DNA from: Neoconidiobolus thromboides FSU 785
Lineage: Eukaryota; Entomophthoromycota; Entomophthoromycetes; Entomophthorales; Neoconidiobolaceae
Assembly (NCBI GenBank): GCA_025603075.1
Contig: MU626341.1
Coordinates: 25,153 to 89,152, forward strand
Length of the DNA stretch: 64,000 bases
Direction: 5' to 3'
Both the position numbers and the translations under genes were made by a program. Below, one piece after another: positions 1-64,000 of this stretch. Numbering within the stretch: the stretch's first letter is position 1; the number at the start of each line of letters is the position of its first letter. The notes under the pieces were generated by a model. The model was not told the DNA's origin, searched no databases, and was given only the letters and a program-made list of their open reading frames with translations.

Positions 1-803
1 AATTAAAATTTATCAGTTTTTGTACCAATCTGAACTTCATTTATTGATTAAAATTCAATTTATTGAAATTTGGATTGATACTTTTATTGCCAAATAAGTT
101 TAATAGAATTTTACCAGACTCCAATTTATTGAGTATACTAAAAAGTATCCTTCCGTTAGGTAATACAAATTCTTTTTAATAGTAGCCGATAGTTCTTATT
201 ATCTCAAAATTAATTAAAAGTGAGATAGTTTTAGAAGTCCATAATAACGCCATTCTATGGACAATTGTTAATCTTAGTCTTTTTAATATTAGAATTACTT
301 TGGTATTGATGATTGTATTCATCTAAATAAATGGAAAGTCAGAAATAAAAGACAAATTTCATCAAAAGCTTTTGTATCTATTTTGTTTAAAAGTAACTTG
401 ATTAAGTAACTTTAGAGTTTAAGAATGATGTTAACAGTGTTTATAGAATATCATAATAATACCTTTTAAAAATAAATTATTTGAAAAAAGATGCCAACCT
501 TTATTCTATTACCCTATTATGTAGTTAAGTTTGTCCAATTTTGTGCCAATGAAATTTAAAGATATTGACTATTATTATATTAAGTTAAAGGTAATACCGA
601 ATTTATGAAAGTAAATCAAGGATAACTACTAGCTATTTTGATCTATTAATATATTGAAGTAGAATTAAATCAAATAATTTATGATTAGAACTAAGATTAG
701 AAAATAGAATCCAAGATTTAGGAATGGCTCTAAGAATTTAAATAAACATAGGGAAGGTCTTAATTTGATTTTGTCTCAAACTTATAAAACTTCATATCTT
801 ATA

Positions 804-904
804 TGAAGTGTTTTGTTTAATTTTATCACTTTTTCTACCTTCTAAGCGCTATTTAAGTGGAGAAATTATTAGTAAAATTCTTAAACATAAAAATACATCT
901 CCCA
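804..904 (-). mobile_element. Short TIR element copy 1
   Basis: 101 bp copy in the orientation that starts TGAAGTGTTTT and ends ACATCTCCCA. It carries the core AGCGCTATTTAAGTGG. Flanks are TA on the left and TT on the right. Confidence 0.8.
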
Positions 905-1498
905 TTTTTCGGTTTCATTATTTTTTCAATTTTTAAGTATTATTGAATATAAAAAAAGGTTAATGAATTAAATAATAATATCATCCCCATATTTTATTTC
1001 ACTTTACGCTATCTCAACTTTACTTGTCTAAATCAACTTATACAAAACAATATAAAGCAATAAGTACAACTCGATTTATTTTAAAGCAGATATTCTCCAA
1101 TTAATGCATCTTCCACATATCACTTAATTAATCTTTACCTCTTTTCTAAGCCTCCTTTTTCACACTGTATCACAACTTATTTGTCTATTATTTCACTTTT
1201 ATCATTATTTTTAATTTATTAGTATAATACTTGGTAGTTACTTTTTCAATGTAAAAAAATAAAGCTTGTTCTTAGATTCAAAACTTTTTTTAGTACTTAT
1301 GCATTATACGACTGTTTAAGTTTAATTACCAATATGTAACTGTTTATTTAAGAATAAATTTTTAGTCACAAATTTTCAAAGAGTAAGGACTAGGTCATGA
1401 AAAAACCAATTAAATAAATAGAAGTTAAAGTTTTTTCATAAACAAACATATTTGAATTTAAAAACTGTAACTAATAAATTCAACTCAGAAAAAGTAAA

Positions 1499-1598
1499 TG
1501 AGGATGTATTTTTGTGTTTAAGAATTTTACTAACAAATTTTCCACTCAAATAGTGCTTAAAAAACGGAAAAATAATGAAATCAAAAAAAACAGCCCCA
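1499..1598 (+). mobile_element. Short TIR element copy 2
   Basis: 100 bp copy starting TGAGGATGTATTTTTGTG and ending CAGCCCCA. It has the core CCACTCAAATAGTGCTT. Both flanks are AA, so the 2-bp target duplication here is not TA. Confidence 0.85.
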
Positions 1599-2090
1599 AA
1601 TCATAAAATTCAAAACTAGTCACACTTTTTTAGTGGGTCCAAAATTAATTAAGGGGTTTATTAAAATAAAAAGATGTCTATAAAAAATTTTGTTTTTTAT
1701 TTTAAAATATTAATTAAATACTTTTAAATATTTAACTATATTTAAAATAAATTAAAATTAACATAAAATTTAAAAATAAATTAATTTTAGTTAAAGAATT
1801 TAATAATATTATATGGCTGACTTATTCTTTAAACTAAAAATAAAATGGAGTAATAATGCAATGTACTAAGAATCCTAAATGCTATAATAAACTTAATAAA
1901 CTTTTTGAAAAATATGGAAGGATACAAAAAAGGTAACATAAACCATAACTAATAATTTATTAAACATAATATTTGATTATAATAAATTTTTCATTATAAT
2001 AAAATTTTTATTATACGTTTAAAAAAATTAAAATTAAACCTAAAATATACAAATACACGATACAAAAGTCACAACTAGTTACGTAAAACT

Positions 2091-3446
2091 CTATGATAAT
2101 GGGGAATAAGAGTTGAGATTATTAGTTTGAAACAATTCTTGGAAGTGTTCCTCTGAATTGAAGTCAATCTGGGCTATTTCTTCAGTATTATCTCCTTCTT
2201 TTTTCATTGAAAATTTCATAAGATCTTCTGGAAGTTTGGCCATATTCCTTAGATTAATATCTTTAGATGTCAAAGCTACCATATCTTCCATAAGTAAATT
2301 TAATGGCCCATATAATGTATGTTTAAAAAATCGAGTGGCTTGCATATTTTCAGTAAAATCATTACATGGTGCCCACATCAATTGACCTTGTACATTGGCT
2401 TCCATAAAAAAAGAGGGTACTTGGTTAGTATCAAAGATTGCATTTGCTTGATTATAACCATCATCAATTGGCTTAATTGTAATCGATACAATTGCTGAAA
2501 ATGGAATTTCCATCTTAAACTTCATACCACCATCTGCGATGTGCCAAGTTAATACACGTTGTGATAAGTTATAGATACATTGTAAATCCCCTTTTTGTAC
2601 TGTACGACGACGCCAGCTTCCAATGCTCAAGACATCACATCGAATTTCACCCATTATACTATTAGGATCATTTTGTTTGTTAACTGAGCCTAAAAATGGT
2701 GAAGAGATACTTCCAAGGCTTAATGATCTAGGTTGAATAGTAGCTTTACCATTAAAAGTAGCAGGGTAAGAAAGATTAGGATTATCTAAAGCTTGAGAAG
2801 CAGTGACAAAAGGATCAATATGATTATTGTTCATTATACTGAATCCATTGTTATAATGGACATTGAAAGGAGAAGAATGATAGCTCATATTATTTAAGTA
2901 ATTATTGTTATACATTTGATGTTTCATAGCCTCTTCTTGAAGCATATAGTTACGCTTTTGCATCAATTTTACCTTAGCACGTCGGTTTTGGAACCAGATC
3001 TGAACTGAGCGTTCACTCATATTGACTTTTTCAGCTAAGATTTCTCTAGCTCTACTATTTGGTGAACTATTATGAGAAAAAGCTTCTTCGAGAATAGATA
3101 ATTGATCTGCATTAGCTCGAGTTCTTTTTCTTTGATTTGAAGAAGATGAGTCAAGTTTTTCTCTTTGTATTGGAGAGCTGGCTGCTTTATCTTTCATTTC
3201 ACTGGATCGAGAAATCCCACAAGATTTATTGGAGCCAAATACATGGTCTAAGCTACTTGCTTTCATATCAAGATCTATCATTGGCGATTTTGTAAAGTTT
3301 ATAGAGTTTACTAAGTCATTTGAGGGGTAAGACATGATGTTAGAAGTGGAGCGAGCTAACGTAGACAGGTTATAAGAGTAATGATGGTTTGGATTTTCGG
3401 GACCAAAATTAACAGTTGGGAAATGTAAGTTTAAATTATTTTCCAT
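2091..3446 (-). CDS. Homeodomain transcription factor (Phx1/Htf1-like)
   Basis: Single-exon frame of 451 residues. A homeodomain lies at about residues 104-163; its recognition helix contains VQIWFQNRRAKVK, the classical DNA-contacting helix 3. The N-terminal hundred residues are Ser/Asn-rich and look disordered. Residues ~272-390 form a second conserved block that begins with IGSWRRR and includes KMEIPFSAI. A similar C-terminal domain follows the homeodomain in fungal Phx1/Htf1-type regulators, which control stress survival or conidiation; that is family knowledge recalled, not searched. The ATG at 3446 is the first in frame, and the protein starts directly into the variable region. No intron is needed. 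The 4.9 kb upstream region carries no other gene, which is common for regulatory genes. The DNA-binding assignment is firm; the target pathway is unknown. Confidence 0.9.
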   Translation of the reverse strand: MENNLNLHFPTVNFGPENPNHHYSYNLSTLARSTSNIMSYPSNDLVNSINFTKSPMIDLDMKASSLDHVFGSNKSCGISRSSEMKDKAASSPIQREKLDSSSSNQRKRTRANADQLSILEEAFSHNSSPNSRAREILAEKVNMSERSVQIWFQNRRAKVKLMQKRNYMLQEEAMKHQMYNNNYLNNMSYHSSPFNVHYNNGFSIMNNNHIDPFVTASQALDNPNLSYPATFNGKATIQPRSLSLGSISSPFLGSVNKQNDPNSIMGEIRCDVLSIGSWRRRTVQKGDLQCIYNLSQRVLTWHIADGGMKFKMEIPFSAIVSITIKPIDDGYNQANAIFDTNQVPSFFMEANVQGQLMWAPCNDFTENMQATRFFKHTLYGPLNLLMEDMVALTSKDINLRNMAKLPEDLMKFSMKKEGDNTEEIAQIDFNSEEHFQELFQTNNLNSYSPLS

Positions 3447-4878
3447 AAGGACTTGGAAGTAAAATTAGGTAATATATAATTAAAAAAGAAAAGTTTAATA
3501 AACTTTGAATAGTGGTAAGTGAGAATAAAATGGTAGAAAGAGAAGAACGATGAATTTTTATAGGAGTTGCTAACTCCAATTCTTGCGTTAAAAAGTGGAA
3601 TTAGTGGTGAAATTTTTCCCCCTTTGCTTACCAGATTGGTGGCTAAAACAGGAATAGATTCTTGAATATTAAGCCCTCGAATTATGCTATGAAGTTACTT
3701 GAGTTAAATTTGGTGAATACTTAGGCCAGACTTGAGCTTGCTCTAGAAAAGTGGAAATAAATGACATAATCCTAATTCTTTCATTGTCATTGAGATAAGT
3801 TAAAGCTCAAATTGAATACAATATTCTTATACTTTCATTGGTTTATCTTAAGAAAATTAATAATTAATTTAGTTGAATTTTAGTTGGAAATTATGCTTTA
3901 AGATACTTTATTTAGAATTTATTAGTGTTTATAGATTCAGCGGGGTTATTCATTTTTTCAAACTAACCGCGAATTGGGTAGAAATATTGATATTTAACAT
4001 TTGTTAATATTCTAGACAAATTTAAGTTTAGAGCTATATAAAATATGAATAAAACAGAAAAGAAGTTTAATAATAACTTGTATAGAATATATTGTACTGA
4101 AAACTACTACAAAACGCTACTAAAATCTGAAGCAAAAGTTGAGCATAATATCTCATTACTTTAACAATCTTTATTTAAGATCAAATCAAATGTTGATGAC
4201 AATTGCATAAACGTTAGTTTTAAAACATTAATTTATTATGTATTCATTCTTTTATAAACAATTTAACCTCTCTTTACTCCGAGATTAATATGAAACAATT
4301 CCTTTTTATAAGTACCAATTTTAAATTTAAACTAAACTACCATTTTAATGTTGTATAACAAAATGATAATTTTGCTTTAATATTATATTAATAATACACT
4401 TAATTCAGAGCATTTATAATAGCAAATACTATACAATCAATATAATAAGATAGAAATGAATTTTTAAAATAGTTAAATTGGTATTATTTTTTTACAGTTA
4501 CTTTTAAAACCTGGTCTGTGGATGATTTAATTATTAATTATTTAGATTAATATACAGCTGGACCCTTTTTTTATTTAAAAAAATATAATAACTAGACAAA
4601 ACATAGGATACTATGTCTTGTAACTGAGAATTGTTTAAAAAATTGTTTACCGCAAAACTTGATCTTGTTATTTTTTTAAATCTATCAATATTTTTGCCTT
4701 AATTTTTACAAACAGTAAAATGATACATATTCGAGGTACATTTTGTTAAAAGTTAAAAGATCAAGCAACTATCTATTTATACCAAGTGTTCTAAAATCAT
4801 TGATTAAATTATTTACTAAAATTAAACAACTAATTGTTAAATAATAGGCTTATTTAACTCAATTGTTATAATTCATAA

Positions 4879-4929
4879 TTTGCAAATAGTGACAACCAAT
4901 TAAATGTTTAAATTCATACTATTTGCAAA
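4879..4929. repeat. Inverted repeat / hairpin
   Basis: The 12-base arm TTTGCAAATAGT at 4879-4890 has its exact reverse complement ACTATTTGCAAA at 4918-4929, with a 27-base spacer. A second, unrelated hairpin follows 16 bases later. Confidence 0.7.
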
Positions 4930-4945
4930 CTCAATTGGAGTAGTT

Positions 4946-4969
4946 AGTTTCTATTTTCAAATAGAAACT
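4946..4969. repeat. Near-perfect palindrome
   Basis: AGTTTCTATTT and AAATAGAAACT are perfect 11-base arms around a 2-base centre. It could extrude as a cruciform. No role is evident. Confidence 0.7.
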
Positions 4970-5060
4970 TATACCAATTAGGAAGTTAAATGTACCTGCT
5001 ATTTCGCACTTATATTTTCATTTGTTATCAATTGGTTTATTTTATTAGTGTTTGATAAGT

Positions 5061-5154
5061 TAGAGATGTATTTTTCAAAAAAATTACTAATAGCCTTTCC
5101 ACTCAAATAACGGTCAAAAATAGAAGAAATGATGAAATCAAAAAAACACCCTCA
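5061..5154 (+). mobile_element. Short TIR element copy 3 (degenerate)
   Basis: 94 bp. It starts TAGAGATGTATTTTT and ends AACACCCTCA. The core is diverged (CCACTCAAATAACGG). This is an old copy. Confidence 0.65.
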
Positions 5155-5902
5155 ATGAGTAAGATAAAATTGTAATAACATAATAATATATAATGGTATG
5201 TGTATTAAAACTAAAGTAGAAGATGGCTTGAAATTATTAAAAGTAATTCTGGATGTTTTCTAAATTTACTAGGATTTTACATAATTTATTTTTTTATGAA
5301 AAGATAAAAATAAATTTTACATGTGTCAGAGTATGTTAATTCAACTTTAAATTAGACAATTTTGAACTAACTTTAAATTTCTCATATTTAATTTTACACT
5401 TTTAATGTCTAGAAAACTTATACTTGATTTTTTTGCAAAAAACCAAAGTTAATTATGGCCAAGTCTAACAAGTAATGGTTTTTTTTAATTTTAAGTTGCC
5501 TAGAAAATGAACAGAACACCAAAATGAAAAAAGAGTTCACATCTGAATTTTGCTTTTAAACAGTTTCACCTATTTAGTCGGGTTTTTATCAGGGTTGGTT
5601 CCTCTCTTAGTTCTTTTTTACAACGAATCCACTACTAATTACTTAACTTATTTTATATTTTAAAAAAAATCAGCATCTTGTTTATTTTGAAGATTATGAA
5701 AGATAAGTTTGGTTACAAATACTTAAGCCATCATTATTGTTTGATTTTTTTCAATTGGTTTTTTATACAAAGGATTTGTAATAGCAAATTATTACTCCTT
5801 TTTAGTATCAACTACATATTAAGGTTTCTTTTATATAACTAATAATCAAACAGATCAAGTATAGTATGTATGTTAATCTTTAATTGTTTTATATTTTACA
5901 TA

Positions 5903-5977
5903 TGGAGGATGTCTTTTTTGATTTTATTATTTTATTATTTTACATATGTTTTTAATAAATTTCTTAAGACACCCCCA
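5903..5977 (-). mobile_element. Short TIR element copy 4 (core deleted)
   Basis: 75 bp. Both ends are present (TGGAGGATGTC and GACACCCCCA) with TA on each side, but the central palindrome is missing. Confidence 0.55.
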
Positions 5978-6061
5978 TATCTACTTTTTATATTAAAACT
6001 TTTTATGTTAATGGAATCTAATGAGTATGCTAATCAATAACTTTTAATTTAAAATATGGTT

Positions 6062-6160
6062 CGGGGATGTTTCTTTGACTTCATCACTTTTCCATTTTTT
6101 AGGTCCTGTTTGGGTGGAAAAACTATCACTAAAATTCTTAAACATAAAAATACATCTCTA
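6062..6160 (-). mobile_element. Short TIR element copy 5
   Basis: 99 bp copy with ends CGGGGATGT and ACATCTCTA. Both flanks are TT, another non-TA 2-bp duplication. The core is AGGTCCTGTTTGGGTGG. Confidence 0.7.
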
Positions 6161-6745
6161 TTCGTTAAAGTTTTATACTTAAAAATTTTAACCTATTTAT
6201 TTTGTTTAAATAAAGTTAGATGATTTTACATTTTACATTTTACAGCCCGTTATATGTTAATGATTACATTGTCATTTTTACTATCCTATTTAACTTTAAT
6301 GGACAAGATTCTTAATATAATACATAGTCATAATTTATATACTTAGATCTTGAATTTATTTTTAAATAAAAATTGTGATCTTCTAAATTGTGGTTAAAAA
6401 CTTGAAGTTATTTTATCAATGGATGTAAAATGAGATAAAACTATGTAATTAGGGGATATAACTTAAAAGTAAAAGAGTTTAAGGGGTGAGGTGGAAAGGC
6501 AGGAAGTAGTATAATTAAGCAATCAGTAGGAGGTACTGAAGTTCAAGAGTACTCACTTTAGATCTGAAGAGAACAGATTTAGCTGCTTTAAGCTCGTGTT
6601 TGTAAACTTATACAAATAGTAAATAAGGTAATGATAGCTTTGGCCGAGCAGAAGTAAAGTCAACTGATAACTCTGAATAGCAAAAATCAATGGCCAAAGT
6701 TTCAGTAGCCAGAACGAACGCCAAGGAAAAGGGCATGAAGACCTT

Positions 6746-7213
6746 TGTGAAATATTGCCTTGTCAGCTCCACGATTGATTATAGCATAATAATCACTTAA
6801 GCTGTTATGTTCTCGAGTTCAGAGACAATTGATCCCATGCTCTTATTTTGATTTGCTAAGAGAATTTCTGCCATATGACTCCGAAGGATATTATCTCCCC
6901 CCCGTTTTAATATCCATACTTATTGGAGTATAAAAGAGACTCTAGAACATAGTTACTCTAGGCCTTTTAACTGAATTATTCCCTGATATCTCCTATACTT
7001 AATAAAGCTACTAAGTTTACTTAATAGTATTTTACGTAGATTTTACATTAGTATATCTATTCTATTTGTCTTACATAGTCCGTAGCATATTACGTGCTAT
7101 TCTTCATAATTCAAGTCTATCTTAGTCACATAAACTAAGACCTTTCGACTTATAGTGTAGTCAACCCAGCAATAGCTGTTCTTGACTCCAAACCCTGAGT
7201 ACCAGATTTCACA
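6746..7213 (+). mobile_element. Solo LTR of a retrotransposon
   Basis: 468 bp bounded by the short inverted ends TGTGAAAT and ATTTCACA and flanked on both sides by the 4-bp direct repeat CCTT (6742-6745 and 7214-7217). A second copy, inverted and equally bounded, lies at 51101-51563. Inside are a TATA-like TATAAAAGAGACTC near 6930 and AATAAAG near 7001, as expected of an LTR promoter and poly(A) signal. No gag/pol frame or partner LTR is adjacent, so this is a solo LTR left by recombination. The parent family (Ty1 or Ty3 type) cannot be told from the LTR alone. Confidence 0.85.
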
Positions 7214-7298
7214 CCTTAAAGGATTTAGTGAGTTGAATAGAACAAGGTTTGAGGTAGTTAGATACAAATCTGATTTAATTCAATAAACGAAAACTATA

Positions 7299-7399
7299 TG
7301 GGGATGTACTTTTTTGTTTAAGGATTTTACTAACAATCTTTTCACTCAAATAGCGTTTAAGAGATGGAGAAAATAATGAAACTAAAAAAGCCATCCTCA
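7299..7399 (+). mobile_element. Short TIR element copy 6
   Basis: 101 bp, TGGGGATGTACTTTTTTG to CCATCCTCA, with TA on both sides. It lies 86 bp downstream of the solo LTR. Confidence 0.85.
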
Positions 7400-8320
7400 T
7401 ATATTAGAATTGAATTTTCGAATTTACTAATCTAAGATATTTAATTCAATACTATATTAAACACATTTTGAAGTTCTTCGCTTATTCAATATATCAGAAG
7501 TTTTTCTTTCATATTTTGACACCATTAACTTGAATCAAATTATTATTCACATACAATACATACCATCTTGCTTCAACCTCAATTACCTTACTTTGAATTT
7601 ATCTTGAATCAAATAATTTCCCGTCATAATAACACTATATAGAGTTTATTAGGCTTAAAGCTTATTAACTTTTATAATTAATCCTGTTAAAAATGATTTT
7701 AATGCGAAGAAAAAGTTCAACTATTGTGGTCATAGCTTTAATTAAATTATCATATATTTTACTTTCCAAATTAATAATTAAAATTTAATACTTTGAATCA
7801 TGTTTTTTCCCATACTTTAAGATTTTATGTCTGAGTTGTCTAAGGTTGTATGCATGGCGTTAAATCGTAATTATTTTCTCATAATACATTTTAAATTTGG
7901 CTATGCTAATATTTTATTTAAAACTACTGCTCGTTCTGTTATGGACTATATATTTGAAATAATAATTGTATTTTTTTAACTCAAATGTAAATATTCCTTT
8001 CAGGCTGAATTTTTTAACGATTTGGTTCCAACAATCCTATTGGTGAATTACAAGTATTGAAAGCTATTTTCAGTTCTTCAATTCTTCTATGTTTAATATC
8101 AAGTTCTATTGCTATTTATGTCAATTAATTTATTATTTAGTCTTTTTGCTCTGATTGTTTGCAATTTTAGGACAGTAAAATTGAGTGGTTTCCTATTTTG
8201 TATTGGCTAATAACATTATTACAAAATGTGCTATATAAAATTAATATAATTCTTGTATTAATAATAAGGAATTAATTATAAATTTTTTGAAATTACTAAA
8301 TGGGTGAAATAACTTTGTAA

Positions 8321-8328
8321 TATATAAA
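8321..8328 (+). promoter_or_regulatory. TATA box of receptor gene 1
   Basis: TATATAAA lies about 45 bp upstream of the ATG at 8369. The other two receptor genes have a TATA motif at a similar distance. Confidence 0.5.
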
Positions 8329-8368
8329 GAAGCGAAGTGAAATTTATTTTTGTTTTTTAATTTAAAAA

Positions 8369-9337
8369 ATGACTGGAGAACAATATATGGCAGGGGTAAA
8401 ACCCTTATCTCCTAATGAGATACCTGGATGGACTGCTCCAGTTTTATTTACTTTACTCATAATTGAATTGTTTGCTATAGCACTAAACGTTATTACTTTT
8501 TTCTTGATAAGAAAGCAAGGCTTTAAAACGGTAGACATGTGGATAGCGGCTATTCTTACAGTTGGAGATACTATTTATTTGATATATAAAATTGTACAAT
8601 CTGCTTTAGTTACAACTTACGACATTCAAACGATATTAATGGGAAGTGACGCTTATATGCAATTTGATGGGGCATTTGAGACTTTTATATTGTTGACTTC
8701 AATTAACTGTATGGGGGTTTTAGCTGCAATAAGGTTCTGGGGACTATACTTGAAAAAGCCTATTGTATCAAAATATTGGATACTGGCTTTTACTGTCGAA
8801 GAGATACTTATTTTGGTTGGTCTGATAGTTGCAGCCATATATAAAGAATTTGTTTTAGCTCCTGGGCAGCTTTATAATTGTATATATACTATCTCTACAT
8901 CTGGAATCACGAAATTTGTTATAACTTTACAAATTTTATATTTTCTATTAAACTGGGCTATTATAAATATTAGCTACCCACTTTTATGTAAAGGGTATTT
9001 AGAGCAACTTAGATATTATGATGTAGAGCAGGCTGCCAATCTTTATTCAATGAAACGATTCAGTAATGGGAAAAAAACGAGATTAATCGCAAAGACTGTG
9101 ATTCTTCTACTTTTATATAATTTTTGCATGGTGCCTAGTATAGTTGTTTTTTTCAAAGAGCAAATAACTGGGAATTTCAGAAGTTATAGTGAAGATTTTG
9201 TCTTCTCTTGTCCCTTATTTTTAGTGGCTCTTGTAAACCCATTAACTCTTTTGGTTCTTCACGACAATACTACCAAAATTTTCAAAGCTTCATTTGCTTC
9301 ATTCATTAACTCAATTAAATCTTACATATCAAAATAA
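8369..9337 (+). CDS. Rhodopsin-like (family A) GPCR-like receptor 1
   Basis: Intronless, 322 residues, with seven hydrophobic segments at roughly 24-48, 56-80, 100-124, 135-158, 185-207, 238-262 and 277-298. Family A landmarks are visible: Asn40 in helix 1, Asp67 in helix 2 (TVGD), a Pro in helix 6 (NFCMVP) and Asn290-Pro291 in helix 7 (VNPLTLLVLHD). The helix 3 DRY motif is replaced by IRFWGLYLKK, which is conserved as R[FY]W.LYLK in the two paralogs at 13050 and 16347, so it is a family trait. The protein would sit in the plasma membrane with an extracellular N-terminus. Ligand and G-protein coupling are unknown. The start is supported by the shared pattern M....YM at the N-terminus of all three proteins and by the TATA box upstream. 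The C-tail after helix 7 is short. Confidence 0.82.
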   Translation: MTGEQYMAGVKPLSPNEIPGWTAPVLFTLLIIELFAIALNVITFFLIRKQGFKTVDMWIAAILTVGDTIYLIYKIVQSALVTTYDIQTILMGSDAYMQFDGAFETFILLTSINCMGVLAAIRFWGLYLKKPIVSKYWILAFTVEEILILVGLIVAAIYKEFVLAPGQLYNCIYTISTSGITKFVITLQILYFLLNWAIINISYPLLCKGYLEQLRYYDVEQAANLYSMKRFSNGKKTRLIAKTVILLLLYNFCMVPSIVVFFKEQITGNFRSYSEDFVFSCPLFLVALVNPLTLLVLHDNTTKIFKASFASFINSIKSYISK

Positions 9338-10917
9338 ATCAATATTTCAATCACCATATACTTTAATATATCCTTACTATTAAACTTATTTGAATATCTT
9401 TAACTTTTATTTTTCTTGGAATATTAACATTAATGTTTATCCCGTATATAACCAAATGTTCCAGTTATTTGTTACTACCAAATAACTTCTTTTTAGAAAA
9501 TAAATCAATTATGCTATTACTTTTAAAAACCGGTCATACAAATAGAATATAATCATCTAAAACAATAACATGTAAATGTATTTATTTCCTATTTAGGTAG
9601 TTTCATAAAGATGTCTTTATGAATATCATATTTGAATATTTATAACTAAAATTCAACTTTCATAAAGCAATTGAATCAAATATACATACTTAATGCTGCC
9701 TAATTGTTATAAGCTATGAATTGTAACTATTTATATCATTTCGATTTTATAATTTGCTATCTTACGCAAATTATAAAAAAAATTATATTTTATTATAAAA
9801 GGGAAATATATTCAAAAACTGTTCCTTATTGAATTCTTTAACTCATCTTTCTATATTAAGAAGTGAATGATCAATTATATTACCTAATTAAAATAACATT
9901 ACCATGGAAAAAGTTTGAAAAATACAACTCTCAAATATGTTAATGTAGCATCAAAGTGAAGCTAGTAAAAGCTCATATTATTTACTCAAAAACGGGGGGT
10001 ATGACAAGTACTAATATCAAATATAATAGTTTTAGGCTACATTTGATATCTTATAAGATTTTATTATTATAATTTTATAAATCACCTTTTCACATACATA
10101 AACTTATTTTTAAGTCCCTTAGTTTATCAAGATTTTTAACTTATTTTAGCCAATAAATTTCTAACTAATTTGAATAATATATTATTTAAGTAGCAATATT
10201 AGTAACCAATAACCTAAACTAATAGATTAGAAGTTCTATCCAAAATGTAACATTGAACAAAAAGGCCTATTTGTTAGTTATTAATTGGTAGTATTTTAAG
10301 ATCGTCACTACATTATTATAGTTTACACATATTATTACTTAATATAATAACAACAACTTTTATAATAAATTTTTAACATTTGATTTATCAATTGTCAATG
10401 TTATATTTTCTGGTAAGTAACTTAAAACATCCTTTTGAAATAAAGTAATTTTATTCATATAAATTAATATCAATGTTGAATTTTTATTGATAAAAACATT
10501 AATAAAAATAGTTTTGATGACTATAATTATGTTTCATAAGTCGCTTTACTATCAGCTTTTAATGTTTGTTTAAAAAACTATGAATTTAATGATAGTTTAA
10601 TAATGTTAAATTTTAAATTTTAATTTTTAAGCTTCTTTTTTATATTTAGTACATTTTATGAATAATGTATTATCAAAAAAGCTAGTTCAACCCTTATTCA
10701 ATTAAAAATCATATTTTTAATTATTAAGTTGAATTGCTTAATAACTATAATATATTAAGCTACTTAATTAAGTTGAAATAAAAAACTCGTAATACGAATA
10801 ATCTCAAATACTAAAATATGTTCACAAACTAAACAAATACTTGGTATAGTTATTAGATATTACTATAAGATTAATACAAAATTAAAATTAAACTTTGTTA
10901 TATTTAAATAAAATAGA
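9338..10917. other. Intergenic
   Basis: 1.6 kb of AT-rich sequence between the first receptor and the convergent Zn2Cys6 gene. I see no gene, repeat copy or clear structure. Confidence 0.6.
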
Positions 10918-12612
10918 TCATTTATCGACCGCAAGACGCACAATATGAGCAATAGAAATGTCAATTAAATTTTCAATATGGTGCCGAATTTCTGGATGGA
11001 ATTTAAGGGTCATAGCAATATTAGCAAGTAGTTCTGAAATAACTTTCGAGTAATTTTCAAAATAGTCAGGAAACTGTTTAGTAACTTGTAAAAGGTGATA
11101 ACTAACAAAGGAGTTATTGGAATCTAGTAAATCAAATTTTAGCCAATAGCCAGGTATTCGATGCGTAAAAATAGAAAAAAACTCTTGAAGTTCTTCAATC
11201 CGTTGATCCATGTCCTTATAATAACCTTGATTGTTTAATTTAATGGACACCAAAAGTGACATTACTCTATTTAAGCCAACTACTAATTTGAGATTACGAT
11301 AATTTAAAATAGTTGGGTCTTGCTCAATCGTCGTGTTAAAAAAATATTCTTTATCAAAATGTGCTGGGAATAGTTTTTTAGCTTTAGTTTCTTCATTTTG
11401 ATAGTCCTCTCGTAAGGTATTAAGGTCAAGTGATTTGTCATAAAATTTTTGCCTAAGGAGCATTAATGTACTCATGTATTTAGATGTTCCATAGTACAAA
11501 GCACATACTCTAAAATTTTCTAAATGGGGTTCCAATCTTACTTTGGCCATTTCTTTGTAAAACTGTCACTGTTAAAAATAAATTTAATTTTTAAATAATA
11601 ATACCTTGTCACTATTGTCGCCTAAAAACGGTTAGTATAAGTATAAATAAATAAAAACAAACAAATACCATCCATATGATAGGTCATAATGTAAGGTTTT
11701 CCAAGAAGAATAGCGTTATTTGAGTCTATGTAATAACAAATTGCCCAAGTTGCTGCCCCTTCAAACTTTTCTTCCGTATGTGTGGAAGGATCCGAAAAAT
11801 ACCAACTTTGGTCATGAAGACCAAGGATTTTAGCGATACTATTTATAAATTGATTTATTTTATCATGAATAAAAGTGGTATTTCTTTACCTAATTGCAGA
11901 AGCTAATTTTTTTAGTCAATACTAACAAAAAAGAAGAATTTACCTAAATAAGAGTCCGATTTTTCGTTAAGACAAAAAGAAGACATATATGATGAGAGTA
12001 TTAAATAACTTTGAACTAATTCTATAGAGCTTTCGTACTTCCCACTAGATAAAATTCCAATGGCCCTTTCATAAAACACACTGTTACAATTACTGGGAGT
12101 TTGAGGTTGAATGAGAGAATTGAGCGAGTTTGAATATTTATACGCAATACAACATATACTATTTATCAAAGGGGATTTTTCTGGGTCTGAGTTTAATTCC
12201 TTATTTATCCTTGTTAAAGATATGAACGGTTTGAGTTTTTGGACTGTATTTAAATAACAGTCTACCAGATGATAGTAAATTGGTTTTATAACTATAAACT
12301 CAGTTACTCATACTTTTAATGATAAATTATTATTTTACTTAAGCTATTAAGGTTAAAACTAGATTCAATTAAAGGTTCAGAGCCACTTCTATTTACAGAC
12401 TCTGGGCTTGGTAGCTTTTGGAACTCCAACTCTAGCTCTTGTAACTTTTCTGAAATTTCTATCAATCTTTTATTTTTTTTTCGTTCCTCTGGGATAAAGC
12501 ATTCTATCTTCTTTAATTGGCATGATTCGCATGGCGGTGGCCCCCCACTACATTTCTTTTTGTTCTTTCTACATTGGTCACACGCTACTACTACTTTCTT
12601 GTTCTCGTCCAT
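10918..12612 (-). CDS. Zn(II)2Cys6 fungal transcription factor
   Basis: Six-exon model on the minus strand: 12612-12339, 12291-11944, 11902-11890 (13 nt), 11838-11669, 11621-11605 (17 nt) and 11562-10918. It totals 1467 nt and encodes 488 residues with all phases consistent. Residues 11-38 form a perfect C-x2-C-x6-C-x6-C-x2-C-x6-C zinc cluster that begins CDQCRKNKKKC, followed by a basic linker and a short heptad-like segment (ISEKLQELELEFQKL) likely used for dimerisation. The middle contains the fungal transcription-factor regulatory region: AKILGLHDQSWYF, then WAICYYIDSNNAILLGKP, which matches the family pattern a..LGLH ... W...Y.iD......G+P. It is a nuclear, DNA-binding regulator; the target is unknown. 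It lies between two receptor paralogs and could be functionally linked to them, but nothing in the sequence proves that. Two very small exons make automatic prediction error-prone. Confidence 0.85.
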
Positions 12613-13049
12613 TGGAATTTAAGAAAAATCGAGTATAGAATAACTATACTCGATTTTTATGTTGATTACATCAACCAAATTAAATAAATCCTGAAGTTTG
12701 AAGAGCTGCAATTTTTGCTTTTAACATTTGAAATTATTATCAAACTAATTTGCTTAAATGTAGTCTGATAATAATGATTTATGTTTATTTTAACAAAGTT
12801 TCTTAGGGTTATTTATATATGATCACTAATGATAATGTTTATATTACAAAAATAAATTTTGTTTAGAAAAATCCAAATTTAATATTAATTTTAGATTTCA
12901 AACTGAGAAATATAAGGCTTTTACCAGAAAACTGAAAATTTAAGAACATTTTATTTGGTCGTTTTAAGGACATTTAAAATAAAATTTACTTTCATATAAA
13001 AACAATTAATTCAATTTATTAAGTAAAATTATACAATTTATAATATTAT
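12613..13049. other. Intergenic
   Basis: 437 bp between the 5' end of the Zn2Cys6 gene and the 3' end of receptor 2. It must hold the promoter of the Zn2Cys6 gene. A perfect inverted pair CGAGTATAGAATAACTATACTCG occurs at 12632-12654, just upstream of its ATG. Confidence 0.5.
12632..12654. promoter_or_regulatory. Palindrome upstream of the Zn2Cys6 gene
   Basis: Arms CGAGTATAG and CTATACTCG are exact reverse complements around a 5-base centre. The site ends about 20 bp from the ATG of the zinc-cluster gene at 12612. It could be an operator-like or dimer-binding site, or a transcript hairpin; the function is inferred from position only. Confidence 0.4.
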
Positions 13050-14039
13050 TTAAGATGAAGACTTGTAACTAAATCCACGATCTTTCTTTTTAAATTTTTC
13101 CACAATAGAATCAAACATTAATTTTAAATCCATATAAATACCATCATGTAAAACCATTAACATCATTGGGTTGACCACAGTAAAAAGCATTACAGTAACT
13201 GCTACTATGGAATCTTCAAGGCTACTTCTTAAGTGTGTCAATACTTGCTCCCTAACACTAATCACTAAATAAGGTACCATACACAAGTTATAAAGTAACA
13301 ACATGATACCTGTTTTGATATACGTACTACGCTTCTGCTTTCTTACACTTGCATTTAATGTATAAAATGAGCCGTTTATTTCACTATCCCCATTATCTTC
13401 AAGCAAATGGATAAATCGTTTAGCTAATAAAGGATAGCAAAAATTTACCAAAAATAAGCAAACAAAACTAAACAGTATGATATAGCATGCAGTAAATCTT
13501 GTTAAAACAACAACAGAAATGGTGTTAGGAAAATAGTACCTTTGGAACGGCATAAGTATAAAGTCCGTATTAACGAAGACGCCTATCAATAATAATATAT
13601 GAACAAATTGAAGAAATATAAATACAGCAACCCATATCCTTATCTTTAGGTCCTTTTTTAGATATAGAGCCCAATACCTTAGCAAAGCCAAATATCCGAC
13701 ACAACTTATTGAAAATAGTACAAAGAACACTTCAATGAGGCCATCATATTGGCCATAATATACATTTAAAAATATTTTTTCAATCCCTAACATATTAAAC
13801 GCTATCAATTGACAAAGTTTATAGCTGACAAATATAGCATCTCCAATCGATAAAAAACTGGCTATCCACATATCAAACGTTATGAATCCTTGTCTTTTCA
13901 CTAGATAGAAAGTGAATAAGTTAAAAAGGATAGATAAAGCTTCAAGTGCAATAGTCAAGTTGCCGCTAAATGCACGTTCGGAAGTAAAACTAGCGACTGG
14001 CTGCAAGGACAACTTGTCCATATATAATGTTGAATTCAT
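13050..14039 (-). CDS. Rhodopsin-like (family A) GPCR-like receptor 2
   Basis: Intronless, 329 residues, seven hydrophobic helices. It is a paralog of the genes at 8369 and 16347. Conserved features are helix 1 Asn (LFNLFTFYL), the loop KRQGF followed by DMWIA, helix 2 Asp (SIGDAIF), the helix 3 end RYWALYLKKD, helix 6 NLCMVP and helix 7 NPMMLMVLHD. The C-tail ends Ser/Lys-rich (KKKDRGF then SYKSSS), as in many receptors with phosphorylatable tails. A TATA-like TATAAATT on the minus strand (near 14090-14097) lies about 55 bp upstream of the ATG at 14039. It is likely a plasma-membrane sensor; the ligand is unknown. Confidence 0.82.
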   Translation of the reverse strand: MNSTLYMDKLSLQPVASFTSERAFSGNLTIALEALSILFNLFTFYLVKRQGFITFDMWIASFLSIGDAIFVSYKLCQLIAFNMLGIEKIFLNVYYGQYDGLIEVFFVLFSISCVGYLALLRYWALYLKKDLKIRIWVAVFIFLQFVHILLLIGVFVNTDFILMPFQRYYFPNTISVVVLTRFTACYIILFSFVCLFLVNFCYPLLAKRFIHLLEDNGDSEINGSFYTLNASVRKQKRSTYIKTGIMLLLYNLCMVPYLVISVREQVLTHLRSSLEDSIVAVTVMLFTVVNPMMLMVLHDGIYMDLKLMFDSIVEKFKKKDRGFSYKSSS

Positions 14040-14596
14040 GGTAAATCAAGTAATGAAATTAAATTGGGATAGACTTCATCTCTTATTAATTTATACCTTT
14101 TAATTAGTTATCTAAAACTAGTTTCTCCCTATGATCAGAAATTAGCGGGTTTGTTTACTTTTGGTTTATTATTTTTTTATTGCAAAGTATAAAATGATTC
14201 AATTATTTTTGGATTTAAGGAAATTTCAACCAATTAATTTTAACCAAAAATAAAGTTAAGAATTGTTTAAGAAAGAAGAATTAAACAAGGTTTTTCATTA
14301 AATATAAGTTGTCTTATGCAACCCATATTTTTTATAAATCAACCTTATTTAGTGTGTTAGTGACCATAAATAATTGTATTTCTATTATATAGCAGTAAAT
14401 ACAACTTATGATACTAAAATAGTATAGGCATCCAACTACTTCTATTCCGCTTTATAATTTTTCTACTTTAAAGTAACAATCTATTTATTGATGGTTGATT
14501 TGAGATGAGCGGCTAACTTGTATCTAAGCCTTATTTTTAAACTTTGTTGATTTAACCTGAGTTATATTAGATTAAAACATGTAAATAGAACAACAA

Positions 14597-14691
14597 TAGG
14601 GGATGTATTTTTTTAAGAATTTTACTAACAATCTTTTTACTCAAATAGCGCTTAAAAAAATGGAAAAGTAATGAATTCAAAGATGCTTTTA
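14597..14691 (+). mobile_element. Short TIR element copy 7
   Basis: About 95 bp. Left end TAGGGGATGTATTTTT, core CTCAAATAGCGCTT. The right end is eroded (AAAGATGCTTTTAGG). Confidence 0.65.
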
Positions 14692-15439
14692 GGAATATGA
14701 GGAGTGGTTATGTTGGTATTTTAAAAAATATATTAAACTGCTTATTGCTACAATTAATAGTTTGAAATTAAAGTTTAACTACAACATTAAATAACAAACA
14801 CCTGTTATATTCTTTGATTGAGTGATGATAGAACATGGTTTTGTTTGATAAGTAACTATAATTTTTTTACTAAAAATATTACTTTTATTAAAATTAGTTA
14901 AAATTTTCTTTTAATCTTATTTTTATATCTGCTTCTAATATCGTTTTATTGACTAATAAACTAAAAATTAATGTTAGTAATAGAAGTTATTAATTCTATA
15001 TATTTAAATATGTATAGTAGAATATGTGTAATTGAATGTGTACAAAATTATAAAGATATACACTTTTATAATAAACTCATTAAAGTAAAGAGATAGAAAA
15101 CAGGTGACTAAATGCTAATTAAAAAAAGAATCAATAATCCCATTTATTTATTAAAAATATAATAATACGACAATTTTTTTTGCACTTTCAAAAAGTTTTT
15201 AACAAGTTTTAATCAGGTCAAAATAACAATTTTATAAAACAGTCTTAATTTTATAACTAAAAACAACTCAAAGCTAAAATCACTGTACTATATTTTCAAA
15301 AATTATATATTTTTTTCTAATTATTATTATCATTTTTAAAGGAGCTAAGTATAACTTAAAAAAAAGTATGCTACTAAAAGTTAAGCTATTTATATTATAT
15401 AAGCAAACACTCCTTATATTTTATTTATTTATCCCATTA

Positions 15440-15850
15440 TCCATTATCAGGTTCTGAATTGGAGGGATTGAACTATGGTCTCAGAAAATGTAACTAGGAT
15501 TTGATTAACTAGACTATAGTTATGACTATGAAGGACATAGTGAATAAATATTTGTATAGCAGTGAGAGCGGTATAGCATTCTAGAGACTTGAGGAGGACA
15601 GTCTTCCTGAAAACATACAATATATAGTATTGACGTATATTATTTGGTATATAAAAGACTCAGAAAGGAAATTTAATAAAACATTCAAAGTCTCAATGAT
15701 CCATATTCAAAAATGATAATTTTATAGCTGAATTATAGTTTATAATTCAGTGTTTAAGCACTAATGATTTTCAGATTTGAAGTTTAAGGAACATAGGAAA
15801 GGGGTATTCTTAAGGAAATCAGGATAAGGAGAAAGTAAGGATAGAACATA
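15440..15850 (+). other. Possible LTR-like remnant
   Basis: A segment with fewer A/T runs than its surroundings. It contains TATATAAAAGACTC near 15650 followed by AATAAAAC about 20-30 bases later, the same order of promoter and poly(A)-like motifs as in the solo LTRs at 6746 and 51101. A perfect hairpin (CTGAATTATA / TATAATTCAG, 15728-15750) lies inside. I could not find matching terminal repeats or a second copy, so the call is weak. Confidence 0.25.
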
Positions 15851-16297
15851 TGACAAAAGAGATTCTAACTCAACATTTTAGTGAATGTTAGAGCGATTCA
15901 TGATACTCATTTAATTAAATTTTACCAATTTATTTTTTGCTAAATAACACATTGCTAATCTTTGAAAATTCCTATTCATAAAAAATAATAATTTAGCTTT
16001 AAATTATATTCTAATGACAATAGCTATTATACATGCTGATATATTGAGGTACTAAATAATTCTAAGTTGCTAATAATTTAAATCTAATATATCAATTTTT
16101 ACCAATTAGTTTATAACACAATAATGCTACTACCAAAGTTATAATTTTATAATATAAAAAACCTGATTTTTAAAAAACCAGCTTATTAGCTAAGTATTCA
16201 CTATCCTAAATTGATTGTCAAAGTTAGCTGAGGTACTCCAAATAAGTACAAAATAACAAAAGTAGAGATATACACATTGAATAATTAGAACAAATGG

Positions 16298-16305
16298 TAT
16301 AAATA
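16298..16305 (+). promoter_or_regulatory. TATA box of receptor gene 3
   Basis: TATAAATA lies 49 bp upstream of the ATG at 16347 but only 22 bp upstream of the earlier in-frame ATG at 16320. This supports 16347 as the real start. Confidence 0.5.
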
Positions 16306-16346
16306 CTACTTAACGTTAAATGGTATACAAATTCTTTTTTTTCGTC

Positions 16347-17318
16347 ATGGACTCGAGTGAATACATGAAACATTTAGTCATCCAACCTGTGGATAAGGAG
16401 GATTTGAACCGGATCATAAGCGGCTATATAATAATAAGTATTGAAATTTTAGCCTTTTTATTCAATGCTTTGACCTTTTATCTGATCAAAAAACAGGGGT
16501 TTAAAACTTTAGATATGTGGATAGCAAGTTGTTTAGCATTTGGTGATATCTTATTTGTAGCTTATAAACTGGCCCAATTAGTGGTATTTAGAGTTTTAGG
16601 TGTTGATAGTGTTTATTTAAACATTGAGTATGGCCAAGTGGATGGTTGCTTTGAAGTTTTTATGATGCTGTTTTCAGCCAATTGTGTTGGTGCGTTGGCT
16701 CTATTAAGATTTTGGGCACTGTATCTTAAAAGGCCAATCGTCAATGGTTATTGGATAACTATCTTTGTTCTTCAAAACATGATTTGTTTAACATTGCTTC
16801 TAATAGCTGCAGTAAAAAAAGAGTTTATCTTAATGCCATTACAACGATACTATTTTCTTAATACAGTATCCAACGTACTCTCAACAAGAATAGGAGCTTG
16901 GTTTATTATTATAACTAATATCTTTAATTTCATTATTGTAAACGTGTGTTATCCACTACTATATTATAATTTTAGTAATCGAATGGAAACCATAGATCAG
17001 GAGCGGGAGATTATTTTTGATAGCATTAAAACACGCTACAATAAGAAAAAACGGAGTATTTTAATCAAAACCTCAATCACGTTGTTACTATATAATACTT
17101 GCTTATTACCTATTTTAATTATCAGTATACGAGAACAGTTAAATGGATTCATAAAGTCATATAACCAAGATGTTATAGTTTCTTCCACTGTTATGCTTTT
17201 ATGCTTTGTAAATCCATTAATTTTATTAATCCTTCATGATGATATCAATAGGTCTTTAAAAGATATTTTGAAAGCAGTAGTAAGATTTATTAAGGGAGCA
17301 TTCAAGAGATGTCGGTAA
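16347..17318 (+). CDS. Rhodopsin-like (family A) GPCR-like receptor 3
   Basis: Intronless, 323 residues from the chosen ATG. A longer frame starts at 16320, but its nine extra residues have no counterpart in the paralogs, and the TATA box spacing favours 16347. All three receptors then begin M....YM. Seven hydrophobic segments; landmarks are FNALTFYLIKKQGF (helix 1 and first loop), DMWIASCLAFGD (helix 2 Asp), RFWALYLKRP (end of helix 3), NTCLLP (helix 6) and NPLILLILHDD (helix 7). It is closest by eye to receptor 2. The ligand is unknown. It probably acts as a cell-surface sensor in a lineage-expanded family. Confidence 0.82.
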   Translation: MDSSEYMKHLVIQPVDKEDLNRIISGYIIISIEILAFLFNALTFYLIKKQGFKTLDMWIASCLAFGDILFVAYKLAQLVVFRVLGVDSVYLNIEYGQVDGCFEVFMMLFSANCVGALALLRFWALYLKRPIVNGYWITIFVLQNMICLTLLLIAAVKKEFILMPLQRYYFLNTVSNVLSTRIGAWFIIITNIFNFIIVNVCYPLLYYNFSNRMETIDQEREIIFDSIKTRYNKKKRSILIKTSITLLLYNTCLLPILIISIREQLNGFIKSYNQDVIVSSTVMLLCFVNPLILLILHDDINRSLKDILKAVVRFIKGAFKRCR

Positions 17319-17772
17319 AAACAATGATTCCTCAGAATCCAAGGATATTTTATTAATCTTAGGGAAATATTAAGTTAAAAAGGTAAATATACCTCCAGAA
17401 CAGTGTGTAATTAAGATACTTTTGTAAAGTCTTTTAAACAATGTTATATATTCGAAATATTTATTTATATTCGTTAAATAAATAGTGGCTATAAGTTTTT
17501 TTTGTCAATAGATTCATTGAAATACGATAGTTTTAATTATTTTTATCTTATATAATAAAATAGTAATACTTTGATTAACTTAAATATTATACCGTTTTTA
17601 TTAGTAAAGCTAATAATAGTAGTCACGCTTTTCAAATGTATAATTCTTTTGGATGAAATACTGTAAAGTACTAAAAAACATTGATTATGGTACAGCTTCT
17701 ACTACTCTAAAACTGAAAAAAGAGACTGTGTATCCAAGTAATTGAATTCTTGTATATATAAAAAACAATATA

Positions 17773-17873
17773 TAGGTATATATTTTTGTATTTAAGAATT
17801 TTACTAACAGTTTTTCCACTTAAATAGTGCTTAAAAGATAGAAAAAGTGATGAAGCCAAAAAAAACATCCCCA
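17773..17873 (+). mobile_element. Short TIR element copy 8
   Basis: 101 bp, left end TAGGTATATATTTTTGTA, core CCACTTAAATAGTGCTT, right end AACATCCCCA. Flanks are TA on the left and TG on the right. Confidence 0.75.
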
Positions 17874-17970
17874 TGTCATTTTAATTTTTAAAAAGCTTGC
17901 TGTATATAAACCACCTTTAGTTAAATAGTTTCTAAAACTCTTAATATTAAAAATACTTTTTTATTAAATT

Positions 17971-18227
17971 TCAAATAAATTTAATATTATTGGAAATAAT
18001 TTTTCTTTTTTTAGGAGGTTTAAAATCTTCAAGACCTTTACTTGTTAAAATAATATAATCGTTTTCAATTATTAATTCTTCTATATAAATACTTGTAAAA
18101 AAATCACTTTCAATCATACGAGTCGATATCTGAAATTTCAGGTATTTAATTGTAAAATATTAAACTACAAACTTCATAGCAAAAGATAAAAATGTTGGTA
18201 ATAAGCTACAATTGGCATTAACATTTA
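17971..18227 (-). pseudogene. Unassigned two-exon coding remnant
   Basis: Directly downstream of the p24 stop on the same strand is an open stretch (18227-18169) ending SFAMKF, then a possible intron (GTAGTTTAAT..TTTCAG). A second stretch (18129-17971) reads through IYIEELIIENDYIILTSKGL and DFKPPKKRK to a stop at 17971. Together they give about 70 codons with amino-acid usage that looks coding. There is no initiating ATG, and the p24 gene occupies the upstream side, so this may be the truncated 3' end of another gene. I do not recognise the product. Confidence 0.3.
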
Positions 18228-18241
18228 CTAAAATAGTATAA

Positions 18242-19146
18242 TTAAACTAATTTCTTAGTGACAAAGAAGCGGCGAAGATGGGTAACTTGCCAATAGCAGA
18301 CACCAACCATAACAGCGATTTGAAGGATAATCCAATAAGTAAGTTTAGAGTTAATGGATTCGGATAAACTTAAGAATTGGTGTTCTTTTTCCTATTCAAA
18401 ACTTTAGCAACTTTTTAAATAAACTTAAAACAATATTACTCTTTGGTATTCTTGCTCATAAAGGATATCATGTAACCAAGAGTTGACTACATGAATACGG
18501 TCCTGAAGTTCTATATCAAATATTAACATTTTAAATTATAAAGTTATTCGTTCTTTACTTGTAACTTTATCTGGCATATATTTCTCATCAATAGCATCAG
18601 ATCCAATAAAAAGATTTAAAGAGAATTTCTAAAAAACTATTAGATAAAAACAAAATACAAGAAACTATAAATTACTATCTTATAATTATGGAACCAACCA
18701 CCGTCTGGGTTACCAACGGCAATACACAATCTATGTTCGCCATATTCATGGGTAGTGAAAGTGAATTGTCCGCTAGTTTTTAATTTTTGAGTTACTACTA
18801 AGTTACCAGTGTTTTTTTCCTACTTGAATTAATCATGCATTTATTGCTTTTATGAATAAAACTTACAATAACATCAATTGAAACAGTGTATTTTTGGCTT
18901 TCTTGATAAGTTTGACTCTCTTCTATATACCCTTCGGCTTTGAATTTTCCTAATCAATTAGTCTTAAATTTACATTTTTCCGCTTTGTTTATTATTATTA
19001 CCAACTACGACGGTATCATTTGGCAAGTCTTCAATAAAACATTTAGTTTCGGATCCGTTTAAATAAAAGTGAATGGAGTTGACTCCTGTTAAAAATAGTC
19101 CACAGGATAAAGCGGCAATCGAAGTTAAATACTTGCTAAACTTCAT
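18242..19146 (-). CDS. p24 family cargo receptor (alpha type, Erp1/TMED9-like)
   Basis: Six-exon model: 19146-19002, 18949-18867, 18819-18676, 18628-18559, 18510-18440 and 18391-18242. It totals 663 nt, 220 residues, phases consistent. An N-terminal signal peptide (about 1-26) is followed by a GOLD domain starting IHFYLNGSETKCFIEDLP, with the two domain cysteines (KCF and HRLCIA) expected to form a disulfide. A coiled-coil stem (LHDILYEQEYQR) and a single C-terminal membrane helix (about residues 192-208) follow. The protein ends RRFFVTKKLV: the FF and KK signals bind COPII and COPI coats, and the KKLV ending matches alpha-type p24 proteins such as TMED9. It cycles between ER and Golgi and sorts cargo, including GPI-anchored proteins. 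It shares a 165 bp upstream region with the divergent uL11m gene. Length is typical of the family (200-230). Confidence 0.92.
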
Positions 19147-19311
19147 TTTAATTTTAAAAAAGTTGGTAACTTAAATTTGTTCATTCTACATTATAAATTT
19201 AACTTAAGGATGGTGGCAATTTTGATTGGTGCAATTGGCTGGATTAAATTATAAGCATCCCATAAAGTTCTATCAAAATCAAAATCAAAGCCATTTTTTT
19301 AATAAATTACA

Positions 19312-19743
19312 ATGAGCAACAAGATAAGCAAATTAAAATTAATAGTTCCAGCAGGTAAAGCTTCACCCTCACCACCAGTAGGGCCTGCATTAGGTCAAAG
19401 GGGTATAAAATCAATGGACTTTTGTAAACAATTTAATGACCGAACCAAAGATTTCGAAACTGGGGTACCTATTCCAGTAGTAATTAGTGTAAAACCAGAC
19501 CGTACATTCAGTTTTATAAATAAAAGCCCACCAACATCATTTTTACTAAAAAGAGCAGCTGGAGTTGAAAAAGGGGCTTCTACCCCAGGCACTCAAGTTG
19601 TTGGCCAAGTGTCTTTGAAACATATCTATGAAATTGCCTTGATCAAACAACAAGATCCAAACCTAGCATCACTTTCATTAAGAAATATTTGTTCCGCTAT
19701 TATAGGATCTGCCAAATCTGCCGGAATCAAGGTGGTTCATTAA
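19312..19743 (+). CDS. MRPL19: Mitochondrial ribosomal protein uL11m
   Basis: Intronless, 143 residues, full length for uL11. The N-terminal domain begins [20 protein letters not shown] and LGQRG, the standard uL11 signature. The C-terminal RNA-binding domain runs from about residue 70 ([13 protein letters not shown]) to [15 protein letters not shown], with the conserved G-TA/SKSMGI-like end. It resembles bacterial and mitochondrial L11 rather than the cytosolic eL/uL11 (Rpl12), so it belongs to the mitochondrial large subunit near the GTPase-associated centre. No classical cleavable presequence is visible; the N-terminus is basic (MSNKISKLK), as is common for this protein. It is divergently transcribed from the p24 gene. 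The frame continues unbroken to the stop at 19743. Confidence 0.93.
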
Positions 19744-20452
19744 ATAGCTCTTTTTTTAGAATAAATAGAAGTAATTTATTAGGTTTTTTGAATTTAATTA
19801 TAAGAATCAGTTATTTTTAAAGATTAAGTAGTTTTAATAGCATTGGATACCATTTTTAAATTGAATATTAGTCGATCAACGAACTATTGAACATTTAAAA
19901 CATAAATAGATAATAAATTATTAATTTCTCAATTTGTTTGACCACTTTAGAATTACCGTTTATATATAGCTTTATTTATAATAATGAAAAGCCTGGATCA
20001 TGTATAATACTGCAGAACACAATTTATTTTAAATAAACTAGAAACACATATGACCATTAAAATTCAAATATTTAAGCTTTAAAAGCTATGACTTATAAAC
20101 AATACTATAGACTTGCTTTTTAGATTTACAATTATTAAATAATTGCTAAAATTAAGGTGAGTTTTGAATAATTAGCCAATCATTACAGAAGCTTGCCAGT
20201 TTTAAATGAAATTTAATAAAAAAATTAGTAAATAACATTAGGAAACAGCTAAATTTTAGTCTATAAACTTAAATCATTGGTTCTAATTTAGGCCAATTAA
20301 AGAGGATTGAATCAGATAACAACTTCAAACAATCTATGGGCTTTAAGTTATAATTCAATTTAGCAACATATAATTTTAAAAGTAAAAGGTAAAATATAAC
20401 AATAAATTGCAACTTAAATAGCTAATGCTTTTTATAAGATATACAAAAAAGA
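19744..20452. other. Intergenic
   Basis: About 710 bp of AT-rich sequence between uL11m and eIF4E, transcribed in the same direction. It must contain the eIF4E promoter. I see nothing else. Confidence 0.55.
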
Positions 20453-21353
20453 ATGGCCCAAAATATCGACCAAGCACAAAGTCCAAGTATTGCAGTAAAT
20501 AATGATACTGAAGTTTCCATTGAAAAACAAGCTCCTGTTGAAAAACAAGTCACATTCGAAAAAGAGGTCGAATCAACAAAGCAAGAAGATCAAGAAGAAG
20601 ATATAGACACAATAGAAGACCCAGTTACTATATTTAGTAACCCCAATAATTTTAATATTAAGCATCCTTTGCAAAACGCATGGAGTTTTTGGTATGATTC
20701 ACCATCAAAGAAGAAAAGTTTAGCTTCTTGGTCTCAAAATTTAAAAAAAATCATTACCGTAGATACTGTAGAGGACTTTTGGGGGTATTGTTAGTTTTTC
20801 AGCATTTTGGTTTATTTTTAATATAATTTAACTAGAGTGTTTAATAACATTAGCAAAGCTAGTGAGCTTGCCAATGGGGCCAACTACCATCTTTTCAGGG
20901 AAGGAGTCAAGCCAGAGTGGGAAGACAAGGCTAACTCACAAGGTGGAAAGTGGGTGTTTCAAGCCAAAAAAGGCAAATATGATATGGATAATTTATGGTT
21001 ATATACAGTAATTTATCTATTAAATTCATTTTAATTTTCTAAAATAAATAATATAGCTACTGGCATGTATTGGTGAAGCGTTTGATATCAATGACGAGCT
21101 AAATGGTGTAATTTTCTCAGCTCGTAGAGAGCTCTATAGAATATCGATATGGACCCGTAACTGTGATAACCAGGATTTAGTTACCGAGTTAGGGTAAGTA
21201 TAAGTAAACAAAGTAATAAATTATCACGTACTTAACATTCTTAGCCACAAATTCAAAGAGGTGTTAGGCATCAAGAGTGAGACTATCGACTATACTTCTC
21301 ATTCAGATGGTGGGCTTAAGTATGCCAATAAAAATGGAAAATATACTATTTAA
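20453..21353 (+). CDS. eIF4E: Translation initiation factor eIF4E (cap-binding protein)
   Basis: Four-exon model: 20453-20784, 20836-21007, 21057-21193 and 21245-21353. It totals 750 nt, 249 residues, in phase. The N-terminal ~65 residues are acidic and Gln/Glu/Lys-rich with a repeated VEKQ/FEKE pattern and are probably disordered. The conserved core starts HPLQNAWSFWYDSPSKKKS. It includes the Trp residues that sandwich the m7G cap and bind eIF4G (SFWY, EDFWG, KPEWEDKAN, GGKWVF), then LLACIGEAFD and RRELYRISIWTRNCDN. The last exon encodes the C-terminal helix and strand (FKEVLGIKSE). It acts in the cytoplasm as part of eIF4F to recruit mRNAs. Introns are 49-51 nt. Confidence 0.94.
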
Positions 21354-22147
21354 TAGGAGATAGTAAATTAAAGTATGGATTAAAAAGGTTTCAATTTAAC
21401 TAAGTGTTTGTTTAGAATCGACTGTTTTTTATTATTGCATTTCCATAGCGAGACTCTTGTTTTCAGTACCCTTTTTTTCTTTTATTATCTTTTCTTCTCT
21501 TTTATAGAGCTTTTTTAATAAATTTTCAGCAAAAGTACTTGAATCAGAAACTTTTATAGATAACAATTTTGTCTTGCTTTGTAATATTACATCAAAGTTG
21601 TGTCTTTTTTCATTTACATTTTAAAAACCAAAATTAAACTATCATCTACTATAGAAACTATGCTTTAAGTTTCAACATAGTTAAAGGATAAGTTGCTGCA
21701 TAGAACTTAGAAACTTGATTTAGCAAGTGCTGTTTGATGATTATACTGACTTTACATTGAGTAATTAACACTTAAGCCATATAAGATTTGGATAAACATT
21801 GTATGGACTTGTTTCATTTGAGCCTTTATTATTTTCTTTTAATACTATTAACTAAAATGTGTAAAGAATTGAGGTCATATAATAACAGTAAATCTAATAT
21901 ACTTTCGTGTTGATAAAAAAGATAAATTAATATATTAACTTTGATTAAATGGCATAATACTAATTACATGATTTTAATATAGTAATAAATTTATGCTCGC
22001 TCTATCAATTAGAATTCATTAATATATAGCAACCATATCAATTTAAATCTATCAGCTATGTAACTATACGATATAAAGTTTGATAAAAAATAAACTTTAT
22101 TTAGGATATTTATGATCTTCTATAAACTAGGATTCTATAATGCTCTA
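21354..22147. other. Intergenic between convergent eIF4E and YTM1
   Basis: About 800 bp. It contains an unassigned minus-strand open stretch at 21433-21618; otherwise AT-rich with no visible feature. Confidence 0.5.
21433..21618 (-). pseudogene. Open frame without start, faintly SRP14-like
   Basis: A minus-strand frame of about 60 codons runs NFDVILQSKTKLLSIKV then FAENLLKKLYKREEKI and ends in a Lys/Glu-rich tail. The order (short strand segments, F..NLLK.L helix, basic tail) recalls the C-terminal half of SRP14. No ATG or acceptable upstream exon was found, so it is either a last exon whose partners I cannot see or a remnant. Low confidence. Confidence 0.25.
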
Positions 22148-23808
22148 TTAAGATTGATTGAGGTTGTTAGGTAACACTTTGAACAGCCTTAAGTTGGAAT
22201 CTTCACCCCCGGAAGCGAGAATATCATCATACCAATCCATAGAAAGAACTTTGTTTTCAAATACCGGATGTTCATTAGATACAGTACGTGGATCAAACTT
22301 CTTGATTTCGGTGTCTGAATGACTTAATGAAAATTGTGGGGTTCTAGATCTTAAATCCCAGATCTTTAAGCTACCATCGTAACTACTACTAGCCAAGCGG
22401 AAACTATCGCTGTTATGGAATTTTACAGAGCTAACGAAATTTAAATGGCCCGATAAAGTCAATTTTACAACATTAGATTCTAAGAAATAATTTTAAAAAA
22501 AGCTATAATATAAGTTTGACTATTACCTTTAACTCTAGGATCCCAAATTCTGATAATAGAATCAGTATGGCCAGATGCAAGTAAAGAATCACTACCAGAA
22601 GCTTGGGACAAGGAAAGGAATGGCTTTTCACAAGTTTTGGAATGAATGTTAGTAGCTGTAATGAGGTCCCATATCTTCAAAGAATGATCGAAGCCACCAC
22701 TGTACAATATGTTTGAATCTTGATTACAATATTCAAGGCATTGAACCGGACCAAAATGACCATTCAAAGTTAATTTGGAACCTTTAAAAGCCATCTCACT
22801 ATTCTTTCTTTTCTTGTTTCCACTGTTTATAACTTCTTGTACTATTACATGCTCTGGATCTTCCTCTAAACTTGCTAAAGACCATATTTGGATTGTGCTA
22901 TCACTTGAAGCAGTTGCAAACTAGATGATCATAAATATAAACACTAAATTTCTATTATTATTCCTTACGTTTTTGTTATTTGCTGATATAGATACGGATT
23001 CTATACTTTTCTTATGCCCTTTAGCAGTATAGAAGGGGGCATAATTATCTTTTTCATCTTTCTATTTATAAACTAAGTAAAATAAGATAAACGTAAAAAC
23101 TCAACTTACTTTCCAAGCAATTACTGTTTGGTCTTGAGATGCAGTTAAAAAGCTGATCTCTCCTTTAGAAAAAGTTAATAAATGGAAATAAATAGAAGAT
23201 TCCAAAATTACCATTTTCAACCCATTTCACCGATTTAATAGTAGAATTATGGCCTTTCAATGTTGCTATGCATTGGCTGCTTTTATCCCATACTCTTACT
23301 AGATTATCGTAAGATCCTGTTAAAATCAAACTAAAAAAAATAAGCAATAAAGTAAGCTAAAAACCGATTTACCCTTGAGAAGAAATATTGATAGAAGAAA
23401 CCCAATCGTCATGTTTATAATCGTTAAGTTGGCTTGGAGGTAAAGTAGATTCAATCACTTCAATTTCTAATAATGCTTCCTAAAACTATAAGTTTGGATG
23501 CCAGTTTTTAAATTATTAGCTTACGGTTGATAGGTTCTTTATTGACATGAAAGTGGACAAGCTCGACTTAATAAAGTCTCCTTGGTATAAGAATTCGAAG
23601 GGCACAGGGCGCTCTATAAATTGTTAACAAGTTAAACTGATCTCTTTTTGAAATTACCTAACGCTAGTAAATGATTTACAATCTCTGATAAACCATATCT
23701 TTTCAAGTTGGTTGGCAAAAATAATGGGGCATCGGGTAAAGGATACTTTTCATTTCTAGTAAATAGCTTTACTTGGACTTTAGAAATATTTTCCTCATTT
23801 GATGCCAT
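22148..23808 (-). CDS. YTM1: WD-repeat ribosome biogenesis protein Ytm1 (WDR12)
   Basis: Eight-exon model: 23808-23658, 23613-23525, 23479-23373, 23330-23212, 23162-23110, 23061-22969, 22920-22527 and 22479-22148. It totals 1338 nt, 445 residues, all phases consistent. The start is the ATG of MASNEENISKV; a longer frame upstream has no family match. An N-terminal NLE/ubiquitin-like domain (VQVKLFTRNEKYPLPDAP, then RYGLSEIVNHLLAL) binds the AAA ATPase Rea1 via its MIDAS-interacting Glu. Seven WD40 repeats follow; visible units end in VRVWD, VIAWK, IQIWS, LKIWD, IRIWD, LKIWD and LRLFK. The protein is part of the nucleolar Nop7-Erb1-Ytm1 (PeBoW) complex needed for 27S pre-rRNA processing and 60S assembly. 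Length is close to the yeast protein. Confidence 0.94.
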
Positions 23809-24158
23809 CTTTGCTATCTTATTATTTAGAAAAAGTTGAATTAATTTATCAAAAGATGATTTTAATTGAATTTCTATTTTTATTTTTTTGTGATTCCTAA
23901 GTTTTGGCTTGAAAATTTGGTTTTTTCGAAGAGTGTTTTTCACTATGCCATATTACAGAAAAGTTAAAATATCAGTTATACCTGAAGGTAAATGTTTTTA
24001 ATGCATATTCATGTAAGACATATAAAGTTTTTATTTTTAAAAAACATAGGGAAGTGGGAAATCAAAAAACCACCACAATAAGTAAGATCGAAGTCTGGTC
24101 TTAGAGTAAAAGCTCAAAGATAACAATAAAAAATACAACATAGCTTTATTAATAAATA
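23809..24158. other. Intergenic
   Basis: 350 bp between the start of YTM1 and the stop of the Hsp20 gene. It includes the YTM1 promoter. No repeat copy was found. Confidence 0.5.
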
Positions 24159-24584
24159 TTAGTTTTTCTTCTTTACAACAATCTTCAAAACATTATCGTT
24201 CATTTCATAAGTAAATCCATCATAAATGTATTTGTTAGGCAACTCCATACTCCTTGAAAAAGCATTAGAGGATGAAGAAAAAGCATTACCAAATGAACTG
24301 GCCGATTGGGAGTTCATATTAGAGTTTCCAGAAACTGATAGATGATTAGCTAACAAGCTTACTTTCAGGTCATCTTTAGTAAACCCAGATACTTTTAGTG
24401 TAACTAATAGTTCGTTATCTTTATCTTCGGTTTCAAAGTTAGGTTGAAAGCCAGTGTTGAAAGAGCTAAAGCTGTCAAAATTTTGTTGAGCATCTGAAAA
24501 AGAGTTCATATTCTGTTGTATCATGTTCTTTACTTTGCCGTGAATATCAGTAGAAAATTGGTTAAAAAAGTTAGGATTTGACAT
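24159..24584 (-). CDS. Small heat shock protein (Hsp20/alpha-crystallin)
   Basis: Intronless, 141 residues from the ATG of MSNPNFFNQF; a longer frame adds 17 residues that overlap the TATA region and are unlikely. The N-terminal arm is Asn/Phe/Ser/Gln-rich. The alpha-crystallin domain begins about residue 52 (ELLVTLKVSGFTKDDLKVSL) and continues through LSVSGNS, a Ser/Asn-rich insert (about 86-110), FSRSMELPNKYIYDGFTYEM and NDNVLKIVVKKK. The insert replaces the usual charged loop, and the canonical A-x-x-x-n-G-v-L is present only as MNDNVLKI. There is no C-terminal IXI extension beyond KKKN. It is an ATP-independent chaperone of the cytosol that holds unfolding proteins. Confidence 0.85.
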   Translation of the reverse strand: MSNPNFFNQFSTDIHGKVKNMIQQNMNSFSDAQQNFDSFSSFNTGFQPNFETEDKDNELLVTLKVSGFTKDDLKVSLLANHLSVSGNSNMNSQSASSFGNAFSSSSNAFSRSMELPNKYIYDGFTYEMNDNVLKIVVKKKN

Positions 24585-26135
24585 CTTAATTTGAAAGAGT
24601 AAAAAATTGACTCTCTTATATACTTTTCTTATCAATTCTGGTTTGGTAACACCCCCAATTCATTAAATTACCAAGCTTTAAGTTTCAAAATTCATTTTCA
24701 TAAATTTGATAAATCTGATAAATTAACTAATTTTTTCATATAAGTTGCCATTATTAAATGTAAATTCTTTTAGTTTGTTATGTTTAGATATGTTTTGAGC
24801 CAAAATTCGACCAACTTCTGCTTTAAAACATTATAAGTAGCGAATGATATTTTTACAGAATAATGTCTAGGGCAGAAAAAAGGCGCCTCTAATCAAATAA
24901 ATCAGAGTGAGTGACCCCTTTTATTAGTGAAAAACTGGTTGAGATTAGCAATAACAATTAAGGTTTTTACACCTTTAGGATTGTTAAAGTATATTAGATA
25001 AATAGTCATCTAACTCGATTTCTTTTGAAGTGCCAAGTTGCTCTATTGAGCCATAGTAATGCGAGCCATATCTGGTTATATCTTAGTTTCAACATAAACT
25101 TGTTATAGTGACTATCCAAAAACTGTAATCTTCTGTTTTGTTTTGTATTTTAAATGATCTTTTAATACTTTAAATGTAATATATCGATTTTTAAAAGGTC
25201 TAAAAACAAGCTTCAAGATAATATATATATTTCAAATTACAAACAATATATTAATACTAAAATCTTGTTTGTATTTTTAATAAGCTCTATAATACTAATG
25301 TATGAACCATGGGTTTTAATCATCATAAAAGGTAAACTATTCCTCCTCAACAAAATGGTACAATTTAGATCCTACTGAATGAAATATAAAAGACAAAACA
25401 GAACTCCTATAGATTTTTGTACTCATGGTATGGAAAGTTTTTCGGATGTTTTGATTATTGACATTTTTACATGATTTTCATTTGCTTAACATTTCATTTT
25501 CGTTAAGGATACTTTAATCTGTTAAGGGAGTATGTAAATTTTTCCTAAATTTCCAAACCTCTACATAACTTTACTGTCTTGCTTATTATATAGCTAATAT
25601 TATGGACCAATATTAAATACAATTTATCAAATCAACTAATGAAAGTAACAACAAAGACAGAAATACTTACCGTGCCTAACTGAAGGTTAATTTATATGGC
25701 TATTATAGGATCTATAAAGTTAATACATTTTCAAATATATTTATATACTTATTCTATAAATATCTGCTATCAGTATACAAATTGAATAATTTTCGAAATA
25801 TATAGTATCTAGCATATTAGACTTATTTGAATTAAAATTGAGACAACACTGGTAAAGTCAATTTTATTTTAAATAATAAAAAGCGTAGATCTAATACTAT
25901 GTTTCGTAAATAACAGATTGGTAACATAGCAATCCTATTGTAACTATGATCGATCAAGGATAAACATCCTGATAAGAGATATCGGCTCATATTGTATCAT
26001 CGGATCTCATAATGTTAGGAATTAATCAACCACTAAAAAACACAGGAGCATTTGACATCATGTATTTTTCAACATTGGCTTTTCTGATAGAGATAGTAAC
26101 AATAGTTTGTATATCGTTTCCAAATATACAAGAAA
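24585..26135. other. Intergenic
   Basis: 1.55 kb of AT-rich sequence upstream of the Hsp20 gene. No gene or known repeat seen. Confidence 0.55.
24617..24624 (-). promoter_or_regulatory. TATA box of the Hsp20 gene
   Basis: On the minus strand GTATATAAGAGAG lies about 35-40 bp upstream of the ATG at 24584, fitting a strong inducible promoter. I did not find a clean heat shock element (three alternating GAA/TTC units) in the next 100 bp. Confidence 0.5.
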
Positions 26136-26426
26136 TTAAAATAATAACTGAAAAAGGGTAGCTCCCTGATATATTTCACTCCAGACAGTTACTAACCCTA
26201 AAATAGTACTCAGTGAATCAAATATTATTCTTCCCCAACCTAAAAGTTTATGGATTTTTCTACAAATTGGTCCATGGGATGGTATATGCAATAAATTCAA
26301 TATAAAAATCCCTGGAATTAATATATTACTAATCAGATGAACAATAAGAAATGATACAATCCCTTTATCAAAACAGTATGAACCACGAGAACAAATAAAT
26401 ATTAAAGAATAAATTACCCCGAACAT
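26136..26426 (-). CDS. Small hydrophobic protein or membrane-protein fragment
   Basis: 96 residues from an ATG at 26426. Two or three hydrophobic stretches (VIYSLIFICSR, FLIVHLISNILIPGIFIL and IFDSLSTILGLVTVW) flank a His-containing segment, HIPSHGPICRKIHKLLGWG. The spacing of histidines next to helices, and H..LG, recall cytochrome b561 membrane domains such as those in DOMON proteins, but the frame is much too short for a full b561 domain. Further minus-strand open segments without starts lie at 26537-26620 and 26730-26985. This may be one exon of a decayed membrane protein. I do not recognise a definite family. Confidence 0.35.
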   Translation of the reverse strand: MFGVIYSLIFICSRGSYCFDKGIVSFLIVHLISNILIPGIFILNLLHIPSHGPICRKIHKLLGWGRIIFDSLSTILGLVTVWSEIYQGATLFQLLF

Positions 26427-26729
26427 GAGCCATATGTTAAAACTTAATTTCTATATTGGAAGATTCTCTGAGTTTGATAGATTTCTATAAGTTCGAATTT
26501 ATCGGAACATGTACAAACAAATATACATTATTTTTGCTTATCTTCTTTAGTAATACTTCTATTTTCAAAAATTAAATCTTCATCAAAATCTTTATTTTCT
26601 ATGTTTTAATTTAGAGTCTAGTTTAAGCTTAGTTTAACTTAAAATAATCTTTTCATAAATCAACTAACCCACCTTGAATATTCATAATACATGAATACTT
26701 TACATTGTACATTCTTCGCTTTTATTTAA

Positions 26730-26985
26730 TCATATATTGATATTTAAATAGGATTCATAGTGGTTTGAGTGAATTATATAAATAACAAAGAATACAAAGA
26801 ATACAAAGAATATATATAGTATACAATATGGAGGATTTGCTACAGTGTGATCATTTTTAAATATTCGAAGACCTTTTGTAGCCTTTATATTTATTAGGGT
26901 GTTAGGATAAACTTTTCTTGCTTCAATTAGAATTTTAGGTTTTTTATGTAGTATTATTTCTGGGGATTGATCTTTTAAGTAGTAT
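26730..26985 (-). pseudogene. Unassigned open frame without start
   Basis: About 85 codons open on the minus strand, reading through ILHKKPKILIEARKVYPN and IKATKGLRIFKNDHTVANPP into a hydrophobic FFVFFVFFV stretch. The hydrophobic stretch is produced by three copies of the 9-mer CAAAGAATA at 26785-26811. There is no ATG and no clear splice partner. It looks like an exon of a lost gene; the product is unknown. Confidence 0.25.
26785..26811. repeat. 9-bp tandem repeat, three copies
   Basis: CAAAGAATA is repeated three times without change, within the unassigned frame at 26730-26985. Confidence 0.8.
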
Positions 26986-27950
26986 ACTTAGTCTAAAATT
27001 CCATAATATTACGGCTCACTTATCTAGAAGCATCCATTTAAAAATTGTCCAGATGCCATATTAACAACTTTTAACTATATGTAGTTTTTTTACTCCCAAA
27101 TACTATGATTACTTTATTTTGTTTTACGTCTCAAATGCAATCCCCCCTGTCTTTATAAACTGTTTTACAGCTACAGCAGCTCTATTGTGACACAATTTGT
27201 GGTAACTTTTAGTATCAGCTATATGCTTGTTTGATTTATTAGACCTCGATATTTAGACTCTAGTATCATTCTAGAAGAGCTTTCTTCTTAAATGAAAGGT
27301 TAGCTAGGCCGCAATAGGATTGCAGTAGCTGTAAGCTAAAAAAAATAACAATTGAAAACAAGTCAAGATCAAATCATAATTTAACACTAAATAAATTAAT
27401 ATGAATGTAGTTAACCTTGGTGTGAATAAATACATTAAAAATTATAAATATTTTTTAACCCCAAATTAAACTTACCTCAATTTCTCCCTTTGATCGCTAA
27501 TTAACTAACTACTTTCAAAAATTCCTTTAGAAATTAAATATTTGAGTTTTCACTTTGCACGATTTTAAATAAAAATAATTAAAGTTAATAAATTATCTAA
27601 AGATGGGTAAAATTCAATAAATTAGCAACTAAAATTAAAATTATATAGTTTGAGAAAATGATTAAAATAAATTAAGTCATTAATCGACTTTTATGTTTAA
27701 CTTTATGTTTTATAAATGCTATTAAAACATTAAACGTTATGCTATTATGACTATAGCAAATTTAATTTAAACAGCATGTAGGGCAATTTGTTTTAGTGTT
27801 TTAAACTTATCATTTCTAGTTTGAGGTACTAAAACTAATTGCTCTAAACATTGTTTAAATTTGATTTGTAGTAACAAAGCCTTTCACCCAACATGAGTGA
27901 AACCAGTATAAGGAAGAAACGAAACTATTCTGTCATTCAAATAATAATAG

Positions 27951-27958
27951 TATAAATA
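27951..27958 (+). promoter_or_regulatory. TATA box of small secreted protein gene
   Basis: TATAAATA lies 52 bp upstream of the ATG at 28003, followed by pyrimidine-rich leader sequence, which suggests a well-expressed gene. Confidence 0.5.
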
Positions 27959-28002
27959 GCCCCAAAATTCTAACTCTCTTACAGCTTTATCCTATTTTAA
28001 AT

Positions 28003-28251
28003 ATGAAATTTTTATCAATTATTACTTTTGCCACTGCTACTATTTTAGCTGATACTGGCGCTTCTTCTGCCTCTTCAGCTGCTTCAGCTGTTTCTTCAGC
28101 TATTTCTTCAGCTATTTCTTCAGCTGCTTCTGCAGGCTCCGTTTCTGGTTCCAAAGCTGCTTCCAAAGCTACTTCCTTTGGTATGGCTGCTTCTACTAAT
28201 CCTTGGGTATATGCTGGTTTAGCTGGTATTTCAGCTTATTGTTTCCCTTAA
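28003..28251 (+). CDS. Small Ala/Ser-rich secreted or cell-surface protein
   Basis: 82 residues, intronless. MKFLSIITFATATILADTGA is a likely signal peptide with cleavage near ILA-DT. The mature part is almost entirely Ala and Ser, with an imprecise AISSAISSAASA-type repeat and few charges, then KAASKATSFGMAAS and a hydrophobic end (WVYAGLAGISAYCFP). The hydrophobic C-terminus could be a GPI-attachment signal or a membrane anchor, but no basic residue or clear omega site is visible. It uses G/C-containing Ala and Ser codons, unlike the AT-rich surroundings. Function is unknown; low-complexity secreted proteins of this kind are common in fungal cell walls. Confidence 0.65.
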   Translation: MKFLSIITFATATILADTGASSASSAASAVSSAISSAISSAASAGSVSGSKAASKATSFGMAASTNPWVYAGLAGISAYCFP

Positions 28252-29465
28252 GTATTTTAGATTATTAAGTTAATAAAAATGTTAATATACTAATTACTAT
28301 GTTCTTGGTTTTGTATATCTGAATTTAATTTTGTGGATAGTTGGATTTTAATCATCCTTTTATATTACGCTTTTATAACTATCAGCTTTTTTAAATTAAC
28401 AGTAATAAAACAAGTGGCAGGTTATTATCAAAGAGTGATGGCGTTGTAAAGTTGAAATATCGAATATTAGTAAATGACTGGTTATTACCCAGTGCTATGA
28501 TTGATAACTATTTGCAAAACCTGATAATAGTAGGATCAAAGGAAATTCTACTTTTGTAATGATTAATACAGTATTTTCATTAAATGGGGATGTATTTTTG
28601 TGTTTAAGAATTTTACTAATAATTTTTCCGCCTAAATAGCGCTTAAAAATCGAAAAAATAATGAAGTCAAAAAAAACACTCCCAAATAGTAGTTATAAAA
28701 AAGTAAAGTGTAACTTAAACAGTTATTTAGAAAGTCAACAATTTTTCAAAAAATATCCCATACTTTAGATTATATAAAAATTAATAGCTAATAAAGCCTA
28801 GTTGAGTATAAATAAACAAAATAGAATATCCTCAAAAAGTATTTTTATATAAATTAATAAAAACTAGTACCTATTTAAGTAATAATTCTTGAAAATAACT
28901 TGAGAATGACTAATATAATATATTTACTAATTATATCACTACCACTTCTAGAAAATATAATTGAACTTATATTTTTAAAATAGGATAACACAAAATTAAC
29001 AAGATAGACTGAATTTATACAAAACTGATTATTCTAAATGACATTATCTACTAGGTTAGATTGAGCACCCGATTCTTTATAATTGCCAGCTGTATTATCG
29101 ATATCAAAATTACAACCAGTAAATTTCAAGTTATTTAGTTAGACATAATATAGGTAAAACTCGAAAAACTTAGTATCTGATATAACATTTATCAAGTTTT
29201 AATATGATTGAATTAGCTTTTTTGAGGATAATTTTCTTTTATCAGTAGCAATAAATTATTCCCCCTTTTAATATCTAAATAGACAAGTGCTATCGTATTT
29301 GATATGTAATAAAAGATGTGCTGTAATATAATTATAAAGTCTACATGTTAAATACTTTTAAAAACAATTGATTGTTAATTTTTATTCTTATCAAATGGGG
29401 ATGTGTTTTTTTAAGTATTTTTCCATTTTTTAAGCGCTATTTGAGTGGAAAGATTGTAGTAAAAT
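28252..29465. other. Intergenic with two short elements
   Basis: 1.2 kb of AT-rich sequence. Short-element copies lie at 28585-28684 and across the right boundary at 29396-29489. No gene was recognised. Confidence 0.5.
28585..28684 (+). mobile_element. Short TIR element copy 9
   Basis: 100 bp, well preserved. Left end TGGGGATGTATTTTTGTG, core CCGCCTAAATAGCGCTT, right end AACACTCCCA. Both flanks are AA. Confidence 0.9.
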
Positions 29466-29489
29466 TATGAAACTAAAAAAACAGCCCCA
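29396..29489. mobile_element. Short TIR element copy 10 with inverted core
   Basis: 94 bp with both flanks AA. The centre (TTTTTTAAGCGCTATTTGAGTGG) is in one orientation while the right end (GAAACTAAAAAAACAGCCCCA) is the end that normally accompanies the opposite orientation. The core therefore appears inverted relative to its ends. It interrupts the decayed frame to its right. Confidence 0.75.
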
Positions 29490-30416
29490 AATAGTTTATT
29501 TGATTCTAGTTTTTTTAAATTAAATATTCCATAAAATAATACTGTAGAGCTATAAGCAATATAAAGTATGTTAAGCTTTGAATAACTATATAAATTAAAA
29601 CAAATACCTCCTGAACACTCTTCATTAATATATTTAACAAGTAATTGATTTAAGTTTGGAAATAATTTGTCCAGTAGACGATCAAGTCTACAATCTCTGG
29701 TATTAATATGAATCAACAGCTTTTTTGAATCACTAAATCTGTTGAAGAGATTTCCAAAATATACTTATATACCAATATGGCATTTTCAATATACTTAAGT
29801 AATAGTCAATGGTAAACTGGATGGTACTACACTTGTAAAGTAACTGTATACTTCATGAACATCTAAATAGTTTGTTTTTCAATCATTCTTTTATATAAAT
29901 CTTATGACTCAAAATATAGTCTTTCATTGTCCTATTGTCAATTACAATTATATAATATAAATTTATTAATATATTATATTTTAAATCAAGTTGATTTTTT
30001 ATATAATAAGTTAGAAATAAACAAAGCTTCTTGCAATTCGAATACATCAATGAAGAGATTGATAAATCCAATCAACTGCTAAAGTTTATAGATTTGACAT
30101 AATATCCATATTTCTTAAAGTCATTATATAACTGTTTTTTATAACGATAGTGGCAATATTCATAGTTCGATATCATATCTTCCCATAATATTGGGAATAT
30201 TATTTTATTCTTTACAGCAAACAAGTAAGTTGAGTCTATCTTTACTTGAATAAAGATGCTTGAGTTCTTTAAGTACCTTGATTCCAAGTTTTGAGTTGAG
30301 ACTTTGTAGTCATATTTTCTTAAAGTAAAAAAGACAGTAGCTTCATCATTTGTTAAACTTATACCCTTCAAGTCAATAGAGTTCTTATAAACTAAAATAA
30401 TAAACTGAAGTTGCAA
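29490..30416 (-). pseudogene. Decayed F-box/leucine-rich-repeat-like gene
   Basis: On the minus strand an open stretch from 30416 (114 residues, including LFAVKNKIIFPILWEDMI and then YKKQLYNDFKKYGYYVKSIN) meets a TGA at 30072-30074. The same frame then continues for another 60 codons (LDLSISSLMYSNCKKLCLF) to a further stop near 29883. After several more stops, a third open stretch (about 29780 to 29490) contains LDKLFPNLNQLLVKYI and IFNLKKLESNKLF, then runs into short element 10. The order of a P.LW helix region followed by Leu-rich repeats is what F-box/LRR proteins show. Several in-frame stops and the insertion mark it as a pseudogene. The family call is tentative. Confidence 0.45.
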
Positions 30417-31128
30417 TTTATAATTTGTTTATGATTTGTTTAAAGTTATTAGTATGAATGATAGGTTTTGTATTTAGTATAAAGATAAAAAGGTATATGT
30501 GTCTATACTGGATTCAATGGTTAGGGGGCTTTGTGCTTTGTTAGTCTAAAATAAGATGTTAAGGGTAGAAGACATTAAGGTGGGACAAATTATATAGTGG
30601 GCGGGTTTTACAAGAGTTAATGAAAGCCACCATAAAACCAGCAACAACAGTCATAAAAGTAGGTACCAAGAATTTAATAGTATTGTTTTTGTTGTGGGAA
30701 AGTCTATTTTACATAGATTTTAAGATTATTAAGTTTTGCCAACAAAATGAAAACTTAATGAAGAAAAGTGACAATACAAATTGTTCCATTAGTTACAGCT
30801 GCATAAGTTCACATATGCGTTGGGTAATTACTCATTTAAGAATAAAGCTTTGAAATTAACTAGTAAATTTAAGGAATAAGCGACTTATTGGTTATATAAT
30901 TTAATATAACCTAATGCACAATCGAACTTTAGCAGTTAGAATTGAATTCCAATTTATAAAGTAGCGAAATTAGATTATAAAAAGGGAAAGAACATGATTT
31001 AGTGATGAAAATAAAAAATTGATTAAATAAAGTGGAGAAATTTAAATTAAAAGACGGATAAAAAAAACAACACTATTTATCTTTTATATTTTATTTTATT
31101 GTTGTTATTCCATATATTATCTACCAAG
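30417..31128. other. Intergenic
   Basis: About 700 bp upstream of the carboxypeptidase. A plus-strand frame at 30620-30853 lacks coding character. Nothing else was recognised. Confidence 0.5.
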
Positions 31129-33729
31129 ATGACAAAAACAAAACAAGGTTTGTTTATTAACAGCTTTCCATCGACTTATTATAGATTACTCATATTTCAT
31201 CTTATAGATTACATTGTAACTTCATTACCTTATGTTAATGATTATTTTATTTCCGATAATAAACAATATGCTGGTGAAATTGAGTTATTTAATAAAGTAA
31301 ATTATTTCTTTTGGTTATTTACAAAAAACAAACCTAGAGGAAAATTGGTAAGTTATTAGTATTATTTCTATAATATAAAGAGATTAATTTGGTCTTCTCT
31401 TTTTTTTGCTAATATTAAATAGTTGATTTGGTTAAACGGTGGTATGTTTTAAATTATTTTTTACTTAAAGAAAAAGTTTTTAATGATGATAAATTTTTTA
31501 TTAGGTCCTGGTTGGTAAACTTACAATATACTGCAGCAATTCAAAAAACTTACTAAATTTTTACAATCATTTCAACTTAATCAAAATAATAGTACAAGGT
31601 AAATTTCATTACCTTGGCTCGTATTTATCCTCACTCCTCTAATCCTCTTAATTTTAGTGCTGATGGGCCCTTATTAGAAAAAGGTATTTTTGATATGGAA
31701 CCTAGTTTAAAAGGCGAAAATTATAAAATCAAAACAAGAGAAAATGGATGGCATTCTTTTGTAGATGTATTGGCAATTGATCAACCTTTAGGCACTGGCT
31801 ATTCTAATGGTTTAGACCAATTTTATTCAAAGACAATTGATGAGGTAAGTTAATTTTTTAAAATAGAAACATCGATATATGATTTGAGATTATTAGAAGG
31901 GTCTAATTATTTTTTGTTGGTATTTAGGCAGCATATTATTTTGAGACATTTTTGACTAAATTTTTATATTTATTTCCAGAATATCAAAATAGTGAGGTAA
32001 AAATAATACTGTAATAGTAGTTTTAATGTTTTATTTATTTTATTTGTTAGATTTATATTGGTGGTGAATCTTATGCTGGTGTTTGGATACCTGCTTTTAG
32101 TCATCGATTATTAAATAGGGAGGATAATAAGGTAAACAATGTAATAAATCACAATATTAGCACATTGTTAATATTTTTTAACTATTGTTAGTTAAATATT
32201 AAAGGTTTAATGATTGGGAATGGGTGGATGGATTCTAAGAATCAAGTAAATAATAATATATTATAATATAGAGCATATTTTAATATAATACAATAATAAC
32301 CAGTATCCAGGAATATTAGATTATGTCAAAAAATATAATGTATTAGATGAAAGAGATATGGTAATCATTATTTAATTTAATGTAAATATAATAGTACGTT
32401 TTGATTTTAATATTTCATTTATCTTAGTTAAAATTTGAAGAAATAAGTTATACCTGTTTTAAACATTTAAAGTCACTTACTATGAACCCAATTTCAATAC
32501 CAGTTTGCGATACTATGTTAAATACTGTTACAGAATTAAGTGATACAGCGTAAGTTATATTGTACTATAACATAAAATATCAGATAGGCATATAATAATA
32601 ACAAATAACAATACAATACTAATAAGATAGTAACACTAACATGATGACTTTATTTTAATTAGTAAAATGGAGGGCTCCAAGACATGCATAAATTTATATG
32701 ACAGACGATTAATTGATAATTATCCGGATTGTGGTATGGGTTGGCCGCCTAATGTTAATGCATTTCATAGTTATATGTCAGTAAGTAAAAACAAAACAAT
32801 GATACTAGTATAATAACGCATACATTAATATATTATAATATACATTTTATTAGGAAAAAAAAGTATCTAAAGCATTAAATACTCATCAACCAAAAGGAGG
32901 ATGGACCGAATGTAATAATGATGTTATGAAATATTTAAAAACAGAAAATATCAATTCAACTATTGATTATTTGCCCAGTTTATTAGATAAATTAGAAATA
33001 TTATTATTTGTGTAAATTTATTAATACAAAAATAATATCTATCTACAATACTAATATATTAACAATTTTATTTAATATAGCGGAGATCAAGATATTATGG
33101 TGAACTATATAGGGGTAGAATATATGATAAACAATCTAACTAACAGTAATATTAATCAACAAGATAAAAAATATATTGGTAACAATAATAATATAATGGA
33201 TGGAGAATTATTACAAAATGAAAGTTTATACTATGTTAAATTATTTAATGGTAGTCATATGGTATCCTATGATTTACCAGAACAAACTAGTAATTTATTT
33301 AATTGGTTTATTAATCGTAATGAAAATCAACAATTTTTGACAGAGGAGAAAGGAGGTAAGCAATTGTTTAATACGTTTTAATATGCTCAATGTTTATTTT
33401 CACTTTATTTTTAGGTAATAATTTATTAAGATCAATTAAAAATTTCAATTCAAATAACAATAATAATAACGAAGATGGTAGTTTATCAACAATGGATATA
33501 AGGTAACTAAGTCATACTCTAAGCCAATCTATTATTTATTAATATATTTCATTATTATAGTATTATTAGTATCAGTAGTGTCACTGTATTATTATTATTA
33601 CTATTTTTAATCTTTTGGAAATGGAATACCAATCGAAAACAAAGTCAGGATAAAGAATTGTTATTACAAAGAGAAGCGGAAAGTAATTTATCTGAGGATC
33701 CAATGGAAGAAGACATTGAATTAAGATGA
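31129..33729 (+). CDS. KEX1: Kex1-like serine carboxypeptidase (pro-hormone processing)
   Basis: Fifteen-exon model: 31129-31347, 31423-31441, 31505-31514, 31593-31598, 31658-31844, 31928-31996, 32051-32131, 32192-32245, 32304-32360, 32428-32549, 32663-32780, 32854-33011, 33081-33355, 33415-33502 and 33561-33729. It totals 1632 nt, 543 residues, in phase. Oxyanion-hole block WLNGGPGCTSADG, catalytic Ser177 in GGESYAG, Asp371 in GDQDIMVNY and His426 in NGSHMV complete the S10 peptidase triad. A single membrane helix near 490-510 (SVTVLLLLLFLIFW) and an acidic cytosolic tail ending EEDIELR are the Kex1 layout, placing it in the late Golgi, where it trims C-terminal Lys/Arg from secreted precursors. 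Exons 3 and 4 are only 10 and 6 nt. The start is uncertain: the ATG at 31129 gives no obvious signal peptide, while the upstream in-frame sequence is hydrophobic but has no ATG. Confidence 0.88.
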
Positions 33730-33830
33730 CCATAAATTAAAATAAAATAAACCAAATGTAAGAATAAAAACACGTTGATTTTCAATTACATATTTCATTA
33801 TATTTTATTCTTTATATTTCTCTATACTCA

Positions 33831-34893
33831 TTATAAATAAAAACAAAAAAGATCATAACAAAACCAAGATATTGCTGAAGAAAATGATTTTCTTAAACAA
33901 CGTAATAAAAATCCTTTATAAAACGTATTTATAAATGTCAGCTTATTTCCATTACTTGATTGATAAATATATCTTATTCCCTTTAAGAAATTAGGATATT
34001 GCTTTGGTTCTAATTGGACTTTAGTTTTTAAATAATCAAAAGGTTGAGTAATTCCATTTGCTAATAGCCCACTTGTTATACCTAATTAATTATTAATGTA
34101 TGCTCTATATAGTACTATAATAATAATATTTTACCAGCCAATAAATTAATTTTAAAATTAGGTGTTTTTCCTTCTCTTTCTTTTTCCCCAAACAATTTCC
34201 CAAACGCCACTTTATTATTAAAATAAAAATGAGTATATAATCCAGCATATGGTGCATCTCGAATAAAAGTGACTAAAAATCCATTAAAAAATCCCTTAAC
34301 TCCATTTAATTGATAAATATTTTTGACTGCTCCACGTATCGTTTTAACTGTTGAATATTGTTCACTTTCAATTCTTAATTTGACCATAGTAATTGGATTG
34401 AGTAAGAGTCCTATGCTACCTCGGGCTAAACCCCCGGCAGCAAGATTTTGATAAGAAGATAAAGTAGTGGGGAGTAACATGTGTTTTTTTAAGTATTCAA
34501 AAGTGTAAAAGTACAAACCCATACCAGGTACATTTCTATTATTAGATGATGGATTAGTTATGGTAAGTTGATATTTAATAGAAAATTACCTTAGTAAAGT
34601 AGCACTTGTACCAGACCATAAACCTAATACACCTTCCATTTTTAAAACTCTACGTAAGCTATGGAAGATACGTCTAAAAAGACAAAATGATTAATTATTT
34701 ATTGAATAGTTTAAATTAGTATGAGTACTTACTTATCTTTATAATAAACATCATTTTGTATTCTTGTTTTTAGTAAATCTAAAGGTTGAAATAAAATACA
34801 AGTAATAAAACCAGATAAACTACCAATTAATAAAGTTTTGTTTTTATTAATAGGTTTGATTGTTGTTGTTGAAGTTGTTGTTGTAGCTGCCAT
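33831..34893 (-). CDS. HEM25: Mitochondrial glycine carrier (Hem25/SLC25A38-like)
   Basis: Four-exon model: 34893-34733, 34673-34590, 34535-34135 and 34081-33831. It totals 897 nt, 298 residues, in phase. It has three repeats of the mitochondrial carrier fold, each with a PX[DE]XX[KR] signature: FQPLDLLKTRIQ, LNPITMVKLRIES (second, with a variant Thr in place of the acidic residue) and TQPFDYLKTKVQ. Further family features are LWSGTSATLLRNVPGMGLYF and GFLVTFIRDAPYAGLY, which resemble Hem25/SLC25A38, the inner-membrane importer of glycine for haem synthesis. The N-terminus is a Thr-rich stretch (MAATTTTSTTT). It lies tail-to-tail with the carboxypeptidase, only about 100 bp apart, and head-to-head with BNA4. 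The substrate assignment rests on family resemblance read by eye; other amino-acid carriers are possible. Confidence 0.8.
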
Positions 34894-35153
34894 GATTTAT
34901 TCTATATCTTTTTTTTTGAATTGATTTTGCGATTGAGATGGAATTTGATTTTATTAACTTTAAGGGATAAGCGAAATTTAGAAATTAAATTTTCAATAAA
35001 ATTCTATTTTTAAATCAAACTCTCAGTTCGATTCCAATAAAAATTCGTCATGCTTGAATAATTTGAAATAAAAGCGAAATCTATCGATTGACATAAAACT
35101 ACAAAAATTCAAAACAAATCGATTTTATTTTAATTTAAATTCAATTTAGTAAT

Positions 35154-37507
35154 ATGTCAACCCAAGAAAAACCAACCAAAACGGTCGCTATTATAGGGGC
35201 TGGACTAGTGGGTAGTTTAGCCTCGGTTTATTTTGCTATTCATGGTTATCAAGTAAACATCTATGATAAAAGACCAGGTAAAATGAATTATCCGTTTATT
35301 CCCTTTTTTATTTAAAACCTTACTGATCTTCGTTTCTTCTTTAGATATTCGTAACAAAGCGAATGCTGATAAACTCAACAAGCGCTCTATTAATTTAGCT
35401 TTATCTCATCGCGGTATTTCTGCGTTGAAAAAAAGTGGTTTAAATTTAGATAAATTAATTTTAAAAAATTGTATACCAATGAAAGGACGAATGATTCATG
35501 ACCTTAATGGTAATCAAACAAGTCAAGCTTATGGAACGGAAGAGCAGGTAAGTATATGATTTTTTATTTTATTTTATTTTATTTTATTTTATTTAAAAAA
35601 GAAAAAGAAAAGAAAGTATTAATATTTATTAAATAATTTTTAGTTTATTAATTCTGTTGATCGTGGTTTATTAAATGAAAAATTATTAACGGAGGCATTA
35701 AATTTTGATAACGTTCAAGTTTATTTTGAATATCAATTAGTATCTATGGATTTAGATAATACTGAATTAAAATTTAAAGTGTAAGTTTATCCTCTTTTCT
35801 CTTCTCCTTAATAACCCCTTCTATTTAGTAATGATAATTTTGAACATGTGAAAGCTGATTTTATCATTGGTTGTGATGGTGCCTATTCTAAAATTCGACA
35901 AGAAATGATGAAAAAAGTGAACTTAAATTATTCCCAAGAATACATTGAACATGTTTATTGTGAATTAACGATACCGCCTCAAATACTAGAAGATAACACA
36001 AAAGAATACAAAATGAACCCTAATCATTTACATATTTGGCCAAGACATTCGTATATGATGATTGCATTACCTAATTTAGTAAGTTATTAAGACTATTAAT
36101 AGTTTAAATTAGGATGATTTAACAATGTATTGACTTTTACTTATTTAAATATAGGATAAATCATTTACTTGTACCTTATTTGGACCTAAACAACAAATTG
36201 ATGCTATTAAAACGGAAACTCAATTATTTAGTTTATTTTCCAAAGATTTAGCTGATTCCATTGGTTTAATTGGTTGGAATAATTTAGCTAAAGAATATTT
36301 TCAAAATCCAAAGGGTAGTTTATTGAGCGTTAAAGTAAGTATTATTAATATTATAAATTTATTCAATTAGTTTATTTATTTATTTTTACTTACACTCTCT
36401 ATCTTTTAGTGTAGCCCTCACCATTACAAAGAAAAGTGTATTTTATTGGGTGATTCTGCTCATTGTATGGTACCTTTTTATGGTCAAGGTATGAATTGTG
36501 GTTTTGAAGATGTAGAAACTTTATTTAGTATCATGGATGAATTTGATTTACATGATAAATCTCTCACTTCTAGTGAATTTTGTAGTAAGTTAGAAAAGGT
36601 ATTTAATACATATAGTGAAACCCGGGTAAAAGATACCCATGCTATCTGTGATTTAGCTTTATATAATTATACTGAAATGCGTTCCTCAGTAACCTCTTAT
36701 GGTTATTTAATACGCAAAAAAGTAGAAGCTTGGTTACATAAATTGATTCCTGATAGTGTTATTCCATTATATACCATGGTTTCATTTTCTTCTATTCCTT
36801 ATTCTCAAGCCATCAAAAAATGGAAATTCCAAACAAAATTATTAAAATGGTTAGGATATGTTGTGAGTGCAGCTATCATATTAGTTGTTTATCTTAATAG
36901 AAATCGATTATTGGACTGGTCACCATTAAGGGGATTATTAGCCGCTAATCAACCAAAGCCTTTACCTCGAAGTTCAATTAAACCTATTAAAGAAGGACTA
37001 GATTCCATCGTTGGTGGATCTATTAAACCAATTAAAGAAGGGTTAGATTCATTGGTTGGCGTTGATGTAGTCAAAACAGCAGAAAAAGCTTATCAATCCA
37101 TTTTTGATTATATTAAATCCTATTCCCCTTATTTTTATTTATGTTTGATTATGGATTATTTTTATCAACTGAAGTTGAGAGAGTATTTTTTAAAGTCTAT
37201 TTCAAATATCAAGAGTTCTTTTTTTTATTTTAAGAGCTCTATTATTAACTATTATAATGTTTTTTATTCTATGATAAAAAGACCAAACGGGATCAGAGTA
37301 ATTAATTATGGCTATTTAAATATCAAGAGAAGTGTAAGAGAAACACTGAAGTATTTGAAATTATCAAAAACTTTAAAAAATAGAATTATTAGTATAAAAG
37401 TTAAATTAAATTTATTTATAAGATATATTGGATTATTTAAAAGATTAGCTCAATTACAATTATTAGTTAAAAATCGTTTAAAAAGTTTCAAAGGATACAT
37501 TTATTAA
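35154..37507 (+). CDS. BNA4: Kynurenine 3-monooxygenase with long C-terminal extension
   Basis: Six-exon model: 35154-35277, 35345-35547, 35644-35780, 35829-36078, 36155-36334 and 36410-37507. It totals 1992 nt, 663 residues, in phase. FAD-binding: GAGLVG at 15-20 and the second flavin motif GDSAHCMVPFYGQGMNCGFED from 312; RSINLALSHRG and DFIIGCDGAYS are also typical. It hydroxylates L-kynurenine with NADPH in the kynurenine route to NAD and is an outer-mitochondrial-membrane protein; a membrane helix follows at about 445-461 (WLGYVVSAAIILVVYL). Family members usually end shortly after this helix (about 450-490 residues). Here about 200 more residues follow: a duplicated SIKPIKEGLDS(I/L)VG unit at 487-500 and 502-515, then Lys/Tyr/Ile-rich sequence. 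The extension is one continuous frame with the catalytic part. Introns lie only in the first half. Confidence 0.9.
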
Positions 37508-38037
37508 AGAACAAATAATGTCAGTTTACTCAAAGTTTTCAAGAAAGTAAGTGTGAATGTAAATGGTTTTATAGAAAAGGGAAATTATTTTGTTTATATA
37601 ACGTTGAATAAGCTTGGTTTAATTAAAGGTTTATGGAAGAGCTATGATTTGAGTGTTATTTGAAAGTAATAGGAGTTTATATTTTTACATTAAGTACTAG
37701 ATTTAGTGTATTTATTCTAAGCTATATTAAAGTATTATATTCATATATTCAATTATTATTAATTAAATTGAATTTGTCAACTTGTCTACAACAGGATTGT
37801 GTTTTTATTCAAAGCTATGTAAAAAGGTTATTTTCATCTCTAAATTTGTTTTTAATAAGATATGGTTTATTAGGACGTTCAAGTCAATTTCTATTATTTA
37901 CTCAAAGTTATTTCAATACAGTTATTACCTATATTTACTCAATAGTAAACAAATCTAACCTATTAAGGCATATAATTAATGGCTATGTCTATATACAAAG
38001 TTTTATTATAAACACATTCATTCGATATCTTTACTAA
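37508..38037 (+). pseudogene. Decayed continuation of the BNA4 3' frame
   Basis: Immediately after the BNA4 stop the same frame stays open for about 50 codons (VFKKVSVNVNGFIEKGNYFV) to another stop. A frame shifted by one base (from about 37660) then runs 125 codons to 38037. Both share the Tyr/Ile/Leu/Lys composition and loose Y.QS..N pattern of the BNA4 extension (FIQSYVKRLFSSLNL, YVYIQSFIINTF). The simplest reading is that the extension was once longer or is built of diverged repeats now interrupted by a stop and a frameshift. An independent small membrane protein is less likely because no ATG starts the frame. Confidence 0.4.
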
Positions 38038-38610
38038 GTGATAATAAGCTTAATATTTTTAACTCATTTATTCAATTATAATTATTAATATTAAGTTATA
38101 TTAAATTATTAAATCAATTTATTATTAATGCTCAAAGTTATTTAAGTCCACCTTATTAGTATTTTCGTTAATATTAAATGATATCAAATTATTTCAATAA
38201 TTGTATCATATAATTGAACTTATGAAGAATTCTATAAATGGGCCAATTTGTTATATTTCTTATATGTTAAAGTTGGTAGATAAATTGGAAGTGAATATCA
38301 GGAGAGAGTACTAAGTATAAGTTTATTAACGAATAGATTCTTTGGAATTTTACTTTAATAAAATAATATGAAATGTAATCTCAAATTGGCTGGTGTATTT
38401 TTTTAAATCCTTATGATTTTTTTTAAATGAGATTTAGATTACGATTTACCTTATTTAATCATTTCAGTATTCTTATTTTAAAATTCCATGTCAGGATCAA
38501 AAATTGAAAATTTCAATATGTTTAAAAAAATTAATTTTTTCTTTAATTTTTAATTTTTAATAATTTTATGAAATGAAAAGGATCAAAAGTAAAAGGGAAT
38601 TGATATTGAA
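38038..38610. other. Intergenic
   Basis: About 570 bp between the decayed BNA4 tail and the coiled-coil gene. AT-rich; nothing recognised. Confidence 0.5.
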
Positions 38611-39602
38611 ATGGAAATCAAATCAGGTATATTTAACTATATTGTATTGTTTTTAGTTGATATTAAGAATAGTATTTTTTAGAATAAAGGATTAGGTTTG
38701 GATTTAAAGAGTATAGAAGAGAGGGGACTTGAAATAAAAAAAGAAAACGAGAAAAAGGAAAATAATAATGAGAATTTTATTGATTTAAATCTCAAAGAAC
38801 ATAATAAGAAGACAATAGAAGGGGAGAATATTATCAATAAAAGAAATGATGGAATAAAATTGCAAAATAAAGAAATGATAATTGAATCTAAGGATAATAA
38901 AAAGATTAAGTTACAAGGTAAGTTTCAAGCCATTACTTTGTTATTTTATATTTATTAATAGATTAGATAATAGTAATAATAGTAATATTGTTAATATTGA
39001 AAATAAATTAGGTAAGTTAAGAGTTTATGTCATATTGTTTGCATTTTAATTGATTTTTATAGAGAATGAAATGGACAGAATAAACGATATAAAATTACGA
39101 CTATTAGATAATACAGTAAGTAAAAGGATTGAGGAAAGGATAGATGAGGATATAGATAAGAAGATAGATAAGAAGATAGATAAGAATACAAATAACAACA
39201 TAAATAAAAGCATATCGAATTCAGACGAAACTACTGTTATTGACAATAAGAATTCATTGCTTATGAAATTAGATGAAACAATGAAACAAATGATCGAAGA
39301 AATGAATAATATAAAAAATGAAATGAACACTATAAAAAATGAAATAAAGATTATTAAAACTAATGAGAACAATGTAGAAAATAATAACAATGTATTAAAT
39401 AAAAATAATAATAACGGTATAATAAATCAAGTAATTCTCTTTTATTTAGAATTAATAATACTTATTTAATTTCTAGAAAACTATTAAATCCACTCAAACA
39501 AATTGTACCAACTCATCCGTCACAAACAATACTAATGAAACCCACTTAATGGCTTTAGCAATTAATAATATTTTATTACAAAAAGTAATCTACTATAAAT
39601 AA
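38611..39602 (+). CDS. Lys/Asn-rich coiled-coil protein of unknown function
   Basis: Five-exon model: 38611-38626, 38696-38917, 38967-39011, 39063-39430 and 39477-39602. It totals 777 nt, 258 residues, in phase, starting MEIKS. The sequence is extremely rich in Lys, Asn, Glu and Ile. The central part has heptad-like repeats (RIEERIDEDIDKKIDKKIDK) and a second helical block (MKQMIEEMNNIKNEMNTIKN), so a long coiled coil is likely. The C-terminus is Thr/Asn-rich and ends in a mildly hydrophobic helix (LMALAINNILLQK). Its small first exon and consistent phases support a real gene. The low-complexity composition gives no family. It lies between BNA4 and the JTB-like gene, with which it converges about 80 bp apart. 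Confidence 0.6.
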
Positions 39603-39682
39603 TATAAATAAATAATAAACTAATAATTTATTAATAGTTAAAAAATCATAAAAACTGAATCAAAGAAAAAAGAAGAATTAAT

Positions 39683-40195
39683 TTAAGAATTGATTTGGTT
39701 GTGTAACCTTTGAAATTGAATAGCTCTTAATTTACGTTTTCTTAATATTATAAAGATAAGTGTAATTAATAGACTGATGAGTAATAAGGTCTAAATTAAA
39801 TAAAAACAAAAAGTTAGTAAATATGAAATTAAATAAATAAATCAAACTATTGTTGTCAAACTATTATTGTTATATTATTAATCTTACTTGAAAACTAAAA
39901 AATGAAATTTTTTCAAAGTAAATTTCTTCAGGACAAATATCATAATGATGAGTAATTTTACTGTTATTACGATCTAATGGATCTTTAATTGTACACTCAT
40001 ACCATTGTTGTAATTTTACAAAACCAGAGCAATGGAACTGAGTTTTCTAAAATGGTTAAAAAAGGAATTATTAGATTGAAGTTTTATAGAGATGAATGTA
40101 AAAGACAAACTTACTTTATCTTCTTCAGTACATGGTACACATAATCCAATTGGTGTACAATTTAATTCATTCCAATTTGTTGTTGGGAGAGACAT
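39683..40195 (-). CDS. JTB-like small type I membrane protein
   Basis: Three-exon model: 40195-40115, 40046-39888 and 39790-39683. It totals 348 nt, 115 residues, in phase. It begins MSLPTTNWNELNCTPIGLCVPC; the cysteine-rich ectodomain continues FHCSGFVKLQQWYEC and YDICPEEIYFEKISFF. A single membrane helix (TLLLISLLITLIFIIL) and a basic tail (RKRKLRAIQFQRLHNQI) follow. The order C..C.PC ... C..(T)G....W.EC ... C ... FWkFE-like ... TM ... R.R.L....Q..QI is the layout of JTB (jumping translocation breakpoint) proteins. JTB is a conserved but poorly understood membrane protein linked in animals to mitosis and mitochondria. The N-terminal Cys motif starts within 20 residues of the ATG with no signal peptide, so targeting is unclear. 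Family assignment is by eye. Confidence 0.6.
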
Positions 40196-40370
40196 GTTAA
40201 GTTTTTGTAATAAGTTAATAAAAGAATAGAAGGATAAAAATTTCAATATCAAAAATAACGGGCTAATTTTAGTAATTAAACCAATAAAATTGAAAGTGAT
40301 TTAGTTTAAGCAAGTTGATGATTCTATTAAATGATTAAAGTTTATAAAATATGATTTTATTAGTTAAAAG

Positions 40371-41776
40371 ATGTTGAGGTTTTTAAGAATTCATACAAGT
40401 TATTTTAGTACCAACAAAATATTAAAACATACCAATCCTTTGGTAAGGAATATTTAAATAACAATAGTAACAAGTAATAAAACAGAGATCTAAATCAATA
40501 GAAATACAAATGACGCAGCAACAAGTAGTCTAAAACATATTTATTCATTTTCATTCATTTTCAGGGCTTACCAAAAAAAGGGGAAAAAGTAGCCCCGACG
40601 TTTAAAGCCAAAGTAGAAAAGATTAAAATACCCAATGTTAGAAATATAATAGCTATATCATCTGCAAAAGGAGGGGTTGGGAAATCAACTACTACTGGTA
40701 AATTTTGATTTCTAAACTAAATAATAATAATAATAATAAATATTATGAGTGATTCTAATTTATTATTATTTATTTAGTTAACTTAGCTACCGTATGTAAA
40801 CAATTAAATTTAAAGGTAGGTATACTAGACGCTGATTTATTTGGTCCTTCGATACCAAAATTGATGAATTTATATGGTGAACCGGAATTGGATAAAAATG
40901 GTAAGTTGTAATTCTATTCATTATATTAATATGTTGTATATTTGTATATTATGTATTTGTATCATGTAATTAGTATGAAATTTTTATTTATGTTTGTGTC
41001 ATTAGGTAGTATGATCCCTCTGGTTAATTATGGGGTTCATTGTATTTCAATGGGAAATTTAATTGATGAAGAACAAGCCGTTGTTTGGAGGGGTATGATG
41101 GTAATTTTATATTAATATTATTTCTAATTTATTCATATTTCTATTTATTTTAAAAAGGTTATGAAAGCTTTACAACAACTAATTTATCAAACAAAATGGC
41201 CTGAATTAGATATACTATTTATTGATATGCCACCAGGTACTGGCGATACTCAATTAACTATTTCCCAATTAGTTCCATTAAATGGTAAGTTTATTTGAAT
41301 AATAATAATAATAATTGATTATTGTTATTACATTAGTTGAGGTATTTATTCGTTTATTATTTTATAGGCTCAATAATAATTTCTACCCCTCAAGATATTG
41401 CTTTAATTGATGTTAAAAAAGGTATAAAGATGTATGAAAAAGTGAATGTTAAGGTAATCTCATTTTCTCACCTATTTCTATTTATCTATCTCATTAACTT
41501 CCTTCTCATTCTTTATAGATATTAGGTATTTTACAAAACATGAGTCAATTTGAATGTCCTAATTGTAAATCAATTCATTATATCTTTGGTAAAGATGGAG
41601 TTAAAACATTAGCATTGAGTAAAAAACTACAGTTATTAGAAGATTTACCTTTAAGTATGGAAGTGGCTAAATTAGCTGATAAAGGTACTCCAATTACAAT
41701 AGTTAGTCCAGAAAGTTTTGAAACTAAAATTTATAAAAATATTATGGAGAAAGTTTGGAAACAATTGAATAAATAA
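40371..41776 (+). CDS. IND1: Mitochondrial Fe-S assembly P-loop ATPase Ind1 (NUBPL)
   Basis: Eight-exon model: 40371-40442, 40486-40524, 40565-40697, 40778-40900, 41006-41100, 41158-41284, 41368-41453 and 41519-41776. It totals 933 nt, 310 residues, in phase. Exon 1 encodes [20 protein letters not shown], an Arg/Ser/Thr-rich mitochondrial targeting sequence; a later ATG at 40510 would lose it. The core starts GLPKKGEKV. It contains the deviant Walker [12 protein letters not shown] (about 69-79), [15 protein letters not shown], the switch/Walker B region [30 protein letters not shown] and the [4Fe-4S]-binding CPNC in [11 protein letters not shown]. Ind1 delivers Fe-S clusters to respiratory complex I in the mitochondrial matrix. 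Its presence implies that this organism has a conventional complex I. The start is 175 bp from the divergent JTB-like gene. Confidence 0.93.
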
Positions 41777-41919
41777 TGAAGGGGGTAAAAAGATGGAAAA
41801 TAAAAAAGTACAAATATAACTTAATAATTGTAATTGTAATTATAATAAAATGGTTCTTTTTATTTATTTATTTTTAATAATTTCAATTTCAATACAAAAT
41901 AAAATAAAAACTTAATTTA

Positions 41920-44031
41920 TTATTGTGGTGGTGGATAAGATGGGTTGGAATGATATGCAGGTGGTATATTGTTATTATAATCTTGAGTTGGTGGAGGATA
42001 AACAGAATGATTTGGTGGAGGTAGATTACTAGGAGCTGAATGAGGATATTCTTGTTGATTTGTATTTTGAAATGGATAAGAAGTTGATTGGTTTTCATAA
42101 GGATAAGGTGAACTAGTTAATGGTATTTCGTTATTATAACTTGAGTTCATATAATAATTGGAATGAGCTGTTAAGTTTGGATCACTTACATTCATGACTG
42201 GGTTAGGATTGGGATTAGAACTATGAATAGAATATCTTTCATAACTTGAAGTATCTAATAATAGCATATTAATATGAATATTTATTTGTTACAATTCTAT
42301 TATATGTAGCTTACGATGTAATTGAGGAGGTGGATTAGGTTGAATGCCAAATTGAATACGTTCATAATCCATTCTTGCTTTAACAAATTTTTCATTTAAA
42401 TTAACTAACATATCTAACAACAGTAAATAAAATGAATGATTAATTTCTTATATACAATATTTGATAATAATAAATTACCTTTTTTAAGTGAATAAGCGTT
42501 GATTAATTTTAATAATTTTGGACGAACTAATAAAGCAGAAGAATACATTTGTTGAACACTTTCATTCTCACCTAGATTTTCTTTATTGGGATCAAAATTA
42601 GCTAAGGTTTTTAATAGCTCATCAATCATAGATGCATCTTTATTAACTGATGCTTCTAGTTCTAACAAAGCAACGTCATCTAAAGTAACTGACTCAGGTA
42701 ATTTTTCCTATTAAAAATTATTATTATTATTGTATAATATAATAGCACACATACCACATAATTCGATGGAAATATACCCACACTTTGGTGTAATTCCCCT
42801 TTCCACCAATTTTGATATTGATCATCTACTACTTTGATAATATCACCTTTATGAAAACCTAATTCTCCTTTTTCGCTGGGTATAAAATCAAACAATGCTC
42901 TTACTTGAAACTTAACATTATTTTTCTATTTATAAATAATAAATTAAAGTTATAATTTTTATAATTTAATTTAGCTTACTTTGGTTGAAGCTTCATTAAT
43001 GCTACTTGTTTCACTATTAGCATATTTGTTCATATTACCACTTGTAGTAGCATTGATACTAACATTATTATTAGTAGTGGTATAACTTGGTTGATGGGTC
43101 TAAATAAATACTAATAAATAATTTGATAAAATTTATAATAATAGATTACTTTGGCTTCTCTTTCAGAAAGAGACAATGCTAACGCTAATTGAAATTCTTC
43201 TTCTTCTTTTTGTTGATCATAATTATCCTAAAAGTAAATAAATAAACTATCCATTAATGATATAATTAATTTTATAATTTACTTTAGCTTTAGGTAAAGA
43301 ACTATCTTTAGTAGGGAATACAAATCCTAATTAATGAACATCAAACTTTATACTTAATATCAATAAAAAGATTATGGTTACCTTGAGTAATTAATTGATT
43401 ATAAGTTTCTTCCATCAAACCTAAAGTTGGATCTGATTTAAATTCTTGACTCCAATCTCTAATTAATTGTAAAATACGGTCCTTAACTTTACTATGTACA
43501 GACTAATTATAGATTTAAATTAAAAATTACTATCGTCAAAGCATAAACAATAAATAAACCTACTTGATCTTTCAACACTCTTATTAAAGTAGTAGTAAAT
43601 GATCTTGAAGCAATTTCTCTTTTTGCTGACAACCCACTATTTTTTACTAAAGCTTCAGCTAACTATTAAAGTTTAATAAATTACTATTAATTATTTTTTA
43701 TAAAATTAACTAAACTTACTGTTAAAGAATAAAGTACTACATTAGCATTCCTATGAACCATACGCTTAATTAAAGCAGCAATACACTCTCTTGCACTATT
43801 GATTATAGTTTTAATTTGGTTGTTTACTATAGGAAATTCAATATTTTAAACTTACCTTGTTTCATTATTGACTTTATCACAAATTTCTAAATTGATAGCC
43901 CAATCTTCACTAGTCAAAGATTCACTAGTAGCTTTTGCTAAAAGAATAAAACATCAACAAAAGTTCTTTTTAATAATAAATCCATGTTACTTACCAACTT
44001 TATCTTCAAAAGGATTAGTCGAACGAAACAT
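41920..44031 (-). CDS. HSE1: ESCRT-0 subunit Hse1 (STAM-like), with apparent frameshift
   Basis: Twelve-exon model: 44031-43995, 43937-43856, 43795-43720, 43661-43564, 43502-43382, 43326-43283, 43227-43150, 43099-42980, 42925-42755, 42707-42479, 42413-42315 and 42254-41920. An N-terminal VHS domain (exons 1-5) is followed by a UIM (EEEEFQLALALSLSEREAK), an SH3 domain (ALFDFIPSEKGELGF, then WWKGELHQSVGIFPSNYV), the coiled GAT-like region with KLPESVTLDDVALLE, and a Pro/Asn/Tyr-rich tail ending NPSYPPPQ. It acts with Vps27 on endosomes to sort ubiquitinated cargo. Exon 4 is 98 nt: its first half reads LAEALVKNSGLSAK and its second half, in the next frame, REIASRSFTTTLIRVL. Both halves match the VHS domain, so one base is missing near 43617-43621 in a run of A/T. 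All other phases agree. This is either a sequencing error or a disabled allele. Confidence 0.88.
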
Positions 44032-45471
44032 AATGGAGTTAAATAATAGAGGCTATTTATATATACAATAGAAACTATGGAAATTTAAATAAAAGTAATC
44101 AAATAACAATGAAAAATTAATTTTTTTTCACTTCAAGTGTTTTTGTTATTTTTATATCATCATTCAATTTTCTAAACCTAATTTTGTTAATATAGTCAAT
44201 TACCTCACTTTTTAATTAATAATTCATCTTTCATTGGTGCGATTTATAGCCAATAATTTAAATTAATCTAGCATTGCAACTTTCTATGATTTATTTAACT
44301 GTTTATTTGAGAATTAGTTTTTTTAAATTGTAAAGATATTAATAAATAGACTATACAAAAATAAAAAAGTAGAAATTTGATCTAAAAATCTATGCAAATT
44401 AAGTCATAACAGTTTCTACAGCTGTGTTCAAGAACTCTAATTAAATTTATAGCTTGGCATTCAACTTGCTTAGATTTCAATAGCTATTTATTTTTAATTG
44501 TCCGCTTGGCATTGAATAATTTTTTTACTAATTTATTAAAGTATCCGATGAATACTTTAGTTTTAATTCTATAATATTTTTCAATTTAGCTATATTTATT
44601 ATATAATTTTGTTATTGTCTATATGAAATGGGTTATTCATTAAGGATTACTAATAGACTACTTGTTCATTTAAATTAACAATCCGTTTTAATTTTTATGA
44701 TAATAATAAAAATAACTTAACAAAATAATAGAAACTTTCTAGTGCTTTGGTATTTTTTTATGTATAAAATATATATGCGAGTATTTTTAAATAAGCAAGC
44801 ATAGTAATCAAAATTTACAAATAATTTACTTTTATTTTAATTATATTATTGAAAAGTTTTGAGCTTTTTTATAGCTAGTTTAATTTAGTTTTTAATTTTT
44901 ATAGCTAATTATTTTAAAAATTGTTATTTAATACTTATTACAATATTTATTTTTATCTTATAAAAATCATTTAACTTTAATTCGACTTAGAAATAAAATG
45001 TCTTGACATGGAAATGCTTTTTTTTTGAAAACCTTCAAAGAACTTTTGGCTTCCAAGTGTTTTATCATTAGAGAGAATTTAAATTGAACTATTATGACAA
45101 TAAACCAAGAAGGTAGCCAGGTAAGGTAAAGGAGAGAAAATAGACAGTTCCAACCGGCCCACTTTCGAGTTTTGAAGGTTGAACGATATGGAAGTGAACC
45201 CCAGTTTGTAAATTGCAACCTAACAATGAAAAATGGTAAAAGCTGAGGCAGAAGAGTCTGTAACATTGGTGTTGGAGAATGAATCATAGTGAAAATAGAT
45301 CGCTCATAAACTTATAGCAATAGGGAAAGCTTGGAGTAGGACTTTAAGAGAGGCGGAGATAAGAGGTTGATTGTGTTTAGGAGACGTATTAAGGAAATTG
45401 GAGGTAGGGAAATTTAAAAATTTAGTTATTTTGTGATAGAAAGGCTGAATAGTTAGACAAGAATAAATATA

Positions 45472-45569
45472 TGGGGATGTTTTTTTTGATCTCATTTTTT
45501 TCATTTTTTAAGCGCTACTTGAGCGGAAAGATTGTTACTAAAATTCTTAAACACAAAAATATATCCCCA
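45472..45569 (-). mobile_element. Short TIR element copy 11
   Basis: 98 bp. Ends TGGGGATGTTTTTTTTG and ATATCCCCA, core AGCGCTACTTGAGCGG. Flanks are TA on the left and TG on the right. Confidence 0.85.
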
Positions 45570-45664
45570 TGTAATTAATTTGAGATTTAAGAACATCACA
45601 GAAAATACATTCTTTACGGGAATTAGGGATAGAATGAGAAAGGTCAAGGGAAGCTTCAAGGCTC

Positions 45665-45759
45665 TGGTATTTTTGTGTTTGGGAATTTTACTAATAAATT
45701 TTTCGCCTAAATAGCGCTTAAAAAATAGAAAAAGTAATAAAACCAAAAAAACATCTTCA
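45665..45759 (+). mobile_element. Short TIR element copy 12 (left end lost)
   Basis: About 95 bp. It starts within TATTTTTGTGTTTGGG and ends ACATCTTCA. Core CGCCTAAATAGCGCTT. It lies only 95 bp from copy 11 and in the opposite orientation. Confidence 0.75.
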
Positions 45760-46029
45760 TAGAATGAAATAGATTTTTAGGCTAAGAAATTTACACAAAA
45801 TAGTGTAGATAAAACATGTTCAGATGATTTTTTTTAACAATATATGATATAGGTAGGTATTCTCGTTAGACATAGTTGATAATCCATCCTTTAATCATAG
45901 GGCGCCAGCACTTAGCAAAGGCATTTTAGGTTGGGACTAATTGGTTTATTTTAAAAATAGGGTGACCTTTTTTTTAAATCATTAATGGAAGATTAGTCAT
46001 AAACTCGGTAGAGTATTAGCTTGGAGATA

Positions 46030-46127
46030 GGTGGAAAATATTTCTATTCATTTGTTTTTATATTTCTCGAGTGATATTGAGTAAAGAAATTTTAATAAAA
46101 TTTATAAATAAAAAGACATCTCCACAT
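46030..46127 (-). mobile_element. Very degenerate short TIR element
   Basis: The left end is poorly preserved. The pattern TTCTCGAGTGATATTGAGT with AAATTTTAATAAAAT to its right, ending GACATCTCCACA, matches the family order but with many changes. Confidence 0.35.
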
Positions 46128-46234
46128 ACTTTTTTAATCAGCTATTTTTAATCAGCTATTTTTTTACTATTAAATTAAACATTAAAATTAAAACAATGAA
46201 AAATTAGAATTTTCATTTTACCAGTCAATAAATA

Positions 46235-47112
46235 TTAAGAGAGAGTAAGTTGCCTTGTGATATTTAACAAATCTAAATGAAAAGTTGCACTATACAAATT
46301 ATAATATGGTAAAGTTAAAGCGAAAAGTTTTGATTTTGTCAGTACTATAGTCAAATCAATGGGCTTAGCATACTCTAAGTTTCTATTTTTCAAAAGAAAT
46401 AATAAACGATGGTACAAGATAGGAATCATAATGTGCGATATATAAGCTAAGAGCATTTTTAATACGTATTTTACTAGGTTCAAGGTGCTAGTAATCAATA
46501 AATTAATATGTTTTCGGTATTATCTCAACACCAGAATAAAATAATTTTAAAGAAAGCGTAAGAAATTTAAAATAATAACATAAACGAAGACTTTGACAAA
46601 TATAAATATATAATAAGTTTGGATACAGACCATTTATGCTTGTTAACACTAAACTTCCAATTGGTCTTTGGTATTATTAAAACTCCTTGTAAATTCACTA
46701 ATGATCAACTGAGCATTAATATTTTTCAAAATCAATTTCCCCAACTATTTTCATTAATCAATGTAATTCGTTGACAGTTTTTTCGAGGATTTTTCATATC
46801 ATTTTATGTTAATCAATAGAGACAAATAACAAATTGAATGGATTTTAAATTATATTTTTTAAAATTAAACTTCAAACTACTTATCTTATTGAGATAATGT
46901 TGAGCAGTTAGATGTACAAAATAAGACGAGGTTGGAAACATTATTGGTGTATAACCAATTGAGCCATATATCATCCTTCTTTCGATGTTAGCTTGTAGAC
47001 TCAATCTACATATAAATTGTAGGCTCAAAAGCTCTCTAGCTTGAACCAAATAATCAATTAATTTTGTACAAATGTTATCTATCCATTTGAATTGTTTTAG
47101 TCTCGTCAACAA
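46235..47112 (-). pseudogene. Broken gene, possibly a fungal transcription-factor C-terminus
   Basis: Two minus-strand open stretches, 47112-46813 (with KQFKWIDNICTKLIDYLVQA and YFVHLTAQHYLN) and 46498-46235 (LNLVKYVLKMLLAYISHIMI), are separated by about 300 bp containing several stops in every frame. The helical, Leu/Ile/Tyr-rich composition is like the C-terminal regulatory region of fungal Zn2Cys6 factors such as the gene at 10918, but no zinc cluster or diagnostic motif is present. A gene remnant is the best reading; the identity is uncertain. Confidence 0.3.
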
Positions 47113-47196
47113 TATAATAATACATTATAAAGCTTGTAAAGTTGACTTACAAGCAAATGGTGCTTTGAAATATAAATGCAAGTAGACTTCACAATA

Positions 47197-47295
47197 TGGG
47201 GGTGTTTTTTAGCTTCATTACTTTTTCTACCTTTTAAGCACTATTTGAGTGGAAAAATTGTTAGTAAAATTCTTAAACGCAAAAATACATCCCCA
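47197..47295 (-). mobile_element. Short TIR element copy 14
   Basis: 99 bp. Ends TGGGGGTGTTTTTTAGC and ACATCCCCA, core AAGCACTATTTGAGTGG. Flanks TA and TT. It lies 300 bp upstream of the CENP-B-like gene at 47594. Confidence 0.85.
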
Positions 47296-47347
47296 TTTAG
47301 TGTTTTCTAACTCAGTTCTTATTAGTATTTAGGCTTATATTTTCTTA

Positions 47348-47440
47348 ATAACAAGGGATGCTTAAATGTTTTAGTTTCACCACTTTTCTATTCTTTTAAG
47401 CATTATTTGGGTAGAAAAGTACTAAAATTGTCAAAATACT
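47348..47440 (-). mobile_element. Degenerate short TIR element
   Basis: AGTTTCACCACTTTTCTA, then TTTTAAGCATTATTT, GGGTAGAAAAGTACT and AAAATTGTCAAAATAC follow the family order. The ends are eroded. Confidence 0.4.
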
Positions 47441-47593
47441 TGTTCACATATATTCTTTGCTAAAAAAGTAATAGTATTTGACCAAAGTTGAATTTCTTTT
47501 CAGCTGATTTATGAGCCACATAAAGAACAATACGACAAAAGTGCAGAATATAAAAGAGAGATTGGGTTGCTTGAACTCAAAAAAAATCAAGAA

Positions 47594-48700
47594 ATGGAAA
47601 AGCCACACTCATCTAAAAGAACTGTTTTAACAATGAAAATAAAGCTTGATATAATTCATTTAGCTCAAAATAAAATATCCCATCAAAGTATAGCAAAAAA
47701 ATATGGGGTTGGAAGAAGTACCGTAACCAAGATTCTATCTCATAAGGACAAGATTGTTCAATTAAGTAATGGTATATTGGAGGATGAAAGAAAAAGGATT
47801 AGATTAAATGAGTTTGAAGATATTGAGCGTAAAGTTCTTGGATGGTTTGGTGCCAATCATAAAAGGAACAAAAGCAGAATTCTAATGCTTCCATTACAAT
47901 ATAACAGACAAATTATAATTGATAAGGCCAATAAAATCGCTGTTGAGTTAGGCAAAGGTGATATTGTAGCTGATGAGAAGTGGTTAAAGAAATTTTGTAG
48001 AAGGCATAAAGTCAAGTTTATAAATGACATCAAGAATAATTCTACTTGTTTAAATGATACTTCAAACCATACCACTACTGACGCTAATTCATTAGATAAT
48101 GACACTGTATATATATCCTCTGATTCTAATAATGGTTTTGATTCTTCAATAAATAATAGTTATAATAAAACTAAAGACCAAATCGTTCAACATATCAATT
48201 ATCAAATACAAAATGAAAATGAAAGTGTGATTATTGAACCAAATAATCTAAATCTAACTGATTGTGAATATAATATTATTAATGATTTAAATCAAACAAT
48301 TAATAATTTAAGGAGAACGATTGACGATCTAAAACAAAATGTTGGTAATCGAGATTTGATGGTTGATTTTCTATCTGATCACGTTTATAGTTTGTCTGAA
48401 TATGTACTTTCAATAGGTCAATGTGTTACACAGGATAATCTACAATTCAGTAACTTAATTAACCACATGAATACATCAAATCAATTTTCAAATCCTTGTC
48501 TTTTGACTAATCTACACTTTCGTCAAATTGGTAATCAACTGAACATGGCTAATTTAAATAATACAATATCGTCAATTAATGCGTCTAACTCAATGTCAAA
48601 CTTTCAGGGCCTTCCAGGATTTGGCACTAACAATAATACCTCAAGCAACTTAGATAATCAATATTTACATTTCCCAAATTATTTTTTTGAGAATATTTAG
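47594..48700 (+). CDS. CENP-B/Tigger-type DNA-binding protein A, no transposase domain
   Basis: 368 residues from the first in-frame ATG (MEKPHSSKR); the frame is open a little further upstream without ATG. Residues ~8-57 are a CENP-B N-terminal helix-turn-helix (KRTVLTMKIKLDIIHLA, HQSIAKKYGVGRSTVTKIL). Residues ~78-142 are the second, Tc5/CENP-B-type HTH (ERKVLGWFGANHKRN through ADEKWLKKFCRRHKVKF). In pogo/Tigger transposases a DDE catalytic domain would follow. Here there is only an Asn/Ser/Asp-rich linker, a probable coiled coil (LNQTINNLRRTIDDLKQNVG, about 230-280) and an Asn/Phe-rich tail. It should therefore bind DNA and oligomerise but not cut. Close paralogs are at 53275 (minus strand), 56591 (broken) and 61081 (first HTH lost). 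It may be a domesticated transposase-derived protein; the role is unknown. Confidence 0.8.
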   Translation: MEKPHSSKRTVLTMKIKLDIIHLAQNKISHQSIAKKYGVGRSTVTKILSHKDKIVQLSNGILEDERKRIRLNEFEDIERKVLGWFGANHKRNKSRILMLPLQYNRQIIIDKANKIAVELGKGDIVADEKWLKKFCRRHKVKFINDIKNNSTCLNDTSNHTTTDANSLDNDTVYISSDSNNGFDSSINNSYNKTKDQIVQHINYQIQNENESVIIEPNNLNLTDCEYNIINDLNQTINNLRRTIDDLKQNVGNRDLMVDFLSDHVYSLSEYVLSIGQCVTQDNLQFSNLINHMNTSNQFSNPCLLTNLHFRQIGNQLNMANLNNTISSINASNSMSNFQGLPGFGTNNNTSSNLDNQYLHFPNYFFENI

Positions 48701-49266
48701 GCTCGCTAAACGTGCTTTATCCTCTTCTTTAAATTCTGTACTTCTAAACTCTATACTTAATATTAAGCATTTCCAATATTTTCTAATTATAGTATATGTA
48801 TAATAAAAACAATATCCTTATATTATTGTTACTATTATCATAGTGCTATGTTGCTATAATTAATATACTCTACATCATAATAGCCATTTATTACTAGTCT
48901 ATTTTATTAATCATCAATCATAGTAAGCTAATCATGATCTTTAAATTTTAAATAACAATAATAATTTATGTTTAATTTTTGACCAAGCTTTTAACGATCA
49001 TTATAGTTAACATACATATGTATAGTGTGACAATAACTTTGTTTAAATTTATGTATATTTGTTAAAACATTTTACAACAATAATAAAATTGAGTTAATTT
49101 GAATACATGAAAGTATTTTATTCTTATCAATAATTACATAGACTAGATAGTAAAATGCTATTACCTTTAAAAGAAATATCAAAAAATAATACAGGAAACC
49201 TGTATCCAAATGCAAAACTATAAAAGCATAAAGATTGAACTCTATTTCTATAATTTCTTATTTGAA
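48701..49266. other. Intergenic
   Basis: About 570 bp, AT-rich, between the CENP-B-like gene A and the epoxide hydrolase. Nothing recognised. Confidence 0.5.
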
Positions 49267-50546
49267 ATGAATTCAACCTTTGATTTAAACAACCCAGACT
49301 CTTACCACCATAAAACCATTCAACTAAAAGATAAAATTTATCGTAAGTAATTAAATCACTCATATAAAGTCAAACCAACAATTTTTCAGATTATGTTGAA
49401 GAAGGTTTAGAAAATGCACCATATGTTTTATTACTACATGGGTTCCCAGAAGTAAATCAAAAGATCAACAAACTATAAACCTCTAATCAGTTTTTAGTCC
49501 TGGTACATGTGGAAGTACCAGATTTCATACTTAGTTGAAAAAGGGTATCACGTGGTAGCCTTTGATATGCCAGGTTATGGAGAAACAAAAGTAGAAAACA
49601 AACTTGAAAATTATACCTTAAAAGTGATAGCTGAGGATATTCATACTATTTTCACAGAGAATTTTCAACAGAATAAAGTATATATCATTGCTCATGATTG
49701 GGGTAGTTTTGTTGGTTGGGAATTAGCTTATAGATATCCAGAAAATATTCAAGGCTATATTAGTTTAAGTATACCATATTTTCCAACACTTGGAGAGCCA
49801 AAGAGTGAAAGACAAAAAGCTGAAGCATTTCCAGTTCTTGGTTATCAGGTAATTTGAAATACACAGCCAAGTTAGTGAATCAAGGTAATTAGCTATTTTA
49901 TTATTATATAGGTGGCTTTGAATGAAGGAAACATTGGAGAGTTTGATCAAAATGTAGAAAAATTTGTCAAAGCTTTTTATATCACGGTACCAAACTTTGA
50001 CAAAACTAATTATCTTAAAGTACCCTTGGATAAGTCATTGTTTGATCACTTTGATACTTTTGATAACTCAAAATCGGAATATATTGATGAAAATGTAACA
50101 GTTGTTATTTTTATTAAATATAATTAATGTTTATTAATATTCCTATATAGTACTTGAATTATTTAATCAAACAATTTAAAATTCAAGGTACCCAGGGCCC
50201 AACTAATTGGTATCGTACAAGCTTATTGAATGGTAAAAACGATCAAGAGAAGCCCAATTTAAATATTAGTGTTAAATGTTTACAGGTAAGGATATGCTTA
50301 ATGCTTTCATTATATTGGTTTTTAACGAAGAAATAGATATTAGGTGATAGAGATTTCTGTACAGGATTTAAAGATTTTGCTCAACATTACTTAAAAGAGG
50401 CTTCAACGGAGGCAAGTGGCTTATACTTTTTAATTATTAGTCTTTAATAACTGTTTTTACAGATTATCAATGGTGGTCATTGGATTCAATATCTTAACTA
50501 TGAGAAAGTGAATTCACTGATTGGAGATTTTTTAAAGCAGGTTTAG
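49267..50546 (+). CDS. Soluble epoxide hydrolase (alpha/beta hydrolase)
   Basis: Seven-exon model: 49267-49342, 49390-49451, 49498-49848, 49912-50094, 50151-50285, 50337-50411 and 50463-50546. It totals 966 nt, 321 residues, in phase. The oxyanion motif HGFPESW starts at residue 42, the nucleophile is Asp113 in AHDWGSFVGW, the acid Asp is in ILGDRDF and the base His is in NGGHWIQYL. The pattern HGFPESW plus HDWG is that of epoxide hydrolases, which open epoxides to diols by an Asp-ester intermediate; fluoroacetate and haloalkane dehalogenases are relatives. Intron 6 uses a GC donor (GAG|GCAAGT) instead of GT. This is one of few intact metabolic genes in the repeat-rich half. No signal peptide is seen, so it is cytosolic or peroxisomal. 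Confidence 0.88.
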
Positions 50547-50593
50547 AATTCAAATCGACAACTGTTATTCAAAATAAAATTAAGCTATCATTA

Positions 50594-50680
50594 TGTGAAG
50601 TGTTTTTTTGGTTTCATTATTTTTTCCATCTTTTAAGCATTATTTGAGCGAAAATCATTAGCAAAATCCTTTAATATATG
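50594..50680 (-). mobile_element. Short TIR element copy 15
   Basis: Starts TGTGAAGTGTTTTTTTGG, core AAGCATTATTTGAGCG. The right end is lost after AGCAAAATCCTTTAA. It sits between the epoxide hydrolase stop and the tRNA. Confidence 0.65.
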
Positions 50681-50753
50681 TGAATGTATTTTTTTAATAT
50701 ATGTCTCACTTTCAAGAATTTAAAAAACAGCTGTGATAAACCTCAACATTGTA

Positions 50754-50824
50754 TGCGTACACTGGGAATCGAACCCAGGCCACTTCTTTGGAAGAGAAGT
50801 ATTCTACCTCTATACTATGTACGC
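50754..50824 (-). tRNA. tRNA-Gly (anticodon UCC)
   Basis: On the minus strand the 7-bp acceptor stem GCGTACA / TGTACGC closes a complete cloverleaf. The anticodon arm is CTTCT-CTTCCAA-AGAAG with anticodon TCC, and the T arm is CTGGG-TTCGATT-CCCAG. 71 bases including the discriminator A; no intron. A run of six T (minus strand, 50727-50722) about 27 bases downstream can terminate RNA polymerase III. Confidence 0.93.
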
Positions 50825-50896
50825 TAAACTTATTTTTATAGAAAGATTTAAAAATATATATTAAAAAAAGTTAGTCATTATAATAGTTCACCCATA

Positions 50897-50994
50897 TGGG
50901 TGTATTTTTTTTGACTTCATTATTTTTCCACTTTTTAAGTGTTATTTGTGGAAAATTTGTTAGTGAAATTCTTAAGCACAAAAATACATCACCA
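50897..50994 (-). mobile_element. Short TIR element copy 16
   Basis: 98 bp. Ends TGGGTGTATTTTTTTTG and ACATCACCA, TA on both sides. The core is shortened (AAGTGTTATTTGTGG). It lies 72 bp beyond the tRNA. Confidence 0.8.
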
Positions 50995-51100
50995 TATAAT
51001 TTAATTACACTTTTAGTAAAAGTATGGATATTTTCAGTAAAAAAACAGCAGAAATAAAAATTTTAACTTTATCACTTCCAGAAATGATCTTAATATGAGG

Positions 51101-51563
51101 TGTGAAATCTGGTACTCAGTGATTGGAGTCAAAAAACAGCTATTGCTCAGTTGACTACACTATAAGTCGAAAGGTCTTAGTTTATGTGACTAAGATAAGC
51201 TTGGATTATGAAGGATAGCACGTAATAGGCTACAAACTATGTAAAACAAATAGAATAGATAATACTAATGTAAAATCTACGTAAAATACTATTAAGAAAA
51301 CTCAGTGGCTTTATTAGGTGTTCGAGATATCAGTGAGTAATTCAGTTAAAAAGCCTCGAACTACTATACTGAAAACTCTTTTATACTCTGAAAAGTATAA
51401 ATATCAAAATGAGAGGATAATATTCTTTGGGATGGAGCTAGAAATTCTCATAGCAAATCAAACTAAGAACGTAGGATTGATTTTCTCTGAACTCGAGAAC
51501 ACAATAGCTTAGGCAATTATTATGCTATAATTAACCATGGGACTCACAAAGCGATATTTCACA
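51101..51563 (-). mobile_element. Solo LTR of the same family as 6746-7213
   Basis: 463 bp bounded by TGTGAAAT and ATTTCACA with the 4-bp direct repeat GAGG on both sides (51097-51100 and 51564-51567). Read on the minus strand it aligns along its whole length with the LTR at 6746-7213; for example both contain CTATTGCT, AAGTCGAAAGGTC and GTTCTCGAGTTCAGAG (in one orientation). It is an independent insertion left as a solo LTR. A 64-codon frame inside is not a gene. Confidence 0.85.
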
Positions 51564-51972
51564 GAGGGACTTTGACATCATTAACGATTATGCTATCCTG
51601 ATAAGCATTGGCAACATAAACGGTATTGATAAAGCAGATTAATACTGGAGTGTTTTTAATAAATGGAATGGGGTATAGGATTTTGCTTTTATAGTAATTA
51701 TTAGGTAAATCAGAATTTTTTTGTTTTTAATTGATACATTGTTAAAATAAAAAAAATTAAATGAGAATGATTTGATATAAAGGGTCTTTTTCTGTTTCAC
51801 GAAATCTAGTTGATGACCTGAGTAAAAAACTCTTTTTAAGCACTTCTGAATAAAGGTATTTAGTGATATCTGGGTATGAAGTTAGGATTAGGGGATGTAT
51901 GCGTTTCTTTAATTTCTCAAATTTTTAACTGCAGGATAAATAAAATTATCTACATGAGAGAAAAAATGCATA

Positions 51973-52072
51973 TGGGGATGTATTTGTTTTTAAGAATTTC
52001 ACTAACAAATTTTCCGCTCAAATATTGCTTAAAAAATGGAAAAATAATGAAGTCAAAAAAAAAACACTCCTA
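51973..52072 (+). mobile_element. Short TIR element copy 17
   Basis: 100 bp. Ends TGGGGATGTATTTGTTTT and ACACTCCTA, core CCGCTCAAATATTGCTT. TA on both sides. Confidence 0.85.
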
Positions 52073-52453
52073 TATAGACAAATGGCCCAATTTACACCAT
52101 TTTAACCAACAGTTTATATACTCACCTTTTCCATATAAAGGAACTAGATTCTATTTTAAAACGTAACTTTTTATTGCTTCAAATCCTTACAGTAGAACAA
52201 AAATACACTTATTTGGGAAAATGACTTAATGTTTGTAAATTTTTATGAATTCTATTTAATCCAAAAATAATATAAAAATAATTTAAAAACTATTTTAGAG
52301 ACAAGAAATGTAAGTTGTTTTAAAATAAAAACATATGATTCACTTTGTTGTATTTTATTTCACTCGTATTGTTTATTTCCAAGCTATAATAAAGTCCAAA
52401 AAATTTAGTATTAGAATCATTTTACTAGCTACTGTATTAAGTGAGGATATATA

Positions 52454-52553
52454 TGGGGATGTATTTTTGTGTTTAAGAATCCTACTAACAATTTTTCTGC
52501 TTAAATAGCGCTTAAAAATGGAAAAAATAATGAAGTCAAAAAAAACACTCCCA
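52454..52553 (+). mobile_element. Short TIR element copy 18, first of a triplet
   Basis: 100 bp, near consensus: TGGGGATGTATTTTTGTG to ACACTCCCA, TA on both sides. The right TA is shared with the next copy. Confidence 0.9.
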
Positions 52554-52555
52554 TA

Positions 52556-52654
52556 TGGTGATTTTTTTTTTGATTTCATTACTTTTTCTATTTTTTAAAC
52601 TCTATTTGACCAAAGGTTGTTAGTGAAATTCTTAAACAAAAAAACATATCCCCA
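52556..52654 (-). mobile_element. Short TIR element copy 19, second of a triplet
   Basis: 99 bp in the opposite orientation, TGGTGATTTTTTTTTTG to ACATATCCCCA. It shares a TA with copy 18 on the left and with copy 20 on the right. The core is eroded (AACTCTATTTGACC). Confidence 0.9.
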
Positions 52655-52656
52655 TA

Positions 52657-52753
52657 TGATGATGTTTTTTTTGATTTCACCTTTTCCATTTTTAAGTGCC
52701 ATTTGAGCGGAAAGATTTCTAATAAAGTTCTTAAATGAAAAAATACATCCTCA
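52657..52753 (-). mobile_element. Short TIR element copy 20, third of a triplet
   Basis: 97 bp, TGATGATGTTTTTTTTG to ACATCCTCA, core AAGTGCCATTTGAGCGG, TA on both sides. Confidence 0.9.
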
Positions 52754-53274
52754 TATGTTGCTAAGTATTGTAAAAAATAGATAATAAAAATACAACTTAA
52801 ACAACAAATAGTTTTTATGTCTAAAAAAAGCCTATTTTAAATAATTTTTTCAATTGTTGCAGTTATATGTTTACTGTTTATTTTTTTGTATAACTCTTAA
52901 CATTAGGTAATCCCCTATATGATTATAGAAAACTAAATTTTACAGCGGTATTTAACAGCTTAAAGTTAGCAGTTTATTGCCATCTAAAACTAATGAAATA
53001 ATCACATTAGTCACTATTTGTTATTTAATGTGACTTATAATTAGTATATTATAATATTTGTACAATGTATATGTGGTATAGGAGTAAAAAATACCGATAT
53101 TTAATATAATAGCTATAAACAGAATTCAGGAGAAACGCAGGTTTCGAAGAAGATAAAGTATATTTTAAAGGCCAAAGATTTATGAATGAGTTAGGGAATT
53201 GAAAAACCGATCATCAAAGCAGTCTAAAATACTACCTTTGATAATGTGCTTTGAAAAACCCAGGTTAATCGACA

Positions 53275-54372
53275 TTACATCAAATCATTAATCAGCTCAC
53301 TTTCCCAAGTTGTGTTGAATTGGATATTGTTTTGACCAAAAAAGGAATTGATTAGTTGTGTTGTACTATATGGGTTACTTTGATGAGCCGTATGGAATTG
53401 GGTATTATTTTGATTAAAGGATTGGTTAATTGAGGAAATATAAGAATTTACAAATTGATTTGGTGTATTTATGTGAATATCCAAATTACTAAATAATACA
53501 TTGTTATTTACAACATTTTGTGTTATTGAAGCTACGCGTTGACTTAACTTATTTAACTGTTCAGACAAAACTTTGGTATTTGAATTTATATTATTAATAA
53601 TTTCTTTTAAATCATTAATAGCACTAGCTTTACTTTTACTTGAGTTTGCTTTTCTCAAATCAATAATGTCGTTTGGATCTCGAAACTGTGTCTCAGAATC
53701 AATATGAGCTGATTGGTCTTGGTTTTTACTATATTGGATTTGAATATTATCAGGATTTACAGATGAGCCCACCTGATCACACTCATTGGCTTTTGTTAGA
53801 TCAATAATATTACCAAAAACTGAGCACACATTATCAATGTCCTTGATCAAGTAATTACTATGAGTGGTAGAGCCATGGAGCGACGATATTGTATTACTAC
53901 TGCTTAGAGAATCGCTTGAACGAATGGGGCTGTCATTGGTGTTGCTTTCAAATTTGAGTTTAAATCTTCTACAAAATCTCTTCAACCATTTCTTATCAGC
54001 TATAAAGTCGGCTTTGCTTAATTCAACAGCGATTTCATTGGCTTTATTAATTATAGCTTGCTTGTTGTATTGTAAAGGAAGTAGTAGATTCCCATCGTTA
54101 TTTCTTTTGAGACTAGTACCAAACCACTCAAAGACTTTACGCTCAATATCGACAGAATGATTCACTCTAATACGTTTTCTTTCATCTTCAGTTACACCTT
54201 TACTTTCTTTGATAATATCATCTTTTCTTAACAAAATCTTAGTGACTGTGCTTCTTCCAATTCCATATATTTTTGCTATACTTTGGTGAGACATTTTATT
54301 TTCAGCTAAATTGATTATATCGAGCTTTATTTTCATCATTAAAACAACTCTTTTGGACGAATTTTCTTTCAT
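53275..54372 (-). CDS. CENP-B/Tigger-type DNA-binding protein B, no transposase domain
   Basis: 365 residues starting MKENSSKRVVLMMKIKLDII. It is a close paralog of protein A on the opposite strand. The first HTH (about 6-55) reads HQSIAKIYGIGRSTVTKIL; the second HTH (about 76-140) reads ERKVFEWFGTSLKRNN through ADKKWLKRFCRRFKLKF. A long Ser/Asn/Asp-rich linker follows, then a likely coiled coil (LKEIINNINSNTKVLSEQLN, LSQRVASITQNV; about 265-305). The tail has two copies of an N..FNQNN.QF unit (FNQNNTQFHTAHQSNPY and FFGQNNIQFNTTWE), the same motif that is tandemly repeated in protein D. No DDE domain. The frame is intact, with the second-domain tryptophans and basic residues retained, so the DNA-binding part is probably functional. 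Confidence 0.8.
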   Translation of the reverse strand: MKENSSKRVVLMMKIKLDIINLAENKMSHQSIAKIYGIGRSTVTKILLRKDDIIKESKGVTEDERKRIRVNHSVDIERKVFEWFGTSLKRNNDGNLLLPLQYNKQAIINKANEIAVELSKADFIADKKWLKRFCRRFKLKFESNTNDSPIRSSDSLSSSNTISSLHGSTTHSNYLIKDIDNVCSVFGNIIDLTKANECDQVGSSVNPDNIQIQYSKNQDQSAHIDSETQFRDPNDIIDLRKANSSKSKASAINDLKEIINNINSNTKVLSEQLNKLSQRVASITQNVVNNNVLFSNLDIHINTPNQFVNSYISSINQSFNQNNTQFHTAHQSNPYSTTQLINSFFGQNNIQFNTTWESELINDLM

Positions 54373-54528
54373 AATTTAAAGTTGATTTGATTATTATTTT
54401 TAAAATAAGTTTTTCAGAAAACGTTGCATTTATTGAATTTATACTATTTAGCTAAGTTCTTATAACGCTAACTATGAAATTATGTTAATTCTTTAGATGC
54501 TAAATAACTCAAACAGGTCTGATTGGAT

Positions 54529-54566
54529 ATTGATTTTTTGATTGATTTTTTGATTGATTTTTTGAT
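54529..54566. repeat. 12-bp tandem repeat
   Basis: TTGATTTTTTGA-type units (period 12) are repeated three times without visible change. Likely a simple repeat. Confidence 0.7.
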
Positions 54567-55366
54567 TATTGAAAAATGCTTATTTCTTAATCAGGGTTAT
54601 TGGTGAGCAGTGTTCATTCACTGTAATTTATTTTGAGTTATATAAAAATTTGATGAGCATATATTATTCATGGTACTCAAATGATTGAAATAGGTATAAA
54701 CTATTTGGGTTTATATCATCCCTGTATCGACAAGTTTTTTAAAGGCTAATAATGTTAAAACAAAAACTATATTAAAGCTTAATATATAAAAAACATTGCT
54801 ACATTATTCATTAAATGAATATTTCCAATTCAACTTAAGTGTTATATTATCGGTTTATCCCCTACATCGTCTTAACTAAATGCTTTAAATAGCGCTTTTA
54901 TTCGTTTCTGTTTGACTTTAGTTAATACAAAAGTATTCAAAGTTATATAAAAATAGACTATACACCCTTGCCACTTTATATTAAAATTTTATTGTATGAT
55001 TTTACTTAGATCTTTCTTATTTATATTAATAGTATTTACCATAACATTAAAACGCTTAGGATTCAATATTTTCCTAAACAAAAATTACTAGAATAAAACA
55101 AAAAATCCTAAAAATTACCAGAATTCATCTGAATTGAAAGCTGTTTATGTTAAATATAGGTATGTTATGAGTTATCTTTTGACTTTGTATCGCCTATCTT
55201 TTTTATATCTATTTTTGATAGTGCTAAGTTATACAATGCCATATTTGAACATTTCCCCTTCTAGACTATTCAAGTTTCTTAATAACTTGTTCTACATAAT
55301 CAATATTTCTATTTATAAAAAATATTAATATCCGAAAGTTGAAAATTAAATTTAATATTTTACTCC

Positions 55367-55479
55367 TTTTAAATGCGATTTTGGGCACTTTTGATTTTTA
55401 TTTAATCATTTTAAAGATTGGCATTTTATGTTTTATATTGACCAAAGACGAAGTAAAAGTGCCCAATTCACATTTAAAA
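55367..55479. repeat. Second inverted-repeat element (hairpin / MITE-like)
   Basis: A 26-base left arm (TTTTAAATGCGATTTTGGG then CACTTTT) at 55367-55392 has a nearly exact reverse complement at 55455-55479 (AAAAGTGCCC then AATTCACATTTAAAA), with three mismatches or gaps. The spacer is 62 bases. Its sequence is unrelated to the abundant short element. Only one copy is in the window, so whether it is mobile is unknown. Confidence 0.6.
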
Positions 55480-56072
55480 CGAATTGATAATAGCAGTCAA
55501 CCTATATGATTTTTAAGATCAATATTATTCTTAAATAATCAATGTAGTTAAAAATAAACCTTAATAGGCTTGCTTAACTTTATTTTTTAATTAAGATTTC
55601 ACTTATTAGTAATTCTACCTTCTTCAAATTTTAATAAAAAGTATATTTCCATATTAAAACAATTTAAATTAAATATGACTAAAGCGTACTTAATCTTCCA
55701 AAAGATTACATTAATGTTCAATTATTTGATTAAACTTTAAATAATTCATGTCAAGTATTTTATATCTTAACTCTCCTTTTATAAAAGTTATTGAGCATTA
55801 TTAAGTCAAACTAACGAGATCATTTTAATAACTTAAAGTTGCCATAATCAAGATTTAATGTACAAATAGATTATTTGTATTTATAGGTTATTTTTGGATT
55901 ATGATATCTTCAAGTTATAAAGAGAACCACATTTAGCTTAAATTGGTAACAGTTCGTTCATCACTTCATCAAAGGAATAGTCAACTTATTTGAAGCATAA
56001 TCAAATCATTGATTAATGTGATACTGTGAATTTCAATATATGAGACTTTATGATGTTATAGATATTATTATA

Positions 56073-56173
56073 TGGGGATGTATTTTTGTGTTTAAGAATT
56101 TTACCAACAAAATTTCCGCTTAAATGGCGCTTAGAAAATGGAAAAAATAATGAAGTCAAAAAAAACACTCTCA
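56073..56173 (+). mobile_element. Short TIR element copy 21
   Basis: 101 bp, TGGGGATGTATTTTTGTG to ACACTCTCA, core CCGCTTAAATGGCGCTT, TA on both sides. The right TA is shared with the next copy. Confidence 0.9.
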
Positions 56174-56175
56174 TA

Positions 56176-56258
56176 TGATGTTGGCTTTTTTTATTTAATT
56201 TTACATTTTTCAAGCGCTATTAAGTGAGAAATTATCGGTAGGAACCAAACAAAAAAGA
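56176..56258 (-). mobile_element. Short TIR element copy 22 (right end lost)
   Basis: Starts TGATGTTGGCTTTTTTTA, core CAAGCGCTATTAAGTGAG. It lacks its right end where copy 23 begins. Copies 21, 22 and 23 are contiguous. Confidence 0.65.
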
Positions 56259-56260
56259 CA

Positions 56261-56357
56261 TGGGGATATATTTTTTGTTTAAGAACTTTACTAATAATCT
56301 TTCCGCTCAAATAGCGCTTAAAAATGTGAAAGTAATGAAACCAAAAAAATATCCCCA
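56261..56357 (+). mobile_element. Short TIR element copy 23
   Basis: 97 bp, TGGGGATATATTTTTTG to ATATCCCCA, core CCGCTCAAATAGCGCTT. Flanked by CA on both sides. Confidence 0.9.
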
Positions 56358-57749
56358 CATGTTCTAATGACATCTTATATTTGGTTAAGTCGATATACTC
56401 TAACAACCCAATAACCAAATGAATAATGGAATCCTTTTTTAGGATAAAAAGCAGTAATATAAAAAGACTTCCCATCTAAAAAGTGTTTCGTCTTTGAAAT
56501 AAAAAACGAACATGGACAGTCTGCTTAAAAATAAAGCATCAAGACAATATAACAAGCAAATCTGGTATAAGAAGAAATAAAGTGACTATGATGTCTTTGA
56601 AAAAAGACGTAACTATTCAAGAAGGTAACAATATGTCTGAAGATGAAAGTAAAATAATCAGGATAAACGAAGTTCATAATAGAGGAAATTTACCATTCCC
56701 ATTGCAATCTAATGAGGAAAATTTAATTTAAAGCCCAAAAGAAAGTTTATTAAGTTATTCATAACACCTTTTATAGCTAGCGGAAAATTTATAAAGAACA
56801 TATGTAGAAATTATAAGTTTAAACTGGTCAACAGCATCAAATGTACCCCCATTTATGTAAAGAACAATTCAAACGGCCATAATGCAATGTAATTATGCTA
56901 TGGTTATTCTATTGGTCCCAATCCTTTGGATGACTCCACTGTGAATGTCTTTGATTTTGATGATCCTGTCGATTCGCCAAATGATACTAATTCAGAGGCT
57001 TCATTGATAAGCTCTATAGTTGATACTGATACTTTTGATAGAGACATTTCAGATATACATTCTAATTCCGATAACGTCTTTTCCTCGCTAATAGGCAATT
57101 CCTTTTATGAAACGCCCTTAAACGGCTTTCCTTATGATATTATGGCCCTTTTCAACAAATATATTGGGGATATACTCTTATTCTGTTAATGATATAAATT
57201 CTTTAATAGGTAATGGTTTTGGTGAAATAACCGCTTCCTATGGTTTTGATATAGATACTGACTCTTTAAATAGTAATGTTATAGATATACTCTATGGTTC
57301 TGGAAACATTATCAATTATTCAATGACTGAGAAATTTGAAACGAAGCCTTTCAGCAGTATTGTTGACCATCATTTCACTCTTATTATAGCCATAGTATCC
57401 CTTTGGATAATACTTATAGTGAATTGGATCAATCCGTAGATATTATCAGCATTTTCAACCAATCTAATGAAGTTAGAGATCAAATTATGAGGGAGAATAT
57501 TAATTCAAACAATTCAGACTTAAATGAGGATGACAATCTCTCGGATAACCTTCTTTGTTATAAATTTTATAAGAGTTCCAGGAGAATGAAAAGGTCTGGT
57601 TGTATATTTTTTAATCATAAATATTCTGACATCTTAACTAGTTATAAATATAAACGCAATGCTAACGATGACTTAAAGGAAACAGAAAATGGTTTAATAA
57701 AGTAGATTCATCCACAAATCCCATTTACAAGGAAATCAAGAATAATGAA

Positions 57750-57850
57750 TGGGGATGTATTTTTGTGTTTAAGAATTTTACTAATAAATTTTCCGCTCAA
57801 ATAGCGCTTAAAAGGTGGAAAAAGTAATGAAATCAAAAAAATCATCCCCG
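57750..57850 (+). mobile_element. Short TIR element copy 24, inside pseudogene C
   Basis: 101 bp, TGGGGATGTATTTTTGTG to CATCCCCG, core CCGCTCAAATAGCGCTT, AA on both sides. It interrupts the linker of pseudogene C. Confidence 0.9.
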
Positions 57851-58334
57851 AATATTTACATAAATATTATAATAGTATTGATATGAACACTCTAAATTTG
57901 CAAAGTAATATATCTAATATTGTTAAAAGTTTGGGATAAACAAGTACTAATCATGAAGATATATATAAAAACATGGCTGAATTTTACGATGAGCTTAAAT
58001 ATGATAATCCTATTAGGCTTTTTTACAGTGGTATTGATGAAGACAATCTATACTTGAATAATTATGAGTCTAATATTATCAATACTGTTAATTTACCAAC
58101 GAATAATAATTGTAATAAAACAGATCCATCCATAAATCCTGTTTGTGATGAAAGTAAAAATAATGAAAATAAAAACATATTTAATAATGCTATCGATTTA
58201 AACACCTTATCCTCGTATAGCAATGAAACAAACATCACTAATATTTCAATGAATAATAATTTTGATGAGATAAATATATCCATAAATCATGCCTATACCG
58301 AAATTAAAAATAATGAAAATAAAGGTTCAATATA

Positions 58335-58435
58335 TGTGGGTGTTTTTTTTGGCTTCATCATTTTTTCTATCTTTTAAGCGCCATTTGAGCGGAAGAATTA
58401 TTAGCAAAATTCTTAAACACAGAAATACATCCCCA
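58335..58435 (-). mobile_element. Short TIR element copy 25, inside pseudogene C
   Basis: 101 bp, TGTGGGTGTTTTTTTTGG to ACATCCCCA, core AAGCGCCATTTGAGCGG, TA on both sides. Confidence 0.9.
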
Positions 58436-59322
58436 TATAATAACATCAATTCCGACATGTTAAATTCAAATGGTAGTGAAGCCGGTATAATAAATAACTT
58501 AATGCAGTTAATAATTGAATTTAAACTCAATTATCAAAAACATATCTAATCAAGTATTTCTGTTAAATAAAATTTAATTTGATAAATGAAAGTATTGAAC
58601 AGTATAATAAACTACCCGGTAAATCACATAGCCTAATAAATATGGCAAATCAATTCTAAGTCCCCATATTTGACCAACCAACCAATATTTTGATCCAAAT
58701 AATACTCATTTTGTTATATCAAATCAGCTTGCGTGCCCTCATATTTTTCCAATTAATTCATATCTTGGTATAAATAATAATGAATTTAGTAGCAATTCAT
58801 ACTTTGATTCATATAATAATCAGTTTATTAACAACTCATCTTTTAACCTAAATATTAATCCATATTCTAATTTAAACTATAAACATAAACAGATTAATAC
58901 GAGGGATCAAAATGATTTATTCAATAAATTCGATGTAATGTTAACTAACTCAAGTTTTTCAGGGCTCAAATTCGATAATAACATTCCGGATAATAGTAAC
59001 ACAAATCAATTATAACGATAAACAGCTTTTATCAACGTATTTTATCCTTTTCTTTTTATGCCATTGATTTTTATGAACTCTCTGTAATGCTTATAACTTC
59101 AAATTTCAATAATTTTTATATCCGTAACACCTGTGCAACATAAACATTAGCCTTATTATGTTTGCTAACTGTATACTGCGTTATAATAATGCAAAGCAGT
59201 TTAGTATTGATGCTTTATTTATTATAAGTAATAATCAATAAATAAGTATCCTATTTAAATTTTTAAGTAACATTAATTATTATTTTTTAATTAGATACCA
59301 AAAAAACTATGCCTTTATTATA

Positions 59323-59421
59323 TGGGAGTGTTTTTTTTGACTTCATTGTTTTTTCCACTTTTCAAGCGCCATTTGAGTGGAAAATGTTGGTAAAATTCTT
59401 AAGCACAAAGATGCATCCCCA
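59323..59421 (-). mobile_element. Short TIR element copy 26
   Basis: 99 bp, TGGGAGTGTTTTTTTTG to GCATCCCCA, core AAGCGCCATTTGAGTGG, TA on both sides. Confidence 0.9.
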
Positions 59422-59860
59422 TATAATGGAAACTAGAAGAGTTAGTTTAGAGAAAAGTCACATATAGAAAGAACCTTTGAGCCTTAAGACTAAGAGCCAT
59501 TGCAGAATAACAATTTTATTTTGTTTGATTTTTATATTAAGTTTCTTATCATTATATTAAATTTAGAGCAGTTTTTATATTTGTATATTATTAAATAGCT
59601 TTTATTTATTCATACATATTTCTTTGGATTGTCTGATACTATTAATATAGATTGTATGTATTATTTGTAAAGTATGATTTTATCATTTCAATTTTATAAA
59701 AAAAATTAAAGATGCTAAAACTTTATTACCCCTTTAATTTCGATAAGCTCGATTACTGGGTTCATCTTAAATTTCACTATTACAAATAAAACATTCAATA
59801 GTTCCTGACTCTTTTGGGACTTCAAAGAATCACTTAAATATATATATATATATATATATA

Positions 59861-59945
59861 TGTATTTAAGAACTCCACTAACAAATTTCCCACTCAAGTA
59901 GCGTTTAAAAGATAAAAAAAGTAATGAAACCAAAAACATCCCTCA
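59861..59945 (+). mobile_element. Short TIR element copy 27 (left end replaced by TA repeat)
   Basis: The element begins at TGTATTTAAGAACTCCAC directly after a (TA)n run and ends ACATCCCTCA. The left terminal repeat is missing; expansion of the flanking TA is one explanation. Confidence 0.75.
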
Positions 59946-60189
59946 TATACTGCAACTATTTGATAATAATACTATTTATTAATTTTTATTTTTGTTTATA
60001 TAAAGCATTAGTTTTATATACTATTTAATCAAATTTATTTTTATTAGTAGTAAATCCTAATAATTTTTCTTTCCTTTTTTGTTTTATAAAATTTTATAAA
60101 CTCTGAGTTATTATATATCTATTAGCATTTGAAAAAAATATAAGTCTTCCAAAATAATTTTTTTATTTAAGCTTTTTAAATTTAATTAA

Positions 60190-60285
60190 TGGAAGTGTTT
60201 TTTTCAGCTTTATTATTTTTTCTCTTTTAAGCGCTATTTGAGTGGAAAATTTGTTAGTAAAATTTTTAAACAAAAAAATATCCCT
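60190..60285 (-). mobile_element. Short TIR element copy 28
   Basis: About 96 bp, TGGAAGTGTTTTTTTC with core AAGCGCTATTTGAGTGG and eroded right end AATATCCCT. Confidence 0.75.
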
Positions 60286-61080
60286 TAATCATATATTAAG
60301 AACTTACAAATTTAGAAACTTAATTTAAATTGGCTTTTAACTAAATTCTAAAATTGATTTGGGCATCCTATGCAATAAAATAAAGCTTGAATTGTAAATA
60401 TTAGCATACATAATAGATTCTCATAAGCAAAGAACTATTCCAGGTTTTTTGATCTACATAGGTTGCTATTTAATTTAAGTGTTTTGCGATTTTTGTAAAT
60501 TTGGATTAACAATAACTTCAGCAATCTTCTTTTTAATCATTTAACTCTTTAAATAATAAAAAACTTAATGATTGTATACAAGTATAAAAAATTATGAAAA
60601 GTGATATAAAATATTTGAAAAACTATTGGACAGAATTTCTTTAATACAAAAAAGCCATTAGCTATCAACATCAATTAAATAAAAACTAGTATTAGTAAAA
60701 TTTAGTTTAATTTAATTTAGTTTAATTTTATAAAGGGAATTATTTTAAATTCTAGGCAAAATAAACTTCACAATTTAAAAAAATTAAATGTATATAAAAC
60801 TCAAAAATACATTGTTTCTTTAAATCATACCAAAAACTATAAATGTTAACAGGTGACCTCATTTTTTGTTTTTATAGGTTAATCTTTATAGCAAAAAAAT
60901 CAACCCAATCACAATCGCTTTTATGTAAATATGACGATTGACGATTTACAATGACTTAAATTGGTGCACGCTTTAAGAACCAAGTAACAATATTTAAATG
61001 GTGGAGTCTTTTTTTGAGTATTAGTAAATAGTAATAAAAATTCTTTATCTAAGAAAAGCGTGTTGTCCTTAAAATAACCA

Positions 61081-62229
61081 ATGTACATTATGAACATTAT
61101 GGATTCACTTGGAAACAAAGTATTACAACAAAGTGCAACAGATGAATCTGATATTGGAGGAATTAAAGTCACCGAGGTAAATGAATTCAATGACGGTGGC
61201 AACTTGGAATTCCCATTGCAATATAAAGGGGAAGATCTACTTGATAAAACCAGAAAAAAGTTTGTTAAGTTAGTCAAAACGCATTTTATAACTAATAAGA
61301 AATGGGTAAAAAAATTGTGTAAAATATTCAAGTTTGAACCAACAAATAATGTCAAAAGTGGTTCCACCCACTCAAATGATATGTCAAACAATAATTTTGG
61401 GTTGGCTTTATTCTTGATGTCTACTGGCGAATACGGTACTTTAGATACTGATGATGCGGATCTATCACATGGAGATGATAACGGTTTTAATTATCAATTG
61501 TGTAATAGTTTTAAAGGAGTATGTATATGTACAAATTCTATTTGTGGTAAAAGTATAAACAATGAAGATCTAGACCAATTCATCATTGATATTAATTCAA
61601 ATACTATTTACTCAAGTGCCAGTGAGACCAGCATTATTAATAATTTAAGACAGATAATTAATAGTCAGGATTTATTGATCAAGACCTTATCCGAACAAGT
61701 TTCTAAATTAAGTCAAGACATAACTTTGGTAAATCAAAATGTTGAATATCAAAGCCGATTGCTGTGTAACTTTCAAAGTCAAACAAATATGGTAGATTGC
61801 ACTGGATATCATCAGATTTCGCCAATTAATCCGTTTTTTGATATAAGTAACAACCAATTCGATCAGATTTGGCAAAACAATCCATATAATACATTCAATA
61901 CAACCTTAAATAATCCATCTTCTGGTCTGAGCAATACTCAGGTTGATACGCTTTGCCAAAATACCTTACCTAATACATTGGATTCGATGGCAACTAACTT
62001 ATCTTCTCATATAAATAATAATCAGTTTGGGATGTACCATCAAAATAATTCCTATAGCACTATTTTTCCAACTAATCCATTTTTTGGCCCAAATAGCACA
62101 CAACTTAATGTAACTTACCAAAAAAATTCATTTGATGCATTCGATACAATGCCACTTAAACCAACTTCCCCAGGGCTCTATCTCGATAATAGCGCCCTGA
62201 GAAACATTGATAAAGGTTTCATACAATAG
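61081..62229 (+). CDS. CENP-B-like family protein D with tandem tail repeats
   Basis: 382 residues, starting MYIMNIMDSLGNK. It has lost the first HTH of proteins A and B but keeps the second-HTH block: GNLEFPLQYKGEDLL, then TNKKWVKKLCKIFKFEP (ends about residue 90). The middle is Asp/Ser/Asn-rich with a short Cys-containing stretch (GVCICTNSICG). A probable coiled coil follows (LLIKTLSEQVSKLSQDITLV). The tail holds four 26-28-residue repeats of the form NPFF..(S/N)N.QF....QNN.Y.TF, at about residues 254-281, 282-309, 310-335 and 336-363. Without the first HTH its DNA binding is doubtful, but the frame is intact over 382 codons. Alternative ATGs at residues 4 and 7 are possible. The role is unknown. 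Confidence 0.65.
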   Translation: MYIMNIMDSLGNKVLQQSATDESDIGGIKVTEVNEFNDGGNLEFPLQYKGEDLLDKTRKKFVKLVKTHFITNKKWVKKLCKIFKFEPTNNVKSGSTHSNDMSNNNFGLALFLMSTGEYGTLDTDDADLSHGDDNGFNYQLCNSFKGVCICTNSICGKSINNEDLDQFIIDINSNTIYSSASETSIINNLRQIINSQDLLIKTLSEQVSKLSQDITLVNQNVEYQSRLLCNFQSQTNMVDCTGYHQISPINPFFDISNNQFDQIWQNNPYNTFNTTLNNPSSGLSNTQVDTLCQNTLPNTLDSMATNLSSHINNNQFGMYHQNNSYSTIFPTNPFFGPNSTQLNVTYQKNSFDAFDTMPLKPTSPGLYLDNSALRNIDKGFIQ

Positions 62230-63606
62230 GAAGCAATTTTTTTAAACATATTCTATCCTTTTCCTTTTTGAGGTTATTTTTTCTCCTAAACTCTGTGCAA
62301 TATTTTTTTTACCTATAACACCTACGCAATGTAAATATTAGTCTTTTTGTATTCTCTAAGTATAGTCTACGTTGTAATAATACAAGGCTATTTGATATTA
62401 ATATTTTATTAATTATGAGTAACAATAAATGAGTGTCATATTTAGATGTTCAAGTAGTATTAGCTACTATCTTGTTTTAATTAGCTTGGCTATTTTATCA
62501 ATTTAAATTTAGGCTCATTCTTGTTTATATATTTTTTATATTTATGAAAGGTAAGAAACTCAAAATATTTTGTTTGTAAGTATAAAATATAAGATAAAAA
62601 TGAGAACAAGATAAAATAGTAAGTGGTTATGTTAGAAATGTGGAAATATTATTCAACCATATTAAGATTGGCAAGAATTCAAATTTCAGAGTAACGTCTC
62701 TTGACTTCAACAGTATATAGGGATGTATTTTTGTGTTTAAGAATTTTACTAACAAATTTTCTGCTTAAATAGTGCTTAAAAAATGGAAAAAACAATGAAG
62801 TTAAAAAAAACACTCCCGTATGTTTAGAAGGTAAGTATCCTAATTTGTAATGCTAAATCTAGACGTGAAGTATTCAAGCTAAAATAGAGGATAATAATGA
62901 ATTATTAGCAGTCAATTTTTATAATAAGATACTTATATATGATTAAATAACTCTTACTTGTTTCCTTGTTTCTCTCCAGCTTATCTGGAACTTTCAAGTA
63001 TAAATCTTAACTTTTATACATGAAAGATCGTTTTTATTAGTTCATCTTTATGGATGAATTGTCTCGGATATGCCGCCAGATCTTTATTAACTAAATCATT
63101 TGCTCTCTTTATCCACTCTTATATTTAAAATGAATGATAGTGTTACGAAAAGAATTATTTACAATTGGTGCCGTTTTAAATTTTAGAAACTAATTAACCA
63201 ACACGACTACTAAATTTCAAATGTGCGCTAGCAAACTATGAATTATATAACCAACTATTTGTAATATCATATTTACTTGAAACTTATTGATTTTGTTTTT
63301 ATTTTAGAATGAACAGTTAGCTACCATATATCCAGACTTGAATAATGTACTAGTTAACTAATTTTTAAATTTAAAAAAATAGCAAAAAAGGACAATTGAT
63401 AAAAAAATATCTGTTTATATTGTATATGTACTATTCTCTATTAAAGTGAGTAGATGAATGGTATTTTTCTAGGTTTATAAAAAATTCTACCTTTATTAAA
63501 CAATTTTTCCTGATATTATGATTTTAAAGCAATGGGAAGTAATATTGTATATGTTAAAGTGTAATTCTTAATAAATATGGTTTATTACTCATACATCATC
63601 ATCATG
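62230..63606. other. Intergenic
   Basis: 1.4 kb between protein D and the ABC transporter end. One short-element copy lies at 62718-62818; otherwise AT-rich with no gene seen. Confidence 0.5.
62718..62818 (+). mobile_element. Short TIR element copy 29
   Basis: 101 bp, TAGGGATGTATTTTTGTG to ACACTCCCG, core CTGCTTAAATAGTGCTT, TA on both sides. Confidence 0.9.
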
Positions 63607-64000
63607 CTAATGGTTATTCCAAAGCTTATAGTACTCCCCTTTAAGCTTTAAAAGATCGTCATGTGTGCCTCGTTCATGGATTTTACCATCCTTCAAACTA
63701 GATCCTATTTTAGTCATGCTTATCAAATTAAAGTAATTTAGTTACCATATAATACAATCAGCATGTTTTATGGTTGTCAGTCTATGTGCAATAATGACCA
63801 TAGTTTTCTTTTCTCTTGAGAGATTCTTTAAAGCTTTTTGCAAAAGGTTCTCTGTGATACTAAAATAATAAGGTTAACTAAGAAATTAAAGATCTTATGT
63901 TAGTTACTTATCCAATGATGAAGTAGCTTCATCAAGTATAATAACTGGTGAATCTTTTAAAAATACTCGGGCTAATAAAAGTCAATTACTATAATTTAAG
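63607..64000 (-). CDS. ABC transporter, C-terminal end of ATP-binding domain (partial)
   Basis: The gene enters from the right edge, and only its 3' part is here. It reads LLLARVFLKDSPVIILDEAT (just after the signature motif; Walker B), SSLD (D-loop), an intron, then LLQKALKNLSREKKTMVIIA and HRLTTIKHADCII (H-loop His). A second intron precedes CLKDGKIHERGTHDDLLKL and a stop at 63607-63609. This is the standard C-terminus of a type IV (ABCB/Atm1/MDR-like) exporter, which uses ATP to pump substrates across a membrane. In the frame of LLLAR the preceding codon is TGA, where the family has Arg or Lys. Either an exon border near 63989 is misread or a C-to-T change has created a stop. Confidence 0.8.

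Follow-up and report, generated by a model that had tools for sequence, protein, structure and literature searches.

Pogo-derived DNA-binding proteins lacking a nuclease domain form a multi-copy family, probably of transcription regulators, in Neoconidiobolus thromboides

The window, the whole stretch of DNA that was analysed, comprised 64,000 nucleotides of Neoconidiobolus thromboides FSU 785 and corresponded to bases 25153-89152 of contig C84, so that window coordinates equal contig coordinates minus 25152. Contig C84 stops where the window stops, which places the gene cluster described here close to a contig end. Gene A (47594..48700, plus strand) was a single open frame of 368 amino acids with two HTH domains, a disordered linker, a helical, putatively coiled-coil stretch and a disordered tail. 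HTH1 of A (residues 8-56; 47615..47761, plus strand) matched the Pfam family CENP-B_N (PF04218) with an E value of 2.3e-11 and 43.6 bits against a cut-off of 21.2. HTH2 matched HTH_Tnp_Tc5 (PF03221) over residues 104-142 (47903..48019, plus strand; E 1.5e-7, 31.7 bits against a cut-off of 22.2). The helical stretch (48260..48469, plus strand) was formed by helices 223-248 and 253-292 in the AlphaFold2 model and had a heptad score of 0.82. Gene B (53275..54372, minus strand; 365 amino acids) was the sister of A, with which it was paired in the tree (support 100/99), and shared its architecture. It passed the same cut-offs with 36.4 bits for CENP-B_N and 32.3 bits for HTH_Tnp_Tc5. The two HTH domains that an initial annotation had assigned to A and B were thus recovered in each by profile search. 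Asparagine and serine accounted for 32% of the sequence C-terminal to HTH2 in A as in B, and both tails were low-complexity, in agreement with the Asn/Ser-rich linker, coiled coil and repetitive tail ascribed to these proteins. In the protein database, B is represented by P0006, which begins at the internal Met 27 within HTH1; this shorter copy counts against a role of the family in regulation.

Gene D (61081..62229, plus strand) was an open frame of 382 amino acids with a degenerate HTH1, HTH2, a predicted coiled coil and a repetitive tail. Neither CENP-B_N nor HTH_Tnp_Tc5 was detected in D by Pfam. Its HTH2 emerged in the genome search with A, being 36% identical to residues 96-148 of A (E 6.8e-5). 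The first 33 residues of D aligned to A 14-47 with 10 identities and to B 13-46 with 11. The recognition-helix stretch GRSTVTKI was represented by GGIKVTEV in D and was followed by a gap of 41 residues relative to B; the remnant upstream of D terminates in a stop. The loss of the first HTH from D claimed initially is therefore too simple a description: the recognition helix is degraded and 41 residues are missing, but 33 N-terminal residues still align with HTH1. Differences between D and B were even over the codon positions (0.46/0.42/0.46), and purifying selection on D was not supported. In neutral simulations in which only one eighth of the divergence was neutral, the frame was still open in 10 of 3000 runs. 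D is closer to relaxed selection than had been assumed, and the relaxation may be recent enough for the frame to have stayed open.

C (56528..58955, plus strand) was a broken family member with a degenerate HTH1, an HTH2 with a stop, an enlarged linker and weakly matching tail pieces. In tblastn, the two segments homologous to B (56528-56728 and 56749-56928) lay in different frames and included an internal stop, and two tail pieces matched D weakly (58442-58513, E 0.10; 58740-58955, E 0.020). Two MITE copies lay within C, one at 57728..57869 on the minus strand (nhmmer match C84:82880-83021) and one at 58312..58458 on the plus strand (C84:83464-83610), and the description of C as broken was borne out. 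The MITE is a repeat of about 105 bp with GGGGATG-type ends and, judged by eye, apparent 4-bp duplications. Its ends are presumably unlike those of pogo elements. It was common genome-wide, with 4307 first-look candidates, of which 40 were scored. The MITE was also considered as a target of the family, but the early impression of an enrichment in the clusters was dropped after counting. Densities per kb were 0.35 on C147, 0.34 on C207, 0.55 on C170 and 0.72 in the C84 cluster against 0.39 in the remaining C84, and the MITE was not clearly enriched near family genes in general. A common promoter motif was rejected as well; several of the top k-mers were pieces of the MITE. None of the promoter k-mers was clearly above the shuffled null and no site for self-regulation was seen, which also counts against regulators.

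The genome was searched with the double-HTH module of A as query. The 26 matches comprised 24 double-HTH loci and, in addition, D and a C89 fragment interrupted by stops; with a second query, C34 and another fragment with stops, on C217, came up. The 24 loci were distributed over C147 and C170 (six each), C207 (four), C14 and C84 (two each) and C36, C106, C120 and C377 (one each). Intact, truncated and dead members do occur within 15 kb, as the initial annotation had stated, but this understated a family that spans the genome, with 22 of the 24 loci outside the window. Twenty of the 24 were on a contig with at least two family loci. The first 357 bases of C207 were the last 357 of C147; if these contigs are adjacent, ten genes would lie inside about 42 kb. 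Stop-free frames were 29-67% identical to the A module. Seven deposited gene models (P0001-P0005, P0007 and P0008), one of them marked partial, had the exact lengths of the single-exon frames. The match on C377 spanned residues 7-125 only, with HTH2 under the Pfam cut-off. A subtelomeric position of the clusters was considered but gained no support, TTAGGGTTAGGG being absent from the five contigs examined. Telomere repeats were seen at the ends of other contigs, among the matches listed.

An alignment was made of 23 members. C377, which has no ATG ahead of the module, D, with its single HTH, and the fragment on C89 were left out. Tests for coiled coils, motifs and dN/dS covered sequences other than those of C377 and C34. 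In the recognition helix, R41 and S42 were invariant among the 23 members and T43, T45 and K46 were conserved at 90% or more. In the midpoint-rooted tree, in which 11 of 23 inner branches were left open, clades were partly contig-wise, and the members on C147, C170 and C207 did not all group together by contig. A and B were nested in the C147 group (96/92) with C147_32.4 as the closest relative (96/89). The C120 copy was placed inside the C170 clade (99/98).

No match to a DDE family was obtained with Pfam up to an E value of 1 in A and B, and D was likewise without a DDE match. This agrees with the claimed lack of a DDE domain. The AlphaFold2 model of A, based on nine sequences, had a mean pLDDT of 59. 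Its HTH units were folded at residues 14-58 and 73-142. The block at residues 221-280 had a pLDDT of 61-78, the helices 223-248 and 253-292 being of middling confidence, and residues 147-219 and 280-368 were below 50, suggesting disorder. In the model of P0004, a typical member, only the HTH units were folded. The sole PDB match of A in Foldseek at E ≤0.001 among the best 50 of 495 matches was 1hlv, CENP-B with box DNA. The structure prediction that had been proposed in order to exclude a hidden RNase H fold revealed none; an RNase H-like or DDE fold was absent from the models of A and P0004 and was not named among the best 50 of the 495 Foldseek matches of A. To the sensitivity of these searches, the DDE nuclease is gone. 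The low-confidence tail could hide a very degenerate domain, yet its composition is low-complexity. DDE_1 was found at two genomic loci, on C88 and C51, and neither contig bears a cluster.

A profile of 18 family members matched the CENP-B DNA-binding domain 1hlv with an E value of 2.6e-16 (6.4e-7 for A alone), supporting the suggested origin in a pogo/CENP-B-type DNA-binding domain. The two-HTH module resembled that of human CENP-B nearly end to end, with profile positions 14-142 corresponding to chain residues 4-129. CENP-B has degenerate DDE and acidic C-terminal parts. No counterpart of these was found here, and the family tails instead contain asparagine, serine and aromatic residues. In fungi, pogo-derived proteins with such a DNA-binding domain include Abp1, Cbh1 and Cbh2 of fission yeast, which are named in the available text of a screen of fungal genomes for host-TE fusions (PMC10799480). 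According to the same text (PMC10799480), these proteins retain a DDE-derived domain, PF03184, which is absent from the Neoconidiobolus family. Abp1 (1iuf) was a weak match of the family profile (E 0.61). Species-specific expansions of CENPB factors are reported for animals, likewise without one-to-one homologues, for instance 14 in Aplysia (PMC10027918, available sections). In Aplysia, 42 of the 59 lineage-specific factors of all families retain the transposase domain, and no SNVP motif, a tail peptide of the present family, is described for metazoan CENPB-type factors in these sections (PMC10027918).

The DDE-bearing protein on C88 had a DDE_1 match with an E value of 4.3e-25, HTH_Tnp_Tc5 above the cut-off and CENP-B_N below it. 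It has a relative in Entomophthora muscae, P0013, with the same two HTH results, and DDE_1 is kept, unlike in the short family. The C88 protein was conserved into the C-terminus over five aligned sequences. In the midpoint-rooted tree, C88 and C47 formed a branch apart from the short family (98/97). Relatives of the short family were sought in two profile searches over 5.8 billion proteins, which needed shared five-residue words, so that distant relatives can be missed. The first yielded no relative beyond N. thromboides at E 0.001, its six proteins including one of the window itself. In the second, with a cut-off of 10, three of the five matches listed were from N. thromboides at E ≤0.001 and the other two had E values of 0.55 and 1.5. 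Conservation of the family across species was accordingly not seen in these searches, a point against the regulator reading. E. muscae was represented in the searched database, yet no relative of the family was found there at E 0.001. The N. thromboides genome reportedly contains 8867 genes, with repeats making up 13.5% of its sequence, and CENP-B and pogo are absent from the main text of that paper (PMC11105155). CENP-B and Tc5 are absent from the available text of PMC8778642. A literature search found no paper joining CENP-B with Entomophthor*, and no title on the N. thromboides family was among the matches listed.

Two tail features were new relative to the initial annotation, namely the SNVP peptide and the restriction of the predicted coiled coil to A, B and D. 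SNVP was spotted by eye in the alignment and tested afterwards. It was present at most 75 residues C-terminal to HTH2 in 10 of 23 members, against a mean of 0.10 and a maximum of 3 in 2000 shuffles. The looser pattern [VI].SN[VIF] was found in 14 of 23 (shuffles: mean 0.65, maximum 4), one of these being L011, where it was far off the usual place. A splice signal read through was ruled out as the origin of SNVP by varying synonymous codons at the motif, and this variation suggests that selection acts on the peptide. A and B had no SNVP, a further point against the regulator role. Heptad scores were 0.82 in A, 0.82 in B and 0.74 in D and were reached by none of 100 shuffles. Among the 21 other members, eight had scores of 0.24-0.42, which 10-62 of 100 shuffles matched, and 13 had no eligible window of 35 residues (proline-free, at most one glycine). 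The coiled coil is thus predicted in A, B and D only. With A and B nested in the C147 group, it looks like a gain on the A/B branch. The parallel with the C-terminal dimerisation of CENP-B that had been drawn initially is thus not supported for the family as a whole. A role as centromere or heterochromatin proteins, functional analogues of CENP-B or Abp1, would fit the CENP-B-type DNA-binding domain and the coil predicted in these three proteins, but the coil was not seen in the remaining 21 members, and two dozen fast-changing paralogues would be unusual for such a function. We regard this role as improbable; in the best reading, CENP-B is a relative of the domain and not a model for function.

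Selection was assessed by dN/dS, a comparison of the paralogues foreseen in the initial annotation, on 11 HTH pairs chosen by us from the 23 members rather than on all pairs, and on 10 tail pairs. HTH values (NG86) were 0.13-0.29 in six of the 11 pairs and undefined through saturation in five; with YN00, applied to two of these pairs, A-B gave 0.48 and L020-L025 0.24. For tails, NG86 values lay at 0.36-0.73 in eight of the 10 pairs; one pair reached 1.17 and another had no defined value. The A-B tails had 0.69 (NG86) and 0.74 (YN00), and L024-L026, the other of the two tail pairs run with YN00, had 1.26. Differences between the A and B tails were even by codon position (0.45/0.43/0.43). Such fast change of the tails would count against regulators. 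In neutral simulations, the frame of B stayed open in 0 of 2000 runs and in 0 of 3000 under each of two settings. These estimates support purifying selection on the retained HTH domains, suggesting constraint rather than simple decay.

Mobility was addressed by a scan for inverted repeats of 16 bp with at most two mismatches within 1.5 kb on either side of 19 genes. TA-flanked terminal inverted repeats, a mark of pogo transposons, did not exceed the control, with 11 candidate pairs against 12 with mispaired flanks. Nucleotide similarity between A and B over more than 250 bp (E cut-off 1e-40) was restricted to 411 bp of HTH-coding sequence. The family appears not to be mobile at present. Both results, together with the mere two DDE_1 loci as candidate parent element, speak against decaying pogo transposons, that is, truncated immobile copies with frames open by chance. 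Decay would account for the broken, MITE-laden C, the stop-bearing fragments on C89 and C217 and the equal codon positions in D-B and in the A-B tails. It is disfavoured by dN/dS, by open frames that persist at 29-67% identity to the A module and by the neutral simulations in which the frame of B was kept in 0 of 2000 runs and in 0 of 3000 under each of two settings, and is considered very unlikely. Least likely of all is a two-component or non-autonomous element, with the HTH protein as a separate transposon gene and a DDE protein acting in trans, for which the high copy number, the two DDE_1 proteins elsewhere and the change of contig by some copies (C120 within the C170 clade) might speak, but shared termini were not found around the 19 genes scanned, the copies have diverged, clades are partly contig-wise and the four clusters show no clear MITE enrichment (0.34-0.72 per kb).

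Altogether, the N. thromboides family is probably an expansion, specific to this lineage, of DNA-binding proteins that derive from pogo and lack a nuclease; they most likely act as transcription regulators. Domestication is well supported; the target sites and the function assigned to the family are inferences. At least 24 loci would trace back, in the N. thromboides lineage, to a pogo-type transposase of which the DNA-binding half was kept. Based on homology, the two HTH domains would most likely bind DNA as CENP-B binds its box. The low-complexity tails, containing asparagine, serine and aromatic residues, most likely serve as effectors by recruiting cofactors of transcription or chromatin; SNVP would be a docking motif in about half of the members, and the coiled coil predicted on the A/B/D branch most likely pairs proteins. 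According to the tree, the family grew mainly via local duplication with occasional transfer between contigs. It also loses members, as is evident from C and from the fragments with stops on C89 and C217; D is probably another case. With a nearly constant HTH1 recognition helix and diverging tails, the paralogues would probably bind related sites but interact with different partners. A more specific and clearly speculative version is that this clustered set of two dozen, with near-fixed recognition helix, interchangeable disordered tails and SNVP docking peptide, competes for one class of sites, the expressed tail switching the output, so that combinatorial regulators would have arisen from one transposase domain.

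The domestication of pogo transposases is known and has often retained a nuclease-derived domain. Fungal cases are described in the available text of PMC10799480. In N. thromboides, a fungus outside the Dikarya seems to have retained only the DNA-binding half and to have amplified this part into roughly two dozen copies. The SNVP peptide offers a concrete handle on the function of the tails. Since intact, diverging, broken and coil-gaining copies adjoin, the conversion of a transposase domain to a regulator may be traceable within one genome.

The catalytic transposase domain DDE_1 was found at two loci in the genome. L035, on contig C88, is a CENP-B-like protein of 693 aa carrying this domain. 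Its relatives were P0011-P0014, comprising P0013 from Entomophthora muscae and three more, and conservation among the five proteins extended into the C-terminus. The residues of the customary catalytic triad appeared substituted. The genome's second DDE_1 protein, L036, was located at C51:3899-4330, approximately 4 kb from a telomere repeat (C51:2-91).

Within the broken family member C, two copies of a MITE-like repeat of ~105 bp with GGGGATG ends were present (window 57728-57869 and 58312-58458). Its apparent target duplications, assessed by eye, were 4 bp long. Contig C84 held 40 merged matches, including 38 outside these two, and the repeat was very common in the genome, with 4307 candidates at a first look. 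Elsewhere in the window, three similar-looking frames of 322-332 aa lay near one another (8369-9337, 13050-14039 and 16320-17318) and by eye resembled seven-helix receptors.

Contig C377, which bears a single family locus, contained a large inverted repeat (C377:3837-8210) with two oppositely oriented frames, 425 and 384 aa long; the repeat aligned with its reverse complement at 65% nucleotide identity. A duplicated stretch of ~2.4 kb adjoined two family clusters (C170:36769-39138 and C207:21031-23426, 88% identity) and included a frame named 5'-nucleotidase-like by the look of its sequence. The end of L041 (C147:49061-49417) was identical over 357 bases to the start of L042 (C207:1-357), within a frame named lipase-like on the same basis. 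This identical overlap suggests that contigs C147 and C207, both bearing family clusters, are adjacent.
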